DNA of 64,000 nucleotides from Kribbella sp. VKM Ac-2569 (GTDB lineage: Bacteria > Actinomycetota > Actinomycetes > Propionibacteriales > Kribbellaceae), in NCBI RefSeq assembly GCF_004216905.1, contig NZ_SGXJ01000001.1:124001-188000 (forward strand), in the 5' to 3' direction. How positions within the stretch are numbered: position 1 is the stretch's first letter; every line of letters begins with the position of its first letter. This document shows positions 1-64,000 of the stretch, in pieces. The notes beneath the pieces were generated by a model. It searched no databases. It saw nothing but the letters and a program-made list of their open reading frames with translations, and had not been told where the DNA came from. The translations under genes and the position numbers were made by a program.

Positions 1-295
1 GCGTCGGACCGTGCACGACGCCCTTCGGGTTCCAGTAGAAGCTGCCCTTGGTCAGCGTCGTCCCGGTCGGCAGGTACACGTACCGGCCGGACAGGCAGAA
101 CATGAACTGGTTCGACGCGTGCTTGTGCTCCGACGGGATGCCCGAGCCCTTCTCGAACCGCACCAGTGCGATCGACGCCTCGGTCACCGGGTCCCGCCAC
201 AGCATCTTGTGGGACAGCCCGTCCAGCGACTTCTCCACCCACTCCAGGTCGTCCGTCTGCAACAGGATCTCCTGCAACGGTTGGTCGAAACTCAT
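1..295 (-). CDS. Cupin-domain protein, 3' part missing at window edge
   Basis: Only the first 98 residues lie in the window; the gene runs off the left edge. A cupin motif is visible at about residues 51-69 (GSGIPSEHKHASNQF then FCLSG): the two histidines of HKH are metal ligands in the family, while the usual glutamate four residues later is Gln here. The N-terminus (LLQTDDLEWVEKSLDG) resembles small cupins annotated as 2,4'-dihydroxyacetophenone dioxygenase-like, but this is family resemblance only. The ATG overlaps the stop of the upstream monooxygenase gene as ATGA, so the two are probably translationally coupled. A role as a ring-opening or C-C cleaving dioxygenase acting after the monooxygenase is plausible but unproven; an anti-sigma-factor-type cupin is the alternative. 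Confidence 0.8.
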   Translation of the reverse strand, partial: MSFDQPLQEILLQTDDLEWVEKSLDGLSHKMLWRDPVTEASIALVRFEKGSGIPSEHKHASNQFMFCLSGRYVYLPTGTTLTKGSFYWNPKGVVHGPT

Positions 296-1848
296 GGCAC
301 CTCCCGACCCGTGACCCGCGTGTACAGCTCCTCCGCCACACCAGTACCCATCGGAGCAACCGCGGCGATGTGACCATCCGGCCGGATCAGTACGACGCTG
401 TCCGCCGGTACGCCGTACCTCTTGGTGGCGATGCTGCCCGGATCGAACAGCGCCCTGTCCCGCAGACCGGAGTCGTGCGGGGCGTCCCATCGGGACACCG
501 CGTAGTGCTGCAACGCCGGCGACTCGTTCACCGGGACCTCCGGCCGACGCCGTACGTCGGTGAAGTAGAGCGCCACGAACGAGTCGCGACACAGGTCGTG
601 GATCGACGTACGACCGGTTGGGCTCTGCAGCACCAGGTCCGGCGCCCGGTCCCCCGCCCGTACGGCAGGCGGCGCGGCGGACGTGGCCACCATCGACCAG
701 TCGCCCTTACCCTCGACGTCCAGCCGCACACTCAGCAGCGTCCTGTTGTACGCCGTGGCCCACGCGCCCGTGTCCTCGGTGACAGCACCACGCTGGAAGG
801 ACATGTACTTGCGGGCCGCCTCCGCCATCTCGCCCGAGCCCTCGATCGCCACCGGCCGCTGCTCTCGCTCATAGCCGTCCAGCAACGACGGATCAGCCCA
901 GCCACGCAGTACCCAGGCCAGCCGCCACGGCAGGTTGGACGCGTCCAGCGCACCCGTGTTCAGACCGAGTGCCCACATCGGCGTGATCAGGTGTGCCGCG
1001 TCGCCCATCAGGAAAACCTTGCGGTCCTTGGTCCACTGCTCGGCGACCCGGTGGTGCACGTTGTAGACGACCGAGCCGAGCAGCTCGATCCGGTCCACCT
1101 CACCGATGAACTGCTTCACCTTCACCAGCAGGTCCTCGTCACCCGGCGCGTCGGCGCCAGCCGCCAGCGGGAACAGGAACCGCCAGTTGTCCGGCTGCCG
1201 GATCAGCACCATCCACTCGGACTTGTCCGCGAAGTACGCGAGGTACGGGTAGTCCCTGGCGTTGTCGACGTCCAGGTCCACCACGACGTCGATCAGCATG
1301 TACCGCTCCGGCAGGGTCTCCCCCACCACCTTCACACCGAGCGCATCGCGGATCCGCGAACGCCCACCATCACACGCCAGCAGGTACGACGCTTCCAGCT
1401 CCTGCGGACCGTCAGGGGTCTCCAGCTGCAGTACGACGCGATCGTCGCGGACCTCGAACGACGTCATCCGGTGCTGCGTCCGCACCGGCTCCGGAAGAGC
1501 TGCCGCCAGCAGCGGCTCCATCTTCTGCTGCGGCAGGTTGATGACGAACGGGAACTGGGTGTCGTTCACGAGCTCGGCCAGCTGCACCGAGGCGCGCGGA
1601 GTGTTCGTGGCCCGGTCGATGTCGCCGATCTCGTCGATCCGCAGCGCGGCACCGAGGATGCCGTCGACCGCGCCGTACCGGTTCCAGATCTCCAGCGTCC
1701 GGCTGAGCGTCGTACCGGCCTTGGTGTCGGACGACAGGACGGCGTCCTCCTCCAGCAGCACGTACGGGATGCCGTAGTGCGCGAGACCGAGCGCGGTGGT
1801 CAGACCGATCGGTCCGGCACCCACCACGGCAACAGGCAGTTGGTTCAC
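292..1848 (-). CDS. FAD-dependent aromatic monooxygenase (PheA/TfdB/MhpA type)
   Basis: Predicted 518-residue flavoprotein hydroxylase that would use NAD(P)H and O2 to hydroxylate an aromatic ring. The dinucleotide-binding motif GAGPIG is at residues 10-15 and the second FAD motif GDAAH is near residue 282, followed by the GLNTG segment typical of class A phenol hydroxylase-like enzymes. The C-terminal ~120 residues (from RAGDRAPD) look like the thioredoxin-fold tail of this family. The frame is open 11 codons further up to 1881, but I chose GTG at 1848: it lies just after the stop of the SDR gene and has GGAG about 8 bases upstream, whereas the longer start would overlap the SDR. The substrate is unknown; the gene is embedded in a transporter-plus-catabolism operon. 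Confidence 0.9.
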   Translation of the reverse strand: MNQLPVAVVGAGPIGLTTALGLAHYGIPYVLLEEDAVLSSDTKAGTTLSRTLEIWNRYGAVDGILGAALRIDEIGDIDRATNTPRASVQLAELVNDTQFPFVINLPQQKMEPLLAAALPEPVRTQHRMTSFEVRDDRVVLQLETPDGPQELEASYLLACDGGRSRIRDALGVKVVGETLPERYMLIDVVVDLDVDNARDYPYLAYFADKSEWMVLIRQPDNWRFLFPLAAGADAPGDEDLLVKVKQFIGEVDRIELLGSVVYNVHHRVAEQWTKDRKVFLMGDAAHLITPMWALGLNTGALDASNLPWRLAWVLRGWADPSLLDGYEREQRPVAIEGSGEMAEAARKYMSFQRGAVTEDTGAWATAYNRTLLSVRLDVEGKGDWSMVATSAAPPAVRAGDRAPDLVLQSPTGRTSIHDLCRDSFVALYFTDVRRRPEVPVNESPALQHYAVSRWDAPHDSGLRDRALFDPGSIATKRYGVPADSVVLIRPDGHIAAVAPMGTGVAEELYTRVTGREVP

Positions 1849-1852
1849 TCGT

Positions 1853-2578
1853 TCACTCCACGAAGCTTGTGAGCTTGGCAAAAGCGCGTTCCCGGGTCAG
1901 CACGGACCCGGTCATCGCGGCCGCGTCGGACAGCAGGAACAGCAACGGGCCGACCACGTCCTCGGGGTCGCCGATACCTATGGTGTCCTGCCAGTGCTCC
2001 CGGTCCGCACCGGCGTTCGCACCGCGGAACTGCTCGGTGTCGATCACCCCCGGCGCAACCACGTTCACCCGGACCCGGTCGCCGGCCACTTCCACGGCCA
2101 GCGTCTTGGCGAACGCCACCAGCGCCGCCTTGCTCGCCGCGTACGCCGCAGCGCCCGCAAACCCGGTCGACGCCATCCCGGACGTGAACACCACCACCGA
2201 ACCGGACTGCCGCGCCACCATGTGCGGTACGACGGCCTGACACGCCCAGACCACCCCGTCCAGGTTCACCTGCAACGTCCGGGTCCACTCGGCCGCATCC
2301 ATCTCCAGCACCGTCGACCGCGGCTGCACCGCCGCACCGGCGACCAGACCGTCGATACGCCCGTACCGCTCCAGCACACCCGCTACCGCAGCCTCGACCG
2401 CAGACCGGTCAGCCACGTCCACCTTGACGTGCTGGACGCCGCCAGCCGGCGCTGTGACGTCGAAGACAACCGCCGTACCGCCTGCGGCGTTCACCGCGGT
2501 GGCCAGCGCAGCACCGATGCCCTGGGCGCCACCTGTGATCACCACGACTTCACCGGTCGCGTCGAAGCTCACCTTCAC
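1853..2578 (-). CDS. SDR-family oxidoreductase
   Basis: A 241-residue classical short-chain dehydrogenase/reductase. The NAD(P)-binding motif TGGAQGIG is at residues 15-22, and the catalytic tetrad N105, S133, Y146, K150 (YAASK) is complete. The usual NNAG motif is replaced by VAGAA around residues 79-83. Asp40 at the end of the second beta strand (VVFD) suggests NAD rather than NADP preference. The GTG start overlaps the stop of the GntR gene as GTGA. In context it would oxidise an alcohol or dihydrodiol-type intermediate of the same pathway as the monooxygenase and cupin. The specific substrate cannot be read from sequence. Confidence 0.93.
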   Translation of the reverse strand: MKVSFDATGEVVVITGGAQGIGAALATAVNAAGGTAVVFDVTAPAGGVQHVKVDVADRSAVEAAVAGVLERYGRIDGLVAGAAVQPRSTVLEMDAAEWTRTLQVNLDGVVWACQAVVPHMVARQSGSVVVFTSGMASTGFAGAAAYAASKAALVAFAKTLAVEVAGDRVRVNVVAPGVIDTEQFRGANAGADREHWQDTIGIGDPEDVVGPLLFLLSDAAAMTGSVLTRERAFAKLTSFVE

Positions 2579-3285
2579 GGCGTCTCCTTCTGCTTCGATG
2601 CCTGCTTCGATGTCATGGTCTCGGTGATCCGCTGGAACGCGCCGGCAAGGTGACTACGTAACGCCTGCTCTGCCGCGTCCGGGTCCCGTGCCACGCACGC
2701 GTCCAAGATCGCCTGATGCTCCTGCCGGCTCCGCTCGATCAGGAATGCGGTGGGACGGCTGCCGAAACGGTACCGCTCGCTGTTCTGCCACACCGGCTCG
2801 ATTGCTCGCGGCAACCACTGCGAACCGCTGGCCCGGTAGATCGCGAAGTGGAAGTCCGCATGAGCCTCACGGGCACCAGCGGAGTCCTCCGCGCGCGACA
2901 ACCGGAGGTGCTCGGCCAGTGCGGCCGCTGCCTTCGTCAGGTCCTCTTCGGTGAAGTGGGCCGCAGCCGCGCGTACGGCGAGACTCTCCAACGCCAGCCG
3001 CGTCTCGTGCGTGTCTCGCAGGTCCGCCAGCGACAGGTCCCGTACCCACGCGCCACGGTGCGGGATGATCTCGACCAGGCCCAGTGCCTCGAGCCGACGG
3101 AGCCCTTCACGCACGGGCATCTGGCTCATCTCGAGCCGGCTGGCCAGCTCCACCAGGCGAAGAGGCGTACCACTGGGTAGCTCGCCGGACAGGATCAGCT
3201 GGTGCAGCTCCGCGGCCGCGTGTTCGGCGAGGGTACGGCGACCTCCCTTGCCGGCACCCGGCAACAGCTCCAAAGGCCCGCTCAT
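2575..3285 (-). CDS. GntR-family transcriptional regulator, FCD (FadR) subfamily
   Basis: A 236-residue regulator with an N-terminal winged helix (about residues 15-85; LAEHAAAELHQLILSGEL, then SRLEMSQMPVREGLRRLEALGLV) and a C-terminal all-helical FCD ligand-binding domain (about 90-220) with the acidic and histidine residues expected to hold a metal or carboxylate ligand. It sits in the middle of the operon it probably controls, overlapping the upstream FAH gene as ATGA. The inverted repeat at 8422-8444, which overlaps the promoter of the first gene, is the best candidate binding site. Repression relieved by a pathway intermediate is typical of the family. Confidence 0.93.
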   Translation of the reverse strand: MSGPLELLPGAGKGGRRTLAEHAAAELHQLILSGELPSGTPLRLVELASRLEMSQMPVREGLRRLEALGLVEIIPHRGAWVRDLSLADLRDTHETRLALESLAVRAAAAHFTEEDLTKAAAALAEHLRLSRAEDSAGAREAHADFHFAIYRASGSQWLPRAIEPVWQNSERYRFGSRPTAFLIERSRQEHQAILDACVARDPDAAEQALRSHLAGAFQRITETMTSKQASKQKETP

Positions 3286-4136
3286 ACCCGCGTCACCCGG
3301 TTACGCAACGAGCCGAGCTTGTCGGACCGGGTGACGATCACGTCGCCGTCCTGCAGGAACACCTGTGGCTCGCGGGCGTTCCCGATGCCGGCCGGCGTAC
3401 CGGTGAGCAGCAGGTCACCCGGGCGCAACGTCATACCGAAAGACAGCTCACTGATCAGCGTGGCCACGTCGAACGCCATCTGCCGCGTCGACGCGTCCTG
3501 CCGTACGTCGTCGTTCACCAGGCACTGCAGGTGGATGTCCTGCGGGTCGCCCACTTCGTCGGCGGTGACGATCCACGGACCCAGCGGCATCGTGTCGTCG
3601 ATGCTCTTGCCCTTCAGCCACTGCCCGCCGTGCGCACGCTGCAGGTCCCGCTGCGACACGTCGTTGGCCAGCGTGTAACCCCAGACGTGGTCGAGTGCCT
3701 CGCCGACCGGGATGTTCTTGCCGGTCTTGCCGATCACCAGTGCGACCTCGGCCTCGTAGTCCCACTTGGCGGAGATCGCCGGGTCCCAGGCGATATCGTC
3801 GTACGGGCCGATCACCACGTCCGGACCCTTGGTGAAGAAGGTCGGGTGCTCGGGCCGGTCCACGTCCTGGCCCTCGCGCTTGCCCTTGCTCTCCTCGAAG
3901 TGGTCCCAGTAGTTCCACCCGGTGCACAGGATGTCGCGCCGGAACCGCCGCAGCGGCGCACGCAAGATCTCTTCGCTGTAAGGGATCTTGTCCACCACCT
4001 CGGCCGGACCGGCGATCACCTCGGTCAGATCCGTTGCATCGAGCAACAGAACCGAGTCACCGTCGAGTACGCCGGGCCGCTCGCTCCCGGCGTACTCCAC
4101 CACCACGTACTTCATCTCAAGTCCACTCAACGCCAC
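3282..4136 (-). CDS. Fumarylacetoacetate hydrolase-family enzyme
   Basis: A 284-residue FAH-fold protein. The core begins near residue 70 (LCTGWNYWDHFEESKG) and includes the metal-binding acidic pattern YEAEVALVIGK and the closing LLTGTPAGIGNAREP block, both diagnostic of the family that hydrolyses or isomerises 2-oxo acid ring-cleavage products (fumarylpyruvate hydrolase, HHDD isomerase, ureidoglycolate lyase-like). The start is uncertain. GTG at 4136 gives the longest form, but ATG at 4115 (MKYVVVEYAG) matches the family N-terminus. Between them a 7-codon frame starting at ATG 4140 behind an AGGGGG sequence ends at TGA two bases before ATG 4115, so coupling from a tiny leader frame is possible. 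Placed with a monooxygenase and a cupin, the likely job is hydrolysis of a ring-cleavage product. Confidence 0.9.
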   Translation of the reverse strand: MALSGLEMKYVVVEYAGSERPGVLDGDSVLLLDATDLTEVIAGPAEVVDKIPYSEEILRAPLRRFRRDILCTGWNYWDHFEESKGKREGQDVDRPEHPTFFTKGPDVVIGPYDDIAWDPAISAKWDYEAEVALVIGKTGKNIPVGEALDHVWGYTLANDVSQRDLQRAHGGQWLKGKSIDDTMPLGPWIVTADEVGDPQDIHLQCLVNDDVRQDASTRQMAFDVATLISELSFGMTLRPGDLLLTGTPAGIGNAREPQVFLQDGDVIVTRSDKLGSLRNRVTRV

Positions 4137-4158
4137 GCATCACGAGTTCACCCCCTGG

Positions 4159-4554
4159 TCATGCGATCACGGCGATCGCGTTGATCTCGATCAGATAGTC
4201 CGGGTGCGCGAGCTTGCTGACCTCGACCATCGTCGAGGCCGGCAGCGGCTCGGTGAAGTACTGCGCCCGGATCTCGTGGATCTTGGCGAAGTCCTCCATG
4301 TTGCGCACGTACACATCCACCCGGCAGACGTCCGCGAGCGTGCCGCCGGCGGCCTCGACCGCCGACTTCACGTTCTCGCACACCTGCCGGGTCTGCTCCC
4401 GGACGTCCCCCACGCCGGCGATGCTGCCGTCCGGACGGCGGGCGGTCATCCCGGAGACGAACACGAGCCGCCCGGTCGCCTCGATCGTGGTCGCCTGCGA
4501 GAACACCCCGTTCGGGCTCCGCAGCGCATCGGTGGAAACCTGTGTCTTCGGCAT
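4159..4554 (-). CDS. Rid/YjgF/YER057c-family protein
   Basis: A 131-residue Rid-family protein (MPKTQVSTDALRSPNGVFSQ; later VENVKSAVEAAGG-like and VDVYVRNMEDFAKI segments). Canonical RidA enamine/imine deaminases carry an arginine in a P-A-R-S-T motif; here the segment is LPASTMVEV, so that arginine is missing, placing it outside the archetypal RidA subfamily. Such variant Rid proteins are often found inside catabolic operons, where some hydrolyse enamine or acylcarbamate-type intermediates. The ATG overlaps the stop of the dehydrogenase gene as ATGA. The family assignment is firm; the reaction is not. Confidence 0.92.
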   Translation of the reverse strand: MPKTQVSTDALRSPNGVFSQATTIEATGRLVFVSGMTARRPDGSIAGVGDVREQTRQVCENVKSAVEAAGGTLADVCRVDVYVRNMEDFAKIHEIRAQYFTEPLPASTMVEVSKLAHPDYLIEINAIAVIA

Positions 4555-5642
4555 CAGCTCAACATCCCTCCCGACGGAATGACGGCGCCGACCGCGCGTG
4601 CGGCCGCCAGCAGCCCGTCCAGTCCCGACCGTTCGATCCGTACGCCGTTGCGCCGCTGCTGCGCCGAGCGCTCGGCCTCGATCTCCCCCGGCAGGTACAG
4701 CCGGTTCACTCCGGGCGCCGTCGCACTCCCCCGGACACGAGCGGCCAGCCCCGACGAGCGGCGCTTGAAGTCCTCCACGCCGCCCATCAGTTCCGGGTCG
4801 ATCGCCAGGAACAGGTGCGCGCAGTCGTTCGGCCGGTCCGGCTCCCGGTACAGCGGGCGGACCTGGTCGCCCCACCCGCCGCCGCTCAGTACGCCGGTGA
4901 GTACGTCGATCATCAGCGCCAGCCCGAAGCCCTTGTGGCCCGCGGCCGGCAACAGCATGCCGAGCACGGCCTCGTCCGGGTCCGTCGTCGGCGTCCCCGA
5001 GGGGTCGGTGGCCCAAGTGTCCGGGATCGTCCGCCCGGCCGAGGCCGCGAGCCTGATCTTGCCCAGGGCAACAGCCGACAACGCCATGTCCAGAACGATC
5101 TCCACGCCGGCCGTGGTCGGCACCGCGATCGCGAGGGGGTTGTTGCCGACCAGCCGTTCCGCGCCGCCCGGGGCGGGCATCAGCGGCGTGGTGTTCGACA
5201 TCGCGATACCGATACACCCCGCCTGGCCGGCTTGCATGGCCCAGCGGCTGGCCGCGCCGAAGTGGTGGGCGTTGCGCACCGAGACGATGCCGATCCCGTA
5301 CCGGCCGGCGCGCTCGATCGCGTGCCGCATCGCCTGCGGGCTCGACAGCTGGCCCATCCCGCCGCGGGCGTCCACCACCATCGCGGCACCGGCGTCGAAC
5401 AGGATGTCGAGCTCGCGTTCCCGGGTCACACCGCCGGCGTTCAGGCGTTCGACGTACATCGGGACCAGCATCACGCCGTGCGAGCTGACACCGCGCAGGT
5501 CGGCCTCGACGAGTGCCGTGGCGATCTCAGTCGCGTCCGCGGAGTCGAACCCGAGCGCCGTGAACACCCCCGCCACGGTCGCCTCCAGCCACTCCGGCCG
5601 AACCAGCACCCGCCGATCCGCATCAGAGGCTTGAGCGGTCAT
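4554..5642 (-). CDS. Ldh-family (malate/L-lactate/ureidoglycolate dehydrogenase type) oxidoreductase
   Basis: A 362-residue NAD(P)-dependent dehydrogenase of the Ldh_2 family, distinct from Rossmann-fold LDH. Family landmarks are the RGVSSHG motif near residue 50, RNAHHFGAASRWA around residue 120 and MSNTTPLMPAPGG-GNNPLAIAVP, which bind substrate and nicotinamide. Family members reduce or oxidise 2-hydroxy acids such as malate, 2,3-diketogulonate or ureidoglycolate. The ribosome binding site GGGAGG sits 5 bases before ATG, but both it and two bases of the start codon lie inside one arm of a long inverted repeat (5641-5723), suggesting translational control. It is the first enzyme gene after the ABC transporter genes. 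Confidence 0.92.
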   Translation of the reverse strand: MTAQASDADRRVLVRPEWLEATVAGVFTALGFDSADATEIATALVEADLRGVSSHGVMLVPMYVERLNAGGVTRERELDILFDAGAAMVVDARGGMGQLSSPQAMRHAIERAGRYGIGIVSVRNAHHFGAASRWAMQAGQAGCIGIAMSNTTPLMPAPGGAERLVGNNPLAIAVPTTAGVEIVLDMALSAVALGKIRLAASAGRTIPDTWATDPSGTPTTDPDEAVLGMLLPAAGHKGFGLALMIDVLTGVLSGGGWGDQVRPLYREPDRPNDCAHLFLAIDPELMGGVEDFKRRSSGLAARVRGSATAPGVNRLYLPGEIEAERSAQQRRNGVRIERSGLDGLLAAARAVGAVIPSGGMLS

Positions 5643-5723
5643 CGGGCCTCCCGTCCTGGACTGAGGAGCGGAGGGAGCGAAGCGACCGGAGCGACGAGGG
5701 AAGGACGGGAGTTACAGCCCGAT
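5641..5723 (-). promoter_or_regulatory. Long inverted repeat that would mask the dehydrogenase RBS and start codon
   Basis: Arms 5641-5657 and 5702-5723 pair over 17 bases: a 10-base block (5648-5657 with 5702-5711) and a 7-base block (5641-5647 with 5717-5723), interrupted only by a 5-base bulge (5712-5716). In the minus-strand transcript the 3' arm contains the GGGAGG ribosome binding site and the first two bases of the ATG of the gene starting at 5642. The 44-base loop is a purine-rich GGAGCG/GCGAAGCG sequence of the kind that recurs as intergenic repeats in actinomycetes. This could be a translational switch, an mRNA processing/stabilising hairpin between transporter and enzyme genes, or a repeat insertion. 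Confidence 0.6.
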
Positions 5724-5757
5724 GACCCGCCGCGCCGGAGGCGTGGCATCAGTACAG

Positions 5758-6552
5758 TCATCGCTTCTCCCGGGCCCATGGGAGGAGCCAGTGCTCCAGC
5801 AGGACCAACGCGTAGAACAAGACGATGCTCATCACGCTCAGCAGGGTGATCGCGGCGAACGCCAGGGTGGTGTCCGCGCTCGCGCCGGACTGCTGGATGA
5901 CGTACCCGAGTCCCTTGGTGGCGCCAACGAACTCCGAGATCACCGAACCGATCACGGCCAGCGAGATCGCCACCTTGAACCCGGTGAAGATCTGCGGCAT
6001 CGCGTACCGCAGCCGGAGCTTGAAGAACTCCTGCGCCCGGCTCGCGTTCAGCGACCGCATCAGCTCGACCAGCTCGGTCGGCGTCGACTTCATCCCCTGC
6101 GCGGTCGAGATGACGATCGGGAAGAAGCACATCAGCAGCACCATCACGACCTTCGGCCACTGCCCGAAGCCCATCCAGATCACCAGCAGCGGCGCGATCG
6201 CCACCTTCGGGATCGAGTTCACCATCAGCAGCAGCGGGTACACCAGCCGCTCGAGGACCACCGAGCGGACGATCACCAGCGCGATCGGTACGCCGATCAC
6301 GATCGCCAGCAGGAAGCCCTCGATCGTCTCGAGCAACGACGTACCGGTCTCCTGCAGCAGGTAGCCGGGCTGCTCGAAGAACTTGACCACCACGTCCCAC
6401 GGACTCGGCAGCAGGTACGGCTGGATCGAGAACGCGATCGTCGCGCCCCACCACAACCCGATCGCGACCGCCAGGCCGATGATCGGGAGTACGACGGCGG
6501 CCACCGGGGAATCGGTCAGCCAGGTCCGCCTCGGCATCGTTCGCCGGGTCAT
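5758..6552 (-). CDS. ABC transporter permease (SsuC/TauC/ThiX type)
   Basis: A 264-residue inner-membrane permease with about six hydrophobic helices and the BPD_transp_1 coupling region (ASRAQEFFKLRLRYAMPQIFTG, about residues 165-187) that docks on the ATPase. Its similarity class is the nitrate/sulfonate/taurine/pyrimidine-precursor importers. The ATG at 6552 overlaps the stop of the ATPase gene as ATGA. Together with the ATPase and the NMT1-type lipoprotein it forms a complete importer whose substrate is presumably what the downstream enzymes degrade. The stop is followed by a 115-base gap holding the inverted repeat before the dehydrogenase gene. Confidence 0.94.
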   Translation of the reverse strand: MTRRTMPRRTWLTDSPVAAVVLPIIGLAVAIGLWWGATIAFSIQPYLLPSPWDVVVKFFEQPGYLLQETGTSLLETIEGFLLAIVIGVPIALVIVRSVVLERLVYPLLLMVNSIPKVAIAPLLVIWMGFGQWPKVVMVLLMCFFPIVISTAQGMKSTPTELVELMRSLNASRAQEFFKLRLRYAMPQIFTGFKVAISLAVIGSVISEFVGATKGLGYVIQQSGASADTTLAFAAITLLSVMSIVLFYALVLLEHWLLPWAREKR

Positions 6553-7355
6553 CGCGGCCGCACCTCGTCGACCGGGCGCACCTCGCCGGACTCCTTCTCG
6601 GCCAGCAGCGCGTGCAACTGGCCACTGATCGCGGCGACCTCGGTGAGGTGCGCGTTCTGGCCGAGGCTGCGCGGTCGTGGGATGTCGATGTCGACGACCT
6701 CCCGCATCCGGCCCGGCCGCGGCGTCAGCACGACCACCCGGTCGGCCAGGAGGACGGCCTCCTCGATCGAGTGCGTGACGAACACGATCGTGGTGGACAG
6801 CTCCATCTTGATCCGCTGCAGCTCCTCGGACAGCTCGGTCCGGGTGAGGGCGTCGAGCGCGGAGAACGGCTCGTCCATCAGCATCACCTGCGGGTCGCGG
6901 ATCAGCGACCGGCACAGCGACACCCGCTGCTGCATCCCGCCGGACAGCTCGTGCGGCAGCCGCCGCTCGAACCCCTGCAACCCGACGAGTTCGAGCAGCT
7001 GATGAGCCCGGTCCCGGTACGCCGCTTTGCCGCGATCGCCCGTGCCCTTGTCGATCTCGACCGGCAGCATCACGTTCGACAACACCGAACGCCACGGCAG
7101 CAGCGCCGGCCGCTGGAACATGAACGAGACGTCCCGGCGCGGTCCGGTGACGGGCTCCCCCGCCACCTGAACCGCACCGGACGTCGGGGGCAGCAGTCCC
7201 GCGATCAGCCGGAGCAGCGTGGACTTGCCACAGCCGGACCGGCCGATCAGCGTGACGAACTCACCGCCGCGAACGTGCAGGTCGATCTTCTCCAGGGCGG
7301 TCACCCGGCCCTCGCGTCCGTCGAAGACCTGCCCCACGCCGTCCAGGCGAATCAT
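6549..7355 (-). CDS. ABC transporter ATP-binding protein (SsuB/TauB type)
   Basis: A 268-residue nucleotide-binding subunit. The Walker A GRSGCGKST is at residues 38-46, the Q-loop lies at FMFQRPALLPW, the signature LSGGMQQR and the Walker B VMLMDEPFSALD are intact, and the H-loop histidine is in FVTHSIEEA. It energises import through the permease encoded next (4-base overlap). The binding lipoprotein gene lies 21 bases upstream in the same direction, so all three are one transcription unit. Confidence 0.95.
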   Translation of the reverse strand: MIRLDGVGQVFDGREGRVTALEKIDLHVRGGEFVTLIGRSGCGKSTLLRLIAGLLPPTSGAVQVAGEPVTGPRRDVSFMFQRPALLPWRSVLSNVMLPVEIDKGTGDRGKAAYRDRAHQLLELVGLQGFERRLPHELSGGMQQRVSLCRSLIRDPQVMLMDEPFSALDALTRTELSEELQRIKMELSTTIVFVTHSIEEAVLLADRVVVLTPRPGRMREVVDIDIPRPRSLGQNAHLTEVAAISGQLHALLAEKESGEVRPVDEVRPR

Positions 7356-7376
7356 CCGGTTCCAGTACTCCTAACC

Positions 7377-8402
7377 TCAGCTCTTCGGCGCCAGGCTCAA
7401 CGTCACCAGGTCCTCGGGCTTGATCACGCCCGAGCCGATCGCCTTCGACTCCTCGAGCAGCGAGATGACCTTCTGCACCCGCTCCTCCGTGACGTCACCG
7501 AGCGGACCGTTGAAGCCCTCCGGCTTGATGTAGTCCTTCATGATCTTGAGTTCCTCGGTGGCAACGTCGAGATCGGTGTTCGGCACGTACTTCTTCAGCG
7601 TCGCCGCTGCGGCAGCCGGGTCGTTCAGCGTGTCCTGCAGGCCCTTCAGCAGCGCGTTGGTGAACTTCTTCACCTGGTCCGGGTGGTCCTTGGCCAGGTC
7701 CGACCGGGTGATGATCGCGTTGCCGTACAGCTGCGGCAGGGCCTTGCCGTACGGAAGCACGATCGCCTTGCGGTGCTTGTCCTTGTCGGCCTTCTCGATC
7801 AGCGGCTGGCCGACCACGAACTGGCCGATGCCCTGAACCTTGCCCGACGCCAGCAGGGTCGGCAGCCCGGGCGGCGGCGACGGGAGGAACGTGACCGAAT
7901 TCGGATCGATGCCGACCGCCTTGGCATAGACCGGGAACATCACCGTGTTGGTGGAGCCCGGCTGGTCGCCGATCGTCTTGCCGGGCAGGTCCTTCGGGCT
8001 GTTGATACCCAGGCCCTCGAGCGACATGATCGCGGCCATCGACCGCTGGTGGATCATGCCGACGGTGGTGACCGGGAGCTTCTGCTTGGCGAGGGTGATC
8101 GCGACCGCGGTGAAGTCGCCGATGCCGTAGTCGGCCTGACCGCCGGCCACCAGCTTCATCACGTCGACGGTGCCGCTGCCGGGGGTGATCTTGACGTCGA
8201 ACCCGGCGTCCTTGAAGTACCCCTTGTCCAGCGCGACGTACGCGTACGCCTCACGCCCGAAGGTGTTGAACGACGTCAGGTAGCTGACCTTCTGCAGCCC
8301 GTCGCCGTCGGCCTGCTTGCCGCTGTCGTCACCGTTGCACGCACTCACCAGGGCGAGCCCCAGGACCGCCATCAGGGCGATGACGGAACGCCTCAACCTC
8401 AT
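7377..8402 (-). CDS. ABC transporter substrate-binding lipoprotein (NMT1/SsuA-like)
   Basis: A 341-residue secreted lipoprotein: basic N-terminus MRLRRS, hydrophobic core and lipobox LVSAC with the acylated cysteine at residue 22. The mature part has the NMT1/SsuA periplasmic-binding fold pattern (AYAYVALDKGYFKDAGFDVKI, then QADYGIGDFTAVAI and GDQPGSTNTVMFPVY). Proteins of this class bind thiamine/pyrimidine precursors, sulfonates, nitrate or aromatic acids, so the ligand cannot be fixed. It is the first gene of the operon; GAGAGAGG lies 6 bases before ATG, and an inverted repeat overlaps the predicted promoter just upstream. Confidence 0.94.
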   Translation of the reverse strand: MRLRRSVIALMAVLGLALVSACNGDDSGKQADGDGLQKVSYLTSFNTFGREAYAYVALDKGYFKDAGFDVKITPGSGTVDVMKLVAGGQADYGIGDFTAVAITLAKQKLPVTTVGMIHQRSMAAIMSLEGLGINSPKDLPGKTIGDQPGSTNTVMFPVYAKAVGIDPNSVTFLPSPPPGLPTLLASGKVQGIGQFVVGQPLIEKADKDKHRKAIVLPYGKALPQLYGNAIITRSDLAKDHPDQVKKFTNALLKGLQDTLNDPAAAAATLKKYVPNTDLDVATEELKIMKDYIKPEGFNGPLGDVTEERVQKVISLLEESKAIGSGVIKPEDLVTLSLAPKS

Positions 8403-8421
8403 ATCGACCTCTCTCGTCCCG

Positions 8422-8458
8422 ATATTTGATCAAACATCAAATATTGAAAGGTGGTCAA
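8422..8458 (-). promoter_or_regulatory. Candidate promoter and GntR operator of the left catabolic operon
   Basis: On the minus strand TTGACC (8458-8453) and TTTGAT (8434-8429) are spaced 18 bases apart and could be -35 and -10 elements. The -10 lies inside a perfect inverted repeat, ATATTTGAT (8422-8430) and ATCAAATAT (8436-8444) with a 5-base spacer; a second 10-base palindrome TTTGATCAAA is nested at 8425-8434. AT-rich symmetry is unusual in this GC-rich DNA. An operator over the -10, 20 bases ahead of the first gene, fits repression by the operon's own GntR protein. The site is visible in sequence; its binding protein is inferred. Confidence 0.6.
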
Positions 8459-8806
8459 TTCACCCGCGGGGTCTTCACGGGGACTTAACGTCCGCCGCGC
8501 CGGGTCCTCGCGGTCCTGCTGACCACCCGTCCTGGAGCCGTTCCCCATACCTGTCCGAAACACATGCTGTAACCGGACGGGCACCCGCCCCGACCACAGA
8601 CCGTACCTGCCTGAGCAGCAGATCGCGACGCCCGCAGAGACCGAACTCGGCGACACTCCGTCAAATTTGCGTAAACCCTCAACTTCCTCGTGACCCAACC
8701 CACCCGGTCCGTCCGGAATCACGGGTTTCCCTCCGTTCCCTCCGGGGAGGGAGGTGGCACTCGCCCGGCTTTGACAGGATGTGACGGTGCGAGAGGTGGG
8801 CAAGAA
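8445..8806. other. Divergent intergenic region without a recognisable gene
   Basis: Apart from the promoter/operator at its left end, this stretch between the lipoprotein gene and the histidine kinase gene shows no convincing coding frame. Short frames here lack ribosome binding sites and have no family resemblance. It contains an AT-richer patch at 8661-8680 and a TTGACA at 8771-8776, 30 bases before the kinase start, without a matching -10. Confidence 0.5.
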
Positions 8807-10090
8807 GTGACGCGACGGGTGTGGCGGGCGATCAGTTGCCTGTGGCGTCCGTCGACGTACCTGCGCTGGGTGTACCTGCTGCTCGGCGCGGCGCTGGTCC
8901 TGGCGTTCATCCTCGTCGGCAGCGCGCTCGGCGCGGTGGTCTCCGATCTCGGCCTGCCGAAGGTTGCCACCAGCACCATCTGGGTCCTGATGGCCCTGGT
9001 GCCGCCGATCGTGCTCGGCCTGCTGCCCGCTGTCCGCGAGGTCGAGGGCATCGCGGTCGAGTCGCTGCTCGCGGTGCGGTTCGAGGAGCGGCCGCTCGGT
9101 CCGGCGCGGACCTGGCCGCAGCGACGGCGGACCACGGTGTGGTTCTGCCTGCACCTGCTGGCCGGCGGCGTCGTCGGCATCCTCAGCACGATCGTGTTCG
9201 GTCTCGGCGCGATCTGGCTGGCCGCTCCGTTCCGCTCCCCCGGTGCGCGCGACGTCGTCCCCGGCTGGTCGTACGACGTCCACGGCAACTGGACCGACCT
9301 GTGGATGCCGGCCGCGGCGATCGGCGGTCTCGCCGGACTGTTCCTGCTGTCGGCCGCCGTCGGCGCGCTGCTGGCGTACTTGGCGCCCCGCGTGCTCGGC
9401 CCGACCGCGGCGGAGCGCATCGAGCTCCTCGAGAAGCAGACCGCGACACTTGCCGAGCGCAACCGTCTCGCGCGGGAGCTGCACGACAGCGTCGGGCACG
9501 CGCTGAGCCTGGTCACGATCCAGGCGGCGGCCGCGCGCCGGGTTCTGGCCAGCGATCCGGAGTTCGCCGAGACCGCGCTGGCCGCGATGGAGACCTCCGC
9601 CCGGGCGGCGCTGGCCGATCTCGACCACGTACTCGGCCTGCTCCGCGACGACCGGCGACCGGGTTCCCGGACCTCGCCGCACACCACGCTCGGAGGTCTG
9701 GACCGGCTGGTGGACGCCACCCGGGCCGGCGGGATCACGATCGAGGTCGAACGGTCGGGCGCACTGGAGGAACTGCCGGCCGCGGTCTCCCGGGAGGCGT
9801 ACCGGATCGTCCAGGAGGGCCTGACCAACGCGATCCGGCACGCCGGACGCCCGGCCGGCGAACTGGTCGTGCACCTGTCGATCTGCCTCGACGCGTCCGG
9901 GCTGCGGCTCGCCGTGACCAACCCGGTCAGCGGCACGTCGGATCACTCCGGGGGCGGCCGCGGGTTGGCCGGGATCCGTGAAAGGGTCGCCGTACTGCGC
10001 GGAACCGTCGACGCCGGCCCGGTCGACTGGCAGGACGACCCGGGATGGCAACTGGCAGTGCGGTTACCCGTCAGCGTGACGAAGGGATGA
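8807..10090 (+). CDS. Two-component sensor histidine kinase (DesK/NarX class)
   Basis: A 427-residue membrane kinase. Four hydrophobic segments occupy roughly residues 15-200 without a large extracellular domain, followed by a short coiled region (ERIELLEKQTATLAERNRLA), the HisKA_3 dimerisation domain with phospho-acceptor His226 in RELHDSVGHALSLV, and an HATPase_c domain with the N-box EGLTNAIRHAG and a G-box GGGRGLAGIRERV. The frame extends upstream to 8690, but GTG at 8807 is preceded by GAGAGGTGGG at proper spacing and starts directly before the first membrane helix. It phosphorylates the response regulator encoded one base downstream. The signal is unknown. Confidence 0.93.
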   Translation: MTRRVWRAISCLWRPSTYLRWVYLLLGAALVLAFILVGSALGAVVSDLGLPKVATSTIWVLMALVPPIVLGLLPAVREVEGIAVESLLAVRFEERPLGPARTWPQRRRTTVWFCLHLLAGGVVGILSTIVFGLGAIWLAAPFRSPGARDVVPGWSYDVHGNWTDLWMPAAAIGGLAGLFLLSAAVGALLAYLAPRVLGPTAAERIELLEKQTATLAERNRLARELHDSVGHALSLVTIQAAAARRVLASDPEFAETALAAMETSARAALADLDHVLGLLRDDRRPGSRTSPHTTLGGLDRLVDATRAGGITIEVERSGALEELPAAVSREAYRIVQEGLTNAIRHAGRPAGELVVHLSICLDASGLRLAVTNPVSGTSDHSGGGRGLAGIRERVAVLRGTVDAGPVDWQDDPGWQLAVRLPVSVTKG

Positions 10091-10091
10091 C

Positions 10092-10742
10092 ATGAACCTG
10101 TCGGTGGTCGTGGTCGATGACGAGCCGCTGATCCGTAGCGGGTTGCGGGCCATCATCAACGCCGAGGAGGACCTCACGGTCGTCGGTGAGGCCGGCGACG
10201 GGGCGGAGGTGCTCCCGCTGGTACGTCGTACCGGCGCGGACGTCGTACTGATGGACGTCCGGATGCCCGCGGTGGACGGCATCCAGGCCACCCGGCTGCT
10301 GCTGGACAACCTCGACCCGGCGCCGCGCGTCCTGGTCGTCACGACGTTCGAGAACGACGACTACGTGTACGACGCACTACGCGCCGGAGCGTCCGGGTTC
10401 CTGCTCAAGCGGACCCCGCCGGACGAAATCATCGCGGCGATCCGGACGGTCGCGAAGAGCGAGTCGTTGCTGTTCCCGGAGGCGATCCGCGCGCTTGCTC
10501 TCGCCCATGTCGGCGCCCCGGCGGCGAGCGGACTCGACCGGTACCAGCTGACCGAGCGCGAGCAGGAGGTGCTCCGGCTGATGGCGCGCGGATTGTCGAA
10601 CGCGGAGATCGCCGCGGAGCTGATCCTCGGCCTGCAGACGGTCAAGACCCACGTCGCGAACGTGCTCGCCAAGCTCAATGCCCGGGACCGCACCCAAGCG
10701 GTGATCCGCGCCTACGAGTCAGGCTTCGTGCCGCTGCACTAG
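10092..10742 (+). CDS. LuxR/NarL-family response regulator
   Basis: A 216-residue DNA-binding response regulator. The receiver domain (1-120) has the acidic pair D9/D10, phospho-acceptor D55 in MDVRMP, and K106 in FLLKRT. The C-terminal GerE/LuxR helix-turn-helix (about 150-210) reads LTEREQEVLRLMARGLSNAEIA and TVKTHVANVLAKL. The ATG begins one base after the kinase stop, so the pair is cotranscribed. No obvious target operon adjoins; the ABC-2 exporter a few kb on is a guess only. Its TAG stop shares the palindrome CTAG (10739-10742) with the stop of the convergent MarR gene. Confidence 0.96.
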   Translation: MNLSVVVVDDEPLIRSGLRAIINAEEDLTVVGEAGDGAEVLPLVRRTGADVVLMDVRMPAVDGIQATRLLLDNLDPAPRVLVVTTFENDDYVYDALRAGASGFLLKRTPPDEIIAAIRTVAKSESLLFPEAIRALALAHVGAPAASGLDRYQLTEREQEVLRLMARGLSNAEIAAELILGLQTVKTHVANVLAKLNARDRTQAVIRAYESGFVPLH

Positions 10743-11287
10743 GTGTTGGCGGGGTCGTCCGCTTCGGCGAGGGTGCAGGCATTGTGCAGCGGGTCGACGG
10801 CGTTGGCCTTCATCGCCAGCCGCTGCAGAAGCATCCGGAAACTGGATCGCTCCGACTCGTCGAGGATGCCCAGCATCTCGTCCTCGGTGGCCCGTAGCCG
10901 CCGCTCGAGGTCACAGAGGGCCTCGTGGCCTTCATCAGTCGGCGCGATCAGCCGCGCCCGGCGGTCGGCCGGGTCGGGCCGGCGCTGCACCAGGCCTGCC
11001 TTCTCCAGGTCGTCGAGCAGGTAGGTCATCACGGTCCGGTCGACGCCGAGCTGAGCGGCCAGGTCGAGCTGCCGTTTCGGTCCCTCGGCGCTCGTCGTCG
11101 CAAGGACCTGGTAGCCCCGCGGTCCGCCGGGCAACCCCTCCAGCGCCGCCGCGGACGCCTTCGCGTACCGCCGGAAGACGACGCCCAGCGCCCAGCCGAG
11201 GTCGGCCTCCACCGGTGCGCCACTGGCGACCGCGGGCTCGACCCCTCGCGTACCTCGGGCCGCGACGTCGGGCGGAGTACTGGGCAT
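10739..11287 (-). CDS. MarR-family transcriptional regulator
   Basis: About 182 residues with the MarR winged helix: LPGGPRGYQVLATTSAEGPKR, LDLAAQLGVDRTVMTYLLDDLEKAGLV and the wing QRRPDPADRRARLI. I chose ATG at 11287 (GGGG just upstream); GTG at 11314 in frame would add nine residues but would put the start codon inside a near-palindrome (11301-11314) that looks like the operator. The gene is divergent from an azoreductase gene, a common arrangement for MarR-type sensors of quinones or electrophiles controlling a flavin reductase. Confidence 0.93.
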   Translation of the reverse strand: MPSTPPDVAARGTRGVEPAVASGAPVEADLGWALGVVFRRYAKASAAALEGLPGGPRGYQVLATTSAEGPKRQLDLAAQLGVDRTVMTYLLDDLEKAGLVQRRPDPADRRARLIAPTDEGHEALCDLERRLRATEDEMLGILDESERSSFRMLLQRLAMKANAVDPLHNACTLAEADDPANT

Positions 11288-11300
11288 GTCCCCATCGTAC

Positions 11301-11361
11301 GTGGTGTACGCCACTCGGAATACGATCTGACTTGAATATGTTCTGCTTCACAGATTATCTT
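11301..11361. promoter_or_regulatory. Divergent promoter region with candidate MarR operator
   Basis: GTGGTGTACGCCAC at 11301-11314 is a 14-base near-palindrome centred on GTAC with one mismatched symmetric pair. For the azoreductase direction TTGAAT (11332-11337) and TATCTT (11356-11361) are 18 bases apart and could form a promoter in an AT-rich patch. The palindrome lies between that promoter and the regulator start, a position suited to control of both directions. Confidence 0.4.
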
Positions 11362-11409
11362 CAAAGCAGCTCAATACGAGCACGCCCCCTCACCTATGGA
11401 GAACAACGA

Positions 11410-12081
11410 ATGAGCACCCTGCTACGCGTCGACGCCAGCATCCGGCTGGACGGCTCGGTGTCCCGCGCCCTCGCGGACAGCGCAGAAGCCGCCTGGAAGG
11501 CTGAGCACCCGGACGGTGTCGTGGTACGGCGTGACCTCGGACAGCACCCGCTGCCCGCCACCGTGTGGCCGACCCTGGCCGCGGCCCAGGTGGGCCAGGA
11601 GCCGGTCGCCGAGTCTGACCGGATGCCGCTCGCCGAGGCCCAGGCGATCGCCGACGAACTCAAGGCGGAGATCGTGAGCGCCGACGCGGTCCTGCTCGCC
11701 GTACCGATGTACAACTACGGCATCGCCCAGCACGTGAAGACGTGGATCGACCTGCTGGTGATCGACAAGGACCTCGCCTTCGGCTCGCGCCCGCTGGCCG
11801 GGCGGCCGGCGATCTTCGCGCTCGCCCGCGGCGGCGGCTACGGGCCGGGCTCGCCGAAGCACGGCTGGGACCACGCCACGCCGTACCTCGAGCGCATCTT
11901 CGGCGACGTCTTCGGGATGAACCTCCGGACCGCCGCCGCGGAGCTCACCCTCGCCCCGGTCACCCCGGGCATGGAGGAGCTGATCGACGCCTCCAAGGTC
12001 TCGGAGTCCGAGGCACACGTCGAGGCCGAGAACCACGGAACCGTCGTCGCCCGCGAAGTCATCGGCGGCCAGGCAGCCTGA
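11410..12081 (+). CDS. azoR: FMN-dependent NADH:quinone/azo oxidoreductase (AzoR type)
   Basis: A 223-residue flavodoxin-fold enzyme that would reduce quinones and azo compounds by two-electron transfer. Family landmarks are the N-terminal LLRVDASIRLDGSVSRALADS phosphate-binding loop, the FMN contact VPMYNYGIAQHVKTWIDLL and ALARGGGYGPGSPKHGWDHATPYLERIFG. ATG at 11410 is preceded by GGAGA 8 bases upstream; a longer frame from 11215 would run into the divergent regulator and is not credible. It is likely induced through the divergent MarR protein as part of an electrophile or quinone stress response. Confidence 0.93.
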   Translation: MSTLLRVDASIRLDGSVSRALADSAEAAWKAEHPDGVVVRRDLGQHPLPATVWPTLAAAQVGQEPVAESDRMPLAEAQAIADELKAEIVSADAVLLAVPMYNYGIAQHVKTWIDLLVIDKDLAFGSRPLAGRPAIFALARGGGYGPGSPKHGWDHATPYLERIFGDVFGMNLRTAAAELTLAPVTPGMEELIDASKVSESEAHVEAENHGTVVAREVIGGQAA

Positions 12082-12086
12082 CCGAC

Positions 12087-12177
12087 CGGACCTCCAGCAC
12101 TACACAATTGCCCGCCGGCGAGCAGGCTGAGCGTGGGCGGACCGCTGTCAGGCCGATTGTGGAGTGCTGGAGGTCCG
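12087..12177. terminator. 22-base inverted repeat joining two convergent gene ends
   Basis: Arms 12087-12108 and 12156-12177 are complementary at 21 of 22 positions (single A/G mismatch at 12102/12162), separated by 47 bases. The left arm starts six bases after the azoreductase stop; the right arm encodes the last residues of the convergent methyltransferase. Either transcript could form the stem, so a bidirectional terminator is the simplest reading. The long loop and the arm lying inside coding sequence are unusual, and no U-run follows. Confidence 0.5.
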
Positions 12178-13011
12178 CGACCACGTCGACAAGTTCACCG
12201 ACAACGTGACGAGCATCGGCTCCGGGAGTACGCCGATCCGCTGCAGCAGCTCGCGGTAGTCCAGGTGGCGCGCGCTCGGCGTCATCAGTACCAACTGCTC
12301 CACGGCCGACCGGTCGAGCCGCATCGTCTCCTCGACCAGTTCGGTGCCGACGCGCTCGAACTCCCCCGCGAGCGACTCCTCCAGGCGACGTTCCTTCTGC
12401 TCGTCGACGCTGACCATCCCCAGTACCTCGACGAGCTCGCCGAGGTGCTGCTGGTTCGGTGTGACCACGAGCAGCCGGCCGTCAGGAGCCAGGACGCGGG
12501 CCATCTCGGCGGCGTTGCGGGGGGCGAACACGTTCAGCAGCAGATTCGCCGCGCCGTCCATCAACGGCAGTTCACGCCACGCGTCGCACACCACGGAAGC
12601 GATCCGTGGGTCCGCTCGGGCCGCGCGACGGGCGGCGTACTTCGACACGTCCAGCGCGATCCCGCGGCGGTGCGGAGACAGGCCGAGGACACCGGACAGG
12701 TAGTAGGCGGTGCCGGCGCCTACCTCGACGACCAGGTCGTCCTCGCCCAGCCCGGCCTGCAGGATCAGCGCGTCCCGGATCGGTCCGTAGTGGCCGGTGC
12801 CCAGGAACACCGTGCGGGCGCCGACCATCGCGGCCGAGTCGCCCTCGATCCCGTTCGAGGCCGAGGGCAACAAGTTCAGGTAGCCCTGCTTGGCCAGGTC
12901 GTACGCGTGCCCGCGCGGGCAGCGCGCCGTACGGTCGTCCAGCGCCAGCCGGTCAGCACACACCGGACAGCGCAGGACGGCCACGAGGTCGCCATCCAGA
13001 GAGCTGGTCAC
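12148..13011 (-). CDS. RlmA/TlrB-type 23S rRNA (guanine-N1) methyltransferase-like protein
   Basis: A 287-residue protein with an N-terminal zinc finger (CPVCADRL... CPRGH; two Cys, then Cys and His) followed by a Rossmann methyltransferase domain (LVVEVGAGTAYYLSGVL; ALDVSKYAARRAARADP; NVFAPRN). This zinc-plus-SAM architecture, and the linker GHAYDLAKQGYLNLLPS, is characteristic of RlmA enzymes that methylate G745/G748 of 23S rRNA, some of which (TlrB, MyrA) confer macrolide resistance. The GTG starts six bases after the stop of the ABC permease gene, so it probably belongs to the exporter operon. The last ten residues are encoded by one arm of the inverted repeat at 12087-12177. Confidence 0.88.
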   Translation of the reverse strand: MTSSLDGDLVAVLRCPVCADRLALDDRTARCPRGHAYDLAKQGYLNLLPSASNGIEGDSAAMVGARTVFLGTGHYGPIRDALILQAGLGEDDLVVEVGAGTAYYLSGVLGLSPHRRGIALDVSKYAARRAARADPRIASVVCDAWRELPLMDGAANLLLNVFAPRNAAEMARVLAPDGRLLVVTPNQQHLGELVEVLGMVSVDEQKERRLEESLAGEFERVGTELVEETMRLDRSAVEQLVLMTPSARHLDYRELLQRIGVLPEPMLVTLSVNLSTWSRTSSTPQSA

Positions 13012-13017
13012 GGGACA

Positions 13018-13893
13018 CTAGGTTATGTCGCGGCTGGTGATCTTCGCCCAGGCGGCGGCGTAGAAGACGACCAGGTAGCCGCCTTGGAGAAGCAGGTTGC
13101 GTCCTATCTCGTGCCAGTACGGCGGGTCGCGGAGCAGGTCGGCGAACGACTGCCAGCGATAGATCAGCAGCCACGGGTGGATCGCGTGCAGCTGCGGGAT
13201 CGCGGTCAGGATGCCGAGCACGATGAACGTGCCGAACGTCGCCGCCATCGCGGCCAGCGGCGTCGACGTCAGCGACGACACGAACAGGCCGATGCCGGCG
13301 AGTCCGAGCAGCGACAGCGAGATCACGACGGCGATCCCGAGCGCGCGGAGCAGGCCTTCGCCGAGCGAGACGGTCGAGCCGGAGAGCAGCAGGACGTCGC
13401 CGACCGGGAACAGGATGAAGCCGACGATCAGGCCGGAGATCCAGATCGTCATCGTCGCGGCCAGGCAGAAGACCGCGAGGGCAACCATCTTGGCGGCGAG
13501 CAGCCGAGACCGGCCGGCCGGCGCGGTGAGCAGGTTGCGTAGCGTGCCGAGGCTGGCCTCACCGGCCAGCGACTCCCCCGAGATCACGGTCACCGCGGTC
13601 GGCAGGAAGAACGGCAGCGACAGTCCGAGGCTGGCGACGATCAGGAACAGGCCGTTGCCGGCGATCTGCCCGATGAACCCCTCGGCGCCGCTGTCCGAGC
13701 CGGCGATCTTGATCGCGACCCCGATCAGCAGCGGTACGGCGGCCAGCACCCCGAGCCCCACCTGAGTCCGAGCCCGCCCGAACACCAACCGCAACTCGGA
13801 CAGGAACAACGCGAGAGTATGCCGCCCAGCACTCGGCCGCTCCCCAACAGCCAATGCCTCGGTTGGTTCGGCTGCTACTTCATTCGGCGACAT
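13018..13893 (-). CDS. ABC-2 type exporter permease
   Basis: A 291-residue membrane protein with about six hydrophobic helices (LGVLAAVPLLIGVAI, LFLIVASLGLSLPFFLP, MTIWISGLIVGFILFPV and others) and the cytoplasmic segment SLGTLRNLLTAPAGRSRLLAAK typical of ABC-2 permeases that work with an export ATPase. Its start overlaps the ATPase gene end by 14 bases. Substrates of this class include antibiotics, lipids and sodium. Neighbours upstream are the ATPase and a LolA-like protein, and downstream the rRNA methyltransferase. Confidence 0.9.
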   Translation of the reverse strand: MSPNEVAAEPTEALAVGERPSAGRHTLALFLSELRLVFGRARTQVGLGVLAAVPLLIGVAIKIAGSDSGAEGFIGQIAGNGLFLIVASLGLSLPFFLPTAVTVISGESLAGEASLGTLRNLLTAPAGRSRLLAAKMVALAVFCLAATMTIWISGLIVGFILFPVGDVLLLSGSTVSLGEGLLRALGIAVVISLSLLGLAGIGLFVSSLTSTPLAAMAATFGTFIVLGILTAIPQLHAIHPWLLIYRWQSFADLLRDPPYWHEIGRNLLLQGGYLVVFYAAAWAKITSRDIT

Positions 13894-14815
13894 CGAAGCC
13901 CTCCCCCGTGAGTGCTACGAAGGCGTCTTCGAGGCTGGGGCGTTCCAGGCCGAAGCCGTGGATGCGGACGTCGGCGGCGACCAGCGCGGCCGCGAACTTC
14001 TCGATCGGCAGTTCGCCCGGATCGCCCTCGACGGTCTCACCGCTCGTCTTCAGATCCGTCACGCCCAACCCCTGCAACGTCTCGGCCGCCGTCCCGGCAT
14101 CCGGCGTACGCACGACCAGCCGCGGCCGGAGCTCGGCGCGCAGGTCCTCGACCGTGGACTGCCGGAGCAGCTTCCCGCGGCTCATCACGGCCGCGTGCGT
14201 GCAGACCTGCTCGACCTCGGCCAGCAGATGGGTCGACGTGAACACCGTCGTACCGTCGCGCGCGAGCTCCTGGATCAGATGCCGGACCTCGCGGGTGCCC
14301 TGCGGGTCGAGGCCGTTCGTCGGCTCGTCCAGCACGAGCAGCTCGCGGCGTTGCATCAGCCCGACCGCGATCGCGAGCCGCTGACGCATGCCGAGCGAGT
14401 ACGCGCGGACCTTCTTACCGGCCGCGTTCGACAGCCCGACCCGCTCGAGCGCCTCACCGGCGCGTGCCTTCCGGGTCTTCGGATCAGCGGTGCGGTCGGC
14501 GGCGTCGAACCGCAGCAGATTCGCCTGGCCGGTCCAGAACGGGTAGAACGCCGGTCCTTCGACCAGCGCGCCGACCCGGGGCAGGACCCGCAGGTGCGCC
14601 TTCGGCATCGGCTCGCCGAGCAGCTCGACCTCACCGGACGTCGGCGCGATCAGGCCGAGCAGCATCCGGATCGTCGTCGTCTTCCCCGACCCGTTCGGGC
14701 CGAGGAAGCCGAACACACTGCCGGCCGGCACCTCCAGGTCGACCGCGTCCACGGCCACCTGGCCGCCGTGGAACCGCTTGGTCAGCCCGTGGGTGACGAT
14801 CGGCGCGCTCGTCAT
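13880..14815 (-). CDS. ABC exporter ATP-binding protein (CcmA/DrrA/NatA type)
   Basis: A 311-residue ATPase with Walker A GPNGSGKTTT at about 38-47, signature YSLGMRQRLAIA, Walker B LLVLDEPTNGLDP and the H-loop STHLLAEVEQ. The extra C-terminal ~90 residues (SRGKLLRQSTVEDL onward) are typical of drug or lantibiotic exporter ATPases. It overlaps the permease gene by 14 bases and starts eight bases after the end of the LolA-like gene. Confidence 0.93.
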   Translation of the reverse strand: MTSAPIVTHGLTKRFHGGQVAVDAVDLEVPAGSVFGFLGPNGSGKTTTIRMLLGLIAPTSGEVELLGEPMPKAHLRVLPRVGALVEGPAFYPFWTGQANLLRFDAADRTADPKTRKARAGEALERVGLSNAAGKKVRAYSLGMRQRLAIAVGLMQRRELLVLDEPTNGLDPQGTREVRHLIQELARDGTTVFTSTHLLAEVEQVCTHAAVMSRGKLLRQSTVEDLRAELRPRLVVRTPDAGTAAETLQGLGVTDLKTSGETVEGDPGELPIEKFAAALVAADVRIHGFGLERPSLEDAFVALTGEGFDVAE

Positions 14816-14823
14816 CTGGCTGT

Positions 14824-15963
14824 TCAGCGGGGGGCCTTCGCCGCGGCGGCCTGCAGGGTGTCCGGGGTGACCAGGCCGACGAAGACCCGGCCGTCGTCGG
14901 TGATCAACGCGCTCACCATCCTGCTGGTCAGCACCTTGCCCTTACCCCACGTGCCCGACACCGTCGGTGCCTTCGCGAGCAGCTGCGCGAGCGGCCCGTT
15001 CCCGGTCAGCTGGGCGGTCTGCGCACCGCGGATCATCGCGACGCTCTCCCAGCCCTCACCGATCACGGTCGGCTCGCCGGCCTTCGCCGTACCCGGCTTG
15101 AGCTGCTTCGGCTCGACCTGCTTCGGCTCGACCTGCTTCGGCTCGACCTGCTTCGGGGCGACCCGCTTCGGCCGGTCCTGCGACGGCACCTTCTTGTCCG
15201 TGACCTTCACACCCTGCGGCGGGGTGAAGGTGAACGTGCTCGCCGCCGGTACGTCGAACGACACCGTGCTGAAGCCAACCTCGAGCGCAGGGTCGTTGCC
15301 GGTCCGCGGCATCACCGTCACGTCCAGCGGGACCCAGGTCTTGGAGTCGATCGCCAGCGTCACGGAACCCACGGTCGTCTTGTCGGTCTTCGGCACCAGG
15401 CGCAGCTTGTACGCGTCCCGGCCGGCGACCTTCTCGGTACCGCTGACCTCGACCTTGGTGGTCGGGTCGATCGCGTCGAGGAACTGCTTGGCGACCGCCT
15501 GCGGGTCGTACGACGGCACCGCCTTCTCCGGCTTCGTCGTCTTGTGCTCGGGGACCGTCAGCTTCACGGCCTCGCGCCTGGACGAGTCGTAGGCCCACGC
15601 GGACTTGCCGTCGGTGGTCCAGACCCGCTCGGCCTGGTTGTCGAGCACCGAGACCCGTGCCTTGTCCGGGCTCGCGAACGCAACCCGCGCGGTGTGCTGA
15701 CCGCTCAGCATCTCGGTCAACTGCTCGCTACCGGCCGGCGCGCCGGGGATGGCCGGCAGGCCCAGGTCCGCGTCCGAGCGGACTGTGCCGCTCAGGCCGT
15801 CGACCTTCGCCGTCTGTACCTTCGCGAGCAGGTCCTGCGCGGAGATCCCGGGCAGCTTCGGCGAGGCATCCGCGACCACTGGTCCGAGTGTCCCCACCCC
15901 CGCTATCACCGCGACTGCCGTGACCGGAACCAACCACCGTCGACTGCGCTGTGCTACGCCCAT
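14824..15963 (-). CDS. Secreted LolA/LppX-fold protein (DUF2092-like)
   Basis: A 379-residue exported protein: MGVAQRSRRWLVPVTAVAVIAGVGTL is a Sec-type signal or anchor with no lipobox cysteine. The mature part resembles outer-membrane lipoprotein carrier/sigma-E regulatory proteins (SGQHTARVAFASPDKARVSVLDNQAERVWTTDGKSAWAY; then GRDAYKLRLVPKTD and LAIDSKTWVPLDVTV), a beta-barrel-like half shell that binds lipids. A PKQVE-type pentapeptide repeat near residue 270 comes from the 15-base tandem repeat at 15103-15162. It is the first gene of the exporter operon, so a role in receiving or sensing the exported lipid or drug is plausible but unproven. Confidence 0.8.
   Translation of the reverse strand: MGVAQRSRRWLVPVTAVAVIAGVGTLGPVVADASPKLPGISAQDLLAKVQTAKVDGLSGTVRSDADLGLPAIPGAPAGSEQLTEMLSGQHTARVAFASPDKARVSVLDNQAERVWTTDGKSAWAYDSSRREAVKLTVPEHKTTKPEKAVPSYDPQAVAKQFLDAIDPTTKVEVSGTEKVAGRDAYKLRLVPKTDKTTVGSVTLAIDSKTWVPLDVTVMPRTGNDPALEVGFSTVSFDVPAASTFTFTPPQGVKVTDKKVPSQDRPKRVAPKQVEPKQVEPKQVEPKQLKPGTAKAGEPTVIGEGWESVAMIRGAQTAQLTGNGPLAQLLAKAPTVSGTWGKGKVLTSRMVSALITDDGRVFVGLVTPDTLQAAAAKAPR
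15103..15162 (-). repeat. 15-base tandem repeat encoding PKQVE units
   Basis: Four consecutive 15-base units begin at 15103, 15118, 15133 and 15148; the first three are identical and the fourth has one base change. A fifth, degenerate unit follows to 15177. In frame on the minus strand they encode a Pro-Lys-Gln-Val-Glu linker in the LolA-like protein. Unit number is likely to vary between strains by slippage. Confidence 0.85.
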
Positions 15964-16034
15964 GGATACAGCGTCGCACCGGGCCGGACCGGAACCAAGC
16001 CCACTCAGGGTAGGTTCACCCGAAAGAGTGAGGG

Positions 16035-16060
16035 CGGCGTACGACCGTGGTCGTACGCCG
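16035..16060 (-). terminator. Perfect hairpin after the LURP-one gene
   Basis: CGGCGTACGACC (16035-16046) and GGTCGTACGCCG (16049-16060) form a perfect 12-base inverted repeat around two bases. It lies six bases after the stop of the last gene of the cobalamin operon and is followed by the start region of the LolA-like gene. It has no U-run, as is common for terminators in GC-rich actinomycetes. Confidence 0.55.
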
Positions 16061-16065
16061 ACGAC

Positions 16066-16662
16066 TCAGCGGGACTGCAGCGCGTCGAGGGCGACCGTCA
16101 TCGCGGCGGCGACGCGGAAGTCGAGGCGCTCGTCCTGGACGGTGACCCGGTAGCGGTCGCGGACCGACATCTTCCGCTCAACCGACAGCACCGGCTGCCC
16201 GCCGGACCGGTCGGTGAAGTCGAAGTGGAAGATGAACGGCAGCGGGATCTCGCCGATGAACGGCACGAAGTCCCAGACCCGCCGGACGATCGCGATCGTC
16301 TGGTTGCGCTCGGTGCCGTCCGCCTCGACGCCCGCCGCGCTGAGCTGCCAGCTGGACCGGAGCAGGCTCTTGCCGAACTCCTTCTTGAACCAGCCGATCG
16401 CCTGCCCGTCGGCGTCGTACACGTCGTACCCGGACCCGAGGTCGATGGTCTTGCGGGCCTTGAACGAGAACACCGGCTGGGTCTTGGTGTCGTCGCTGTA
16501 GAACGTCACCTGCTCCTTGAACGCCATCCGCTTCTGCTGCGCGAACGCGAGCAGCGCCCCGTCGGTGCCGTCCGGGTTGGTGGCGATCAGCTCGTACTTG
16601 TTCGCCATCAGCGTCACACGCTGCTTCATCGAAAACGCGGGCACGTACATAACTGCAGTCAT
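16066..16662 (-). CDS. LURP-one-related / tubby-scramblase-fold protein
   Basis: A 198-residue protein with the LOR fold pattern: FKEQVTFYSDDTKTQPVFSFKARKTIDLGSGYDVYDADGQAIGWFKKEFG, then a C-terminal part with DFTDRSGGQPVLSVERKMSVRDRYRVTVQ. Bacterial LOR proteins are related to phospholipid scramblases and Tubby, and their role is mostly unknown. There is no signal peptide. The ATG overlaps the stop of the bluB fusion gene as ATGA, so it is the last gene of the cobalamin operon and probably follows the same riboswitch. Whether it has any link with cobalamin cannot be said from sequence. Confidence 0.85.
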   Translation of the reverse strand: MTAVMYVPAFSMKQRVTLMANKYELIATNPDGTDGALLAFAQQKRMAFKEQVTFYSDDTKTQPVFSFKARKTIDLGSGYDVYDADGQAIGWFKKEFGKSLLRSSWQLSAAGVEADGTERNQTIAIVRRVWDFVPFIGEIPLPFIFHFDFTDRSGGQPVLSVERKMSVRDRYRVTVQDERLDFRVAAAMTVALDALQSR

Positions 16663-18014
16663 GTCGTGGAGTGTGTCAGACCACAGGCCGACGCACCGAC
16701 CTGTAGACCGCGAGCGAGCGACTCGGCACGCTCCGAGTTCTCATCCAGCTGTACGGCGAGGTGCCCGACGCCCTGCAGCGCGAGGTCGCGGGCGATCTCG
16801 ACGCCGAACTCGACCGCCTCGGCGGGTGTGCGCGCCGGCCGCCACAACACCCCGAAGTCGGCGGGCGGGCGGTCTGCCCGCAGATCGACGACCAGCGCAT
16901 CGGACTGTTGAAGTTGGCTCGCGTCGCCGCCGACGATCACGTGGACCCGCTGACCAGTCGCCGGTACGGCGTTCTGCGCGGCCTGCCGGGCGTCGTCGAC
17001 GATCGACGTGTCGCGGCGGCCCCATTCCTCGTGGTGGATCGCCCACGACAGCGGGCGCCGCTTCGCCCATCCGGAACGCACGAGTTCGGGCGCCGCGGCG
17101 AACTCGTCGACGTACCCGACGCACAGGTAGCCGACCAGTTCGACGTGGGCGGGCAGATCGAGGACCGCGGCGACCTCACCGGGTTCGAAGAACGAGACCC
17201 AGCCGACGCCGAGGCCCTCGGCGCGGGCGGCGAGCCAGAGGTTCTGGATCGCGATCGCCGCGGAGAACATGGTCGTTCGCGGATCCGCATGCCGGCCGAG
17301 GACGTGCCGTCCGCCGCGACCGGGATCGCAGGTCACCGCGAGGTTCAGCGGGGTGTCCAGGATCGCCGCGATCTTGAGTCCGTCGAACGCGGCGCGCCGG
17401 TCCTCGGGGAGGGATGCGGCGAACGCGTCCCGTTGCGCGGTCGCGAGATCGTGCACCTTGCGGCGGGTCGCGAGGTCGCGGATCACCAGAAAGTCCCACG
17501 GTTGGCTCAGCCCGACACTCGGCGCCCGATGCGCCGCCTCCAGCACCCGCCCGAGCGTCGCGTCGTCAACCGGCAGGTCCAGGAATCCCCGCCGTACGTC
17601 ACGCCGCTCAGCAATCACCCGCTGCACAACCGCGCGATCCCGCACGTCATACCCAGCCGCCCGCTGCACACCGATCGCGATGGTGGCGTTGGGGGTTTGC
17701 CGTTTCGGGATGAGGAGCTGGGCGCCGGTTGCGAGGACAGCTGCTTCGGCGACGCTCGGGGTTCCTTTGAGCTGCTCGACCTGGGCGCTCGGGGTTGGTA
17801 CCGGCTGTTCGGCGAGTTCCTCGTTCGAGAAGGTGCGGAGCTCTGCGCCTAGCTGCGCGGCCAGCTGTTGCAGTGCGGGCTCGTTCTCCTTGCCGGTGAT
17901 CGTGACGACCAGTCGGACCTCGCCCGCGAGTTCGTGGAGGGCTGTGGTCGCTAGGTCCTGCAGTTCGGCGTACGGCGTACCGGTGCGGAGTCCGACGCCG
18001 ATTACGAGGTTCAC
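16659..18014 (-). CDS. bluB: CbiG C-terminal domain / BluB fusion with unassigned C-terminal extension
   Basis: A 451-residue protein with three parts. Residues 1-120 match the CbiG C-terminal/CobE family (NLVIGVGLRTGTPYAELQDL; LVVTITGKENEPALQQLA), which assists corrin ring chemistry. Residues 130-330 are a BluB flavin destructase, which makes 5,6-dimethylbenzimidazole from FMNH2 and O2 (VIAERRDVRRGFLDLPVDD; AAHRAPSVGLSQPWDFLVI; AARAEGLGVGWVSFFEPGEVAAVLDLP). Residues 335-451 are not recognised with confidence; a stretch EFGVEIARDLALQGVGHLAV faintly recalls the helical region of CobT. GTG at 18014 overlaps the cobB stop as GTGA, so the open frame further upstream is not coding. The fusion links corrin assembly and lower-ligand synthesis. 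Confidence 0.85.
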   Translation of the reverse strand: MNLVIGVGLRTGTPYAELQDLATTALHELAGEVRLVVTITGKENEPALQQLAAQLGAELRTFSNEELAEQPVPTPSAQVEQLKGTPSVAEAAVLATGAQLLIPKRQTPNATIAIGVQRAAGYDVRDRAVVQRVIAERRDVRRGFLDLPVDDATLGRVLEAAHRAPSVGLSQPWDFLVIRDLATRRKVHDLATAQRDAFAASLPEDRRAAFDGLKIAAILDTPLNLAVTCDPGRGGRHVLGRHADPRTTMFSAAIAIQNLWLAARAEGLGVGWVSFFEPGEVAAVLDLPAHVELVGYLCVGYVDEFAAAPELVRSGWAKRRPLSWAIHHEEWGRRDTSIVDDARQAAQNAVPATGQRVHVIVGGDASQLQQSDALVVDLRADRPPADFGVLWRPARTPAEAVEFGVEIARDLALQGVGHLAVQLDENSERAESLARGLQVGASACGLTHSTT

Positions 18015-19354
18015 CGGGCGCGCTCGCGGGCGGCGGCGACCAGGCGGGCCGGGACATCTGGGGTAGCGGTCCAGTGCAGGTGCAGGTACGACGCATGGAC
18101 GTGGGGAAGGGTGATTCCTTCGACGCCGCTGGGCAGATGCCAGGCCGGTTGTACGTCGGCCTCGAGGTCGACCGCGGTGCGGTGGAATTCGTGGCCGCGC
18201 ACCCGCCGTCCTTCGTCGAAGAACGCGGTGCTGGTCGCGGCGATCGCCGTACGGTAGCCGAGCGTGAGGCGGCCGGTCATGCGGGCCGTCGCCGGGAGTA
18301 CGCCGGTCATCGGGTGACCGTCGAGTTCGCGGCAGAGGTAGAGCAGGCCGGCGCATTCGGCGATCACAGGGAGACCGTTGGCGACCGCGGCGGCCACTTG
18401 TTTGCGCAGCTCGACGTTCGCGGAGAGCGCCTCGGCATGCAGCTCGGGGAAGCCGCCACCGAGGTAGAGAGCAGCGGTTGCCTCGGGCAACGCGTCGACG
18501 AGCGGGTCGAAGGTGACGACATCCGCACCAGCGGCGGTGAGGAGCTCGGTCGTCTCGGTGTAATGGAACGAAAACACCGGCCCCGCCGCGACAGCCACCA
18601 CCGGCCGTGCCCCCGCGTTGGGGTTGAGCTCGACGGTTGGGGTCCAAGGAGTGGTGCTGTGGGGTGAGGCGGAGTTGGCAGCGGCGATGACAGCTTGTAG
18701 GTCTACGCCTTGGCGGACCAGTTCTGCGGCGGCATCTACGGCTTGTTCGGCTTGGGTGTGTTGTTCGTTGGCTGGGATCAGGCCGAGGTGGCGGCTGGGG
18801 ACCGTCAGGCGGGTGTCGCGGCGGAGGACGCCCAGGACCGGTACGCCGGTCGGCGCGACCCCGGCTCGTACTTCGGCCTCGTGCCGGTCCGAACCCACCT
18901 TGTTCAAGATCACCCCGACGATGCGGATCTCGGTGTCGAAGGCAACGAAACCTTGGACGACCGCCCCGACGCTCCGACCCGCCGCCGATGCGTCGACCAC
19001 CAGCACCACCGGTGCCTTCAGCAACTTCGCGACGTGGGCCGTGGACGAGAAACCTTCCGTCCCGAGCGCACCGTCGTACAGCCCCATCACACCCTCGACC
19101 ACAGCCAGGTCCGCACCGGCGGAACCGTGCTCGAACAGCGGCCCCACCAGTTCCTCCCCCGACAGCATCGGATCGAGGTTCCGGCCCGGCCGCCCGGTCG
19201 CGACCGCGTGGAACCCGGGATCGATGTAGTCCGGCCCCACCTTGAACCCGGCCACCACATGCCCGGCCCGCCGCAACGCCGCCATCAACCCGACAGCAAC
19301 CGTCGTCTTCCCCGCCCCCGAAGCCGGTGCCGCAACCACCACCCGCGGAATCAT
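18011..19354 (-). CDS. cobB: Cobyrinate / hydrogenobyrinate a,c-diamide synthase
   Basis: A 447-residue glutamine-dependent amidotransferase that amidates the a and c side chains of the corrin ring using ATP. The N-terminal dethiobiotin-synthetase-like domain has the P-loop APASGAGKTTVAVGL at about 8-22, then VGPDYIDPGFH and VEGVMGLYDG. The C-terminal GATase domain has GGFPELHA and the nucleophile Cys in AECAGLLYL, with a terminal histidine segment (HVHASYLHLHW). ATG at 19354 (MIPRVVVAAP) lies 14 bases after the cobO stop; the upstream open frame is in a region overlapping cobO and is not used. Third gene of the riboswitch operon. Confidence 0.95.
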   Translation of the reverse strand: MIPRVVVAAPASGAGKTTVAVGLMAALRRAGHVVAGFKVGPDYIDPGFHAVATGRPGRNLDPMLSGEELVGPLFEHGSAGADLAVVEGVMGLYDGALGTEGFSSTAHVAKLLKAPVVLVVDASAAGRSVGAVVQGFVAFDTEIRIVGVILNKVGSDRHEAEVRAGVAPTGVPVLGVLRRDTRLTVPSRHLGLIPANEQHTQAEQAVDAAAELVRQGVDLQAVIAAANSASPHSTTPWTPTVELNPNAGARPVVAVAAGPVFSFHYTETTELLTAAGADVVTFDPLVDALPEATAALYLGGGFPELHAEALSANVELRKQVAAAVANGLPVIAECAGLLYLCRELDGHPMTGVLPATARMTGRLTLGYRTAIAATSTAFFDEGRRVRGHEFHRTAVDLEADVQPAWHLPSGVEGITLPHVHASYLHLHWTATPDVPARLVAAARERAR

Positions 19355-19368
19355 CGTGGTTTCCCGGG

Positions 19369-19983
19369 TTACCACTCGATGCCCTTCTGGCCCTTCTGGC
19401 CGGCGTCCATCGGGTGCTTGAGTTTTGTCATCTGGGTGGCGAGGTCGGCGGCCTCGAGGAGCTTCGGATCGGCGTCGCGGCCGGTGATCACGACGTACTG
19501 GTGGCCGGGACGGTTGACGAGCGTGTCGACGACCTCGTCGACGTCGACCCAGCCCCACTTCATCGGATACGTGAACTCGTCGAGTACGTACAGGTCATGG
19601 GTCTCGGCGGCCAACCGGCGCTGGATCTCGCGCCAGCCCTCGACCGCGTCGGCGGCGTGGTCCTCCTCGGTGCCGGCCTTGCGGGACCAGCTCCAGCCCT
19701 CGCCCATCTTGTGCCACTCGACCGGCCCGCCCTCACCGGTCGATTCGTGCAGCCGGCCAAGCGCCCTGAACGCGCCCTCCTCGCCGACCTTCCACTTCGC
19801 GCTCTTCACGAACTGGAAGACCCCGAGGTTCCAGCCCTGGTTCCAGGCCCGCAGCGCCATCCCGAACGCCGCCGTCGACTTCCCCTTCATCTCGCCGGTG
19901 TGCACCATCAGCAGCGGACGGTTGCGACGCTGGCGGGTGGTCAGGCCGTCTTCCGGTACGGCGACCGGCTGTCCCTTCGGCAT
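19369..19983 (-). CDS. cobO: Cob(I)yrinic acid a,c-diamide adenosyltransferase (CobO/CobA/BtuR type)
   Basis: A 204-residue ATP:corrinoid adenosyltransferase that attaches the upper 5'-deoxyadenosyl ligand. The P-loop is HTGEMKGKSTAAFG near residues 29-42. QFVKSAKWKVGEEGAF, the Trp-rich GEGWSWSRKAGTEED and the Walker B-like YVLDEFTYPMKWGWVD are diagnostic of the CobO family. ATG at 19983 follows the chelatase stop by one base (TGAGATG), so translation is coupled. Confidence 0.95.
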   Translation of the reverse strand: MPKGQPVAVPEDGLTTRQRRNRPLLMVHTGEMKGKSTAAFGMALRAWNQGWNLGVFQFVKSAKWKVGEEGAFRALGRLHESTGEGGPVEWHKMGEGWSWSRKAGTEEDHAADAVEGWREIQRRLAAETHDLYVLDEFTYPMKWGWVDVDEVVDTLVNRPGHQYVVITGRDADPKLLEAADLATQMTKLKHPMDAGQKGQKGIEW

Positions 19984-19984
19984 C

Positions 19985-22003
19985 TCAGGCCGCCTTCCGT
20001 TCGGTGACCGTACGGATGAGGTTGCCTGCGACAACGTCTCCGAGGTCGAGGTACTCCGCTCCGAGGTCCGCGGCAAGCTCCGCGGAGAGGCCGAGACGGA
20101 TACCGCGGCGCGGCTCGCAGTCCACCACGACGGTCGCGATCCCGCGCTGCGCCAGCCATCCGGCGGCCTGGCGGGCGCGGGCGAACGCATTGTCGCCGTG
20201 GGTCGCGCGGCCGTCGGTCACAAGGACGAGGAGCGGGCGCCGGCGCGGGTCGCGGATCGCGGCGATCCGCAGTACCTCGGCCGCTTGCAGCAGCCCTTCG
20301 GCAAGCGGCGTACGTCCACCGGTCGGGAGCGATTCGAGCCGTCGTACGGCGGTCTCGACGCTGCCCGTCGGCGGCAGCGCGACCGTCGCGGCGGCACCGG
20401 CGAACGTCACGAGGCCGACCGTGTCGCGGCGCTGGTACGCGTCGAGGAGCAGCGAGACGATCGCGGTCTTCACCTCACCCATCCGCTTCTTCGTCCCCAT
20501 CGAACCGGAGGCGTCGACGCAGAACAGCACGAGATTTCCCTCCCGCCCTTCCCGCACCGCGAGCCGCACGTCGTCCGCCCGAACCACCAGCCCTGGGCCG
20601 CTCCGCCCGCGAACTTTCTGGTACGGCGCTGCGTTGCGCATCGTCCCCAACAGATGCGGCCTGCCAGCCTCCCGCCCGACCCGACCGCGATCGCCCACAA
20701 CACGCCCTACCTCGGTGATCGCCCGCGACCGCCGCCCCGCGACACCGGCCCCAGCCACCTGAACACTCAGCAGCCGAGCCTTGTACGGCGCAGAACTCCC
20801 CACAACCTCACCACTCCCGGTGGGTTGAGTACCACCGGGCTGACTGTCGGTGGATGGCGTGGCGGCGTCCGCCTGCTCGTACGATCCGTCCGCGCCATCC
20901 CCTTCTGAACCGCCTGAGCCGCCCGGCCCGCCAGGGTCGGTGGGGTCTGACGGGTCGTCGTCGGGGTCTTCGGGTGGGGTGCTGTTGTTGATTGCTTCTT
21001 CGAGTTGCTGGTCGTCCAGGCCGGGGGCGTCGAAGGGGTTCCGCCGCCGGCGGTGTGGGAGGGCAAGTTTGGCGGCGGCGCGGACATCGTCGACCTCGAC
21101 AACGGTGCGGCCCGACCAGGCTGCGTGGGCGACCGCCGTACGTGCCGTGACCAGGTCGGCGCGCATCCCATCGACGTCGAACGACGCGCAGATCTCCGCG
21201 ATCTGCCGGAGCGCCGAGTCGGTCAGGATCACCTCGGTCAGCAGGTCGCGCGCCTTCACGATGCGTTCGGCGAGTTCCCGCTGCGCACCGTCGTACCGGG
21301 CGACGAAGTTCTCGGGATCTGCCTCATAGGTCAGCCGCGCGCGCATCACCTCCACGCGTACGGCGGGATCGCGGCTGGCGACCACGTCGACGGTCAGCCC
21401 GAACCGGTCGAGGAGCTGTGGCCGGAGCTCGCCCTCCTCGGGGTTCATCGTGCCGACGAGCACAAACCGCGCCGGGTGCGTGACCGAGACGCCGTCCCGC
21501 TCGACGGTCGCGCGCCCCATCGCGGCGGCGTCGAGGAGCACGTCGACCAGGTGGTCGTGGAGCAGGTTGACCTCGTCGACGTACAGCAACCCGCGATGCG
21601 CCGCGGCGAGCAGACCAGGCTCGTACGCCGTGATGCCTTCCGCGAGCGCCTTCTCCAGATGCAGCGACCCGAGCACCCGATCCTCGGTCGCCCCCACCGG
21701 CAACTCCACCAACCGCGCGGCACGCACCGACCGCTCCCCCGCATGCGGGCCGTCAGGACAGGACGAGTCTGGACGGTCGGGGTCGCAGGAGAAGCGGCAG
21801 TCGGGTACGACGTCCACGGGGGGCAGGATCTCGGTGAGGGCGCGGACGGCGGTCGACTTCGCCGTACCCTTCTCGCCGCGGATCAGCACGCCGCCGATGG
21901 CCGGCGAGATCGCCGCCAGGATCAGCGCGAGCTGGAGATCGTCCATTCCGACGATCGCGGTGAACGGGAACGAGTTCGACGGTCCGCTGAACGGAGCCCG
22001 CAT
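19985..22003 (-). CDS. Fused ChlI/ChlD-type cobaltochelatase subunit (AAA + VWA)
   Basis: A 672-residue protein joining the AAA+ ATPase and VWA subunits of a magnesium/cobalt-chelatase complex. The AAA part (1-340) has Walker A GEKGTAKST near 44-52, Walker B LLYVDEVNLLHD and sensor GTMNPEEGELRPQLLDRFG, plus a cysteine cluster (PDCRFSCDPDRPDSSC) seen in such proteins. An acidic Pro/Gly-rich linker (about 345-420) leads to a VWA domain with the MIDAS motif DASGSMG near residue 495. With CobN it would insert cobalt into the corrin ring (aerobic pathway) at the cost of ATP. It is the first gene of the operon; AAAGGGA precedes ATG, and a cobalamin riboswitch occupies the leader. Confidence 0.92.
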   Translation of the reverse strand: MRAPFSGPSNSFPFTAIVGMDDLQLALILAAISPAIGGVLIRGEKGTAKSTAVRALTEILPPVDVVPDCRFSCDPDRPDSSCPDGPHAGERSVRAARLVELPVGATEDRVLGSLHLEKALAEGITAYEPGLLAAAHRGLLYVDEVNLLHDHLVDVLLDAAAMGRATVERDGVSVTHPARFVLVGTMNPEEGELRPQLLDRFGLTVDVVASRDPAVRVEVMRARLTYEADPENFVARYDGAQRELAERIVKARDLLTEVILTDSALRQIAEICASFDVDGMRADLVTARTAVAHAAWSGRTVVEVDDVRAAAKLALPHRRRRNPFDAPGLDDQQLEEAINNSTPPEDPDDDPSDPTDPGGPGGSGGSEGDGADGSYEQADAATPSTDSQPGGTQPTGSGEVVGSSAPYKARLLSVQVAGAGVAGRRSRAITEVGRVVGDRGRVGREAGRPHLLGTMRNAAPYQKVRGRSGPGLVVRADDVRLAVREGREGNLVLFCVDASGSMGTKKRMGEVKTAIVSLLLDAYQRRDTVGLVTFAGAAATVALPPTGSVETAVRRLESLPTGGRTPLAEGLLQAAEVLRIAAIRDPRRRPLLVLVTDGRATHGDNAFARARQAAGWLAQRGIATVVVDCEPRRGIRLGLSAELAADLGAEYLDLGDVVAGNLIRTVTERKAA

Positions 22004-22023
22004 CGGCGGTGGTCCCTTTCGTC

Positions 22024-22205
22024 GAGCGGGTATCCACGCCCGCTACGGCCGGTACGCCGGCGCACGACAATCGCGAGCCTGCGGACGGCAGCAGATGTCC
22101 TGGCTTCCGGGCCACGTTGATGCTCATGGCTCCCGGTCACAGTGGCGGGACCGCCCCGGACTCCCAGCACGCTGGTCACCGGTGTTCCTCCACAACCGTC
22201 GGCCC
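22024..22205 (-). ncRNA. Cobalamin riboswitch upstream of the chelatase operon
   Basis: Read on the minus strand, the leader holds the conserved cobalamin aptamer core: a GGAACACCGGTG segment, GGAGTCCGGGGCGGTCCC, then CCGCCACTGTGACCGGGAG (B12 box region around 22120-22160) and, after a variable arm, AAGCCAGGACATCTGC. It is followed by a hairpin, stem 22026-22030 with 22039-22043 and an 8-base loop (plus strand TATCCACG), 22 bases before the ATG. The loop's GGAT can pair with GTCC of the L5 loop, as in the known L5-L13 kissing interaction, so control is probably translational repression of the chelatase operon by adenosylcobalamin. Confidence 0.9.
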
Positions 22206-22279
22206 GATCATGGCACATCCGCCCGCGCCACAACGCACCCCGGTCACGTGGGCCTCACCACGTACCGTGTGCCATGATC
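22206..22279. promoter_or_regulatory. 12-base inverted repeat at the presumed cobalamin-operon promoter
   Basis: GATCATGGCACA (22206-22217) and TGTGCCATGATC (22268-22279) are perfect complements 50 bases apart, just upstream of the riboswitch. On the minus strand the proximal copy contains CATGAT, which could serve as a -10 element immediately before the aptamer. The repeat may bind a dimeric regulator, form part of the promoter, or terminate the GntR gene transcript that enters from the right. None of these is shown by sequence alone. Confidence 0.4.
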
Positions 22280-22326
22280 AAGGCCTGCCTCAACGGCGAC
22301 CGCACGCGGGCAGACCATCCGGTCCG

Positions 22327-23037
22327 CTACTGATCGGCCGGCCGGCTTCGGTACGGGCCGGTGCCGAGGCGGGCGCGGACCTCGCCGAAGTGCAGGTGGA
22401 CGGACTCTTCCGCCCGGTCGGCATCACCCGAGGCGATCGCGTCGACCACGCGTTGATGCCGCGCCGCGGTTTCGCCTGGTGACCCGGCGACGGTCTCCAG
22501 GTCGGTCTCGACGGCCCGGTAGACGTCCCAGAACAGGCCGACCAGCTCGCGGGCCAGCGGGACCCCGGCCGCGTCGCAGATGTGCTCGTGGAACGCGCGG
22601 TCCGCGGTCGCCGCGTCCGGGCCTTCGACCCGCATCCGCTCGACGCAGCCGGACAGCTTCTGCTGGAGCTCGCCGTCGCCGGTTCCAGCGGCGCGACGGG
22701 TCAGCTCGGTCTCGAGGATCTCCCGGATCTCGAGCAGTTCCCGCAGCCGCTCGGTGCTGCTGCCGGACGAGCGGGTGCGGAACAGCAGCCAAGGGTGCAA
22801 CACCGCCGAGCTGGCCGAGCCGACGAAGGTTCCGTAGCCGTGCCGGACCTCGACGATCCCCAGCGCCTGCAAGGCTTTGAGCGACTCCCGGACCGAGTTG
22901 CGACTGACGCTGAAGTCGTCCATCAGCACGCTCTCGGGAGGCAGCGCGGCGCCGGGCTCCAGATTGCGTTCGATGATCAGGTCGGCGATCGCGTTGGCGA
23001 GCTCGTCACTGCGTTTCGGCTTGAGGCGACCAGCCAT
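22327..23037 (-). CDS. GntR-family regulator, FCD (FadR) subfamily
   Basis: A 236-residue regulator. The winged helix (about 10-75) reads SDELANAIADLIIERNLEPGAALPPESVLMDDFSVSRNSVRESLKALQALGIVEVRHGYGTFVG, a textbook GntR head, followed by an FCD helical ligand domain (90-225) with RAFHEHI and HLHFGEVRARL histidines. ATG at 23037 has GGAGGAG upstream. It is divergent from the oligopeptide-type ABC/DapA operon, which it most likely controls through the palindrome at 23094-23120. Confidence 0.94.
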   Translation of the reverse strand: MAGRLKPKRSDELANAIADLIIERNLEPGAALPPESVLMDDFSVSRNSVRESLKALQALGIVEVRHGYGTFVGSASSAVLHPWLLFRTRSSGSSTERLRELLEIREILETELTRRAAGTGDGELQQKLSGCVERMRVEGPDAATADRAFHEHICDAAGVPLARELVGLFWDVYRAVETDLETVAGSPGETAARHQRVVDAIASGDADRAEESVHLHFGEVRARLGTGPYRSRPADQ

Positions 23038-23093
23038 CGGTGTCTCCTCCGGTCTTGACCGACCCGGAAACAGACTCTTAAGGTCGGCACTCA

Positions 23094-23120
23094 TAGGACG
23101 TAGGACGTAGTACGTCCCAT
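23094..23120. promoter_or_regulatory. Candidate GntR operator in the divergent promoter
   Basis: GGACGTAGTACGTCC at 23103-23117 is a perfect palindrome (7-base arms around G). The left half-site AGGACGT is duplicated directly upstream (23095-23101), so the 23094-23103 copy can also pair with 23111-23120 at 9 of 10 positions. It lies 49 bases before the GTG of the binding-protein gene and 57 bases before the regulator start, a position suited to repression of both genes. Confidence 0.55.
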
Positions 23121-23169
23121 AACCTACCTCCTCTGAAGCTCCGCCACACCCCCTGCCGCTGGAGGCATC

Positions 23170-24780
23170 GTGAACCAAACAGGGTTCGACCGCCGCTCGT
23201 TCCTGAAGTACTCCGGTGCGCTCGGCGCAGCCGCGACGATCACTGGTGGATTGTCGGCCTGCAGCAGCGGCCCCGCCTCGACCGGAGCCGTCGGCGCCGG
23301 AGCGGACACCGGCCTGGTCACCGCGGTGATCGGCTACGGGAACAACCAGAGCTGGGATCCGACCATGAGTGCCTCCGCCTTCACGATGGCGGCGATGCAG
23401 CACATCTACGAGGGCCTGCTCGACACCGACCCGATCACCCGGCAGCCGTACGCCGCTCTGGGCACGGAGGTACCGGCCGACCTGAACGCCACCTCCTGGA
23501 AGTTCACCTTGCGGGACGGGGCGAAGTGGCACGACGGCGAGTCGGTCACCGCCGACGACGTCGTCTTCACCTTCCAGCGGATCCTCGACCCGAAGCTGAA
23601 GGTGCTCACCTACAACTTCTTCGCCAGCTGGCTGAAGGAGGTCAAGAAGGTCGACGACAAGTCCGTGGAACTGGTCCTGAACTTCCCGTTCCCCGACGGG
23701 GCGCCCCGGCTGACCATCGCGAAGATCATGCCCAAGCACGTCTTCTCCCAGGCCGGAGCCTGGGACCTGGCCAAGAACGGCAAGGCGGTCGGGTCCGGTC
23801 CCTACAAACAGGTCTCGCACCAGCCGAAGTCGAACACCACCTTCGAGTCCTTCGCGGACTACAACGGCCCCCGCCCGGCGGCGTTCAAGAAGATGAACTG
23901 GCTGAGCATCGTCGACTCCTCCGCCCGGGTCGCGAAGATCTCCGGCGGCAGCGCCGAGGCGCAACTCTCCGACAACATCCCGTACGCCAACATCGAGCAA
24001 CTGAAGACCTCGGGCCTCACGGTCGAGGGCGGCAAGGGGATGAACCACCTGTTCCTGATGTTCAACACCGCGACCAAGCCGTTCGACGACGTCCGGGTCC
24101 GGCAGGCGCTGTTCACCGCGATCGACACCCAGAAGATGATCGAGGTCGCGCTCAAGGGCCGCGGCAAGGCGAGTACGTCGTTCCTGAACGAGGAGAACCC
24201 GGCCTACGCCAAGGCGAAGACCGTCTACAGCTACGACCCGGCGAAGGCCAAGGCGTTGCTCGCCGAGGCCGGCGTGACGAACCTGTCGATCAACCTGCTC
24301 GCGGTGAACGTGAGCTGGATCGTCGACTGCCTGCCGACCATCGCCGCCTCCTGGAACGCGATCGGCGTGAAGACCACGCTCGAGCCGCAGGACACCGCAG
24401 CGGTGTTCACCAAGATGGACCAGCACGCCGACTACCAGGTGGTCGCGGCGGCGTCGAACCCGAACCAGTTCGGCGCCGACGCGGACCTGATCCTTCGCTA
24501 CAACTACACCCAGGGTGGATCGTGGATGAAGTACACGCGCTGGGAGACCAGTGCCGGCGCCAAGGTGATCTTCGCCAAGATGGACGAGGCCGTCCGGGCC
24601 ACCGACGCGGACACCAGGACCAAGCTGACCCACGAGTACCTCGATCTGGTCGCCGAACAGGCGGTGCTGTATCCCGTCGTCCACACCGAGTTGATGACGG
24701 CCTGGGACTCCAAGAAGCTGAGCGGGATCAAGGCGCAGCCCTATCCGGGGATCAACCTGCTGCAGGCGAAGCGGGCCTGA
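23170..24780 (+). CDS. ABC transporter substrate-binding protein, family 5 (oligopeptide/dipeptide type)
   Basis: A 536-residue secreted SBP_bac_5 lipoprotein. The N-terminus FDRRSFLKYSGALGAAATITGGLSACSSG combines a twin-arginine motif (DRRSFLK) with a lipobox LSAC, so export as a Tat lipoprotein is likely. The mature part has the family pattern WKFTLRDGAKWHDGESVTADDVVFTFQRILDP near residue 115 and VGSGPYK later. GTG at 23170 has GGAGG five bases upstream. The ligand need not be a peptide: members bind opines, glycosides, nickel and other compounds. The DapA-family aldolase downstream suggests a sugar acid or amino-acid derivative. Confidence 0.94.
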   Translation: MNQTGFDRRSFLKYSGALGAAATITGGLSACSSGPASTGAVGAGADTGLVTAVIGYGNNQSWDPTMSASAFTMAAMQHIYEGLLDTDPITRQPYAALGTEVPADLNATSWKFTLRDGAKWHDGESVTADDVVFTFQRILDPKLKVLTYNFFASWLKEVKKVDDKSVELVLNFPFPDGAPRLTIAKIMPKHVFSQAGAWDLAKNGKAVGSGPYKQVSHQPKSNTTFESFADYNGPRPAAFKKMNWLSIVDSSARVAKISGGSAEAQLSDNIPYANIEQLKTSGLTVEGGKGMNHLFLMFNTATKPFDDVRVRQALFTAIDTQKMIEVALKGRGKASTSFLNEENPAYAKAKTVYSYDPAKAKALLAEAGVTNLSINLLAVNVSWIVDCLPTIAASWNAIGVKTTLEPQDTAAVFTKMDQHADYQVVAAASNPNQFGADADLILRYNYTQGGSWMKYTRWETSAGAKVIFAKMDEAVRATDADTRTKLTHEYLDLVAEQAVLYPVVHTELMTAWDSKKLSGIKAQPYPGINLLQAKRA

Positions 24781-24791
24781 GGTAACCGACT

Positions 24792-25751
24792 GTGGCCGTC
24801 ATCGTCAGAATGCTGGTTCGCCGGCTGCTGCTGCTGGTTCCGTTGCTGCTCGGCATCATCGCGTTCGTCTTCCTGGTGATGCGGTTCTCCAACAACGATC
24901 CGGCGGTCGCGTACTTCCAGGGCGCCAACCCGACCGAGGAGCAGTTGCACAGCTTCCGGCAGGAGAACGGTCTGCTGGACCCGCTGCCACTGCGCTATGT
25001 GCACTTCGTCGGTGACCTGCTGCACGGCGACCTGGGCACCAGCGTGCTGACGAAGGCGCCGGTGCTCCAGTCGGTCACCACCGCGATGCCCCTGACGTTC
25101 CAGCTCACCCTGTTGGGACTGCTGATCGCACTGGTGCTGGCCTTGCTGCTCGGTGTCGTCGCCGCGATCTTCAGGGACCGCTGGCCGGACCAGGCGATCC
25201 GTCTGGTCTCACTGATCGGCGTGGCCGCGCCTTCGTTCTGGCTCGCACTACTGATGATCCAGTACCTCGCCGTCGACCGCGGCTGGTTTCCGCCGAGCGG
25301 TTACGTGAATCCGGCCGACGGGATCGCGCCCTGGCTGCGGACGATGGCACTGCCGGCGCTGGCGCTGTCCTTGCCGGTGGCCGCGCAACTGACCCGGATC
25401 ATTCGTACGTCGGTCGTCGAGGAGCTCGACAAGGACTATGTCCGGACCGCCATCGGCAGCGGCCTGCCGCCGGTCGTGGTGGTCGGACGCAATGTTCTGC
25501 GGAACGCGCTCATCAACCCGCTCACCGTGCTCGGCCTGCGGATCGGGTACCTGCTCGGCGGAGCCGTCGTGATCGAGCAGATCTTCACGCTGCCGGGGAT
25601 GGGCACGCTGATGATCAATGCCGTCCGCGACGGTGATCCGGCCGTGGTGCAGGGCGTCGTACTGACCATCGCGGTCGGCTTCGTGGTGGTCAACCTCGTC
25701 GTCGATGTGCTGTACCTGCTGGTCAACCCGCGACTGAGGAGCGCTGCGTGA
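24792..25751 (+). CDS. ABC transporter permease (DppB/OppB type)
   Basis: A 319-residue permease with six hydrophobic helices and the DppB signature: VRMLVRRLLLLVPLLLGIIAFVFLVMR, YVHFVGDLLHGDLGTS, and the coupling loop RIIRTSVVEELDKDYVRTAIGSGLPPVVVVGRNVLRNALIN. It starts at GTG 11 bases after the binding-protein stop and ends overlapping the next gene. With the downstream fused permease it forms the transmembrane channel. Confidence 0.94.
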   Translation: MAVIVRMLVRRLLLLVPLLLGIIAFVFLVMRFSNNDPAVAYFQGANPTEEQLHSFRQENGLLDPLPLRYVHFVGDLLHGDLGTSVLTKAPVLQSVTTAMPLTFQLTLLGLLIALVLALLLGVVAAIFRDRWPDQAIRLVSLIGVAAPSFWLALLMIQYLAVDRGWFPPSGYVNPADGIAPWLRTMALPALALSLPVAAQLTRIIRTSVVEELDKDYVRTAIGSGLPPVVVVGRNVLRNALINPLTVLGLRIGYLLGGAVVIEQIFTLPGMGTLMINAVRDGDPAVVQGVVLTIAVGFVVVNLVVDVLYLLVNPRLRSAA

Positions 25752-27715
25752 TGCGCGCACGACTGGCCGGGCAACTCTCCCGTCCGGGGATCAACTTCAA
25801 GCGGCTGCCGCCGGCGGCCTGGCTCGCTGTCGCGGTCCTCGCGGTGGTGATCCTGGCCGCGGTGCTCGCTCCGCTGCTGACGCCGTACGACATCTTGACG
25901 CAGGAGGACGCCGGCGGCGGCCCGTCGGGGGCGCACTGGTTCGGGCTCGACAGCGCGAACCGTGACATCTTCACCCGGCTCGTGTACGGCGCCCGCTGGT
26001 CGCTGATGATCGGTCTCGGCGCGACCGCGCTCGCACTGACCGCGGGCGCGATCGTCGGAGCGGTCGCGGCCACCTCCCGCAAGGCGGTCGACGAGACCGT
26101 GATGCGGCTCCTCGACGTCGTGATGGCATTCCCCGGGATCGCGCTGGCCGCCGTCCTGGTGGCGGTGTTCGGTGGATCCGTCCCGGTCCTCGTGATCGCG
26201 ATCGCCTTCCTCTACACGCCGCCCGTCGCCAGGGTGGTCCGCGCCAACGTGCTCGCGCAGTACGGCGAGGACTACGTGGTCGCGGAGAAGATCATCGGCG
26301 CCCGCACCCCGCACATCCTGCTCCGGCACGTGGCGATCAACTGTGCCGCTCCGGTGCTGGTGTTCTGCACGGTGATGGTTGCCGACGCCATCGTCTTCGA
26401 GGCGTCGCTGTCCTTCATCGGGGCCGGGGTGCGACCGCCGGAGCCTTCCTGGGGCTCGGTGATTGCCGACGGCAAGAACATGGTGCTGCTGGGTGGCTGG
26501 TGGGCGACGGTGTTCCCGGGACTGCTGATCCTGATCACCGTGCTGTCCCTGAACATCCTGTCCGAGGCCGTCTCCGACGCGTGGGCGGCGCCGGGCGGGC
26601 GTCGGGCCGCGAGCAAGAAGCAGGTCAAGGACGCGCTGGAGAGCGCGCAGCCGGGCTCCGGCGAACTCGTCGAGCTTCCCGGTCTGGACCTGGCGGCGAC
26701 GCGGCTGCGGGAACGAGCGCGGCCCTTGCCGGACGGTGAACCCATACTGTCCGTCCAGCAGCTGGCGATCGGCTTCGAAGGCCGGCACGACGGGGTGGAC
26801 GTCGTCGACGGGATCAGCTTCGACGTACGGCCCGGCGAGGTGCTCGGTCTGGTCGGCGAGTCCGGCTGCGGCAAGTCGCTGACCGCGCTCGCCGTGATGG
26901 GGCTGGAGCCGCGGGGCGCCCGGATCCGTGGCCGGATCCGGTTCGACGGCAAGGACCTGCTGAGTCTGCGGCGCTCGGAGCGGCGCCGGCTGCTCGGTCA
27001 CGACATGGCGATGATCTACCAGGACGCGCTGTCCTCGCTGAACCCGGCGATGACGATCAAGGCGCAGTTGAAGCAGGTGGTTCGCCGCGGCGGACGGCGT
27101 ACTCCGGCAGACCTGCTGGAACTGGTCGGACTGGATCCCGAGCGCACCCTGACCAGCTACCCGCACGAGCTGTCCGGTGGTCAGCGCCAGCGGGTGCTGA
27201 TCGCGACGGCGTTGTCCCGGGAACCGAAGCTGATCGTCGCCGACGAGCCGACCACGGCACTCGACGTCACCGTGCAGGCGCAGGTGATCCAGCTGCTGCT
27301 GCGGCTGCGAGCCGAACTCGGCTTCGCCCTGATCCTGGTGTCGCACGACCTGGCACTGGTCGCCGACGTCACCGATCGGGTGGTGGTGATGTACGGCGGT
27401 CAGATCGTCGAGACCGGTGTCACGGCGGACCTGGTCGGCGAGCCCGCGCACCATTACGCCCGTGGCCTGCTCGGATCGGTCCTGTCCCTGGAGTCCGGCG
27501 CGGCCCGGCTGACCCAGATCCGTGGCGTGGTGCCCTCGCCGGCCGACTTCCCTGCCGGGTGCCGATTCGCCGACCGGTGCCCGATGGTCACCGATCTGTG
27601 CCGCGACACCGCCCCCGAACTGACGGGCCGCCCGGCGCGGCATCTGGTGGCCTGCCATCACCCGGCAGTCACCCTCGACCTTCCCGAGCCGCTGGAGAAG
27701 GAGGCGCTGCGATGA
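25748..27715 (+). CDS. Fused ABC permease-ATPase (DppC + DppD)
   Basis: A single 655-residue frame joins two importer subunits normally encoded separately. Residues 1-285 are a DppC-type permease (six helices, LDSANRDIFTRLVYGARWSLMIG, coupling loop YGEDYVVAEKIIGARTPHILLRH). A linker near 285-335 precedes a DppD-type ATPase: Walker A GESGCGKSLTALAVMG near 370, signature ELSGGQRQRVLIATAL, Walker B LIVADEPTTALDVT, and the C-terminal cysteine motif CRFADRCPM for the usual Fe-S or zinc site. The start is GTG 25748 or ATG 25751, both overlapping the dppB-like stop. No frameshift or internal stop is needed, so the fusion appears genuine. Confidence 0.93.
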   Translation: MMRARLAGQLSRPGINFKRLPPAAWLAVAVLAVVILAAVLAPLLTPYDILTQEDAGGGPSGAHWFGLDSANRDIFTRLVYGARWSLMIGLGATALALTAGAIVGAVAATSRKAVDETVMRLLDVVMAFPGIALAAVLVAVFGGSVPVLVIAIAFLYTPPVARVVRANVLAQYGEDYVVAEKIIGARTPHILLRHVAINCAAPVLVFCTVMVADAIVFEASLSFIGAGVRPPEPSWGSVIADGKNMVLLGGWWATVFPGLLILITVLSLNILSEAVSDAWAAPGGRRAASKKQVKDALESAQPGSGELVELPGLDLAATRLRERARPLPDGEPILSVQQLAIGFEGRHDGVDVVDGISFDVRPGEVLGLVGESGCGKSLTALAVMGLEPRGARIRGRIRFDGKDLLSLRRSERRRLLGHDMAMIYQDALSSLNPAMTIKAQLKQVVRRGGRRTPADLLELVGLDPERTLTSYPHELSGGQRQRVLIATALSREPKLIVADEPTTALDVTVQAQVIQLLLRLRAELGFALILVSHDLALVADVTDRVVVMYGGQIVETGVTADLVGEPAHHYARGLLGSVLSLESGAARLTQIRGVVPSPADFPAGCRFADRCPMVTDLCRDTAPELTGRPARHLVACHHPAVTLDLPEPLEKEALR

Positions 27716-28731
27716 CAGAGCCGGTGCTCGAACTGTCGGACGTGCACGTCGTGCACCGAGCCAGGTCCGGTGGTCTCTTCAGCAGAGACCGGGTCTATGC
27801 GCTGACCGGGGCCGACCTGACCGTCGCCGCCGGTGAGACCGTCGGCGTGGTCGGCGAGTCCGGCTGCGGGAAGTCCACGTTGGCCAAGGTCATGGTCGGT
27901 GTCCAGCGACCGACCGAGGGCAGGGCCTCGTTCCGGGGCCAGGACATCTGGTCGATGAAACCGGCCGAACGCCGCGAGGCCATCGGCGCCGGGACCGGGA
28001 TGATCTTCCAGGACCCTTCGACGGCACTGAATCGCCGGCTGCCCGTTCATCGGGTACTGCGTGATCCGCTCGACGTGCACCGTCACGGCACCGTTGCCCA
28101 GCGCAACGAACGGGTGCGGGAGCTGATGGCGCTGGTGGGGCTGCCGCGGAGCGTCTCCGACGCCCTGCCCGGCCAGTTGTCGGGCGGCCAGCGACAGCGC
28201 GTCGCGATCGCCCGGGCACTGGCACTCGAGCCGTCGCTCCTGGTCGCCGACGAGCCGACCAGCGCTCTCGACGTCTCCGTGCGGGCGCAGATCCTCAACC
28301 TGCTGCTGGACCTCAAGGAACGCCTCGGCCTGGCCATGGTGTTCGTCTCGCACGACATCCAGACCGTCCGCCGGATGAGTGACCGGGTGGTCACCATGTA
28401 CCTCGGCCGGATCGTCGAGCAGGCACCGGCGGCCGGTATCGCCCGGCAGGCGCGGCATCCGTACACCCGCGCGCTGTTCTCGGCGACCCCCGGCCTGATC
28501 TCGCCGATCGACCCGATCCCGCTGGTCGGGCCGGTGCCGTCGGCCACCCGGCCGCCGAGCGGCTGCCCGTTCCGGACCCGCTGCTGGAAGGCCGACGACA
28601 CCTGCTCCGGTTCGATGCCCGAGTTCGAGTCCGATGCCGCCGCCCCGGCGCACCTGTTCCGCTGCTATCACCCCGTGGTCGCGCGCGAGTCCACCGATGA
28701 CCTGATCACCCAAGCTTTGGAGCGTTCATGA
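27712..28731 (+). CDS. ABC transporter ATP-binding protein (DppF/OppF type)
   Basis: A 339-residue ATPase: Walker A GESGCGKST near residue 48, signature QLSGGQRQRVAIARALA, Walker B LLVADEPTSALDVS, H-loop FVSHDIQTV, and the C-terminal CPFRTRCWKADDTC motif of the oligopeptide ATPases. ATG at 27712 overlaps the stop of the fusion gene as ATGA (GGAGAAGGAGG upstream). It pairs with the ATPase half of the fused protein to form the heterodimeric motor. Confidence 0.95.
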   Translation: MTEPVLELSDVHVVHRARSGGLFSRDRVYALTGADLTVAAGETVGVVGESGCGKSTLAKVMVGVQRPTEGRASFRGQDIWSMKPAERREAIGAGTGMIFQDPSTALNRRLPVHRVLRDPLDVHRHGTVAQRNERVRELMALVGLPRSVSDALPGQLSGGQRQRVAIARALALEPSLLVADEPTSALDVSVRAQILNLLLDLKERLGLAMVFVSHDIQTVRRMSDRVVTMYLGRIVEQAPAAGIARQARHPYTRALFSATPGLISPIDPIPLVGPVPSATRPPSGCPFRTRCWKADDTCSGSMPEFESDAAAPAHLFRCYHPVVARESTDDLITQALERS

Positions 28732-29663
28732 CCCTGCCCGCCCGCCTGACCGGCGTCATCCCACCTGTCTGTACGCCGTTCACGCCGGATCACCGGGTGG
28801 ACACCGCCTCCCTGGTCCGGCTGGTCGACCACCTGATCGACGGCGGAGTGAGCGGCCTGTTCGTCCTCGGCTCCACCTCCGAGGTGGCGTACCTGCCGGA
28901 CGGACATCGCCGGGTGGTGCTCGACACGGTGGTGGGCCACGTGGCAGGCCGATTGCCGGTGCTGGCAGGTGTCATCGACATGGCGACCCTGCGGGTGATC
29001 GACCACGTCCGGACGGCGGTCGCGGCCGGTGTGGACGGCATCGTCGTCACCGCGCCCTTCTACACCCGCACCCATCCGGCGGAGATCGACAACCACTTCC
29101 GGATGGTCGCGGCGGCCGCGGGGCTCCCCGTGTTCGCCTACGACCTACCGGTATCGGTGCACTCCAAGCTCGGCGCAGATTTGGTGCTGCAGCTCGCGGC
29201 CGACGGAGTACTGGCGGGTCTGAAGGATTCCAGCGGCGACGACGGCGGTCTGCGCAACGTCGTCCTGAGGGCGCGCGACCGGGGTGACATCACCGACTTC
29301 AGCGTGCTCACAGGCTCCGAGCTGACCGTTGACAACGCGCTGTGGATGGGAGCCGACGGAGTGGTCCCGGGGCTCGGCAACGTGGATCCCCACGGCTACG
29401 TCAAGCTCTACGGCCACGCGGCCGCAGGCGAATGGGAGGACGCGCGGGCCGAGCAGGAACGGCTGGTGCGGCTGTTCGAACTGATCGGGGTCGGCGACCC
29501 GGCCCGGATGGGCACCAGCTCCTCCGCCCTCGGGGCCTTCAAGGCGGCGCTGCAACTGCGTGGCGTGATCAAGTACGGCGTGATGGCGCCACCCCAGATC
29601 CCCTTGGACGCCGACGAGGTCGCACGCGTCGGGAAGTACCTGGTAGCAGCCGGCCTCCTCTGA
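28728..29663 (+). CDS. Dihydrodipicolinate synthase / N-acetylneuraminate lyase-family aldolase
   Basis: A 311-residue TIM-barrel class I aldolase. The Schiff-base lysine is K166 in AGLKDSSGD and the catalytic tyrosine Y138 in FAYDLP; the GSTSEV motif replaces the GTTGE of DapA, and the PPVCTPF start is conserved. The family condenses or cleaves pyruvate with aldehydes (dihydrodipicolinate, sialic acid, KDG, 4-hydroxy-oxoglutarate). The ATG overlaps the ATPase stop. As the last gene of an importer operon under a GntR regulator it is more likely a catabolic lyase than the housekeeping dapA. Confidence 0.9.
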   Translation: MTLPARLTGVIPPVCTPFTPDHRVDTASLVRLVDHLIDGGVSGLFVLGSTSEVAYLPDGHRRVVLDTVVGHVAGRLPVLAGVIDMATLRVIDHVRTAVAAGVDGIVVTAPFYTRTHPAEIDNHFRMVAAAAGLPVFAYDLPVSVHSKLGADLVLQLAADGVLAGLKDSSGDDGGLRNVVLRARDRGDITDFSVLTGSELTVDNALWMGADGVVPGLGNVDPHGYVKLYGHAAAGEWEDARAEQERLVRLFELIGVGDPARMGTSSSALGAFKAALQLRGVIKYGVMAPPQIPLDADEVARVGKYLVAAGLL

Positions 29664-29676
29664 CCAGGCAGCGGAC

Positions 29677-30447
29677 CTACTGCATCAGGCGCTTCGCCAA
29701 AGCGGTCGCGGCGGCGTCGTCGCGGACCTCGCGGATGCCGACGATCGGTGTGACCGTCACGAAGCCTTCGGACAGCAGGGCCTCGTCGGTGCCAGGGACT
29801 GTGGCGGCCTGGGGGTAGCGCTCCAGGGCGATCATCGGTTCGCCTGACGGAGCTGTCGTGGCGACGAGACGGGTACGCCGGTTCACGGCCAGTGACGCGT
29901 GCCGTACACCGGCCAGCTGATCCAGCGGACGGTCCGGCACGTTGATCGTCAGCACCGTCCCGGCCGGCTCGCCGGCGACCCACCCGAGCGCCTCGCCCGC
30001 AATCGTCGCCGCGGTCGCCCAGTGCTCCGGGGCGTCCGCGTCGAGGCTGACGGCAACCGCCGACGTACCCGTCTCGGCCGCCGTCAGGGCCGCTGCGACG
30101 GTGCCCGAGTGGAAGATCGACACGCCGATGTTCATTCCCCGGTTGATCCCCGACAGCACCAGATCCGGCGGCGGGCCGAACGCGCCGGCCTGCGCCAGCG
30201 TCACCGCGACTGCCGGGGTGCCTTCGATCCCGACGAACGTCACGCCGTTCTCCACGTCGGACGCGGTCCGGATCGGCCGGTCGACGATCCCGGCCCGCGC
30301 GGAGCCGACGCCGCTCTCGTCGATCATCGGAGCGACCACGAGTACGTCGTACCCGAGCTCGGCGATCGCCGGCGCGAGCGCCCGGATCCCTGGGGCCCGA
30401 TACCCGTCGTCGTTGGTGATCAGGACCCTCAGCGGCTCAGACGGCAT
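29677..30447 (-). CDS. surE: 5'/3'-nucleotidase SurE
   Basis: A 256-residue metal-dependent nucleoside monophosphate phosphatase. The N-terminal RVLITNDDGYRAPGI holds the metal-binding Asp pair; VVAPMIDESGVGSA, DLVLSGINRGMNIG and FHSGTVAAALTAAETGTSAVAVS complete the SurE active site. ATG at 30447 is preferred over an in-frame TTG at 30459. It begins 12 bases after the cobN stop, so it is probably cotranscribed and riboswitch-controlled. That raises the possibility that it dephosphorylates a cobalamin-pathway nucleotide such as alpha-ribazole phosphate, although SurE proteins are generally nonspecific. Confidence 0.93.
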   Translation of the reverse strand: MPSEPLRVLITNDDGYRAPGIRALAPAIAELGYDVLVVAPMIDESGVGSARAGIVDRPIRTASDVENGVTFVGIEGTPAVAVTLAQAGAFGPPPDLVLSGINRGMNIGVSIFHSGTVAAALTAAETGTSAVAVSLDADAPEHWATAATIAGEALGWVAGEPAGTVLTINVPDRPLDQLAGVRHASLAVNRRTRLVATTAPSGEPMIALERYPQAATVPGTDEALLSEGFVTVTPIVGIREVRDDAAATALAKRLMQ

Positions 30448-30459
30448 ACGTCTACCCAA

Positions 30460-34161
<3,702 letters not shown>

Positions 34162-34169
34162 GCGCACGC

Positions 34170-34300
34170 GTTCCTTCCCGGGGTATCCACGCCCCGACTT
34201 CAGGTACGACGGCGGCAGTTCCTGACTCCCCTTCACGGGTCACAGTGGCGGGACCGCCCCGGACTCACACCGGGTTCCTGCTGATGCCGTCGATTGACGT
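34170..34300 (-). ncRNA. Cobalamin riboswitch upstream of cobN
   Basis: On the minus strand the leader contains GGAACCCGGTGTGAGTCC, GGGGCGGTCCCGCCACTGTG, ACCCGTGAAGGGGAGTCAGG and AACTGCC, the same conserved core as the riboswitch at 22024-22205. The expression-platform hairpin has stem 34179-34183 with 34192-34196 and an 8-base loop identical to that of the other riboswitch (plus strand TATCCACG). It directly precedes GGGAAGGAA, the cobN ribosome binding site, which argues for translational control. TAGAGT at about 34308-34313 (minus strand) could be the -10. Confidence 0.92.
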
Positions 34301-34474
34301 CGCGACTCTATCCGACGCCGCCGCAGCGCATTGCAGAGCCAACGCTTGATGCTTGACCGCGCTAGACCACGAGTGTTAGGCCGGATGAAGAGGGCTTGAC
34401 TCGCTGACCCCCTCCAGCAGCGCACAACGTTGCTTCAGCGCAAGTCGTTCGACTTTCGACTGAAGGAGATACCT
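34301..34474. other. Divergent intergenic region between cobN riboswitch and haloperoxidase-like gene
   Basis: No coding frame is supported here. For the plus strand TTGACC at about 34356 with an 18-base-spaced weak -10 is possible but unconvincing. The right end carries AAGGAGAT, the ribosome binding site of the gene at 34475. Confidence 0.4.
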
Positions 34475-35743
34475 GTGCGCTTCAAACACGCTCTTGCCAC
34501 GTCCGTCGTGCTGGTCGCCGGACTCGCCACCTCGGCCGTCACGGTTCCGGCCGACGCTTCGGCCCGCCGTTCCGATCCCGCGGTCGTCACCACCTGGAAC
34601 ACGATCGCCACCCGCACCATCTTCACCGAGAACGCCACCCCGGTCCCGGTCGGCACGCTGTACTACGGCTTCGTCTCGATCGCCGTGTACGACGCAGTGG
34701 TGGCGATCGAGGGACGCTACCGGCCGTACCTGCGACAACCTTCGGTCCACGGCAAGGCGTCGACCGAAGCCGCGGCCGCCACGGCGGCGTACCGCGTTCT
34801 GAGCAACTACTTCCCTGCCTCCGCTTCGAACCTCGCCTCCGACTACGCCGCCTCGCTCAGCGGCATCCCCGACGGTTCCGCCAAGAGCCGTGGGCAGCGA
34901 GTTGGCGAGGCCGCGGCAGCGTCGCTGATCGCGGCACGGACGAACGACGGGCGTGGCGCGCCCATCACGCTCGACGTCACGCCTGCTCCGGGTGTGTGGC
35001 GCCCGACCCCGGAACTCCTCGCGCCGATGCTTGCTCCCTGGCTCGGCTTCGTACGGCCGCTCGCCCTGAAGTCGCCGACCCAGGTACGGCTGCCCGGTCC
35101 CGACCCGATCACGTCGAAGGCCTACGCCCGTGATTTCGCCGAGGTGAAAGCGACGGGCGCCGGCGTCGGGTCGTCCCGGACCCCCGAACAGACCCAAACC
35201 GCACTGTTCTGGAACGCGCCCGTGCCCGTGCAGTACAACGCGGCGCTACGGGACCGGACGGCGAGCAGCGGGATGGACATCGTCCGGACCGCGCGAGCCT
35301 TCGCGCTCCTCAACACCAGTACCTCCGATGCTGTGATCGCCTGCTGGCGGGCGAAGTACGACTACGCGTACTGGCGACCGATCACCGCGATCCGGCTGGC
35401 GGACACCGACGGCAACCCCGCGACCGCAGCCGATCCCACCTGGAGCCCGCTCGTCGCGACACCGCCGTACCCGGATTATGTGAGCGGGCACGCCTGCCTC
35501 ACCGGCGCCGCATCGGAGACATTCAGCCGCCTCTTCGGAGCAAGCTCGATCGACATCGACGTCTCGTCCTCGGTCACCTCGACGAGCCGCCACTACGAAA
35601 CCGCAGCGGCGCTGGACGCGGAGACCAAGAACGCCAGGATCTGGCTGGGTCTGCACTTCCGTCAGGCGATGGACGACGGCAACCGGCTCGGGCACCGCGT
35701 CTCCACCTGGGCCGCGACCCACGAGTTCCAACCAATGCACTGA
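34475..35743 (+). CDS. Secreted vanadium haloperoxidase-like / PAP2-superfamily protein
   Basis: A 422-residue exported protein; VRFKHALATSVVLVAGLATSAVTVPADASA is a Sec signal peptide with an AxA cleavage site. The C-terminal half carries the oxyanion-binding residues of vanadium chloroperoxidase-type PAP2 proteins: K and R in AKYDYAYWRPITAIR (about 292-306), SGH in DYVSGHACLTG (about 336) and R...H in RIWLGLHFRQAMDDG (about 387-401). Known relatives bind vanadate and oxidise halides, or act as acid phosphatases. GTG at 34475 has AAGGAGAT six bases upstream. A paralog sits at 50954-52330. Confidence 0.87.
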   Translation: MRFKHALATSVVLVAGLATSAVTVPADASARRSDPAVVTTWNTIATRTIFTENATPVPVGTLYYGFVSIAVYDAVVAIEGRYRPYLRQPSVHGKASTEAAAATAAYRVLSNYFPASASNLASDYAASLSGIPDGSAKSRGQRVGEAAAASLIAARTNDGRGAPITLDVTPAPGVWRPTPELLAPMLAPWLGFVRPLALKSPTQVRLPGPDPITSKAYARDFAEVKATGAGVGSSRTPEQTQTALFWNAPVPVQYNAALRDRTASSGMDIVRTARAFALLNTSTSDAVIACWRAKYDYAYWRPITAIRLADTDGNPATAADPTWSPLVATPPYPDYVSGHACLTGAASETFSRLFGASSIDIDVSSSVTSTSRHYETAAALDAETKNARIWLGLHFRQAMDDGNRLGHRVSTWAATHEFQPMH

Positions 35744-35748
35744 ATCAC

Positions 35749-36726
35749 TCAGCGGTGCATCGCGTAGTGGGCTGCCAGGAGGTCGGTGGCCCAGTCGTTG
35801 CGGAGGTCTCGCCAGACCGAATGGATGTGATTGGCGTTGTCCTGGGTGTTGTCGTACTCGGCGAGGAAGGTGGGGCCGGCGATCGAGTAGTAGTGGCGGT
35901 GACCGACGCCCTGCTGGGTCTCGCCGGCCCAGGCGAACGTCAGACGCTCGATCCCCTGCTCGGTGATGTCCCGCCATGTCTGCAACCCGATCGGCCCGGC
36001 GGCGCGGCCGACGTACTGACCGATGAGAAGGCTCAGGAGCTGGCGCTGGTCCTCGGTCATGTCGCCGTACGCCAGGCCGCGGTGCAGGAGCGACGCGTCG
36101 GCGACCGGGTCGTGGCGGGTGAGGATGTCGTCGGGCGCGGCGTCCGAGACCAGTGCAACGTCGAGCTGAGCCGGCTCGAGCGCGTGCAGGAGTTGGAAGC
36201 CGAGGTCCTGCTCGGCCACCAGGAACCGCCGCCCGGCGTGCGGCCCGGACAGGACCTCCGCCGGATTCGACCCGAAGAACTGCGGGGTGAACGAGATCGC
36301 CCCGTCCACCAGCGTCACGTGCAGTGCCAGATGGTGACCGTTGAGCCGCCAGGCCCACGGCTCGGTCCCGGCGGGGTCGCCGAGCACGCGGAGGTAGTAG
36401 CGGTCGCCGACCGTCGAGCCCGTCCATCCCCCGATCTCCGCGACCTCCATCGGGTCGCCGAGACCGCGGACGATGATCTCGGCCGCCATCACGGCGCGGA
36501 AATCGGCCAGACCGCGCTTGCTGTAGACGAGCTCGAGCAGGCGGACGACGAGGGCCTCCTGCGCCGCCGACAGCTCGGTCAGCGCCAGGCCCGGAACAGC
36601 ACCGGGCAGGTAGGTCCAGGTCTGGTGATCGGGTGTGTTGAACGGCGCCGTGATCTTCTTCAGCTGCTCCGGCGTCAGCGCGGCCAGCAGGTCCTGGGTT
36701 GCCGCGCGGATCTGGTCCACCACCAT
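35749..36726 (-). CDS. DUF3500-domain protein
   Basis: A 325-residue protein of a conserved uncharacterised family. Visible family features are an N-terminal helix LLAALTPEQLKKITAPFN, the DFRAVMAAEIIVRGLGDP segment, the beta-rich WAWRLNGHHLALHVTLVDGAISFTPQFFGSNPAEV and the closing GHRHYYSIAGPTFLAEYDNTQDNANHIHSVWRDLRNDWATDLLAAHY. Many conserved His, Asp and Asn residues hint at an enzyme. There is no signal peptide. It is convergent with the haloperoxidase-like gene, five bases from its stop. Confidence 0.85.
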   Translation of the reverse strand: MVVDQIRAATQDLLAALTPEQLKKITAPFNTPDHQTWTYLPGAVPGLALTELSAAQEALVVRLLELVYSKRGLADFRAVMAAEIIVRGLGDPMEVAEIGGWTGSTVGDRYYLRVLGDPAGTEPWAWRLNGHHLALHVTLVDGAISFTPQFFGSNPAEVLSGPHAGRRFLVAEQDLGFQLLHALEPAQLDVALVSDAAPDDILTRHDPVADASLLHRGLAYGDMTEDQRQLLSLLIGQYVGRAAGPIGLQTWRDITEQGIERLTFAWAGETQQGVGHRHYYSIAGPTFLAEYDNTQDNANHIHSVWRDLRNDWATDLLAAHYAMHR

Positions 36727-36762
36727 GCGATCACTCCCGTCGAGTAGCCCTCGCCCAGGACC

Positions 36763-37443
36763 CTACAACCAGGCCGACCGTTCGCGTTCTGTTGGTTCGT
36801 AGGGTGTCCACTGGTCGAACGGGCGGTCCAGCTTGTAGCGGAAGTCCGGTTGCCGCATCAGAACTCGGGTTTCCGCGTTGGCCGGGTTCCGCAGCGACTC
36901 GAAGAACCGTACCGACCAGTGGAACCAGCGCATGCAGAACAGCCGCATCGTGAGTCCATGCGACACGAGCAGCACGTTGCGTGGCGCATCCGGTTTCTCG
37001 AAGTCGCGGTGCATGGTCTCCAGGAACGTCGACACCCGGTCGTACACGTCCGAACCCGACTCGCCATGCGTGAACCGGTAGAAGAAGTGCCCGAACGAGT
37101 CGCGCAACTGCTCCTGCCGCTCGATGTCCGCGGTGTCCTGGAGGTTGGCCCAGTCCTGCTCCCGTAGCCGCGGCTCTTCCCGCGGTACGCCGATCAGGTC
37201 GTCCAGCCCGAGCGAGTCCAGCGTCTGACGGGCCCGCAGGTACGGCGACACGTACGCGCGGACCGGCTCGTTCTCGAACAGCTCCCGCAGCTCCCGCCCC
37301 GCCTTGGCCGCCTGTTCGTGTCCGAGCGCCGTCAGCGGGACCGCGTGGTCGGGGGTGCGTTCGTAGATCGTCTTGTCCAGGTTCGCCTCGGACTCGCCGT
37401 GCCGGATCAACGCGATCCGCATCGGCCGATGACTCAGCCCCAT
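36763..37443 (-). CDS. Histidine phosphatase-family protein (possible CobC)
   Basis: A 226-residue phosphoglycerate-mutase-like phosphatase. The catalytic RHG motif is in RIALIRHGESEANLD near residues 9-23, with downstream YVSPYLRARQTLDSL, and the second histidine in VLLVSHGLTMRLF. ATG at 37443 (GGGGGAAG upstream) overlaps the end of cobD by ten bases. Adjacency to cobD suggests it could be the alpha-ribazole phosphatase (CobC) of the nucleotide-loop pathway. Generic phosphatases of this family are common, so the assignment is inference. Confidence 0.88.
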   Translation of the reverse strand: MGLSHRPMRIALIRHGESEANLDKTIYERTPDHAVPLTALGHEQAAKAGRELRELFENEPVRAYVSPYLRARQTLDSLGLDDLIGVPREEPRLREQDWANLQDTADIERQEQLRDSFGHFFYRFTHGESGSDVYDRVSTFLETMHRDFEKPDAPRNVLLVSHGLTMRLFCMRWFHWSVRFFESLRNPANAETRVLMRQPDFRYKLDRPFDQWTPYEPTERERSAWL

Positions 37444-38363
37444 GGCTTCCCCCTCGATAACACTGCGACGATCGCCGCGACGCCGGTCGCTGCCATCCCG
37501 ACCCGCCGTGCGAGTGCCGCCGTACGCCGGACATCGGCGACCGTCGGCGCCGGACCGTCGCCCAGCGTGCCGCGATCCTCCGCGTAGGTCCCGTAGCTGT
37601 TCGTCCCGCCGAGGGTCAGCCCGAGCGCCCCAGCGAACGCGGCCTCGACCGGCCCGGCGTTCGGACTCGGATGCTTCGGCGCATCCCGCCGCCAGACCCG
37701 CGTCGTCTCCTGCACCCGACCTACCGCGAGTCCGGTCAGCAACGCGCACACCCGCGCCGGCAACAGGTTCAGTACGTCGTCCAACCGCGCAGACGCCCAC
37801 CCGAAGTTCAGGTACTTCGGCGACTTGTAGCCGACCATCGCATCGAGCGTGTTCGCCGCGCGGTACGCGAGCAGACCTGGGACGCCGAGGACCCCGCCCC
37901 AGAGCAGTGGCGCGACGCACGCGTCCGACGTGTTCTCGGCGATCGACTCGACCGTCGCACGGGCCAGCTCGTCGGCCTCGAGGTCGGTCGCGTCGCGAGC
38001 ACACAGATGGCTGAGCCGGTCGCGGGCCGCCGGGATGTCCTTCTCCTCCAGCAAGGCGGCCATCGTTTCGGCCTCGCGGTCGAGGCTGCGGGCGCCGAGA
38101 ACGGTCCACGTCGCGGCCGCGGTGACTGCGGTGTGGAGGATCGAATGCCGACGGGTGAGCCGCTCGGCTGCGAGGCCCAGAACCGTTGTGCCGCCGACGA
38201 GAACGGCGGTGTGGACGGTGCCGTTGAGGCGCGAATCGGCGTACAGGCGCTTCTCGAGACGGGTGGCGGTCTGGCCGAAGCCGGCGACCGGGTGGAAGCG
38301 GCGGGGATCGCCGACGAGCCGGTCGGCGGCGAAGCCGATGAGAAGACCGATTGCCCGTGACAC
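37434..38363 (-). CDS. cobD: Adenosylcobinamide-phosphate synthase (CobD/CbiB)
   Basis: A 309-residue integral membrane enzyme that attaches the aminopropanol (phosphate) arm to adenosylcobyric acid. Typical blocks are RLVGDPRRFHPVAGFGQTATRLEKRLY near the N-terminus, LATVESIAENTSDACVAPLLWGG at about 108-134, LLAYRAANTLDAMVGYKSPKYLNFGWASARLDDVLNLLPARV, and a C-terminal GGTNSYG. Several hydrophobic helices are predicted. The start has no riboswitch-like leader: only 44 bases separate it from the divergent serine hydrolase gene. Confidence 0.95.
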   Translation of the reverse strand: MSRAIGLLIGFAADRLVGDPRRFHPVAGFGQTATRLEKRLYADSRLNGTVHTAVLVGGTTVLGLAAERLTRRHSILHTAVTAAATWTVLGARSLDREAETMAALLEEKDIPAARDRLSHLCARDATDLEADELARATVESIAENTSDACVAPLLWGGVLGVPGLLAYRAANTLDAMVGYKSPKYLNFGWASARLDDVLNLLPARVCALLTGLAVGRVQETTRVWRRDAPKHPSPNAGPVEAAFAGALGLTLGGTNSYGTYAEDRGTLGDGPAPTVADVRRTAALARRVGMAATGVAAIVAVLSRGKPWG

Positions 38364-38407
38364 CCTCGGCAGTCTGCCAGGTCCCAGGCTGTGATTGGGT
38401 GAGCGGC

Positions 38408-39235
38408 ATGGGAATCGCGGAGCTGCTGCGGCAGGTCGACGGGGCCGGTGAGTTCGGGGTCTGGCTGGGCCGGTTGGACGGTACGCCGGTGTTCGTGCAC
38501 GAGGCAGAGCGGACGCATTACTCCGCGAGCACGATGAAGCTGCCGGTGGCGATGGCGATGATGCACAAGGTCGAGGCGGGTGAACTGGCGCTGTTCCAGC
38601 CGGTGGCCGTGCACAACGACTTCGAGTCCGCGGCAGGCGGCCGGTTCGGCGTGAACCCGGACGAGGACGAGGCGCCGAAGACCTGGAAACAGCTCGGCAA
38701 GAAGGCGCCGCTCAACTGGCTGGCGACGGAGATGATCACCCGGTCCAGCAACCTGGCGACCGACCTGGTGCTCGAGCAGGTCGGGATCGCGGCCGCTCAT
38801 GCCGCCCTGGCCGACGCGACGCTGCCCAGCTCGCCCGCGCCGGAGTCCAGAATCCAGCGCGGCATCGACGACGTCCCCGCGGCCCGCGCCGGGATCAGCA
38901 ACCTGATGAGCCCGGCCGGCCTCGCCGGCGTCCTCGTCGCGGTAGGCAACCAGCAGGGCGAGTACGGCGAGTACCTGCGCGAACTGCTGGCCGCCAACCA
39001 GTGGAACGGCGAGATCCCCGCGCTGCTGCCGAAAGGGACCCGCGTCGAACACAAGAACGGCTGGGACACCCGGATCCGGCACGACGGCGGCATCGTCCGC
39101 CCGAAGGACGCCGACCCGTTCGTGCTCGTCGTGTGTACGACGTCCGACCTGCCGGACACCGAGGCGCAGCAGCTGATCGCGTCGATCGCGCTCGAGGCCT
39201 GGAACCACCGGCACAACCTGGAGGCAGTGCGGTGA
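38408..39235 (+). CDS. Class A beta-lactamase-like serine hydrolase
   Basis: A 275-residue penicillin-recognising-fold protein. The Ser-x-x-Lys motif is STMK in SASTMKLPVAMAMMH near residues 40-54, the SxN motif is SSN in ITRSSNLATDLVL, and the KTG equivalent is KNG in VEHKNGWDTRIRHDGGIV. There is no signal peptide, so it acts in the cytosol or as a peptidase rather than as a secreted beta-lactamase. ATG at 38408 has GGTGAG upstream; GTG at 38399 is possible. It is the first gene of a tightly overlapping trio with a dipeptide epimerase and an NlpC/P60 peptidase. Confidence 0.88.
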   Translation: MGIAELLRQVDGAGEFGVWLGRLDGTPVFVHEAERTHYSASTMKLPVAMAMMHKVEAGELALFQPVAVHNDFESAAGGRFGVNPDEDEAPKTWKQLGKKAPLNWLATEMITRSSNLATDLVLEQVGIAAAHAALADATLPSSPAPESRIQRGIDDVPAARAGISNLMSPAGLAGVLVAVGNQQGEYGEYLRELLAANQWNGEIPALLPKGTRVEHKNGWDTRIRHDGGIVRPKDADPFVLVVCTTSDLPDTEAQQLIASIALEAWNHRHNLEAVR

Positions 39236-40296
39236 AGCTCACCACCCACTTGGTCTCGGCACCGCTGCACACCCCGTTCGTCACCGCGCTGCGTACGGCG
39301 ACCCACGTCGAGTCGCTCCTGGTCGAGGTGAGCGACGGCGAGCACAGCGGCTGGGGCGAGGCGCCGCAGGTCTGGAAGGTGACCGGTGACTCGCTCGCCG
39401 GCTCGCAGGCTTGTATCGAAGGCCCGATCACCACTGCGCTCGACGGCCTCGGCCCGGACGATCTCACCGAGGCGCTGCGTCGCGTGCAGGGCGCGGCGGT
39501 CGGCAACTTCGGGGCGAAGGACGCCGTCGACGTGGCGCTGCATGACCTCGCGGCGCGGCGGCGCGAGCAGACGTTGCACGGGTTCCTCGGGTCGACGACC
39601 GACGTGGTCCGGACGGACGTGACGCTGTCGGTCGGCGACGCGGACGCGTTGGCCGACGCCGGGAAGGCACGGGTTGCGGACGGGTTCGACGTACTCAAGA
39701 TCAAGGTCGGCACCGACGCGGCCGGCGACATCGAACGCGTCCGCCGGGTCCGGGACGCGATCGGGCCCGCGCCGCGGCTGCGCCTGGACGCCAACCAGGG
39801 CTGGACGCGTCGCGACGCGGTGACGGTGATCCGCGCGCTCGAGGACGCCGGCTGCGCGATCGAGCTCGTCGAGCAGCCGGTCGCCGCGGCCGACCTCGAT
39901 GGCATGGCCTGGGTGACCGACCGGGTCGGTACGCCGATTCTCGCCGACGAGTCCGTGTACGGCGTCCGCGATCTGGTGGCGGTGATCCGGCACGGCGCGG
40001 CCGACCTGGTGAACGTGAAGCTCGCGAAGTGCGGCGGGCTGGCGCCGGCGCGGACGCTCCTCGAACTCGCCCGCGAGCACGGCCTCGGCGCGATCGTCGG
40101 CTGCATGATGGAGAGCCACGTCGGCGTCGGCGCGGCGGCCGCACTGGTCTCGGCGTACCCGACGACGGCGGTCAACGACCTGGACGCCGCCTGGTGGCTC
40201 CGCGAGGCGCCCGTGACCGGCGGGATCCGGTACGACGGCTCGCTGATCCACCTGCCTTCTGCTCCGGGACTGGGCGTGACAGGCTTGACCGTATGA
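39232..40296 (+). CDS. Dipeptide (L-Ala-D/L-Glu) epimerase, enolase superfamily
   Basis: A 354-residue muconate-lactonising-type enolase-superfamily enzyme. Catalytic and metal residues are visible: KxK in DVLKIKVGTD (about 159-161), D in RLDANQGW, E in IELVEQP, D and E in ILADESV, and K in VNVKLAKCGGL. This set and the ESHVG motif match L-Ala-D/L-Glu epimerases, which recycle peptidoglycan-derived dipeptides. GTG overlaps the hydrolase stop as GTGA. Other muconate-lactonising-subgroup racemases cannot be excluded. Confidence 0.9.
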   Translation: MKLTTHLVSAPLHTPFVTALRTATHVESLLVEVSDGEHSGWGEAPQVWKVTGDSLAGSQACIEGPITTALDGLGPDDLTEALRRVQGAAVGNFGAKDAVDVALHDLAARRREQTLHGFLGSTTDVVRTDVTLSVGDADALADAGKARVADGFDVLKIKVGTDAAGDIERVRRVRDAIGPAPRLRLDANQGWTRRDAVTVIRALEDAGCAIELVEQPVAAADLDGMAWVTDRVGTPILADESVYGVRDLVAVIRHGAADLVNVKLAKCGGLAPARTLLELAREHGLGAIVGCMMESHVGVGAAAALVSAYPTTAVNDLDAAWWLREAPVTGGIRYDGSLIHLPSAPGLGVTGLTV

Positions 40297-41159
40297 AGTT
40301 AGCCGCCGCCAAGGTCCCGATCAGTACGGTCTGGACTTCACCGGACGCGCCGCGCGACATCGACGCGCCGGCCACCGCCGCACAACCCGACGTGGCCGCG
40401 TGGGCCAAGTCGATGGACACCGAGACCCGGCTCGGCCTGCACGGCCGGACCCTGACCCAGCTGCTGTTCGCCGAGCCCGTCCTGGTGCGCTCGGAGCGAG
40501 ACGGCTGGTCCGAGGTGCTCGCGCCGTGGCAGCCGTCGTCCCAGGACGAGCTCGGGTACCCGGGCTGGGTCCCGTCGAGTCACCTGGGGGAGCTGCCGCA
40601 GAGCGCGTCGGATCCGGTCGCAATCGCTGTACCGGCGGCCTCGTTGCTCGCCGAGCCTGGTGGCCGGCCAGTAGCGGAGCTGTCGTTCGGGACGGTGCTG
40701 GCCTCCGACGAGCACGCCGACGGGCACACGCGGGTGGCGACACCCGACAGCGGATCGGGCTGGCTTCCGGACGCCGTACTGCGGTCCGTGTCCGAGCCGT
40801 CCGATGCCGACGAGCGGCTGCGTCTCGGCGAGCAGTTCCTCGGGCTGGAGTACCTGTGGGGCGGTACGTCGGCGTACGGGCTGGACTGCTCCGGGCTGAT
40901 CCACACCGTCAGCCGGGTGCTCGGGCTGCGGACGCCCCGGGACGCGCACGACCAGGCGGACACGCTGCCGAACATCCCGATCGACGACGCGCGGCCGGGC
41001 GACCTGTACTTCTTCGCGCGGGCCGGGAAGCTGGTGCACCACGTCGGGTTCGTGTCCCCGGCGGGGATGCTGCACGCGTCCGAGACCGGCAAGCGGCTGG
41101 AGAACGAGGCGCTCACCGACGACCGCCGGGCGACGCTGGTCACTGCCGCGCGCTTCTGA
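40293..41159 (+). CDS. NlpC/P60 (C40) peptidase with SH3-like N-terminus
   Basis: A 288-residue putative gamma-D-glutamyl dipeptidyl endopeptidase. The C-terminal NlpC/P60 domain (about 170-288) has the catalytic Cys in YGLDCSGLIHTV, the His in LVHHVGFVS and a following polar residue, with the LRLGEQFLGLEYLWGG entry. The N-terminal ~160 residues look like bacterial SH3b repeats (VLVRSERDGWSEVL; GYPGWVPSSHLGEL). No signal peptide is seen, as in cytosolic muropeptide peptidases such as YkfC. ATG overlaps the epimerase stop (ATGA). Confidence 0.9.
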   Translation: MKLAAAKVPISTVWTSPDAPRDIDAPATAAQPDVAAWAKSMDTETRLGLHGRTLTQLLFAEPVLVRSERDGWSEVLAPWQPSSQDELGYPGWVPSSHLGELPQSASDPVAIAVPAASLLAEPGGRPVAELSFGTVLASDEHADGHTRVATPDSGSGWLPDAVLRSVSEPSDADERLRLGEQFLGLEYLWGGTSAYGLDCSGLIHTVSRVLGLRTPRDAHDQADTLPNIPIDDARPGDLYFFARAGKLVHHVGFVSPAGMLHASETGKRLENEALTDDRRATLVTAARF

Positions 41160-41167
41160 ACAGACAA

Positions 41168-41203
41168 ATCGCCCCGGACCGCGACTGTGCGGTCCGGGGC
41201 GAT
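41168..41203. terminator. Bidirectional terminator between convergent genes
   Basis: ATCGCCCCGGACCGC (41168-41182) and its exact complement (41189-41203) form a perfect 15-base stem with a 6-base loop GACTGT. On the plus strand it is followed by CTGTTGTGTT and on the minus strand by TTTGTCTG, so it can terminate both the peptidase and the terC transcripts. Confidence 0.85.
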
Positions 41204-41212
41204 CTGTTGTGT

Positions 41213-42244
41213 TCAGGACTCCTTGTGGTTCAGCTCCGGCTCCGAGGGCTCGACCTGGTCGACCGGCTCGTCCGCCTTCATCGTGCGGGACTTGCGCAGG
41301 CTCAGGATCGTGGTGATGCCCAGCGTCACGATGATGAAGCCGAGCGAGAACCAGATCGGGATCTCCGGGGCCCACTCGATGTGGTGACCGCCGTTGATGA
41401 ACGGCAGCTCGTTCACGTGCATCGCGTGCAGCACCAGCTTCACGCCGATGAACGCGAGCACCACCGACAGGCCGAGCGACAGGTACACCAGGCGGCGGAG
41501 CAGGTCACCGAGCAGGAAGTACAGCTGCCGCAGGCCCATCAGCGCGAACACGTTCGCGGTGAAGACCAGGAACGGCTCCTGCGTCAGGCCGTAGATCGCC
41601 GGGATCGAGTCGAGCGCGAACAGCAGGTCGGTGGTGCCGAGCGCGATGATCACGATCGCCATCGGGGTGACGAACCGCCGACCGTTCTTCTTCAGCGTCA
41701 GCTTGACGCCGTTGTACTCGTCGGTGGCGTTCAGCCGCCGCTTCGCGAACCGGATGACCGCGTTCTCCTTGTAGTCATCGTCGTCGTTCTCGCCCTGCTT
41801 CGCGAGGTGGATCGCGGTGTAGACCAGGAACGCGCCGAAGATGTAGAAGATCCACGAGAACTGGTTGATCGCGGCCGCGCCGACCGCGATGAAGATGCCG
41901 CGGAACACCAGCGCCAGGATGATGCCGACCAGCAGCGCTGTTTGCTGGTACTTCCTCGGTACGCCGAACCTGGACATGATGATCAAGAAGATGAACAGGT
42001 TGTCGACGCTCAGGCTGTACTCGGTGAGCCAGCCGGCGAAGAACTCCCCGGCGTACTGCCCGCCGGAGAACCACCAGACCCCGAGACCGAAGACGACCGC
42101 GAGTCCGACGTAGAACGCGATCGCGGTGGCCGATTCGCGGGTGCTCGGCTCGTGCGGGCGGCGGCCGATGACGAAGACGTCGAAGGCCAGCAGCGCCAGC
42201 AGCAGGCCGACGGTGATGTACCAGACATAGTCAGCAACGTGCAT
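41213..42244 (-). CDS. TerC-family integral membrane protein (manganese export / metal homeostasis)
   Basis: A 343-residue membrane protein with about nine hydrophobic helices and the TerC hallmarks: conserved acidic residues in YSLSVDNLFIFLIIMSRFGVP, ALVFRGIFIAVGAAAI, LGTTDLLFALDSIPAIYGLT and FALMGLRQLYFLLGDLLRRLVYL. TerC proteins of the YceF/YkoY/MeeF type are linked with Mn2+ efflux or metalation of exported proteins. The yybP-ykoY riboswitch directly upstream supports manganese-dependent expression. The C-terminal tail is charged and cytoplasmic. Confidence 0.94.
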   Translation of the reverse strand: MHVADYVWYITVGLLLALLAFDVFVIGRRPHEPSTRESATAIAFYVGLAVVFGLGVWWFSGGQYAGEFFAGWLTEYSLSVDNLFIFLIIMSRFGVPRKYQQTALLVGIILALVFRGIFIAVGAAAINQFSWIFYIFGAFLVYTAIHLAKQGENDDDDYKENAVIRFAKRRLNATDEYNGVKLTLKKNGRRFVTPMAIVIIALGTTDLLFALDSIPAIYGLTQEPFLVFTANVFALMGLRQLYFLLGDLLRRLVYLSLGLSVVLAFIGVKLVLHAMHVNELPFINGGHHIEWAPEIPIWFSLGFIIVTLGITTILSLRKSRTMKADEPVDQVEPSEPELNHKES

Positions 42245-42275
42245 AGAATCCTCCGGAGCTCAGACGAAAAATCGA

Positions 42276-42382
42276 CTCCGAAGGTCTCTTCCGCGTCACT
42301 CAGAGTGACGCCGAGGGCACCGGGTTCGGGACGAGCCCTGACCGTGATGACGATGCCGCCGCAAAAGGAATACTCCCCTTCT
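42276..42382 (-). ncRNA. yybP-ykoY manganese riboswitch upstream of terC
   Basis: On the minus strand the leader opens with AAGGGGAGTATTCC (42382-42369), passes CGTCATCACGGTCAGGGCT and CCCGGTGCC, forms a strong arm GCGTCACTC/GAGTGACGC (42293-42311) and closes with GGAAGAGACCTTCGGAG (42291-42275). GGGGAGUA and AGACCUU are the conserved L1 and L3 elements that bind Mn2+. The terC ATG follows 30 bases later behind CCGGAGGATT. The riboswitch would turn on terC when Mn2+ is high. Confidence 0.88.
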
Positions 42383-42502
42383 CAAGGACCATTCTGACGG
42401 CTCGGTGTCCAAGACTCCAAATCCAGGACGCCGTGTCCGCCTGTCGAAATCATCACAGGCCCGTCAGGGAATAGTCGCAGCCCGTAACCTATTGGCAGCC
42501 GA

Positions 42503-42859
42503 TCAATCGCCGGCCGTCGGTCGTTGCCGCTTCGGCAGCTTCCCCACCACGGTCTCGTACGACGCGTCGATCAGCTCCAGCACCTCGTCGTCCGGCACCG
42601 CTCCCCCGAGCCGCACCGTGTTCCACCCCGCGCGCCCGATGTACGCCATCTTGCTGACGTCGTCAGGGTACGTATCCACCAGCTCGTCGGCTTCCTCCCG
42701 ATTCGCCCCGCACTTCAACCCCACCGAACCACCCCCGAGAAACGCGAAGATCTTCGGCCCCACCTTCGCCACCACGTCCCCGTCCCACGGCTCATCCTGC
42801 CAAGCCCCCGCCTTCCCCAAGCAGTACTCGAGTACGTCCCCGTCACTCAGCTGCCCCAT
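42503..42859 (-). CDS. MmcQ/YjbR-family protein
   Basis: A 118-residue small protein with the CyaY-like MmcQ/YjbR fold: YCLGKAGAWQDEPWDGDVVAKVGPKIFAFLGGGSVGLKCGANREEADEL, then GWNTVRLGGAVPDDEVLELIDASYETVVGKLP. The family is described as possible DNA-binding or double-wing proteins, with function mostly unknown. ATG at 42859 has AGGAGG seven bases upstream and is preferred to TTG at 42877. Confidence 0.9.
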   Translation of the reverse strand: MGQLSDGDVLEYCLGKAGAWQDEPWDGDVVAKVGPKIFAFLGGGSVGLKCGANREEADELVDTYPDDVSKMAYIGRAGWNTVRLGGAVPDDEVLELIDASYETVVGKLPKRQRPTAGD

Positions 42860-42931
42860 CTCGTCCCTCCTGCCCAACCGACCCTGACAGGCAGACTAGA
42901 CCGCGGGGTGGACAGAACTACGCTGCTCGGC

Positions 42932-43819
42932 ATGGGTTCTGTTGTGGTGGCTGCTGTGCAGGCTGGGGCCGTGCTGTTCGACACGCCTGCGACCGTGGTG
43001 AAGGCTGAGCGGTGGATCCGCGAGGCGGCGTCGAGTGGGGCGCGGCTGGTGGTGTTGCCGGAGGCGTTTCTGGGCGGCTATCCGAAGGGGTACGACTTCG
43101 GGATCACCGTCGGATCACGCTCGCCGGAAGGTCGCGACCTGTTCCGCCGGTACCGGGAGGCCGCCGTCGAACTGGACGGGCCGGAGATCGCGCGGCTGGC
43201 CGAGCTCGCGACGGAGCTCGACGTACACCTCGTCGCCGGTGTGATCGAACGGGACGGCGGGACGCTGTACTGCACGGCAGTGTTCATCGAACCGCGCGAC
43301 GGGCTGGTCGCCCACCACCGCAAGTTGATGCCGACTGCGGCCGAGCGATACCTGTGGGGTCAGGGCGACGGCTCGACAATGCCCGCGGTCCGGACGGACG
43401 TCGGGGTGCTGGGCGCCGCGATCTGCTGGGAGAACTACATGCCGCTCTTCCGGCAGTCCATGTACGCCAAGGGCGTGCAGATCTGGTGCGCGCCGACGGT
43501 CGACGACCGTGAGCAGTGGCAAGCGACCATGCGGCACATCGCGCTCGAAGGCCGCTGCTTCGTGATCAGCGCGAACCAGTACCTGACCCAGGACGGCACC
43601 GTGCTGATCAACGGCGGCAGCACGATCATCTCGCCGCTGGGCGAGATCCTCGCCGGACCGCTGCGCGACGGCGAGGGCATCCTGCTCGCGGAGGTCGACC
43701 TCGCCGAGCTCGATCGCGGGTACTTCGACTTCGACTCGGTCGGTCATTACGCCCGGCCGGACATCTTCACCCTGACCGTGGACGAGTCGCCGCGCAACAC
43801 CGTCGTACGCCGGAGCTGA
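42932..43819 (+). CDS. Nitrilase / carbon-nitrogen hydrolase
   Basis: A 295-residue thiol hydrolase with the full Glu-Lys-Cys triad: E44 in VLPEAFLGGYPKG, K131 in HHRKLMPTAAERYLWGQGDG and C165 in AAICWENYMPLFRQ. The GGYPKG and PTAAER motifs match branch-1 true nitrilases (aliphatic or aromatic nitrile to acid) or cyanide hydratase-like enzymes rather than amidases. The start is uncertain: ATG 42932 lacks a clear ribosome binding site, and GTG 42908 would add eight residues. It stands alone, divergent from the MmcQ/YjbR gene. Confidence 0.92.
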   Translation: MGSVVVAAVQAGAVLFDTPATVVKAERWIREAASSGARLVVLPEAFLGGYPKGYDFGITVGSRSPEGRDLFRRYREAAVELDGPEIARLAELATELDVHLVAGVIERDGGTLYCTAVFIEPRDGLVAHHRKLMPTAAERYLWGQGDGSTMPAVRTDVGVLGAAICWENYMPLFRQSMYAKGVQIWCAPTVDDREQWQATMRHIALEGRCFVISANQYLTQDGTVLINGGSTIISPLGEILAGPLRDGEGILLAEVDLAELDRGYFDFDSVGHYARPDIFTLTVDESPRNTVVRRS

Positions 43820-43843
43820 CCAGCAGCCCCGGCGTACTGAGAG

Positions 43844-45958
43844 CTATTTCGCGCCGGCGTTGGTCATCTGGCGGAGCTCCTTCTTCAGTTCGGAGATCTC
43901 GTCGCGGTAGCGGGCGGCGACCTCGAACTGGAGCTCGGCGGCGGCGTTGTGCATCTGGTCGGTCAGCTGCTGGATCAGGTCGGCCAGGTCGGACGACGGG
44001 AGCCCGCCGGCCAGTTCCTTCGCCTTCTCGCCGGCCTTCGCCTTGCCTCCACCCGGGACCGGCGCCTTGCCGCGCGACTGGGTGCGGCCGGAGCCGAGCA
44101 GCTCGGCAGTATCCGCGTCCTCGCGGGCCAGCATGTCGGTGATGTCGGCGATCTTCTTCCGCAGCGGCTGCGGGTCGACCCCCTGCTCCACGTTGTACGC
44201 GATCTGTTTCGCGCGCCGCCGGTTGGTCTCGTCGATCGCCTGCTCCATCGACGGGGTGATCTTGTCCGCGTACATGAACACCTGGCCGGAGACGTTTCGG
44301 GCGGCGCGGCCGATCGTCTGGATCAGCGAACGGCCCGACCGCAGGAAGCCTTCCTTGTCGGCGTCCAGGATCGCGACCAGCGACACCTCGGGCAGGTCCA
44401 GACCCTCACGGAGCAGGTTGATCCCGACGAGGACGTCGTACTCCCCCATCCGCAGCTCGCGCAGCAGCTCGACCCGGCGGAGCGTGTCGACCTCGCTGTG
44501 CAGATACCTGGTCCGGATCCCCATCTCGAGCAGGTAATCGGTCAGGTCCTCGGACATCTTCTTGGTGAGCGTGGTGACCAGGACCCGCTCGTCGCGCTCG
44601 ACCCGGAGCCGGATCTCGTGGATCAGGTCGTCGATCTGGCCCTTGGTCGGCTTCACGATCACCTCGGGGTCGACCAGACCGGTCGGCCGGATGAGCTGCT
44701 CGACGTACCCGTCGGACTTGTCCTGCTCGTACTGCCCCGGGGTCGCGGACAGGTACACGGTCTGGCCGATCCGCTCCAGGAACTCCTCCCAGCGCAGCGG
44801 CCGGTTGTCCATCGCCGACGGCAGCCGGAAGCCGTGCTCGACCAGGGTCCGCTTCCGGGACATGTCCCCTTCGTACATCCCGCCGATCTGCGGGACGGTC
44901 ACGTGCGACTCGTCGATGACCAGCACGAAGTCCTCGGGGAAGTAGTCCAGCAGACAGTGCGGCGCCGTACCGGCCTCGCGCCCGTCGGTGTGCCGCGAGT
45001 AGTTCTCGATCCCGGAACACGTCCCGATCTGCCGCATCATCTCGATGTCGTACGTCGTACGCATCCGGAGCCGCTGCGCCTCCAGCAGCTGCCCGCCGCG
45101 CTCGAGCTCGGCCAGCCGCTCCTCCAGCTCGGCCTCGATCGAGGTGATCGCACGCTCCATCCGCTCCGGCGCGGTCACGTAGTGCGTGGCGGCACCGATG
45201 TAGACCTCGTCCTCCTCGCTGATCACCTCACCGGTCAGCGGGTGCAGCGTCATCACCCGCTCGATCTCGTCACCGAAGAACTCCACCCGGACGGCGAGCT
45301 CCTGGTACACCGGGAAGACCTCGAGCGTGTCGCCGCGGACCCGGAACGTGCCGCGGGTCCCGGCCAGGTCGTTGCGCGCATACTGCACGCCGACCAGCTT
45401 GCGGAGCAGGCCGTCGCGGTCCATCTCGGTGCCGACCTTCACATGGATCATGCGGTTCAGGTACTCGTCGGCGGAGCCCAGGCCGTAGATACAGGAGACG
45501 GTCGCGACCACGATCACGTCACGGCGGGTCAGCAGCGACCAGGTCGCGGAGTGCCGCAGCCGCTCGACCTCCTCGTTGATCGAGGAGTCCTTCTCGATGT
45601 AGGTGTCCGTCTGCGGGACATACGCCTCGGGCTGGTAGTAGTCGTAGTACGACACGAAGTACTCGACGGCGTTGGCGGGGAAGAACTGCCGCAACTCGTT
45701 CGCGAACTGGGCGGCGAGCGTCTTGTTCGGCTGCAGGATCAGCATCGGGCGCTGGACCTTCTCGGCCAGCCAGGCGATCGTCGCGGTCTTACCCGTACCG
45801 GTGGCGCCCAGCAGCACCACGTCCTGCTCGCCGGCGTTGATCCGCCGCTCGAGGTCCGCGATCGCGGCCGGCTGGTCACCCGCCGGATCGAAGTCCGACA
45901 CCACCTTCAGCGGGGCGACCATACGCTGGAGATCCGAGACCTGTCTCATGCCCTCCAC
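43844..45958 (-). CDS. uvrB: Excinuclease ABC subunit B
   Basis: A 704-residue helicase-like nucleotide excision repair protein. Walker A GATGTGKT is at 51-58, the beta-hairpin region [27 protein letters not shown] follows, then DESH in [13 protein letters not shown], helicase motif [14 protein letters not shown], and the C-terminal UVR domain [23 protein letters not shown] that contacts UvrC. The start is GTG 45958 or ATG 45949. Only 38 bases separate it from the gene upstream, and I could not find the actinobacterial LexA box there. Confidence 0.97.
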
Positions 45959-45996
45959 CGTACGGTCCCGCGCCGACAGTTTCTAAGAACCGCAGG

Positions 45997-46833
45997 TCAG
46001 AAGCTTTTGACCACGCTGTTGTTCATGTAGATCAGCTCGTTGACGCGGCGCGTGTAGACGCGGGTCTCAAGGGCCGCGTCGGTGGCGGTGGTGCGGTCGA
46101 ACTGATCCTGGTAGGCGGTCACGAAGCCCTGCATCGCGACCTTCTTGCCGTTCTTCGCGACCCAGTTGCCGGTGTAGAACACCGCGTAGCAGGCCTTGAT
46201 GTTCGGATTCGCCGGCTTGCAGGTGGTGCCCTTGCCGATCCGGACGCCCTCCATGCCGTTCGACTCGATGTCGACCAGGTGCTCGGCGAAGCCCTTCGCG
46301 TCGTACAACTCGGTCTGACGGACCCAGTAGTACCCGTCGATCAGCCCGCGCGCGTTGAACTGCTGCAGGATGTAGTTCTTCCCGCTCCTGGACTTGTCCC
46401 AGTCCGGCAGCCAGCCCTTGGACGGCGTGAACCAGATTCCCCAGCCGACCTGGACCCCGACGTCGTTCGGGCCCTTGGAGTCGTTCGGGGTCGGCGTCGG
46501 AGACGGCGTGTACATCGTGCGGCCGGTCGGCTCCGGCGACGACTGCGTGGACGGCTTGTCGTCCTTGCCGTTCACCATCAGCACGACGCCGACCGCGACC
46601 AGCAGCACCGCCACGATCGCGCCGGCCATGATGATCCACGGCGTCCGGTTCGACTTCTGCGGATGGCTCGGCCGACCCGGACCCGGACCCCAGCCGCCGC
46701 CGAAGCCACCACCGGCGGCGCCGCCGGGTTGCGCGGGCGGTCCCTGCTGCTGACCCTGCTGCGGCCCGGTGCCCCAACCGCCGGGAGCGGGTGCCGGCGG
46801 CGGGCCCGGCGGTGGACCGTACTGCTGACTCAT
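45997..46833 (-). CDS. Single-pass membrane protein, proline-rich cytoplasmic tail and PsbP/Mog1-like outer domain (paralog A)
   Basis: A 278-residue protein: residues 1-62 are Gly/Pro/Gln-rich and lack a signal peptide, a single helix (WIIMAGAIVAVLLVAVGVVLMV) spans about 66-87, and a Pro/Thr/Ser linker leads to a folded outer domain (about 125-278). That domain starts VGVQVGWGIWFTPSKGW and ends MNNSVVKSF, matching in layout the ends of the two upstream paralogs (SVIDSL, SVLQSQ). Two cysteines (CKPANPNIKAC) may form a disulfide. No function is known; the fold guess is tentative. It is the last gene of the PrsW operon, 31 bases after the previous stop. Confidence 0.75.
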   Translation of the reverse strand: MSQQYGPPPGPPPAPAPGGWGTGPQQGQQQGPPAQPGGAAGGGFGGGWGPGPGRPSHPQKSNRTPWIIMAGAIVAVLLVAVGVVLMVNGKDDKPSTQSSPEPTGRTMYTPSPTPTPNDSKGPNDVGVQVGWGIWFTPSKGWLPDWDKSRSGKNYILQQFNARGLIDGYYWVRQTELYDAKGFAEHLVDIESNGMEGVRIGKGTTCKPANPNIKACYAVFYTGNWVAKNGKKVAMQGFVTAYQDQFDRTTATDAALETRVYTRRVNELIYMNNSVVKSF

Positions 46834-46864
46834 AGTTGTTCCTCGCGGTAGTTCTGGGGATCCG

Positions 46865-47812
46865 TCACAGACTGTCGATCACGGACTTCTTCATGATCGC
46901 GGCGTCCGCGTCGGCCTTCTGGGCGAAGTCGACCCGGGTCCGGAAGTCCAGCGCGGTGACCACGTTGTCCTTGCGCCGGTACACCTCGACGGAGCCCTTC
47001 ACCTTGACGTCCTCGCCGTTCATCTTGGCTGTGGAGGTGTAGTCGATCGCGACGCACTCCACCAAGACGTCCTTCGGGCACGGCAGGTTCCGTACGTTGC
47101 CGAGCTGCGCGACCTCGTTCTCGGTCTCGCCCTCGACGATCCCGAGCAGGTAGGCGTTCGCGGTCACGTTCTGCTTCTGCCGGACCCAGAAGAACGCCCT
47201 CGCCTCGGCGTTCGGGCCTGGCGTGATGCCCGGCGGGTAGATCGCGACCTGTTTGCCGAGCTTCTCCCAGGTGACCGCGGCCCAGCCCTGGGCCGGGACG
47301 AGCGAGACGCCGAACCCGACCGGGAGCGCGTTCGGCGGCGGCTGGTACGACGATGCCGGCGCGGTCGGCGTACCGGCCGGCGGGCTCGGCGACTGGCCCG
47401 GGTCGGCCTTCTTGTCACCGCCGGACAGCGCCACCAGCACGACCGCGACCAGCGCGACCACGAGCAGGCCGGCGCCGATCGGGATCAGCAGCGGCGGGAC
47501 GGAGAAACCCTTCTTCTCCGGCGGCGGGCGGCGCAACGACGGCGGACCGACCTTGTCGCCCCACGCCGACGAGGTCTGCGTCGCCGGACCAGAACCAGAT
47601 CCAGGACCGGACCCAGGACCAGACCCCGGGCCGGGTCCAGGACCCGGTCCGGGCGCGCCGCCGTCACCCCAGGGCGACGGCGGTGGCGTCACCTCGAGGT
47701 CCCACGGCGACGGCGGGAGCTGGTCCTCCGGCTCGTCGGTCTCGTCCGGGTCCGGTCCGGTCTGGTTGACCCAGGGGTTACCGCCGGTCCCCTTGTCTCG
47801 CTTTCCGCTCAC
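46865..47812 (-). CDS. Single-pass membrane protein, proline-rich cytoplasmic tail and PsbP/Mog1-like outer domain (paralog B)
   Basis: A 315-residue protein with the same plan as its neighbours: a Pro/Gly/Ser-rich N-terminal tail (with a GPGPGPGSGPGSG run near 52-75), one membrane helix (PLLIPIGAGLLVVALVAVVLVAL, about 105-127), a Pro-rich linker, and an outer domain of about 155 residues beginning LPVGFGVSLVPAQGWAAVTW and ending MKKSVIDSL. Cysteines in LPCPKDVLVECVAIDY occupy the place of the pair in paralog A. ATG overlaps the previous stop as ATGA. Not recognised beyond this architecture. Confidence 0.75.
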   Translation of the reverse strand: MSGKRDKGTGGNPWVNQTGPDPDETDEPEDQLPPSPWDLEVTPPPSPWGDGGAPGPGPGPGPGSGPGSGPGSGSGPATQTSSAWGDKVGPPSLRRPPPEKKGFSVPPLLIPIGAGLLVVALVAVVLVALSGGDKKADPGQSPSPPAGTPTAPASSYQPPPNALPVGFGVSLVPAQGWAAVTWEKLGKQVAIYPPGITPGPNAEARAFFWVRQKQNVTANAYLLGIVEGETENEVAQLGNVRNLPCPKDVLVECVAIDYTSTAKMNGEDVKVKGSVEVYRRKDNVVTALDFRTRVDFAQKADADAAIMKKSVIDSL

Positions 47813-48858
47813 TGACTCTGCAGCACCGACTTCAGCATGGCCGTGGTGTCCGGGTCGAGCGTCGAGAGCTTGTCCTTGCGCCCGTACGCCCTGGCGACGG
47901 TGAACACCCCGTCCTCCCGCTCCACCACGGCGACGAACCCGACGACCGCGAGGCTGCCGCTCTGGCTGCTCTGCATACCGGAGTACGACTGGGTGAGCAG
48001 GGTCTTGACCGGGGTCTTGTCTTCCGGACCCGGTGTCGTCGTCTTGACCTGACCGGTCTTGACCGAGGACAGGCTCTTGGTGTCGGTCTTGAGGACCTGG
48101 GGCAGCAGCGCCGCTGCGCTGGCACCCGACACCTTCGCGGCCTGGACCATGAAGACACCCTCGCCCTGCTTGACCAGGACGACGCCCTTGAACCCGTCGA
48201 CGCTCTTGCGGATGTATCCCGTCTGCGGCTTCACGTAGACGCCCTCGGCGACCTCGATGCCCTCGTCGCCGCCGTTCGGCTCCGTGGTCGGCTCCGTGGT
48301 CGGCGAGCCGGTGGGCTCGGCAGTCGGCTCACCGGTGGGCTCGCCTGTCGGTTCGCTCGTGGGTTCGCCTGTGGGTTCGCCGGTCGGCTGCGACGTCGTC
48401 GGGGTCGGAGTCGGGTCGGCCTGCTCGTCGTCGCCGCCCTTGAAGACCAGGGCGAGCACGACGCCGATGATCGCCACGACGGCGAACGCACCGCCGGCGA
48501 TCATCAGGGTCTTGCCGCTGCCGCCACCGCCACTACGCGGAGGCTGGTTCCACTGCTGCTGGCCGCCGTACTGCGGCTGCTGCCCGGGGAAGCCCTGCTG
48601 CTGGCCGGGATACCCCTGCTGCTGGCCCGGGTAGCCCTGCTGCGGCTGCTGGCCAGGAAACGCCTGCGGTTGCCCCTGCTGCGGGTACGGCGGCTGCTGG
48701 CCGTACCCCGGCTGCTGCGGCTGTCCATAGCCAGGCTGCTGACCCGGCTGCTGCGGCTGACCTGGCTGCTGGCCGTACCCGGGCTGCTGCCCGTAGCCAG
48801 GCTGCTGACCGGGCTGCTGCCCCGGCTGGCCACCGTACGGCGGCTGCTGGTTGCTCAT
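47809..48858 (-). CDS. Single-pass membrane protein with QPGYGQ-repeat tail (paralog C)
   Basis: A 349-residue protein. Residues 1-105 are a low-complexity tail of QQPGYGQ/PGQQQGY repeats, followed by a membrane helix (TLMIAGGAFAVVAIIGVVLALVF, about 118-140), a PTGEPTGEPT-type linker (about 150-195) and an outer domain starting EVAEGVYVKPQTGYI and ending MLKSVLQSQ. The tail resembles the Gly/Pro/Gln-rich tails of actinobacterial membrane-anchored proteins that may phase-separate or be kinase targets; that is speculative. ATG at 48858 overlaps the PrsW-like stop as ATGA and has GGGAG upstream. Confidence 0.78.
   Translation of the reverse strand: MSNQQPPYGGQPGQQPGQQPGYGQQPGYGQQPGQPQQPGQQPGYGQPQQPGYGQQPPYPQQGQPQAFPGQQPQQGYPGQQQGYPGQQQGFPGQQPQYGGQQQWNQPPRSGGGGSGKTLMIAGGAFAVVAIIGVVLALVFKGGDDEQADPTPTPTTSQPTGEPTGEPTSEPTGEPTGEPTAEPTGSPTTEPTTEPNGGDEGIEVAEGVYVKPQTGYIRKSVDGFKGVVLVKQGEGVFMVQAAKVSGASAAALLPQVLKTDTKSLSSVKTGQVKTTTPGPEDKTPVKTLLTQSYSGMQSSQSGSLAVVGFVAVVEREDGVFTVARAYGRKDKLSTLDPDTTAMLKSVLQSQ
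48262..48840 (-). repeat. Low-complexity coding repeats in paralog C
   Basis: Two degenerate tandem arrays lie in one gene: about 48270-48400 encodes repeated (P)TGEPTGEP/TSEP units, and about 48550-48840 encodes repeated PGQQ/PGYGQQ units built on CTGCTGGCC-like codons. They are protein-level linkers, not a CRISPR or satellite array. Confidence 0.75.
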
Positions 48859-50060
48859 GCTTGCGTCTCCCCAGTCGTCGCTTCGTACCCACTGGCGCCC
48901 GTCGCGGCTGTCACCCCGCGGGCGGACTTCGGTACGGATCGCACCGAGTTGCCGCACGCCGAGCAGAAGTCCGAGTGCGGGAGCAGCGGCATCTCACAGC
49001 GCGAGCAGAACGCCAGATCGCCGGACGCGTGGTTGGAACCACCCCGGGCGGCCGACTCCAGCGCAGCCTCCAGGAGGCCCTTGTGGAGCACGGTCCGGAC
49101 CCGGATGATCAGCGCGCCGAGCAGCAACAGACCCCAGACGACGCCGAGGATCGCGCCGATCGTCGAGCCGCGACCGCCGACGAAGCCGAGCAGGTAGATG
49201 CCGCCCTGGAACAGCGCGTTCACCGCCATCGCCTGCAGCAGGCCGCCGACCCAGCGCGGCGTGAAACCGTCGTACTTCTCGCCGAGGCCGGAGAACTCCG
49301 CGCCGGCGAGGCCGGTCGCCGAGCCGTACACCAGCGGCTTGATGAAGCCGTGCAGCACGACGATCGAGATCCAGGTCCCGGCGCTGCTGCCCGGACCGGC
49401 GAAGCCGCCGCTGATCCAGCCCCAGTGCAGCACCAGCGTCTCGAAGCACGCGTAGCCGACACCGGCGACCACACCGAAGGTGAAGCCGTCCATCAGGTCG
49501 TCGTACCGCGGCCGCGATGCGAGGTAGAGCGGGCCGATCTGCCGGATCAGCTCCGACACGACCGGCACCAGGAGGAGCACGATCAGCAGGTCCCGCAAGG
49601 ACGGCCCGGAGCGGTTCTCGCCGATCGTGGCGATCGACAGCCCCACCTTGTCCGACCAGATCCAGGTGAACAGCGCCGCGAGTACGCCGGTCAGCACGAA
49701 GGCCGCGGCGACCACCGGGATCGGCTCGTCCTCCCAGAGGTTCACGTCGTACAAGTAGATGATGTAGACGATCGGGATCGCGAAGGCCGCGATCATGATC
49801 GCCACCGGCAGCGCGCCGAGGGCGGCTGTCACCACGGTCAGCAGCAGGGCGATGCCGAGCGCGACCTTGTAGGTGTACGGCTGTGTGCCGGACCCCTGCG
49901 GCATGATCGTCGAAACCAGTTTGAACGAGGCCACGGCCTCGTCGGGCCTGGCGGCGTACGCGTTCTTCCGCTCGGAGTCCCCGGTGCGCATGTCGTTGCC
50001 ACAGTGATGGCAGAAGTGCGACACCTCGGGGACGTCAGAGCTGCAGCGCGGGCAAACCAC
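48855..50060 (-). CDS. PrsW-like intramembrane protease with N- and C-terminal zinc ribbons
   Basis: A 401-residue membrane protein. Residues 1-25 form a zinc ribbon (C3, C6, C17, C20 in CPRC and CHHC). About eight hydrophobic helices follow with the three PrsW landmarks: VVSELIRQIGPLY, where the usual EE pair is SE; DGFTFGVVAGVGYACFETLVLHWG; and ISIVVLHGFIKPLVYG with the conserved His. A second ribbon (CSRC ... CSAC) lies near residue 365. PrsW is a metal-dependent membrane protease that cleaves anti-sigma factors in Bacillus. GTG start with GGGAGGAAGG upstream. It is coupled by ATGA to three single-pass membrane proteins that could be its substrates or partners. Confidence 0.87.
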   Translation of the reverse strand: MVCPRCSSDVPEVSHFCHHCGNDMRTGDSERKNAYAARPDEAVASFKLVSTIMPQGSGTQPYTYKVALGIALLLTVVTAALGALPVAIMIAAFAIPIVYIIYLYDVNLWEDEPIPVVAAAFVLTGVLAALFTWIWSDKVGLSIATIGENRSGPSLRDLLIVLLLVPVVSELIRQIGPLYLASRPRYDDLMDGFTFGVVAGVGYACFETLVLHWGWISGGFAGPGSSAGTWISIVVLHGFIKPLVYGSATGLAGAEFSGLGEKYDGFTPRWVGGLLQAMAVNALFQGGIYLLGFVGGRGSTIGAILGVVWGLLLLGALIIRVRTVLHKGLLEAALESAARGGSNHASGDLAFCSRCEMPLLPHSDFCSACGNSVRSVPKSARGVTAATGASGYEATTGETQA

Positions 50061-50195
50061 GCCTTCCTCCCAACGTCGGACGTCCGGACCGGCACGGGGT
50101 GCGCCGACCGTGTCCGGCCCTGGGGCATGCCTCGGGCCGAACCGGGACAGATTCTCGTACAGGCGGTCCCGGATGCATCATTTCCCGCGCAAGGG

Positions 50196-50813
50196 TCACC
50201 TTTTCGTGTCCGGACCGTGGCCTTGGCGGTGTTCGAGTGTGTCCCACACCTCGTCCAGGCGGCGATCCAGGTCGGCCAGGCTTCCGGAGTTGCCGACCAC
50301 GACGTCCGCGGCCGCGAGCCGGTCGTCCCGCGACGCCTGGCTGGCGATCCGTTGTTTCGCTTCCTCGTCAGTCATTCCACGCTGCGCGGTCAGGCGCTGC
50401 ACCTGGACCTCCACCGGTACGTCGACCACCAGTACTACGTCGAACCGGTCGGCCTGACCGGTCTCGACCAGCAGCGGGATGTCGTGCACCACGATTGCGT
50501 CCGCCGCCGCACCGGCCTCGATCTCGGCCGCCCGCGCCCGGACCCGGGGATGGATGATCGCCTCCAGCTTCCGCCGGGCGGTCTCGTCGCCGAACACGAT
50601 CTTCCCGAGCGCCGGCCGGTCCAGCTCGCCGTCGGCCGTCAGTACGCCGGGACCGAACGCATCGACGACCTCCGCGAGACCGTCGGTCCCCCGCGCGACC
50701 ACCTCCCGCGCGAGCACATCGGAGTCGATCACCACGGCACCCCGCTCGGCCAGCCGCGACGACACCGCACTCTTCCCGGCACCGATCCCGCCAGTCAGTC
50801 CCACTCTCAGCAC
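50196..50813 (-). CDS. coaE: Dephospho-CoA kinase
   Basis: A 205-residue enzyme that phosphorylates dephospho-CoA at the 3' ribose hydroxyl, the last step of CoA synthesis. The P-loop GLTGGIGAGKS is at residues 5-15. VIDSDVLAREVV, HPRVRARAAEI and VVDVPVEVQVQRLTAQRGMTDEEAKQRIASQA are family-typical. Length is normal for a stand-alone CoaE without the GrpB extension. In actinobacteria coaE is commonly near rpsA; here a haloperoxidase-like gene stands between them. Confidence 0.95.
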   Translation of the reverse strand: MLRVGLTGGIGAGKSAVSSRLAERGAVVIDSDVLAREVVARGTDGLAEVVDAFGPGVLTADGELDRPALGKIVFGDETARRKLEAIIHPRVRARAAEIEAGAAADAIVVHDIPLLVETGQADRFDVVLVVDVPVEVQVQRLTAQRGMTDEEAKQRIASQASRDDRLAAADVVVGNSGSLADLDRRLDEVWDTLEHRQGHGPDTKR

Positions 50814-50914
50814 CGTCGCAGCCTACCGACCCGGTTCGGGCAGCAGTTGAGCCGTCCGGGCCGGACAATCGGAGGGCAGGCAACCGAGGAGCACGGCGTG
50901 CTCACCCGCAAGCA

Positions 50915-50945
50915 GCCTCCCGCACCCGGTAAGGGCGCGGGAGGC
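50915..50945 (-). terminator. Hairpin after the second haloperoxidase-like gene
   Basis: GCCTCCCGC (50915-50923) pairs with GCGGGAGGC (50937-50945). The stem extends inward by three more pairs across one A/C mismatch to a GGTAA loop. It starts nine bases after the gene's stop on the minus strand. Confidence 0.7.
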
Positions 50946-50953
50946 CGGTCCGG

Positions 50954-52330
50954 CTAGTGGCGTGGTTGCAGGTAGTTGCGGACGACCAGCTGACCGATCT
51001 TCGTTCCGTGTTCCTCGCCTTCGGTCGTGGCGTGCTTGAAATGGAACCCGACCATGACTCGTGAGCGGGCGTTCTCGGCAGATGCCTGCGAGAACCTGGT
51101 GAAGTGACGCATCACCGGGTTGGCGTCGGTACAGGTACTACCGGGCAACACGGTGAAGCTGCACAGCGAGAAGTCCATCCGGTCGGTCTTGAAGAACCCT
51201 CGGAGTACGGCGGCCGCCGCGCCGCCCTCGACGCTGTGGCCGGAGTCGTGCTCGGGGACCGGCGGTGTGGTCACCAGCGGGGTCCAGGTCGGATCCTGCG
51301 CAGTGGCGTCGTTGCCGTCCGTCGCGCCCAGCTGAATCGCGGTCACCGGCCGCCAGAACAGCAGCTCGTACTTCACGGCGAAGGTCGCGATGTAGCCGTC
51401 GGTCAGGGCCAGATCGAGCAGACCGAACAGGCGTGCACTCTGCCAGAGATCCAGGTGCCGGCCGGTGGCCAACTGACGGGCAAGCCGGTTCCACAGCAAC
51501 GGCGAGCTCTCCACCCAGAACCTGGCCATCTCGGTCTCGTCGGCGGTCCGGGCACTAGGCGTGGTCACGCCGTCGCCGCCCAGACGTTTCACCTCGTTGT
51601 AGTCGGCGGCGTACTCGGCCGAGTCGAGCGCGAACGGCGGTGCCACCGGGAACTGCTCGACGGACCGGAGCGCGAAGGGTTGCACCTCTCCCCACGTGGG
51701 GGCGAAGGCGAACGGCGTACCAGGAGTGAACCGGTACTCGCCGGGATTGACGCCTTGCGGGAAGTCGGAGCCGATCAGCGGCACCTCGGAGGCTCCATCG
51801 TCCGCACGCCTGGCGAGGATGGTGTACGCCGACTTCTTGCCGAGGGCGACACCGGCCAGCTTCGCCGTACTGTCCGGAATCGCTGCCAGTTCCGAGGTGT
51901 AGGCCGTCTCGACACCGGTGATAGCGGCGCTCGTGTCGGTGAACGGTGGCGTGAGGTCCGTCAGCGCGCCGACCAACGCTGTCCTCGCGGCAGCAGCGAC
52001 GGCGGCCTCCGGGGACGCACCCCGCGCACGACCGTGGAACGCATAGGCCTGTGAGCGCGGTTGAATGGCGTTCAGCGCGTCGTGGATGGCGATGTGCATC
52101 ATCGCGTACATGCGCGACTCGTGCAGCGGATTGTCGGTCGGTGCGAGATGAGTCGCCAGTGCGGCGGTCGCTGCGGTGGCGTTCCACCTGACCACCGCGT
52201 TGTCACTGGTCGCGGCCGGGCCGCTCGGTGCAGCGTCCGCGGCTCCGTTGGCCGGTGTGAGCAGCGCGAGCAGCAGAATCGCTCCGACCGCAATTCTGGC
52301 GCGGGACAGGACAATGCGTTTTCTGGCCAC
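50954..52330 (-). CDS. Secreted vanadium haloperoxidase-like / PAP2-superfamily protein (second paralog)
   Basis: A 458-residue exported protein with a Sec signal (KRIVLSRARIAVGAILLLALLTPANGAADA, cleavage near residue 30). Active-site blocks parallel those of the 34475 paralog: KYELLFWRPVTAIQLG (about 318), EHDSGHSVEGGAAAAVL (about 362) and RVMVGFHFKHATTEG (about 422), supplying Lys, Arg, Ser-Gly-His and Arg...His for vanadate or phosphate. It keeps the conserved VRWNATAATAALATHL start. GTG at 52330 has AAGGGGGG seven bases upstream; an upstream ATG at 52363 lacks one. It is inserted between coaE and rpsA with its own promoter and terminator. Confidence 0.87.
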   Translation of the reverse strand: MARKRIVLSRARIAVGAILLLALLTPANGAADAAPSGPAATSDNAVVRWNATAATAALATHLAPTDNPLHESRMYAMMHIAIHDALNAIQPRSQAYAFHGRARGASPEAAVAAAARTALVGALTDLTPPFTDTSAAITGVETAYTSELAAIPDSTAKLAGVALGKKSAYTILARRADDGASEVPLIGSDFPQGVNPGEYRFTPGTPFAFAPTWGEVQPFALRSVEQFPVAPPFALDSAEYAADYNEVKRLGGDGVTTPSARTADETEMARFWVESSPLLWNRLARQLATGRHLDLWQSARLFGLLDLALTDGYIATFAVKYELLFWRPVTAIQLGATDGNDATAQDPTWTPLVTTPPVPEHDSGHSVEGGAAAAVLRGFFKTDRMDFSLCSFTVLPGSTCTDANPVMRHFTRFSQASAENARSRVMVGFHFKHATTEGEEHGTKIGQLVVRNYLQPRH

Positions 52331-52384
52331 GACAGGGCCCCCCTTGTGAAAGGCCCGGAGCATCGGATCACGGGCCTTGCCCCG

Positions 52385-52435
52385 ACGCTATGAGCCGCCA
52401 CTGCGACGGTCAATGCGTCGTGTCAATGCGTCGTG
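52385..52435 (-). promoter_or_regulatory. Promoter of the second haloperoxidase-like gene with tandem repeat
   Basis: On the minus strand TTGACC (52413-52408) and TAGCGT (52390-52385) are exactly 17 bases apart. A 13-base sequence TCAATGCGTCGTG is present twice in tandem on the plus strand (52410-52422 and 52423-52435), the inner copy overlapping the -35. Direct repeats at this place suggest activator or repressor half-sites spaced 13 bases apart. Confidence 0.55.
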
Positions 52436-52441
52436 GACGTG

Positions 52442-52480
52442 CGAGACCCCCGCACCCAGTACGGGGATGCGGGGGTCTCG
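52442..52480 (-). terminator. rpsA terminator
   Basis: CGAGACCCCCGCA (52442-52454) and TGCGGGGGTCTCG (52468-52480) form a perfect 13-base stem around 13 bases, 27 bases after the rpsA stop on the minus strand. It is a strong GC-rich factor-independent-type hairpin without a long U-run. Confidence 0.8.
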
Positions 52481-52507
52481 GGTCCAGCTACTACCGGTTC
52501 AGGGAGA

Positions 52508-54001
52508 TCAGCCCTGGCCGGTCAGCTTCTCGCGGAGCGCCTGCAGTGCCTCGTCGGAAGCGAGCGCACCCTCGACGGGAGCGTCGTCCTTCGGGGCAGA
52601 GCTGCCGCCGCCGGAGGCCGAGGAGTACGTCGACGCCTCGCCGGCCTCGACGTCCGCCGTCTTGGCGTCCTCGATCTGCTTCTTGTGGGCCTCCCAGCGC
52701 GTGTGGGCCTCGGCGTACTGCCGCTCCCACTCCTCGCGCTGAGCGTCGAAGCCCTCGAGCCACTCGCCCGTCTCCGGGTCGAAGCCCTCCGGGTAGATGT
52801 AGTTGCCCTGGTCGTCGTACGTCGCCGTCATGCCGTAGAGCGTCGGGTCGAAGTCGTCCGAGACCGGGTCCACACCCTCGTTGGCCTGCTTGAGCGACAG
52901 CGAGATCCGGCGCCGCTCCAGGTCGATGTCGATGATCTTGACCATGACGTCGTCGTTGACCTGGACGACCTGCTCCGGGATCTCGACGTGCCGCTCGGCC
53001 AGCTCGGAGATGTGCACCAGACCCTCGATGCCCTCCTCCACGCGGACGAACGCACCGAACGGAACCAGCTTGGTGACCTTGCCGGGCACGATCTGGCCCA
53101 TCTGGTGGGTCCGGGCGAACTGCTGCCACGGGTCTTCCTGGGTCGCCTTCAGCGACAGCGAGACGCGCTCGCGGTCCATGTCGACGTCCAGCACCTCGAC
53201 GGTGACCTCCTGGCCGACCTCGACGACCTCGGTCGGGTGGTCGATGTGCTTCCAGGACAGCTCCGAGACGTGCACCAGACCGTCGACGCCGCCGAGGTCC
53301 ACGAACGCACCGAAGTTGACGATCGAGGAGACGACACCCTTGCGGATCTGGCCCTTCTGCAGCTGGGTGAGGAAGTTCATCCGCACCTCGGACTGCGTCT
53401 GCTCCAGCCACGCCCGGCGGGACAGGACCACGTTGTTGCGGTTCTTGTCCAGCTCGATGATCTTGGCCTCGATCTCCTGGCCGACGTACGGCTGGAGGTC
53501 GCGGACCCGGCGCATCTCGACGAGCGAGGCCGGCAGGAAGCCGCGGAGGCCGATGTCCAGGATGAGACCACCCTTGACGACCTCGATGACGGTGCCGGTG
53601 ACGACGCCGTCCTCTTCCTTGATCTTCTCGATCGTGCCCCACGCCTTCTCGTACTGAGCGCGCTTCTTGGACAGGATCAGACGGCCTTCCTTGTCCTCCT
53701 TCTGGAGAACCAGGGCCTCGACGTGATCGCCGACGTTGACGACCTCGTTCGGGTCGACGTCGTGCTTGATCGACAGCTCGCGGGACGGGATCACGCCTTC
53801 GGTCTTGTAACCGATGTCGAGGAGAACCTCGTCCCGGTCGACCTTGACGATGGTCCCTTCAACGATGTCGCCGTCGTTGAAGTACTTGATGGTCTGATCG
53901 ATCGCCGCGAGGAAGTCTTCCTCCGACCCGATGTCATTGACCGCTACCTGCGGGGTGGTGCGTACTGCGGGGTCGAGAGGTGCCTCGATGCTGGCCGTCA
54001 T
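52508..54001 (-). CDS. rpsA: 30S ribosomal protein S1
   Basis: A 497-residue protein with four S1 RNA-binding domains at about 37-110 (GDIVEGTIVKVDRDEVLLDIG), 124-192 (GVVTGTVIEVVKGGLILDIG), 210-280 (GQIRKGVVSSIVNFGAFVDLGGVDGLVHVSEL) and 297-367 (GQIVPGKVTKLVPFGAFVRVEEGIEGLVHISEL), and an acidic, Ser/Glu-rich C-terminal tail typical of actinobacteria. It binds mRNA at the small subunit during initiation. The length and four-domain form fit the actinobacterial version. It is read alone from its own promoter. Confidence 0.97.
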   Translation of the reverse strand: MTASIEAPLDPAVRTTPQVAVNDIGSEEDFLAAIDQTIKYFNDGDIVEGTIVKVDRDEVLLDIGYKTEGVIPSRELSIKHDVDPNEVVNVGDHVEALVLQKEDKEGRLILSKKRAQYEKAWGTIEKIKEEDGVVTGTVIEVVKGGLILDIGLRGFLPASLVEMRRVRDLQPYVGQEIEAKIIELDKNRNNVVLSRRAWLEQTQSEVRMNFLTQLQKGQIRKGVVSSIVNFGAFVDLGGVDGLVHVSELSWKHIDHPTEVVEVGQEVTVEVLDVDMDRERVSLSLKATQEDPWQQFARTHQMGQIVPGKVTKLVPFGAFVRVEEGIEGLVHISELAERHVEIPEQVVQVNDDVMVKIIDIDLERRRISLSLKQANEGVDPVSDDFDPTLYGMTATYDDQGNYIYPEGFDPETGEWLEGFDAQREEWERQYAEAHTRWEAHKKQIEDAKTADVEAGEASTYSSASGGGSSAPKDDAPVEGALASDEALQALREKLTGQG

Positions 54002-54251
54002 GTGGTGGGTTGCTCCGTGGACTGGTGGTGTTGTGCGGTCGCGTCATGAACCGTTGGATCGCATCAAACCGCTGGATTGCCTGAAGAGCACAGATTCACC
54101 ACCGACTGCTGCGAGCACGAGCCTGCTCCGTCCGAGGTCGCGCGGGCCCATAGCGCATCTCACAGAATACCGGTCTTGACGAAGACAGCACAACCTGGGG
54201 CACCCGGTGCCGACCGGCCGCCCGCCGAGGTCTCCCGACGTGCCACTGATC
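54002..54251. promoter_or_regulatory. rpsA leader and promoter region
   Basis: No gene is seen in these 250 bases. On the minus strand TTGTGC (54193-54188) and TATTCT (54169-54164) are 18 bases apart and are the best promoter candidate, giving an rpsA leader of about 155 bases. A small inverted repeat (TCTTGACGAAGA, 54174-54185) lies in the spacer. A long leader is common for autoregulated rpsA, but I do not recognise a specific structure. Confidence 0.35.
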
Positions 54252-55136
54252 TCAATGTACGACGTCCAGGTCCGGACGGCCTCCGGCGAGCGTGCCGGTG
54301 TCCGCCATTCGGGAGACCAGACGGTGCGCGGCCGCCGCGACCTCGTGCTCGGCGGCCCGCTCCGCGAGGTCCAGCAGCGCCCACAGATCGGCCGCCCGGC
54401 CCAGGTCCACCAGCCGCTCCCCCAGCGCCATTCCCCGGAGCGCGTCCAGCACCGCCCCGGCCAGGATGTGGTCCTCCGAGAAGCGGAGCAGGTTGCCCAA
54501 ATCGGCGTACGGCGAACCTGCGTGGGCGAACTCCCAGTCGATCAGCCCGGTGATCCGCGCCGTCTCCGGGTCGACCAGCAGGTTTTTGGGGTTGAAGTCG
54601 CTGTGCACGAGGCAGATCCGGTGCACGCCGTCGGCCAGTACGTCCTCCGCCTCGTCGACCACCGCCGCGAAGCCCTCGCGCTGCCGGTCGTCGAACCCGA
54701 GCCGGAGCCCCGCGACGTACTCCGCCAGGTCGCCGAACCCGAACGGCTCGACCGTCAGCTCCCCGCCCCGGAACATCCCAGACTGCAGGAACGGCATCCC
54801 GCTCAACCGCGCCAGCAACTCCCCCAGCTGCGTCCCGACCCGCCGCCGCTGCTCGTCCGTCGCCGACTCGAGGAAGACCTGCAGGTTGATCCCCGGCAGC
54901 CGCTCGGTCAGCAGGTACGGCGGATCCTCGAAGGACCCGTCGCGCTTGAGATCCAGCACCCGCGGCACCGGCAGCAGCCCGCGCACCAGCTCGAGCAGCG
55001 AGGCGTCGACGGCGGCCCGCTCCGGGTCCCGCGCGTAGAACTTGATGACCGCGTCCTCGTCGCCGGCGCTCACCGCGAACGTCTGCCCGCCGTACCCACC
55101 GGTCAGCGGGACGGCACTGGCCGCGAAATCACTCAT
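54252..55136 (-). CDS. Aminoglycoside phosphotransferase-family (APH) kinase-like protein
   Basis: A 294-residue protein-kinase-fold phosphotransferase. The catalytic loop LVHSDFNPKNLLVD (HxDxxxxN) and the metal-binding LIDWEFAHAGSPYADLGNLL are intact, and the N-lobe has GGYGGQTFAVSAGDEDAVIKFYARD with a likely ATP-binding lysine. Substrates in the family include antibiotics, choline and homoserine; none can be assigned. ATG at 55136 (MSDFAASAVPLTGG) was chosen over a longer frame because the extra part overlaps the divergent tipA-like promoter. Confidence 0.88.
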   Translation of the reverse strand: MSDFAASAVPLTGGYGGQTFAVSAGDEDAVIKFYARDPERAAVDASLLELVRGLLPVPRVLDLKRDGSFEDPPYLLTERLPGINLQVFLESATDEQRRRVGTQLGELLARLSGMPFLQSGMFRGGELTVEPFGFGDLAEYVAGLRLGFDDRQREGFAAVVDEAEDVLADGVHRICLVHSDFNPKNLLVDPETARITGLIDWEFAHAGSPYADLGNLLRFSEDHILAGAVLDALRGMALGERLVDLGRAADLWALLDLAERAAEHEVAAAAHRLVSRMADTGTLAGGRPDLDVVH

Positions 55137-55173
55137 GTCTCCGCATCCTGCCGCATCCCCTGGACAAATCGGC

Positions 55174-55204
55174 TTGAAGTTGACGTAGCGGCAACATCTA
55201 CCGT
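55174..55204 (+). promoter_or_regulatory. Candidate MerR-type promoter of the TipA-like gene
   Basis: TTGAAG (55174-55179) and TACCGT (55199-55204) are separated by 19 bases, the overlong spacer typical of MerR-activated promoters. Within the spacer GTTG (55179-55182) and CAAC (55192-55195) form a short dyad. It lies 29 bases ahead of the regulator's ATG, fitting autoactivation. Confidence 0.45.
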
Positions 55205-55233
55205 CGGGGACGTCGACGGAAAGGAGCAGTTCG

Positions 55234-55986
55234 ATGGCGTGGTCGATCGCGCAGGTGGCCCGGTCCTCCGGTGTCACCTCACGCACGCTCCGGCACTACC
55301 ACTCCATCGGCCTGCTGGTGCCGGCCCGGGTCGCGCACAACGGCCGGCGGTACTACGAGCAGGAGCAGCTGTTGCGGTTGCAGCAGATCCTCCTGCTCCG
55401 GGACCTGGGGCTGAGTCTGGACGTGGTGGGCGAGGTGATCGCGCACCGCGACGAGCAGGACGCGATCGAGGTGCTCGCCAAGCACAAGGAGTGGCTGGTC
55501 AAGGAGCAGCTGCGCCTGGGCCGGCTGGTGCAGACCGTCGACGCCACCATCGACAACCTGAAGAGAGGAGGAGAGATGTCACCGGAGAACGTCTTCGAAG
55601 GATTCGAGCGCAACCCGTACGAGGCCGAGGCGCGCGAACGCTGGGGCGACGAGGCAGTGGATGCCAGCTACCAGCGGATGCGCGGCTGGACCGAGGCGGA
55701 CGCAGAGAAGGCCCGGACGGGCTACACACGGGTCCACGAAGGGTTGGCCGCGCTGAAGGCGGAAGGGGTCGCAGTGACCGAGCTGAGTGTGCAGGAGCTG
55801 ATCCAGCTGCACTACGAGGTCACCTGTCTGTTCTGGACGCCGACACGTGAGGCGTACAAGGGACTCGGGCAGATGTACGTCGACGACGAGCGGTTCCGGC
55901 AGAACATCGGCAGCGGCGACGACGCACTGGTCGAGTACATGCGCGACGCCATGACCGTGTACGCCGACAGCAAGCTGGACAGCTGA
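55234..55986 (+). CDS. MerR-family regulator with TipAS antibiotic-binding domain
   Basis: A 250-residue TipAL-type activator. The N-terminal MerR head (AQVARSSGVTSRTLRHYHSIGLLVPARVAHNGRRYY, 1-70) is joined by a coiled-coil dimerisation helix (about 75-110) to a TipAS domain (about 115-250; GFERNPYEAEARERWGDEAVDASYQRMRGWTEAD). TipAS domains capture thiopeptide-like drugs; the thiostrepton-reactive cysteine cannot be judged here, although one Cys is present in EVTCLFWTP. Internal translation at ATG 55576 (after GGAGGAG) would give a free TipAS protein, as happens in Streptomyces tipA. Confidence 0.93.
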   Translation: MAWSIAQVARSSGVTSRTLRHYHSIGLLVPARVAHNGRRYYEQEQLLRLQQILLLRDLGLSLDVVGEVIAHRDEQDAIEVLAKHKEWLVKEQLRLGRLVQTVDATIDNLKRGGEMSPENVFEGFERNPYEAEARERWGDEAVDASYQRMRGWTEADAEKARTGYTRVHEGLAALKAEGVAVTELSVQELIQLHYEVTCLFWTPTREAYKGLGQMYVDDERFRQNIGSGDDALVEYMRDAMTVYADSKLDS

Positions 55987-56034
55987 TCCAGGACCTCGGA
56001 GGCTGCAGACTCCGGGGTCCCCTAGGCTGACCCG

Positions 56035-56835
56035 GTGGTGGAGCCGCGGAGGGTTGAGCTGACGGAGGCGCAGGCGTCACGTGCCAGCCGGACGTACTGG
56101 GACGGGGCCGCTGCGGAGTACTTGGCCGAGCACGGTGACTTCCTCGGTGTCGACCGGTTCGTGTGGTGTCCGGAGGGCGTCGACGAGGAGGCGGCCCAGC
56201 TGCTCGGGCCGGTGCGCGGCAAGCGGGTCCTCGAGGTCGGCTGCGGTGCAGCCCAGTGCTCGCGCTGGCTCGCCGGGCAGGGCGCCGATGTGGTTGCCTT
56301 CGACATCTCGATCGAGCAGCTCCGGATCGCTCACGAACTCGACGTACGCACCGGCACGGCGGTCCGCACGGTGGCCGCTGACGCCGTCGCGCTCCCCTAC
56401 CGCGACAGCACCTTCGACATCGCCTGCTCTGCCTTCGGAGCCCTCCCGTTCGTGGCCGACGTCGGTACGGCGTTCCGCGAGATCGCGCGTGTCCTGAAGC
56501 CCGCGGGCCGTCTGGTGTTCTCGGTGACCCACCCGTTCCGCTGGGCGATGCCCGACGACCCGTCGGCGGCCGGCCTGCGGATCATCCACTCCTACTTCGA
56601 CCGGACGCCGTACGTCGAGGTCGACGACTCCGGTACGCCGGTGTACGCCGAGCACCACCGCACGACCGGCGACTGGGTCCGCGAGCTGACCGGCGCCGGG
56701 TTCGTCGTCGACGACCTGCTCGAACCGGAATGGCCGGCCGGGCACCAGCTCGTCTGGGGCGGCTGGGGACCCGAGCGCGGCCCCCTCGTCCCTGGCACAG
56801 CCATCTGGACCGCCCACAAAGGACAGCCCGCATGA
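56035..56835 (+). CDS. SAM-dependent class I methyltransferase
   Basis: A 266-residue methyltransferase. Motif I VLEVGCGAAQCSRWLAGQG (about 65-83), the acidic end of beta 2 in VVAFDIS, and the later DIACSAFGALPFV and LKPAGRLVFSVTHPFRW are family-typical. The N-terminal SRTYWDGAAAEYLAEHGDFLG resembles small-molecule or quinone-type methyltransferases. GTG at 56035 is one of two adjacent GTG codons. Its stop overlaps the acyltransferase start (ATGA). The substrate is unknown. Confidence 0.92.
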   Translation: MVEPRRVELTEAQASRASRTYWDGAAAEYLAEHGDFLGVDRFVWCPEGVDEEAAQLLGPVRGKRVLEVGCGAAQCSRWLAGQGADVVAFDISIEQLRIAHELDVRTGTAVRTVAADAVALPYRDSTFDIACSAFGALPFVADVGTAFREIARVLKPAGRLVFSVTHPFRWAMPDDPSAAGLRIIHSYFDRTPYVEVDDSGTPVYAEHHRTTGDWVRELTGAGFVVDDLLEPEWPAGHQLVWGGWGPERGPLVPGTAIWTAHKGQPA

Positions 56836-57869
56836 CCCGGTTCCCCGCAGTGGACGGACTGCGAGTGATTGCCGCACTCGCGGTGGTGGTGTCACAGGTC
56901 GGCCTGCACACGCATGCGCCGTTCGCCGGTGTCATGTCCCGGCTGGACGTCGGCTGGGCGATCTTCTGTGCGGTGTCCGGGTTCCTGCTCTACCGGCCGC
57001 ACGTACTGGCATGGTTCTCCGGCACCCTGCCGCCGCTCACCCTCCCGTACCTGCGCAGCCGCGCCCTACGCATCCTCCCGGCACTACTGGTCGCCGTCGT
57101 GCTGTCGATCGTCCTCGTCCCACACCCGGCGACCACCTACCTCCGCTGGGCTGTCCTGACGCCGCTCCCGTTCTACCTGCTCCTGCCCGGTCTGGGGCGG
57201 CTGCTGACCGGGTACGAGCGCCCCACTCGCCGCAGTGTCCGGTGGCGACTCCTTGTCCTGGTCGCGCTGACAGCACTCGGACCGGTGTGGATGGCCGCGG
57301 TCATGGCAACCGGTCATCCCGAGGCAGGGCTCTGGCTGCCCGGGTACCTCGGCTGGTTCGCCGTCGGCATGGGTATGGCGCTCTGGCAGGTCGCCCGCGC
57401 CACAGGTCGCCTCGGCCCGTCAACACTCGACACGCTGACCAGGGTTCCCGGCACTCTCTGGGGAATCGCCGCAGCACTCCTGCTGATCGCTGCAACCCCG
57501 ATCGCCGGACCGTACGACCACTCCACCCCTACACCGGCACAGGCCCTCATCAAGAGCCTGCTCTACACAGTCGTCGTCGCCTGTGTGCTCTTCCCGGTCC
57601 TGACGCCCACGGCCGGGACGGTCCGCGTCCTGGGCAGTCGACCGGCTCAGCGCGCCGCACAGCTGTCGTACGGCGTTGTGGCCTACCAGTTCGTCGTACT
57701 AGGCCTGCTCGACGGTCCGTTCGCCGTACAGCTGCCCGTGACGCTGCTGGCCGCTGTCGTCCTCGCAGCCGTCAGCTACCGCCTGGTCGAACGTCCGATC
57801 GTGAAGAACGCGGCGGTCGCCAAGATCGAGAGCAACGCGACCAGCCCGAGCAGCAGCCCGGCGCGGTAG
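56832..57869 (+). CDS. Acyltransferase-3-family membrane protein
   Basis: A 345-residue membrane O-acyltransferase with about ten hydrophobic helices. Family features are FPAVDGLRVIAALAVVVSQVGLHTH near the N-terminus, in which the usual catalytic His of the R-x-x-A...H pattern is H26 or H28, VGWAIFCAVSGFLLYRP, and LRSRALRILPALLVAV. Such proteins acetylate cell-surface sugars or secondary metabolites. Its last 94 bases overlap the convergent AftD-like gene. It is coupled to the methyltransferase upstream. Confidence 0.9.
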   Translation: MTRFPAVDGLRVIAALAVVVSQVGLHTHAPFAGVMSRLDVGWAIFCAVSGFLLYRPHVLAWFSGTLPPLTLPYLRSRALRILPALLVAVVLSIVLVPHPATTYLRWAVLTPLPFYLLLPGLGRLLTGYERPTRRSVRWRLLVLVALTALGPVWMAAVMATGHPEAGLWLPGYLGWFAVGMGMALWQVARATGRLGPSTLDTLTRVPGTLWGIAAALLLIAATPIAGPYDHSTPTPAQALIKSLLYTVVVACVLFPVLTPTAGTVRVLGSRPAQRAAQLSYGVVAYQFVVLGLLDGPFAVQLPVTLLAAVVLAAVSYRLVERPIVKNAAVAKIESNATSPSSSPAR

Positions 57870-60457
57870 GCCCTGTCCGGCATGAAGCTTGCCGTGACCA
57901 CCTGCTCCGGCCCGGCCGGCAGTACCCAGCCCTGCTGCCAGCCGCCGATCCGGATCGGCGTGAGCTTCTGGCCGCTGCCGTCGTACGCCTCCCAGCCCTC
58001 GTTGTAGTTCTGCGCGACTGCCAGCACAGACTGCTCGTCCGCACCCGGTACCTCGACCGTCAGCTCGGTCGGGTTCGGACGCCACACGTCCACACCCTGC
58101 ACCGGCGTCACGGACACGTCCCCGAATCCTGCCTTCGCCAACGTGGTCTCGATCGGCACAAGCCCACCGTTCGCCTGCACCTCCACCTGGTGGAGCCCGG
58201 ACCGCAGCGGGATGGTCGACATCTGGCCGCACAGGGTGAACGCCACCTGCCGCCGCTGCAGCAGATCCCGCATGGTGGCCGCGACCTGCGTCCGCGCCGG
58301 TACGCCGTCGATGCGAACCGTCGGCCCGTTGCCGCAGTACGCCGGAACGCGACGCTGCGGAGCGACCGCCTTGCGCAACTCGTCCGCACCGAGCACCTCG
58401 ACCTCGGTCACGCCGACCGGACTGGTCCGCGCGTCCTGCAGCGGCTTCGTCGCGGTGAAATCGATCCTGACGGTCCGAGTGTGCCGCGCCGCGAACCGGA
58501 CGTACCCGCCGGCGTCGACCGTCGCGGGGACGGACGCGCCGCCGTCGAAGTGCAGCACGACTCCGGCCGGCCGCGAACCGTTCAGGTACGCCTGGAACCG
58601 CAGCCCGTGCACGTCCCTTGCTGCAGGCAACTTCAGGGCGAGGCTCGGCGCCGTGTCCTCCGGCGCGGCCAGCCAGCCGGTGCCGAGATCGCGGTCGACG
58701 GCGGCATCCGGCCGTCCCTCCGGCGCGGCGACCGCCCGCGACGACGCTGTGGCGGTGATCGCTCCCGGCACCGACAGCAGTCGTTCGAGCGCCTCGCCGT
58801 CCTGCGGCAGGGCGGTCCCGCGCAGCTGGTACGTCGCAGCCTGCGGCAGCTGCACGCTGCGGGACAGGCCGTTCGGTTCGGCGGAGTGCTTCGCCTGGTC
58901 CTGGCTGCACAGGGCCCGTGCGCCAACGTGTAGACAGGCGGACCGGCCGATCTGCCCGTTCCGCAGTACCACTGCACTCGGTTGCTGCTGCCCCGTCTGC
59001 TGGTTGGTCTGCTGGTCGGTGGCGATCAGCGGTAGTCCGTCCAGCTTGCCGTTGGCGTCGGCCCGCAGTACTGCAGCCCCCTGGCCACCGAGCGCGGTCA
59101 CCACGGTCGGTACGTCGTCAGCAGTGCCGCCGACCGCTACGAGCCGGGACCGCGGGATCAGCCGACCCGGCGCGGTCGCTCCGACGTCGTAGATCTCAAC
59201 GCTCGGGTAAGGCAGGCGGGACTGTCCGGGCGGGCCGAAGTACGCCACGCGTCCAACGCCGGAGTCCGCCAGGCTCTCGTGAATCGCCAAAGTATCTTCC
59301 GGTACGTCGTTGCGCACGACGACGTACCGCACACCGTCACGGGTCAGCTCTTGACGTAGCGCGGGGTCACCGACACCAGAGTCGATACGGCCACGCATGT
59401 CGTTGGTGAGCGCGGCCAGTGGGCGGTTCACCAGGGCGGCGAGCGGTTCATTGGAGCTGGCGAGGACCAGCACGCTGCCGGGCGTGGTCTGCTCGTCCAG
59501 CCAGTTGGCCGCGTCCTCCCAGTGCGGCGGGATCGCAGCGAACGCGCCGTCCGGTCGGGTGAGCACCACGGGCAGGGCGGCGGCCACAGCCAGGCAGGTG
59601 ACCAGAACAGGTACGACGCGGCGGTGGACGCCTCGTGAGACGGACAGATTGGTCAGGCGACGCAGGTAGTGCGCCGCGGCCAGTGCGAGCGGCACTCCGA
59701 CGACCGCAGCAGCGACCGGTACCCAGCGCGGGCTTTGCGGCGCAACGCCGTACCGAAGCAGCATCAGCAGTGGGACCAGCCACCAGATCGACGCTGCGAC
59801 GACGAAGCCCAGCCACGCGGCAGTCAGCTTCAACCGTGCACGCACCACGAGCCAGACGGCCGGTACGACGAGGGTCGCGACGCCGGCCACCGGGTTGGCG
59901 CCGCCGATCAGCGCGAACGCGACAGCCGACCAGCTGACCCGCCACCAACCGGAGCGGGCACCTGGTGAGACGAGTGGCAGTAGTACCCACGGGGCCATGG
60001 CCAGCGTCCACACCTCGATGGGAAGCCCGCCGAACGCCAGGGGCACCACGGCGTACAGCAGTGCGACGGCGAGCCGTGTCCAAGCCACGCCGTACTGCAG
60101 GACGTTGCAGAGCTTCCAGATGCCGAGGAACGCGACGCACAGGACCAGCGACCACCACAGGCGCTGCGTGATCCAGTCCGGCACCGACAGCGTGTCCAGC
60201 AACCAGTGGAACGGCCCCATCGGAAACAGATAGCCGTAGGCGTCGCTCTGCAGCTGGCCGAAGCCAGTGTGCGGATCCCACAGGTGCAGTGCGCGCGACA
60301 GGAACCCGCCCGGCCCGGCCGTCAGCTCGAGCCTGCGATCCGGAACGATCTGGCCAGGAGCACGCTGAAAGCACAGGGCGATCAGAGCAAGGCATCCCAG
60401 GACGAGCCGTGCCCGCCAGACGACCTGCTCCGAACTACCAGCCTTCAGCCTCCTCAC
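57776..60457 (-). CDS. AftD-like alpha-(1->3)-arabinofuranosyltransferase-family protein (DUF3367)
   Basis: About 893 residues. The N-terminal third is polytopic (GT-C-like; around ten helices from WRARLVLGCLALIALCFQ onward) with the acidic PDRRLELTAGPGGFLSRALHLWDPHTGFGQLQSDAYGYLFPMGPFHWLLD first loop typical of AftD. The rest is a large outer region with beta-sandwich, carbohydrate-binding-like segments and a final helix (GLLLGLVALLSILATAAFF). Mycobacterial AftD is about 1400 residues, so this is a shorter relative. The start is uncertain: GTG 60457 gives a short tail before helix 1, TTG 60523 would add 22 residues. It is divergent from the flippase gene. Confidence 0.82.
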   Translation of the reverse strand: MRRLKAGSSEQVVWRARLVLGCLALIALCFQRAPGQIVPDRRLELTAGPGGFLSRALHLWDPHTGFGQLQSDAYGYLFPMGPFHWLLDTLSVPDWITQRLWWSLVLCVAFLGIWKLCNVLQYGVAWTRLAVALLYAVVPLAFGGLPIEVWTLAMAPWVLLPLVSPGARSGWWRVSWSAVAFALIGGANPVAGVATLVVPAVWLVVRARLKLTAAWLGFVVAASIWWLVPLLMLLRYGVAPQSPRWVPVAAAVVGVPLALAAAHYLRRLTNLSVSRGVHRRVVPVLVTCLAVAAALPVVLTRPDGAFAAIPPHWEDAANWLDEQTTPGSVLVLASSNEPLAALVNRPLAALTNDMRGRIDSGVGDPALRQELTRDGVRYVVVRNDVPEDTLAIHESLADSGVGRVAYFGPPGQSRLPYPSVEIYDVGATAPGRLIPRSRLVAVGGTADDVPTVVTALGGQGAAVLRADANGKLDGLPLIATDQQTNQQTGQQQPSAVVLRNGQIGRSACLHVGARALCSQDQAKHSAEPNGLSRSVQLPQAATYQLRGTALPQDGEALERLLSVPGAITATASSRAVAAPEGRPDAAVDRDLGTGWLAAPEDTAPSLALKLPAARDVHGLRFQAYLNGSRPAGVVLHFDGGASVPATVDAGGYVRFAARHTRTVRIDFTATKPLQDARTSPVGVTEVEVLGADELRKAVAPQRRVPAYCGNGPTVRIDGVPARTQVAATMRDLLQRRQVAFTLCGQMSTIPLRSGLHQVEVQANGGLVPIETTLAKAGFGDVSVTPVQGVDVWRPNPTELTVEVPGADEQSVLAVAQNYNEGWEAYDGSGQKLTPIRIGGWQQGWVLPAGPEQVVTASFMPDRAYRAGLLLGLVALLSILATAAFFTIGRSTRR

Positions 60458-60549
60458 CGGCGGGACATTAACGGATCCGGCGGCTCCTGGGCGGCATCGT
60501 TGCCGTACCGTGAGGTCCGGCAAATCTCACACGATCCGAGGCAGCGTAA

Positions 60550-61821
60550 ATGACGTCTGGCATCACTCCGGCTGATGCACCGAATGCCAAGCGCCTGGCG
60601 TTCCTGCGGCGTGCCACCGTGGTGGCCGTAGCCATGGCGATCATGAACGTCGCCGCCTACGGCTTCACGCTCATCGGCACGCACCGGCTGGTCCCGGAAC
60701 AGTTCGGCGCCCTCACAGCCTTGCTGGGTCTGCTGCTGATCGGCAATGTCGCCTCACTCGGCCTGCAGGCAGCCGGCGCCCGCCAACTCGCGACACACTC
60801 CGGTGCCGGGGCCGGGGCACTGGCCGACGCGATGTTGAAGGCGGGCAATCGCGCGGCGCTCGGACTGACCGCGGTCTGCCTGGTGCTCACGCCGGTGTTG
60901 ATGTGGCTGCTGCACATCGATTCGGTGGTCTCGATCCTGCTGCTCGCCCCGACCCTCGGCTGCCTGACGGTGATGGGATCCCAGCTCGGCGTCCTCCAGG
61001 GCAGCAAACGCTGGACCGAGCTGGCCGCGATCTACACCTCCACCGGTGTCGGCCGCCTCGTCCTCGGCGGCGGCGCACTGCTCATCCGTCCGTCGCTCGA
61101 CTCGGCGATGATCGGTCTCGCGCTCGGCGCCGCCGTACCGGTCGTGATCGGCCGCATCGCGCTCCGCGGATCGACCGGCGCGGCCAAGGGCCAGACCAAG
61201 GAGGTACTGCGGGAGACCGTGCACGGCACGCACACGCTGCTGGCCTTCTTCGCGCTCGCGAACGCCGACGTGTTGTTCGCCCGCGCATTGCTCGACGGCA
61301 CGGACAGCGGGTACTACGCGGCCGGGGTGATCATCGCGAAAGCCTGCCTGTTCCTCCCGCAGTTCGTCATCGTCCTGGTGTTCCCGACACTCGCACAGTC
61401 GCCGGGTGACACCCTGCGGCTGCGCAAGGCGATCGCGGCTGTCGCAGGTCTCGGTGTGTGTACGGTCATCGGCACCCTGATCCTTCCCGATCTCGTCGTC
61501 GCGATCATCGGCGGCAAGGAGAAGTACGCGCCCCTCGGTCCCTACACCTGGCTGTTCGCGGTCGCCGGCTCCGCGTACGCCGTACTGCAGCTGGTCGTGT
61601 ACGCCGCTATCGCGCAGCAGGAGAAGCGCGCCGCGCTGCTGATCTGGATCGGGCTCGTGGTGCTCGCGGTGGCTGCCGGGATCATCCTCGGCACGGGCAC
61701 CGCAACCGGCCTGGACGGCGTGAAGGTGCTGGCCGCGATGACCAGCACCTGCGCCCTCCTGCTGTCGGCAGGCCTGGCGGCCGGACTGCACCGCCAGGCT
61801 GCCGAATCACCACAAGCTTGA
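60550..61821 (+). CDS. Polysaccharide flippase-like membrane protein (MATE/MOP superfamily)
   Basis: A 423-residue protein with about twelve hydrophobic helices and the oligosaccharide/polysaccharide exporter plan (GFTLIGTHRLVPEQFGALTALLGLLLIGNVASLGLQAAGARQLA; later LPQFVIVLVFPTLAQ). It would flip lipid-linked glycans. Position next to the AftD-like gene and an acyltransferase suggests one cell-envelope polysaccharide locus. Its last 15 bases overlap the convergent permease gene. Confidence 0.87.
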   Translation: MTSGITPADAPNAKRLAFLRRATVVAVAMAIMNVAAYGFTLIGTHRLVPEQFGALTALLGLLLIGNVASLGLQAAGARQLATHSGAGAGALADAMLKAGNRAALGLTAVCLVLTPVLMWLLHIDSVVSILLLAPTLGCLTVMGSQLGVLQGSKRWTELAAIYTSTGVGRLVLGGGALLIRPSLDSAMIGLALGAAVPVVIGRIALRGSTGAAKGQTKEVLRETVHGTHTLLAFFALANADVLFARALLDGTDSGYYAAGVIIAKACLFLPQFVIVLVFPTLAQSPGDTLRLRKAIAAVAGLGVCTVIGTLILPDLVVAIIGGKEKYAPLGPYTWLFAVAGSAYAVLQLVVYAAIAQQEKRAALLIWIGLVVLAVAAGIILGTGTATGLDGVKVLAAMTSTCALLLSAGLAAGLHRQAAESPQA

Positions 61822-62793
61822 CTTGGCGAACCGCCGGGCGAACGTGTTGGCCAGCACCAGCAAGACCAGTCCGATCACCGATCGGAACAACCCGATCGCG
61901 GTGGCATAACTGAACTGCGGCACCGATGACGCCAGACCGATCTTGTACACGTAGGTGTCGATCACCTCCGCGACGTCGAGGTTCAGGCTGTTCTGCATCA
62001 GCAGCACTTTCTCGAAGCCGACGGACAGGATGCGGCCGATGTCGAGGATCAGCAGGATCACCGCGACCGGCACGATCGCCGGCAGGTCGATGTGCCACAT
62101 CCGCCGCAAGCGGGACGCCCCGTCCACGATCGCCGCCTCGTGCAGCTCCGGCGGAACACTGGTCAGCGCCGCCAGGTAGATGATCGCGGCGAACCCCATG
62201 GTCTGCCACGCACCCGACCAGACGAACAGATGCCGGAACATGCCCGAGTCGCCCATCACGTCGGTCGGACCGAACCCGAACAACCCGATCAGCTTGTTCG
62301 TCACACCGGTGTTCGGGCTGGTCAGGACCACGAGCAGACCGACCACGACCACTGTGGAGATGAAGTGCGGCGCGTAGGTGATCAGCTGCGTCGTGCGGCT
62401 GAACCACTTCTTCCGGACCGTGTTCAGGCACAGCGCGAGGATGATCGGCAACGGGAACGTCGCGACCAGTTCGTAGACGTGCAGATACACGGTGTTCTTG
62501 ATCAGCCGCCAGAACTGGTACGACTCCACGAACCGGTCGAAGTACTTCATCCCGGCCCACGGGCTGCCCCAGATCCCGGACACCACGTTGTAGTCCTTGA
62601 ACGCGATGATCACGCCGTACATCGGCCAGTACGCGAAGATGGCCAGCCAGATCAGCGGCAGCGCGAGCATCGCGTACAGCTGCCAGTTCCGGCGCATCCG
62701 CAGACCGAGGCCGACCCTGGACTTCGCCACCCGAGTGCGCTTGTGACCGGCCGACCGCACCGACGACCTTGTCTCAGTTTCTGTTGTGGCCAC
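61807..62793 (-). CDS. Carbohydrate ABC transporter permease (LplB/YtcP-partner type)
   Basis: A 328-residue permease with six helices: RRNWQLYAMLALPLIWLAIFAYWPMYGVIIAFKDYN opens the LplB/UgpA class, and LHEAAIVDGASRLRRMWHIDLPAIVPV is the EAA coupling loop (about 220-247). GTG at 62793 has GATGAGG five bases upstream and follows the stop of the partner permease by six bases. Relatives transport oligosaccharides such as those from plant cell walls. Confidence 0.94.
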   Translation of the reverse strand: MATTETETRSSVRSAGHKRTRVAKSRVGLGLRMRRNWQLYAMLALPLIWLAIFAYWPMYGVIIAFKDYNVVSGIWGSPWAGMKYFDRFVESYQFWRLIKNTVYLHVYELVATFPLPIILALCLNTVRKKWFSRTTQLITYAPHFISTVVVVGLLVVLTSPNTGVTNKLIGLFGFGPTDVMGDSGMFRHLFVWSGAWQTMGFAAIIYLAALTSVPPELHEAAIVDGASRLRRMWHIDLPAIVPVAVILLILDIGRILSVGFEKVLLMQNSLNLDVAEVIDTYVYKIGLASSVPQFSYATAIGLFRSVIGLVLLVLANTFARRFAKSSLW

Positions 62794-62799
62794 GGTGCC

Positions 62800-63738
62800 T
62801 CATCCCTTCAGGGAGCCGATCATGGCTCCCTTGACGAAGTGCTTCTGGACGAAGGGGTAGACCAGCAAGGGCGGGATCATGCCGATCACGATCAGCGAGT
62901 ACTTCAGCTGCTGCTGCAGCTCCTGCATCTGCGCCAGCTTGCTGGTATCGGCCATCTGCGACGGGTCGACCTTGGTCTGGAGCAAGATCTGCCGCAGGAT
63001 CACCTGCAACGGGAACAGGTGCTCGTTGGTCAGGTAGATGAGCGCGTTGAAGAACGAGTTCCAGGAACCGACCGCGTAGAACAGCAGATTCACGGCGATG
63101 ATCGGCTTGCTCAGCGGCAGGACGACGCGCCAGAAGAACCCGAAGTCGCTGCAGCCGTCCACCTTCCCGGCCTCCACCAACTCCTCCGGGATCGTCACCA
63201 TGAAGTAGGTCCGGGTGATGATCACGTTCCAGACCGCCAGCGCCGTCGGCAGGATCATCGCCCACCGCGTGTTCAGCAACCCCAGCTCGTGCACGACCAG
63301 GTACGTCGGGATCAGCCCACCGCTGAACATCATCGTGAACACGAACGCCGCCATGATGATCCCTTTGCCCGGGAGCCCCTTCCGCGACAACGGATACGCC
63401 GCGAGCAGCGTCAGGACCGTGGCGACCACAGCGCCGACGACCGCGTAGAACACCGAGTTACCGAAGCCGGTGACGATCGACTTGTAGTCGAAGATCGCCT
63501 TGTACGCATCCAGCGTGAACCCGACCGGCCACAGCCACACCTCGCCGGCGGACACCAGCTTGGTGTTGCTGACGGAGGCACTGAGGACATAGACGATCGG
63601 GTACAGCACCGCCAGGCAGAAGAGCCCGAGAGCGGTGTAGATACAGGCCAGCGCGATCTTGTCGCTCTTGGTGTCCTGGATCGGCGCACCGGCCCCGAGC
63701 CGCTGCTCGTCCGGCGCCAGCGTCGTTCCCGCGCTCAT
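62800..63738 (-). CDS. Carbohydrate ABC transporter permease (YtcP/LplC type)
   Basis: A 312-residue permease; six helices, EAA loop PEELVEAGKVDGCSDFGFFWRVVLPLSKPIIAV, and the LplC/YtcP C-terminus (LIVIGMIPPLLVYPFVQKHFVKGAMIGSLKG). ATG at 63738 overlaps the stop of the binding-protein gene as ATGA. The set lacks its own ATPase here; a shared MsmK-type ATPase is usual in this class. Confidence 0.95.
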   Translation of the reverse strand: MSAGTTLAPDEQRLGAGAPIQDTKSDKIALACIYTALGLFCLAVLYPIVYVLSASVSNTKLVSAGEVWLWPVGFTLDAYKAIFDYKSIVTGFGNSVFYAVVGAVVATVLTLLAAYPLSRKGLPGKGIIMAAFVFTMMFSGGLIPTYLVVHELGLLNTRWAMILPTALAVWNVIITRTYFMVTIPEELVEAGKVDGCSDFGFFWRVVLPLSKPIIAVNLLFYAVGSWNSFFNALIYLTNEHLFPLQVILRQILLQTKVDPSQMADTSKLAQMQELQQQLKYSLIVIGMIPPLLVYPFVQKHFVKGAMIGSLKG

Positions 63739-64000
63739 CCGTTGTACGTCTCGTAGGCGGCCTGCTGGAGTTCCAGATACGGCTTCACGCCGATCTTCTC
63801 GACCCGGCCCTTGTAGTCGTTCCACGCACCGTCGTCGTTGGGGTCGAGCTGCCCGGTGAGGAACTTGGCGAACGACTGGTTCACCTCGCCCTTGAGGTTG
63901 GTCCTCAGCTCCGCCTCTTGCGCAGCCTGGTCCTGGTCCAGGGTGACCGGCGGGAACTGCATCTCCGGCGGCTGCTTGTGCGGGAAGTACTTGTCCCTGG
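63735..64000 (-). CDS. Extracellular solute-binding protein (LplA type), C-terminal part only
   Basis: The last 87 residues of a gene that enters from the right edge; the frame is open to 64000 with no start seen. The end (KGEVNQSFAKFLTGQLDPNDDGAWNDYKGRVEKIGVKPYLELQQAAYETYNG) matches the C-terminus of LplA/YtcQ-type oligosaccharide-binding proteins. Coupled by ATGA to the downstream permease. Confidence 0.85.
   Translation of the reverse strand, partial: RDKYFPHKQPPEMQFPPVTLDQDQAAQEAELRTNLKGEVNQSFAKFLTGQLDPNDDGAWNDYKGRVEKIGVKPYLELQQAAYETYNG

Follow-up and report, generated by a model that had tools for sequence, protein, structure and literature searches.

The window analysed, a stretch of 64,000 nucleotides from Kribbella sp. 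VKM Ac-2569, carries on its minus strand a frame of 451 residues (18014-16659), with a GTG start at 18014 and a stop codon at 16661-16659. The encoded protein is tripartite, consisting of a CobE-like CbiG_C domain (residues 3-114; 17673..18008, minus strand; Pfam PF01890, E 4e-27, 95.5 bits), a BluB or 5,6-dimethylbenzimidazole synthase domain (residues 122-326, with the usual tail reaching to about residue 332; 17037..17651, minus strand; TIGR02476) and, at the C-terminus, some 115 residues without family assignment. The Pfam and TIGR02476 matches bear out a sequence-only reading of this DNA, which had described the frame as a CbiG_C/BluB fusion with an extra C-terminal region. Overlaps of four bases at both ends place the gene inside a tightly packed run: its start is shared (GTGA) with cobB (18011..19354, minus strand; CbiA and GATase_3), and its stop (ATGA) with a downstream gene (16066..16662, minus strand) for which no Pfam family was found at 1e-5. 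On the far side of cobB, the same strand encodes a corrinoid adenosyltransferase, cobO (19369..19983; PF02572, E 5e-57), and a ChlI/VWA chelatase-type subunit (19985..22003; Mg_chelatase and VWA). The chelatase-cobO-cobB-fusion run is headed by a cobalamin riboswitch (22073..22235, minus strand; Rfam RF00174, 42.1 bits against a cut-off of 31.5), and the RF00174 search placed a second one just before cobN (34197-34337, minus strand). According to the ORF reading, an oligopeptide-type ABC transporter block on the plus strand (23170-28731) interrupts the B12 genes of the window.

To describe the distribution of this arrangement, loci were retrieved from named genomes, nearly all of them Kribbella. 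The fusion gene was present in all 38 Kribbella genomes searched, and its C-terminus was seen in 37; in the sole exception, G070, the gene runs off the contig end, so that the C-terminus can be taken as the real gene end. The order chelatase-cobO-cobB-fusion-next gene-ABC genes was kept in all 18 loci with long flanks, with cobO going undetected in 11 of these by a crude neighbour query. In all 18 of these Kribbella loci the gene at 16066-16662 came directly after the fusion, with 82-97% identity; it is a possible functional partner of the fusion protein. Among 395 genomes of the class, no other joining of CbiG_C to BluB was found, a part of the weak matches to the N-terminus that fell in long frames of high GC content having been inspected. 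In the open-access literature, no paper treating Kribbella and BluB together was found. One locus titled Streptomyces sp. SID13031 (L061) has the Kribbella-type gene and neighbourhood and probably represents a misnamed Kribbella.

The CbiG_C domain of the fusion is the only one in the genome, and CbiG_N (PF11760) was not found in the genome by a search that was positive in seven control genomes. The closest solved structures to this domain were those of CobE (2w6k/2w6l). On these two grounds, CobE-like is the most fitting name for the first domain. CobE itself (PDB 2w6k/2w6l; 3by5) is likewise a single CbiG_C domain without CbiG_N but, unlike the Kribbella protein, is not joined to BluB. The presence of CobN, together with a fused CobI-CobJ scoring above precorrin-type cut-offs, is in keeping with a predicted late-cobalt, aerobic route. 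The acetaldehyde extrusion previously ascribed to this domain is a CbiG reaction and is probably inapplicable, since the domain is CobE-like and no CbiG_N was found in the genome. The accompanying argument that the fused activities belong to distant steps persists only in weakened form, because the CobE-like domain has no firmly assigned reaction and because cobO and cobB belong to the same riboswitch-headed run. In the fusion, synthesis of the lower ligand is linked to a CobE-like domain, which may also offer a clue to the role of CobE.

The BluB domain scored 262 bits with TIGR02476, against an equivalog cut-off of 150, and matched S. meliloti BluB (2isj) with an E value of 3e-56. The RRDVR and GWVSFF motifs of the Kribbella domain aligned with RRDVR and GWVSIF of 2isj, so that the active-site Asp and Ser of the S. 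meliloti enzyme (D32 and S167) have counterparts in Kribbella. Judged from its residues, the Kribbella BluB looks intact and is a predicted DMB synthase. In the 2isj alignment the usual BluB tail ends near residue 332. A phylogenetic tree placed the Kribbella BluB in one group with the BluB parts of a second clade of BluB-CobT fusions (support 95/95); free BluBs from the same order fell outside this group, as did the propionibacterial fusions. Identities of the Kribbella BluB were about 60-72% to nearly all second-clade fused BluBs (52% to that of L069), about 50% to free BluBs and about 38-47% to the propionibacterial fusions. Furthermore, the best BluB matches outside the genus in the 395 class genomes all lay in long fusion frames.

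Residues 333-451 matched no Pfam or NCBIfam family, CobT models included, and a PDB sequence-profile search with the C-terminus returned chance FleN matches only. This region comprises a linker of variable length that carries on the one found in BluB-CobT fusions (residues 333-354; 16953..17018, minus strand), and a domain of about 97 residues (residues 355-451; 16662..16952, minus strand), to which AlphaFold2, VIA, a core-only profile and hhalign assign a putative CobT origin. We consider it likely that the domain is a reduced and catalytically dead CobT, a judgement that covers origin and lack of catalysis jointly and does not extend to its role. The Kribbella linker RRPLAWAVHQEEWGQRGLPGVAPTSILDDAV resembles the linkers of BluB-CobT fusions such as RPLSWAVHRDHYGRRGLPGEEPTSLLEETI, a likeness that extends to RGLPGxxPTSxL and is also seen when RGLPGEEPTSLLEETI is set against RGLPGVAPTSILDDAV. 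When 297 class genomes were searched with a profile of the C-terminus, the matches in real genes outside the genus were BluB-CobT fusions only, with L069 (E 0.0028) and L072 (E 0.0065) matched at the same place in the CobT half. Six of the nine matches outside the genus (L065, L066, L067, L070, L071, and L073) were antisense frames of polynucleotide phosphorylase and were set aside. Such antisense frames scored like real CobTs, which calls for caution in six-frame searches of high-GC DNA.

A core-only profile, built without the BluB tail, gave 116 CobT ORFs much higher scores than the 2,555 others in the sequence set, and nearly all top matches fell at a CobT offset of about 105-170, in fused and free CobTs alike. 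Because the rank test ignores the relatedness of the sequences and counts each as independent, the P value is not to be taken literally, and the consistent position in CobT is the stronger point. Some of the antisense polynucleotide phosphorylase frames equalled CobT in core-profile score, although it was their earlier scores that had brought them into the set. Profile-profile alignment of the core with CobT by hhalign gave a P value of 3.7e-5 and probabilities of 40-71%; none of 60 column-shuffled CobT profiles reached this score, and reversed CobT scored lower. Global hhalign gave poorer scores and unstable registers, and for some members single-sequence alignments scored little differently from shuffled sequences, L021 falling below the shuffled range. 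The register is secure for the long helix only, the preceding strands being aligned differently by HMMER, BLOSUM, and hhalign. The segment that matches CobT is the helix EFGVEIARDLALQGVGHLAV, which the sequence-only reading had already singled out as CobT-like. A first impression of the helix-strand-helix pattern had pointed to an N-terminal-type aminopeptidase M17 (macro-like) domain. This identity was rejected as extremely improbable, with hhalign probabilities of 3-5% against the three M17_N domains of the genome, compared with the above values for CobT, and with no M17 chain among the Foldseek and VIA rows shown.

The AlphaFold2 model of the C-terminal domain had a pLDDT of 80 and a pTM of 0.78. 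In a VIA comparison with this model, rows 1-17 were all CobT or ArsAB (Z 6.5-7.8; best unrelated structure 6.5), and Foldseek ranked CobT 1j33 second with a probability of 0.92. Z values below 8 can be reached by unrelated folds, and the origin would therefore not be settled by the fold on its own. In the full-length AlphaFold2 model, BluB was poorly predicted (mean pLDDT 59, from a thin alignment), and this model was not used for domain packing. In its predicted fold the Kribbella core resembles CobT (Salmonella, Thermus) and ArsAB, and one sequence segment is in common, but these proteins have about 350 residues, whereas the core has about 97 and lacks the phosphate loop and the catalytic glutamate region. 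A block invariant in Kribbella, FGVLWRPAR, has no counterpart in CobT. This block, the Z values below 8 and the lack of any family match would all suit an unrelated small α/β domain that the BluB gene had gained and whose likeness to CobT is convergent; linker continuity, the BluB phylogeny and the core-profile matches at one CobT position agree against such a domain, which we regard as improbable. As to origin, the pseudo-CobT suggested by the sequence-only reading is thus upheld by linker, core-profile position, fold match and BluB grouping together, whereas the DMB-passing adaptor of the same reading is one possible role among several.

The motifs of catalysis were absent from the domain. 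GEMGIGNTT, already noted as missing from the present protein, occurred in none of 30 Kribbella C-termini versus 31 of 31 separate Kribbella CobTs, and LGEG, in the catalytic-base region, was not found in any C-terminal sequence shown in the alignment. E174 of Salmonella CobT presumably lies in GEMGIGNTT and E317 in the LGEG region. Functional roles of both glutamates have been described (PMC9561151). Median dN/dS, as simple pairwise Nei-Gojobori values, was 0.26 for the C-terminal domain, close to the 0.31 of the CobE-like domain, and 0.109 for BluB; for residues 383-416, which cover the FGVLWRPAR-helix block, it was 0.107 and equal to that of BluB. The C-terminal domain is under purifying selection and is not drifting. 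Invariant alignment columns and dN/dS defined FGVLWRPAR and the helix EAVEFGVEIARDLALQ (residues 387-413; 16776..16856, minus strand) as the best-conserved block, and the lack of a CobT match for FGVLWRPAR suggests that a binding face has newly arisen, and not that an old one is fading. A decaying sequence without function would be expected to vary, as the linker length and the extreme tail do, and to exceed BluB in dN/dS, as the domain does overall. Nevertheless, the domain was kept in all 37 genomes in which it was visible, its central block is as constrained as BluB and no internal stops were present, which renders decay very unlikely.

A complete separate CobT was found in 38 of 38 Kribbella genomes, which answers the question, left by the sequence-only reading, of whether a cobT lies elsewhere. 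In the tree, this CobT was moderately supported as lying within the fused CobTs, where L123 was its neighbour (84/80). SUMT directly follows the fusion in L072, as seen by eye, just as it follows the free cobT in Kribbella, and no BluB remnant was seen by eye upstream of cobT in L001. Genome G369 was considered as an intermediate with a partly reduced CobT half; the half had seemed truncated in the match table, and the CobT proved complete. The simplest history, with an order of events that we infer, would be duplication of a fusion followed by reciprocal loss. An ancestor may have carried the actinobacterial BluB-CobT fusion, and the pair would have separated in the Kribbella line, the complete CobT staying beside cysG/SUMT. 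BluB would have relocated to the riboswitch-headed cobB operon and become joined to the CobE-like domain, and the CobT half still attached to it would have lost its N-terminal region, the phosphate loop (GEMGIGNTT) and the catalytic end. The residual CobT core is predicted to fold still and would have stayed under selection. In several complete Kribbella genomes (e.g., G088, G091, and G103), about 200 kb separate the free cobT from the BluB gene, a linkage that has been kept.

As the likeliest role of the reduced CobT, we tentatively propose that it is a non-catalytic module for docking or self-association, which would hold BluB near the separate CobT, or near the CobE/CobB end, so that DMB could be handed on. 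In Salmonella CobT, both chains of the dimer contribute to the base pocket (PMC9561151), so that a CobT-like partner piece on BluB becomes plausible. Such a piece could hold BluB against the free CobT and so preserve the hand-over after the split. A more specific version, in which the dead core binds free CobT and perhaps completes or caps a mixed CobT dimer, keeping DMB channelled, is more doubtful. Docking to CobT is itself hardly more likely than a role in BluB self-association or spacing. The CobT-derived piece might also serve BluB alone, through stability, oligomerisation or spacing from the CobE-like domain, without contact with CobT. The domain folds alone in prediction, BluB and CobT both have predicted dimer interfaces, and a role of the fusion spacer in dimers was proposed by the authors of PMC4657239. 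However, free BluBs manage without such a domain, and selection acts most strongly on a single block, as would rather be expected of a binding face. Neither of these points decides the matter, and a role confined to BluB appears somewhat less likely than the one proposed.

The closest studied system is BluB/CobT2 of Propionibacterium freudenreichii, which makes and activates DMB with little free DMB left and for which channelling has been reported (PMC4657239). In that protein BluB is likewise N-terminal to the CobT-type part and both steps reside in one chain (PMC4657239), but it belongs to another clade, and the Kribbella protein instead has a reduced, dead CobT part and a CobE-like domain in front. 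The second-clade fusions, of the Streptomyces type and others (L068, L072, and L094-L123), have the BluB clade, the linker and the position of the CobT part in common with Kribbella. Unlike the Kribbella protein, they contain a full CobT, in which GEMGIGNTT and LGEG are mostly present, and those scanned had no CbiG_C in front. Metabolite channelling in B12 synthesis has been studied with the BluB-CobT fusion, and Kribbella represents the reverse natural experiment, in which the pair has probably been split and yet a dead partner piece is kept under selection genus-wide. If this piece docks CobT, channelling can survive gene fission, and the fusion protein would provide a clean, testable pseudo-enzyme adaptor.
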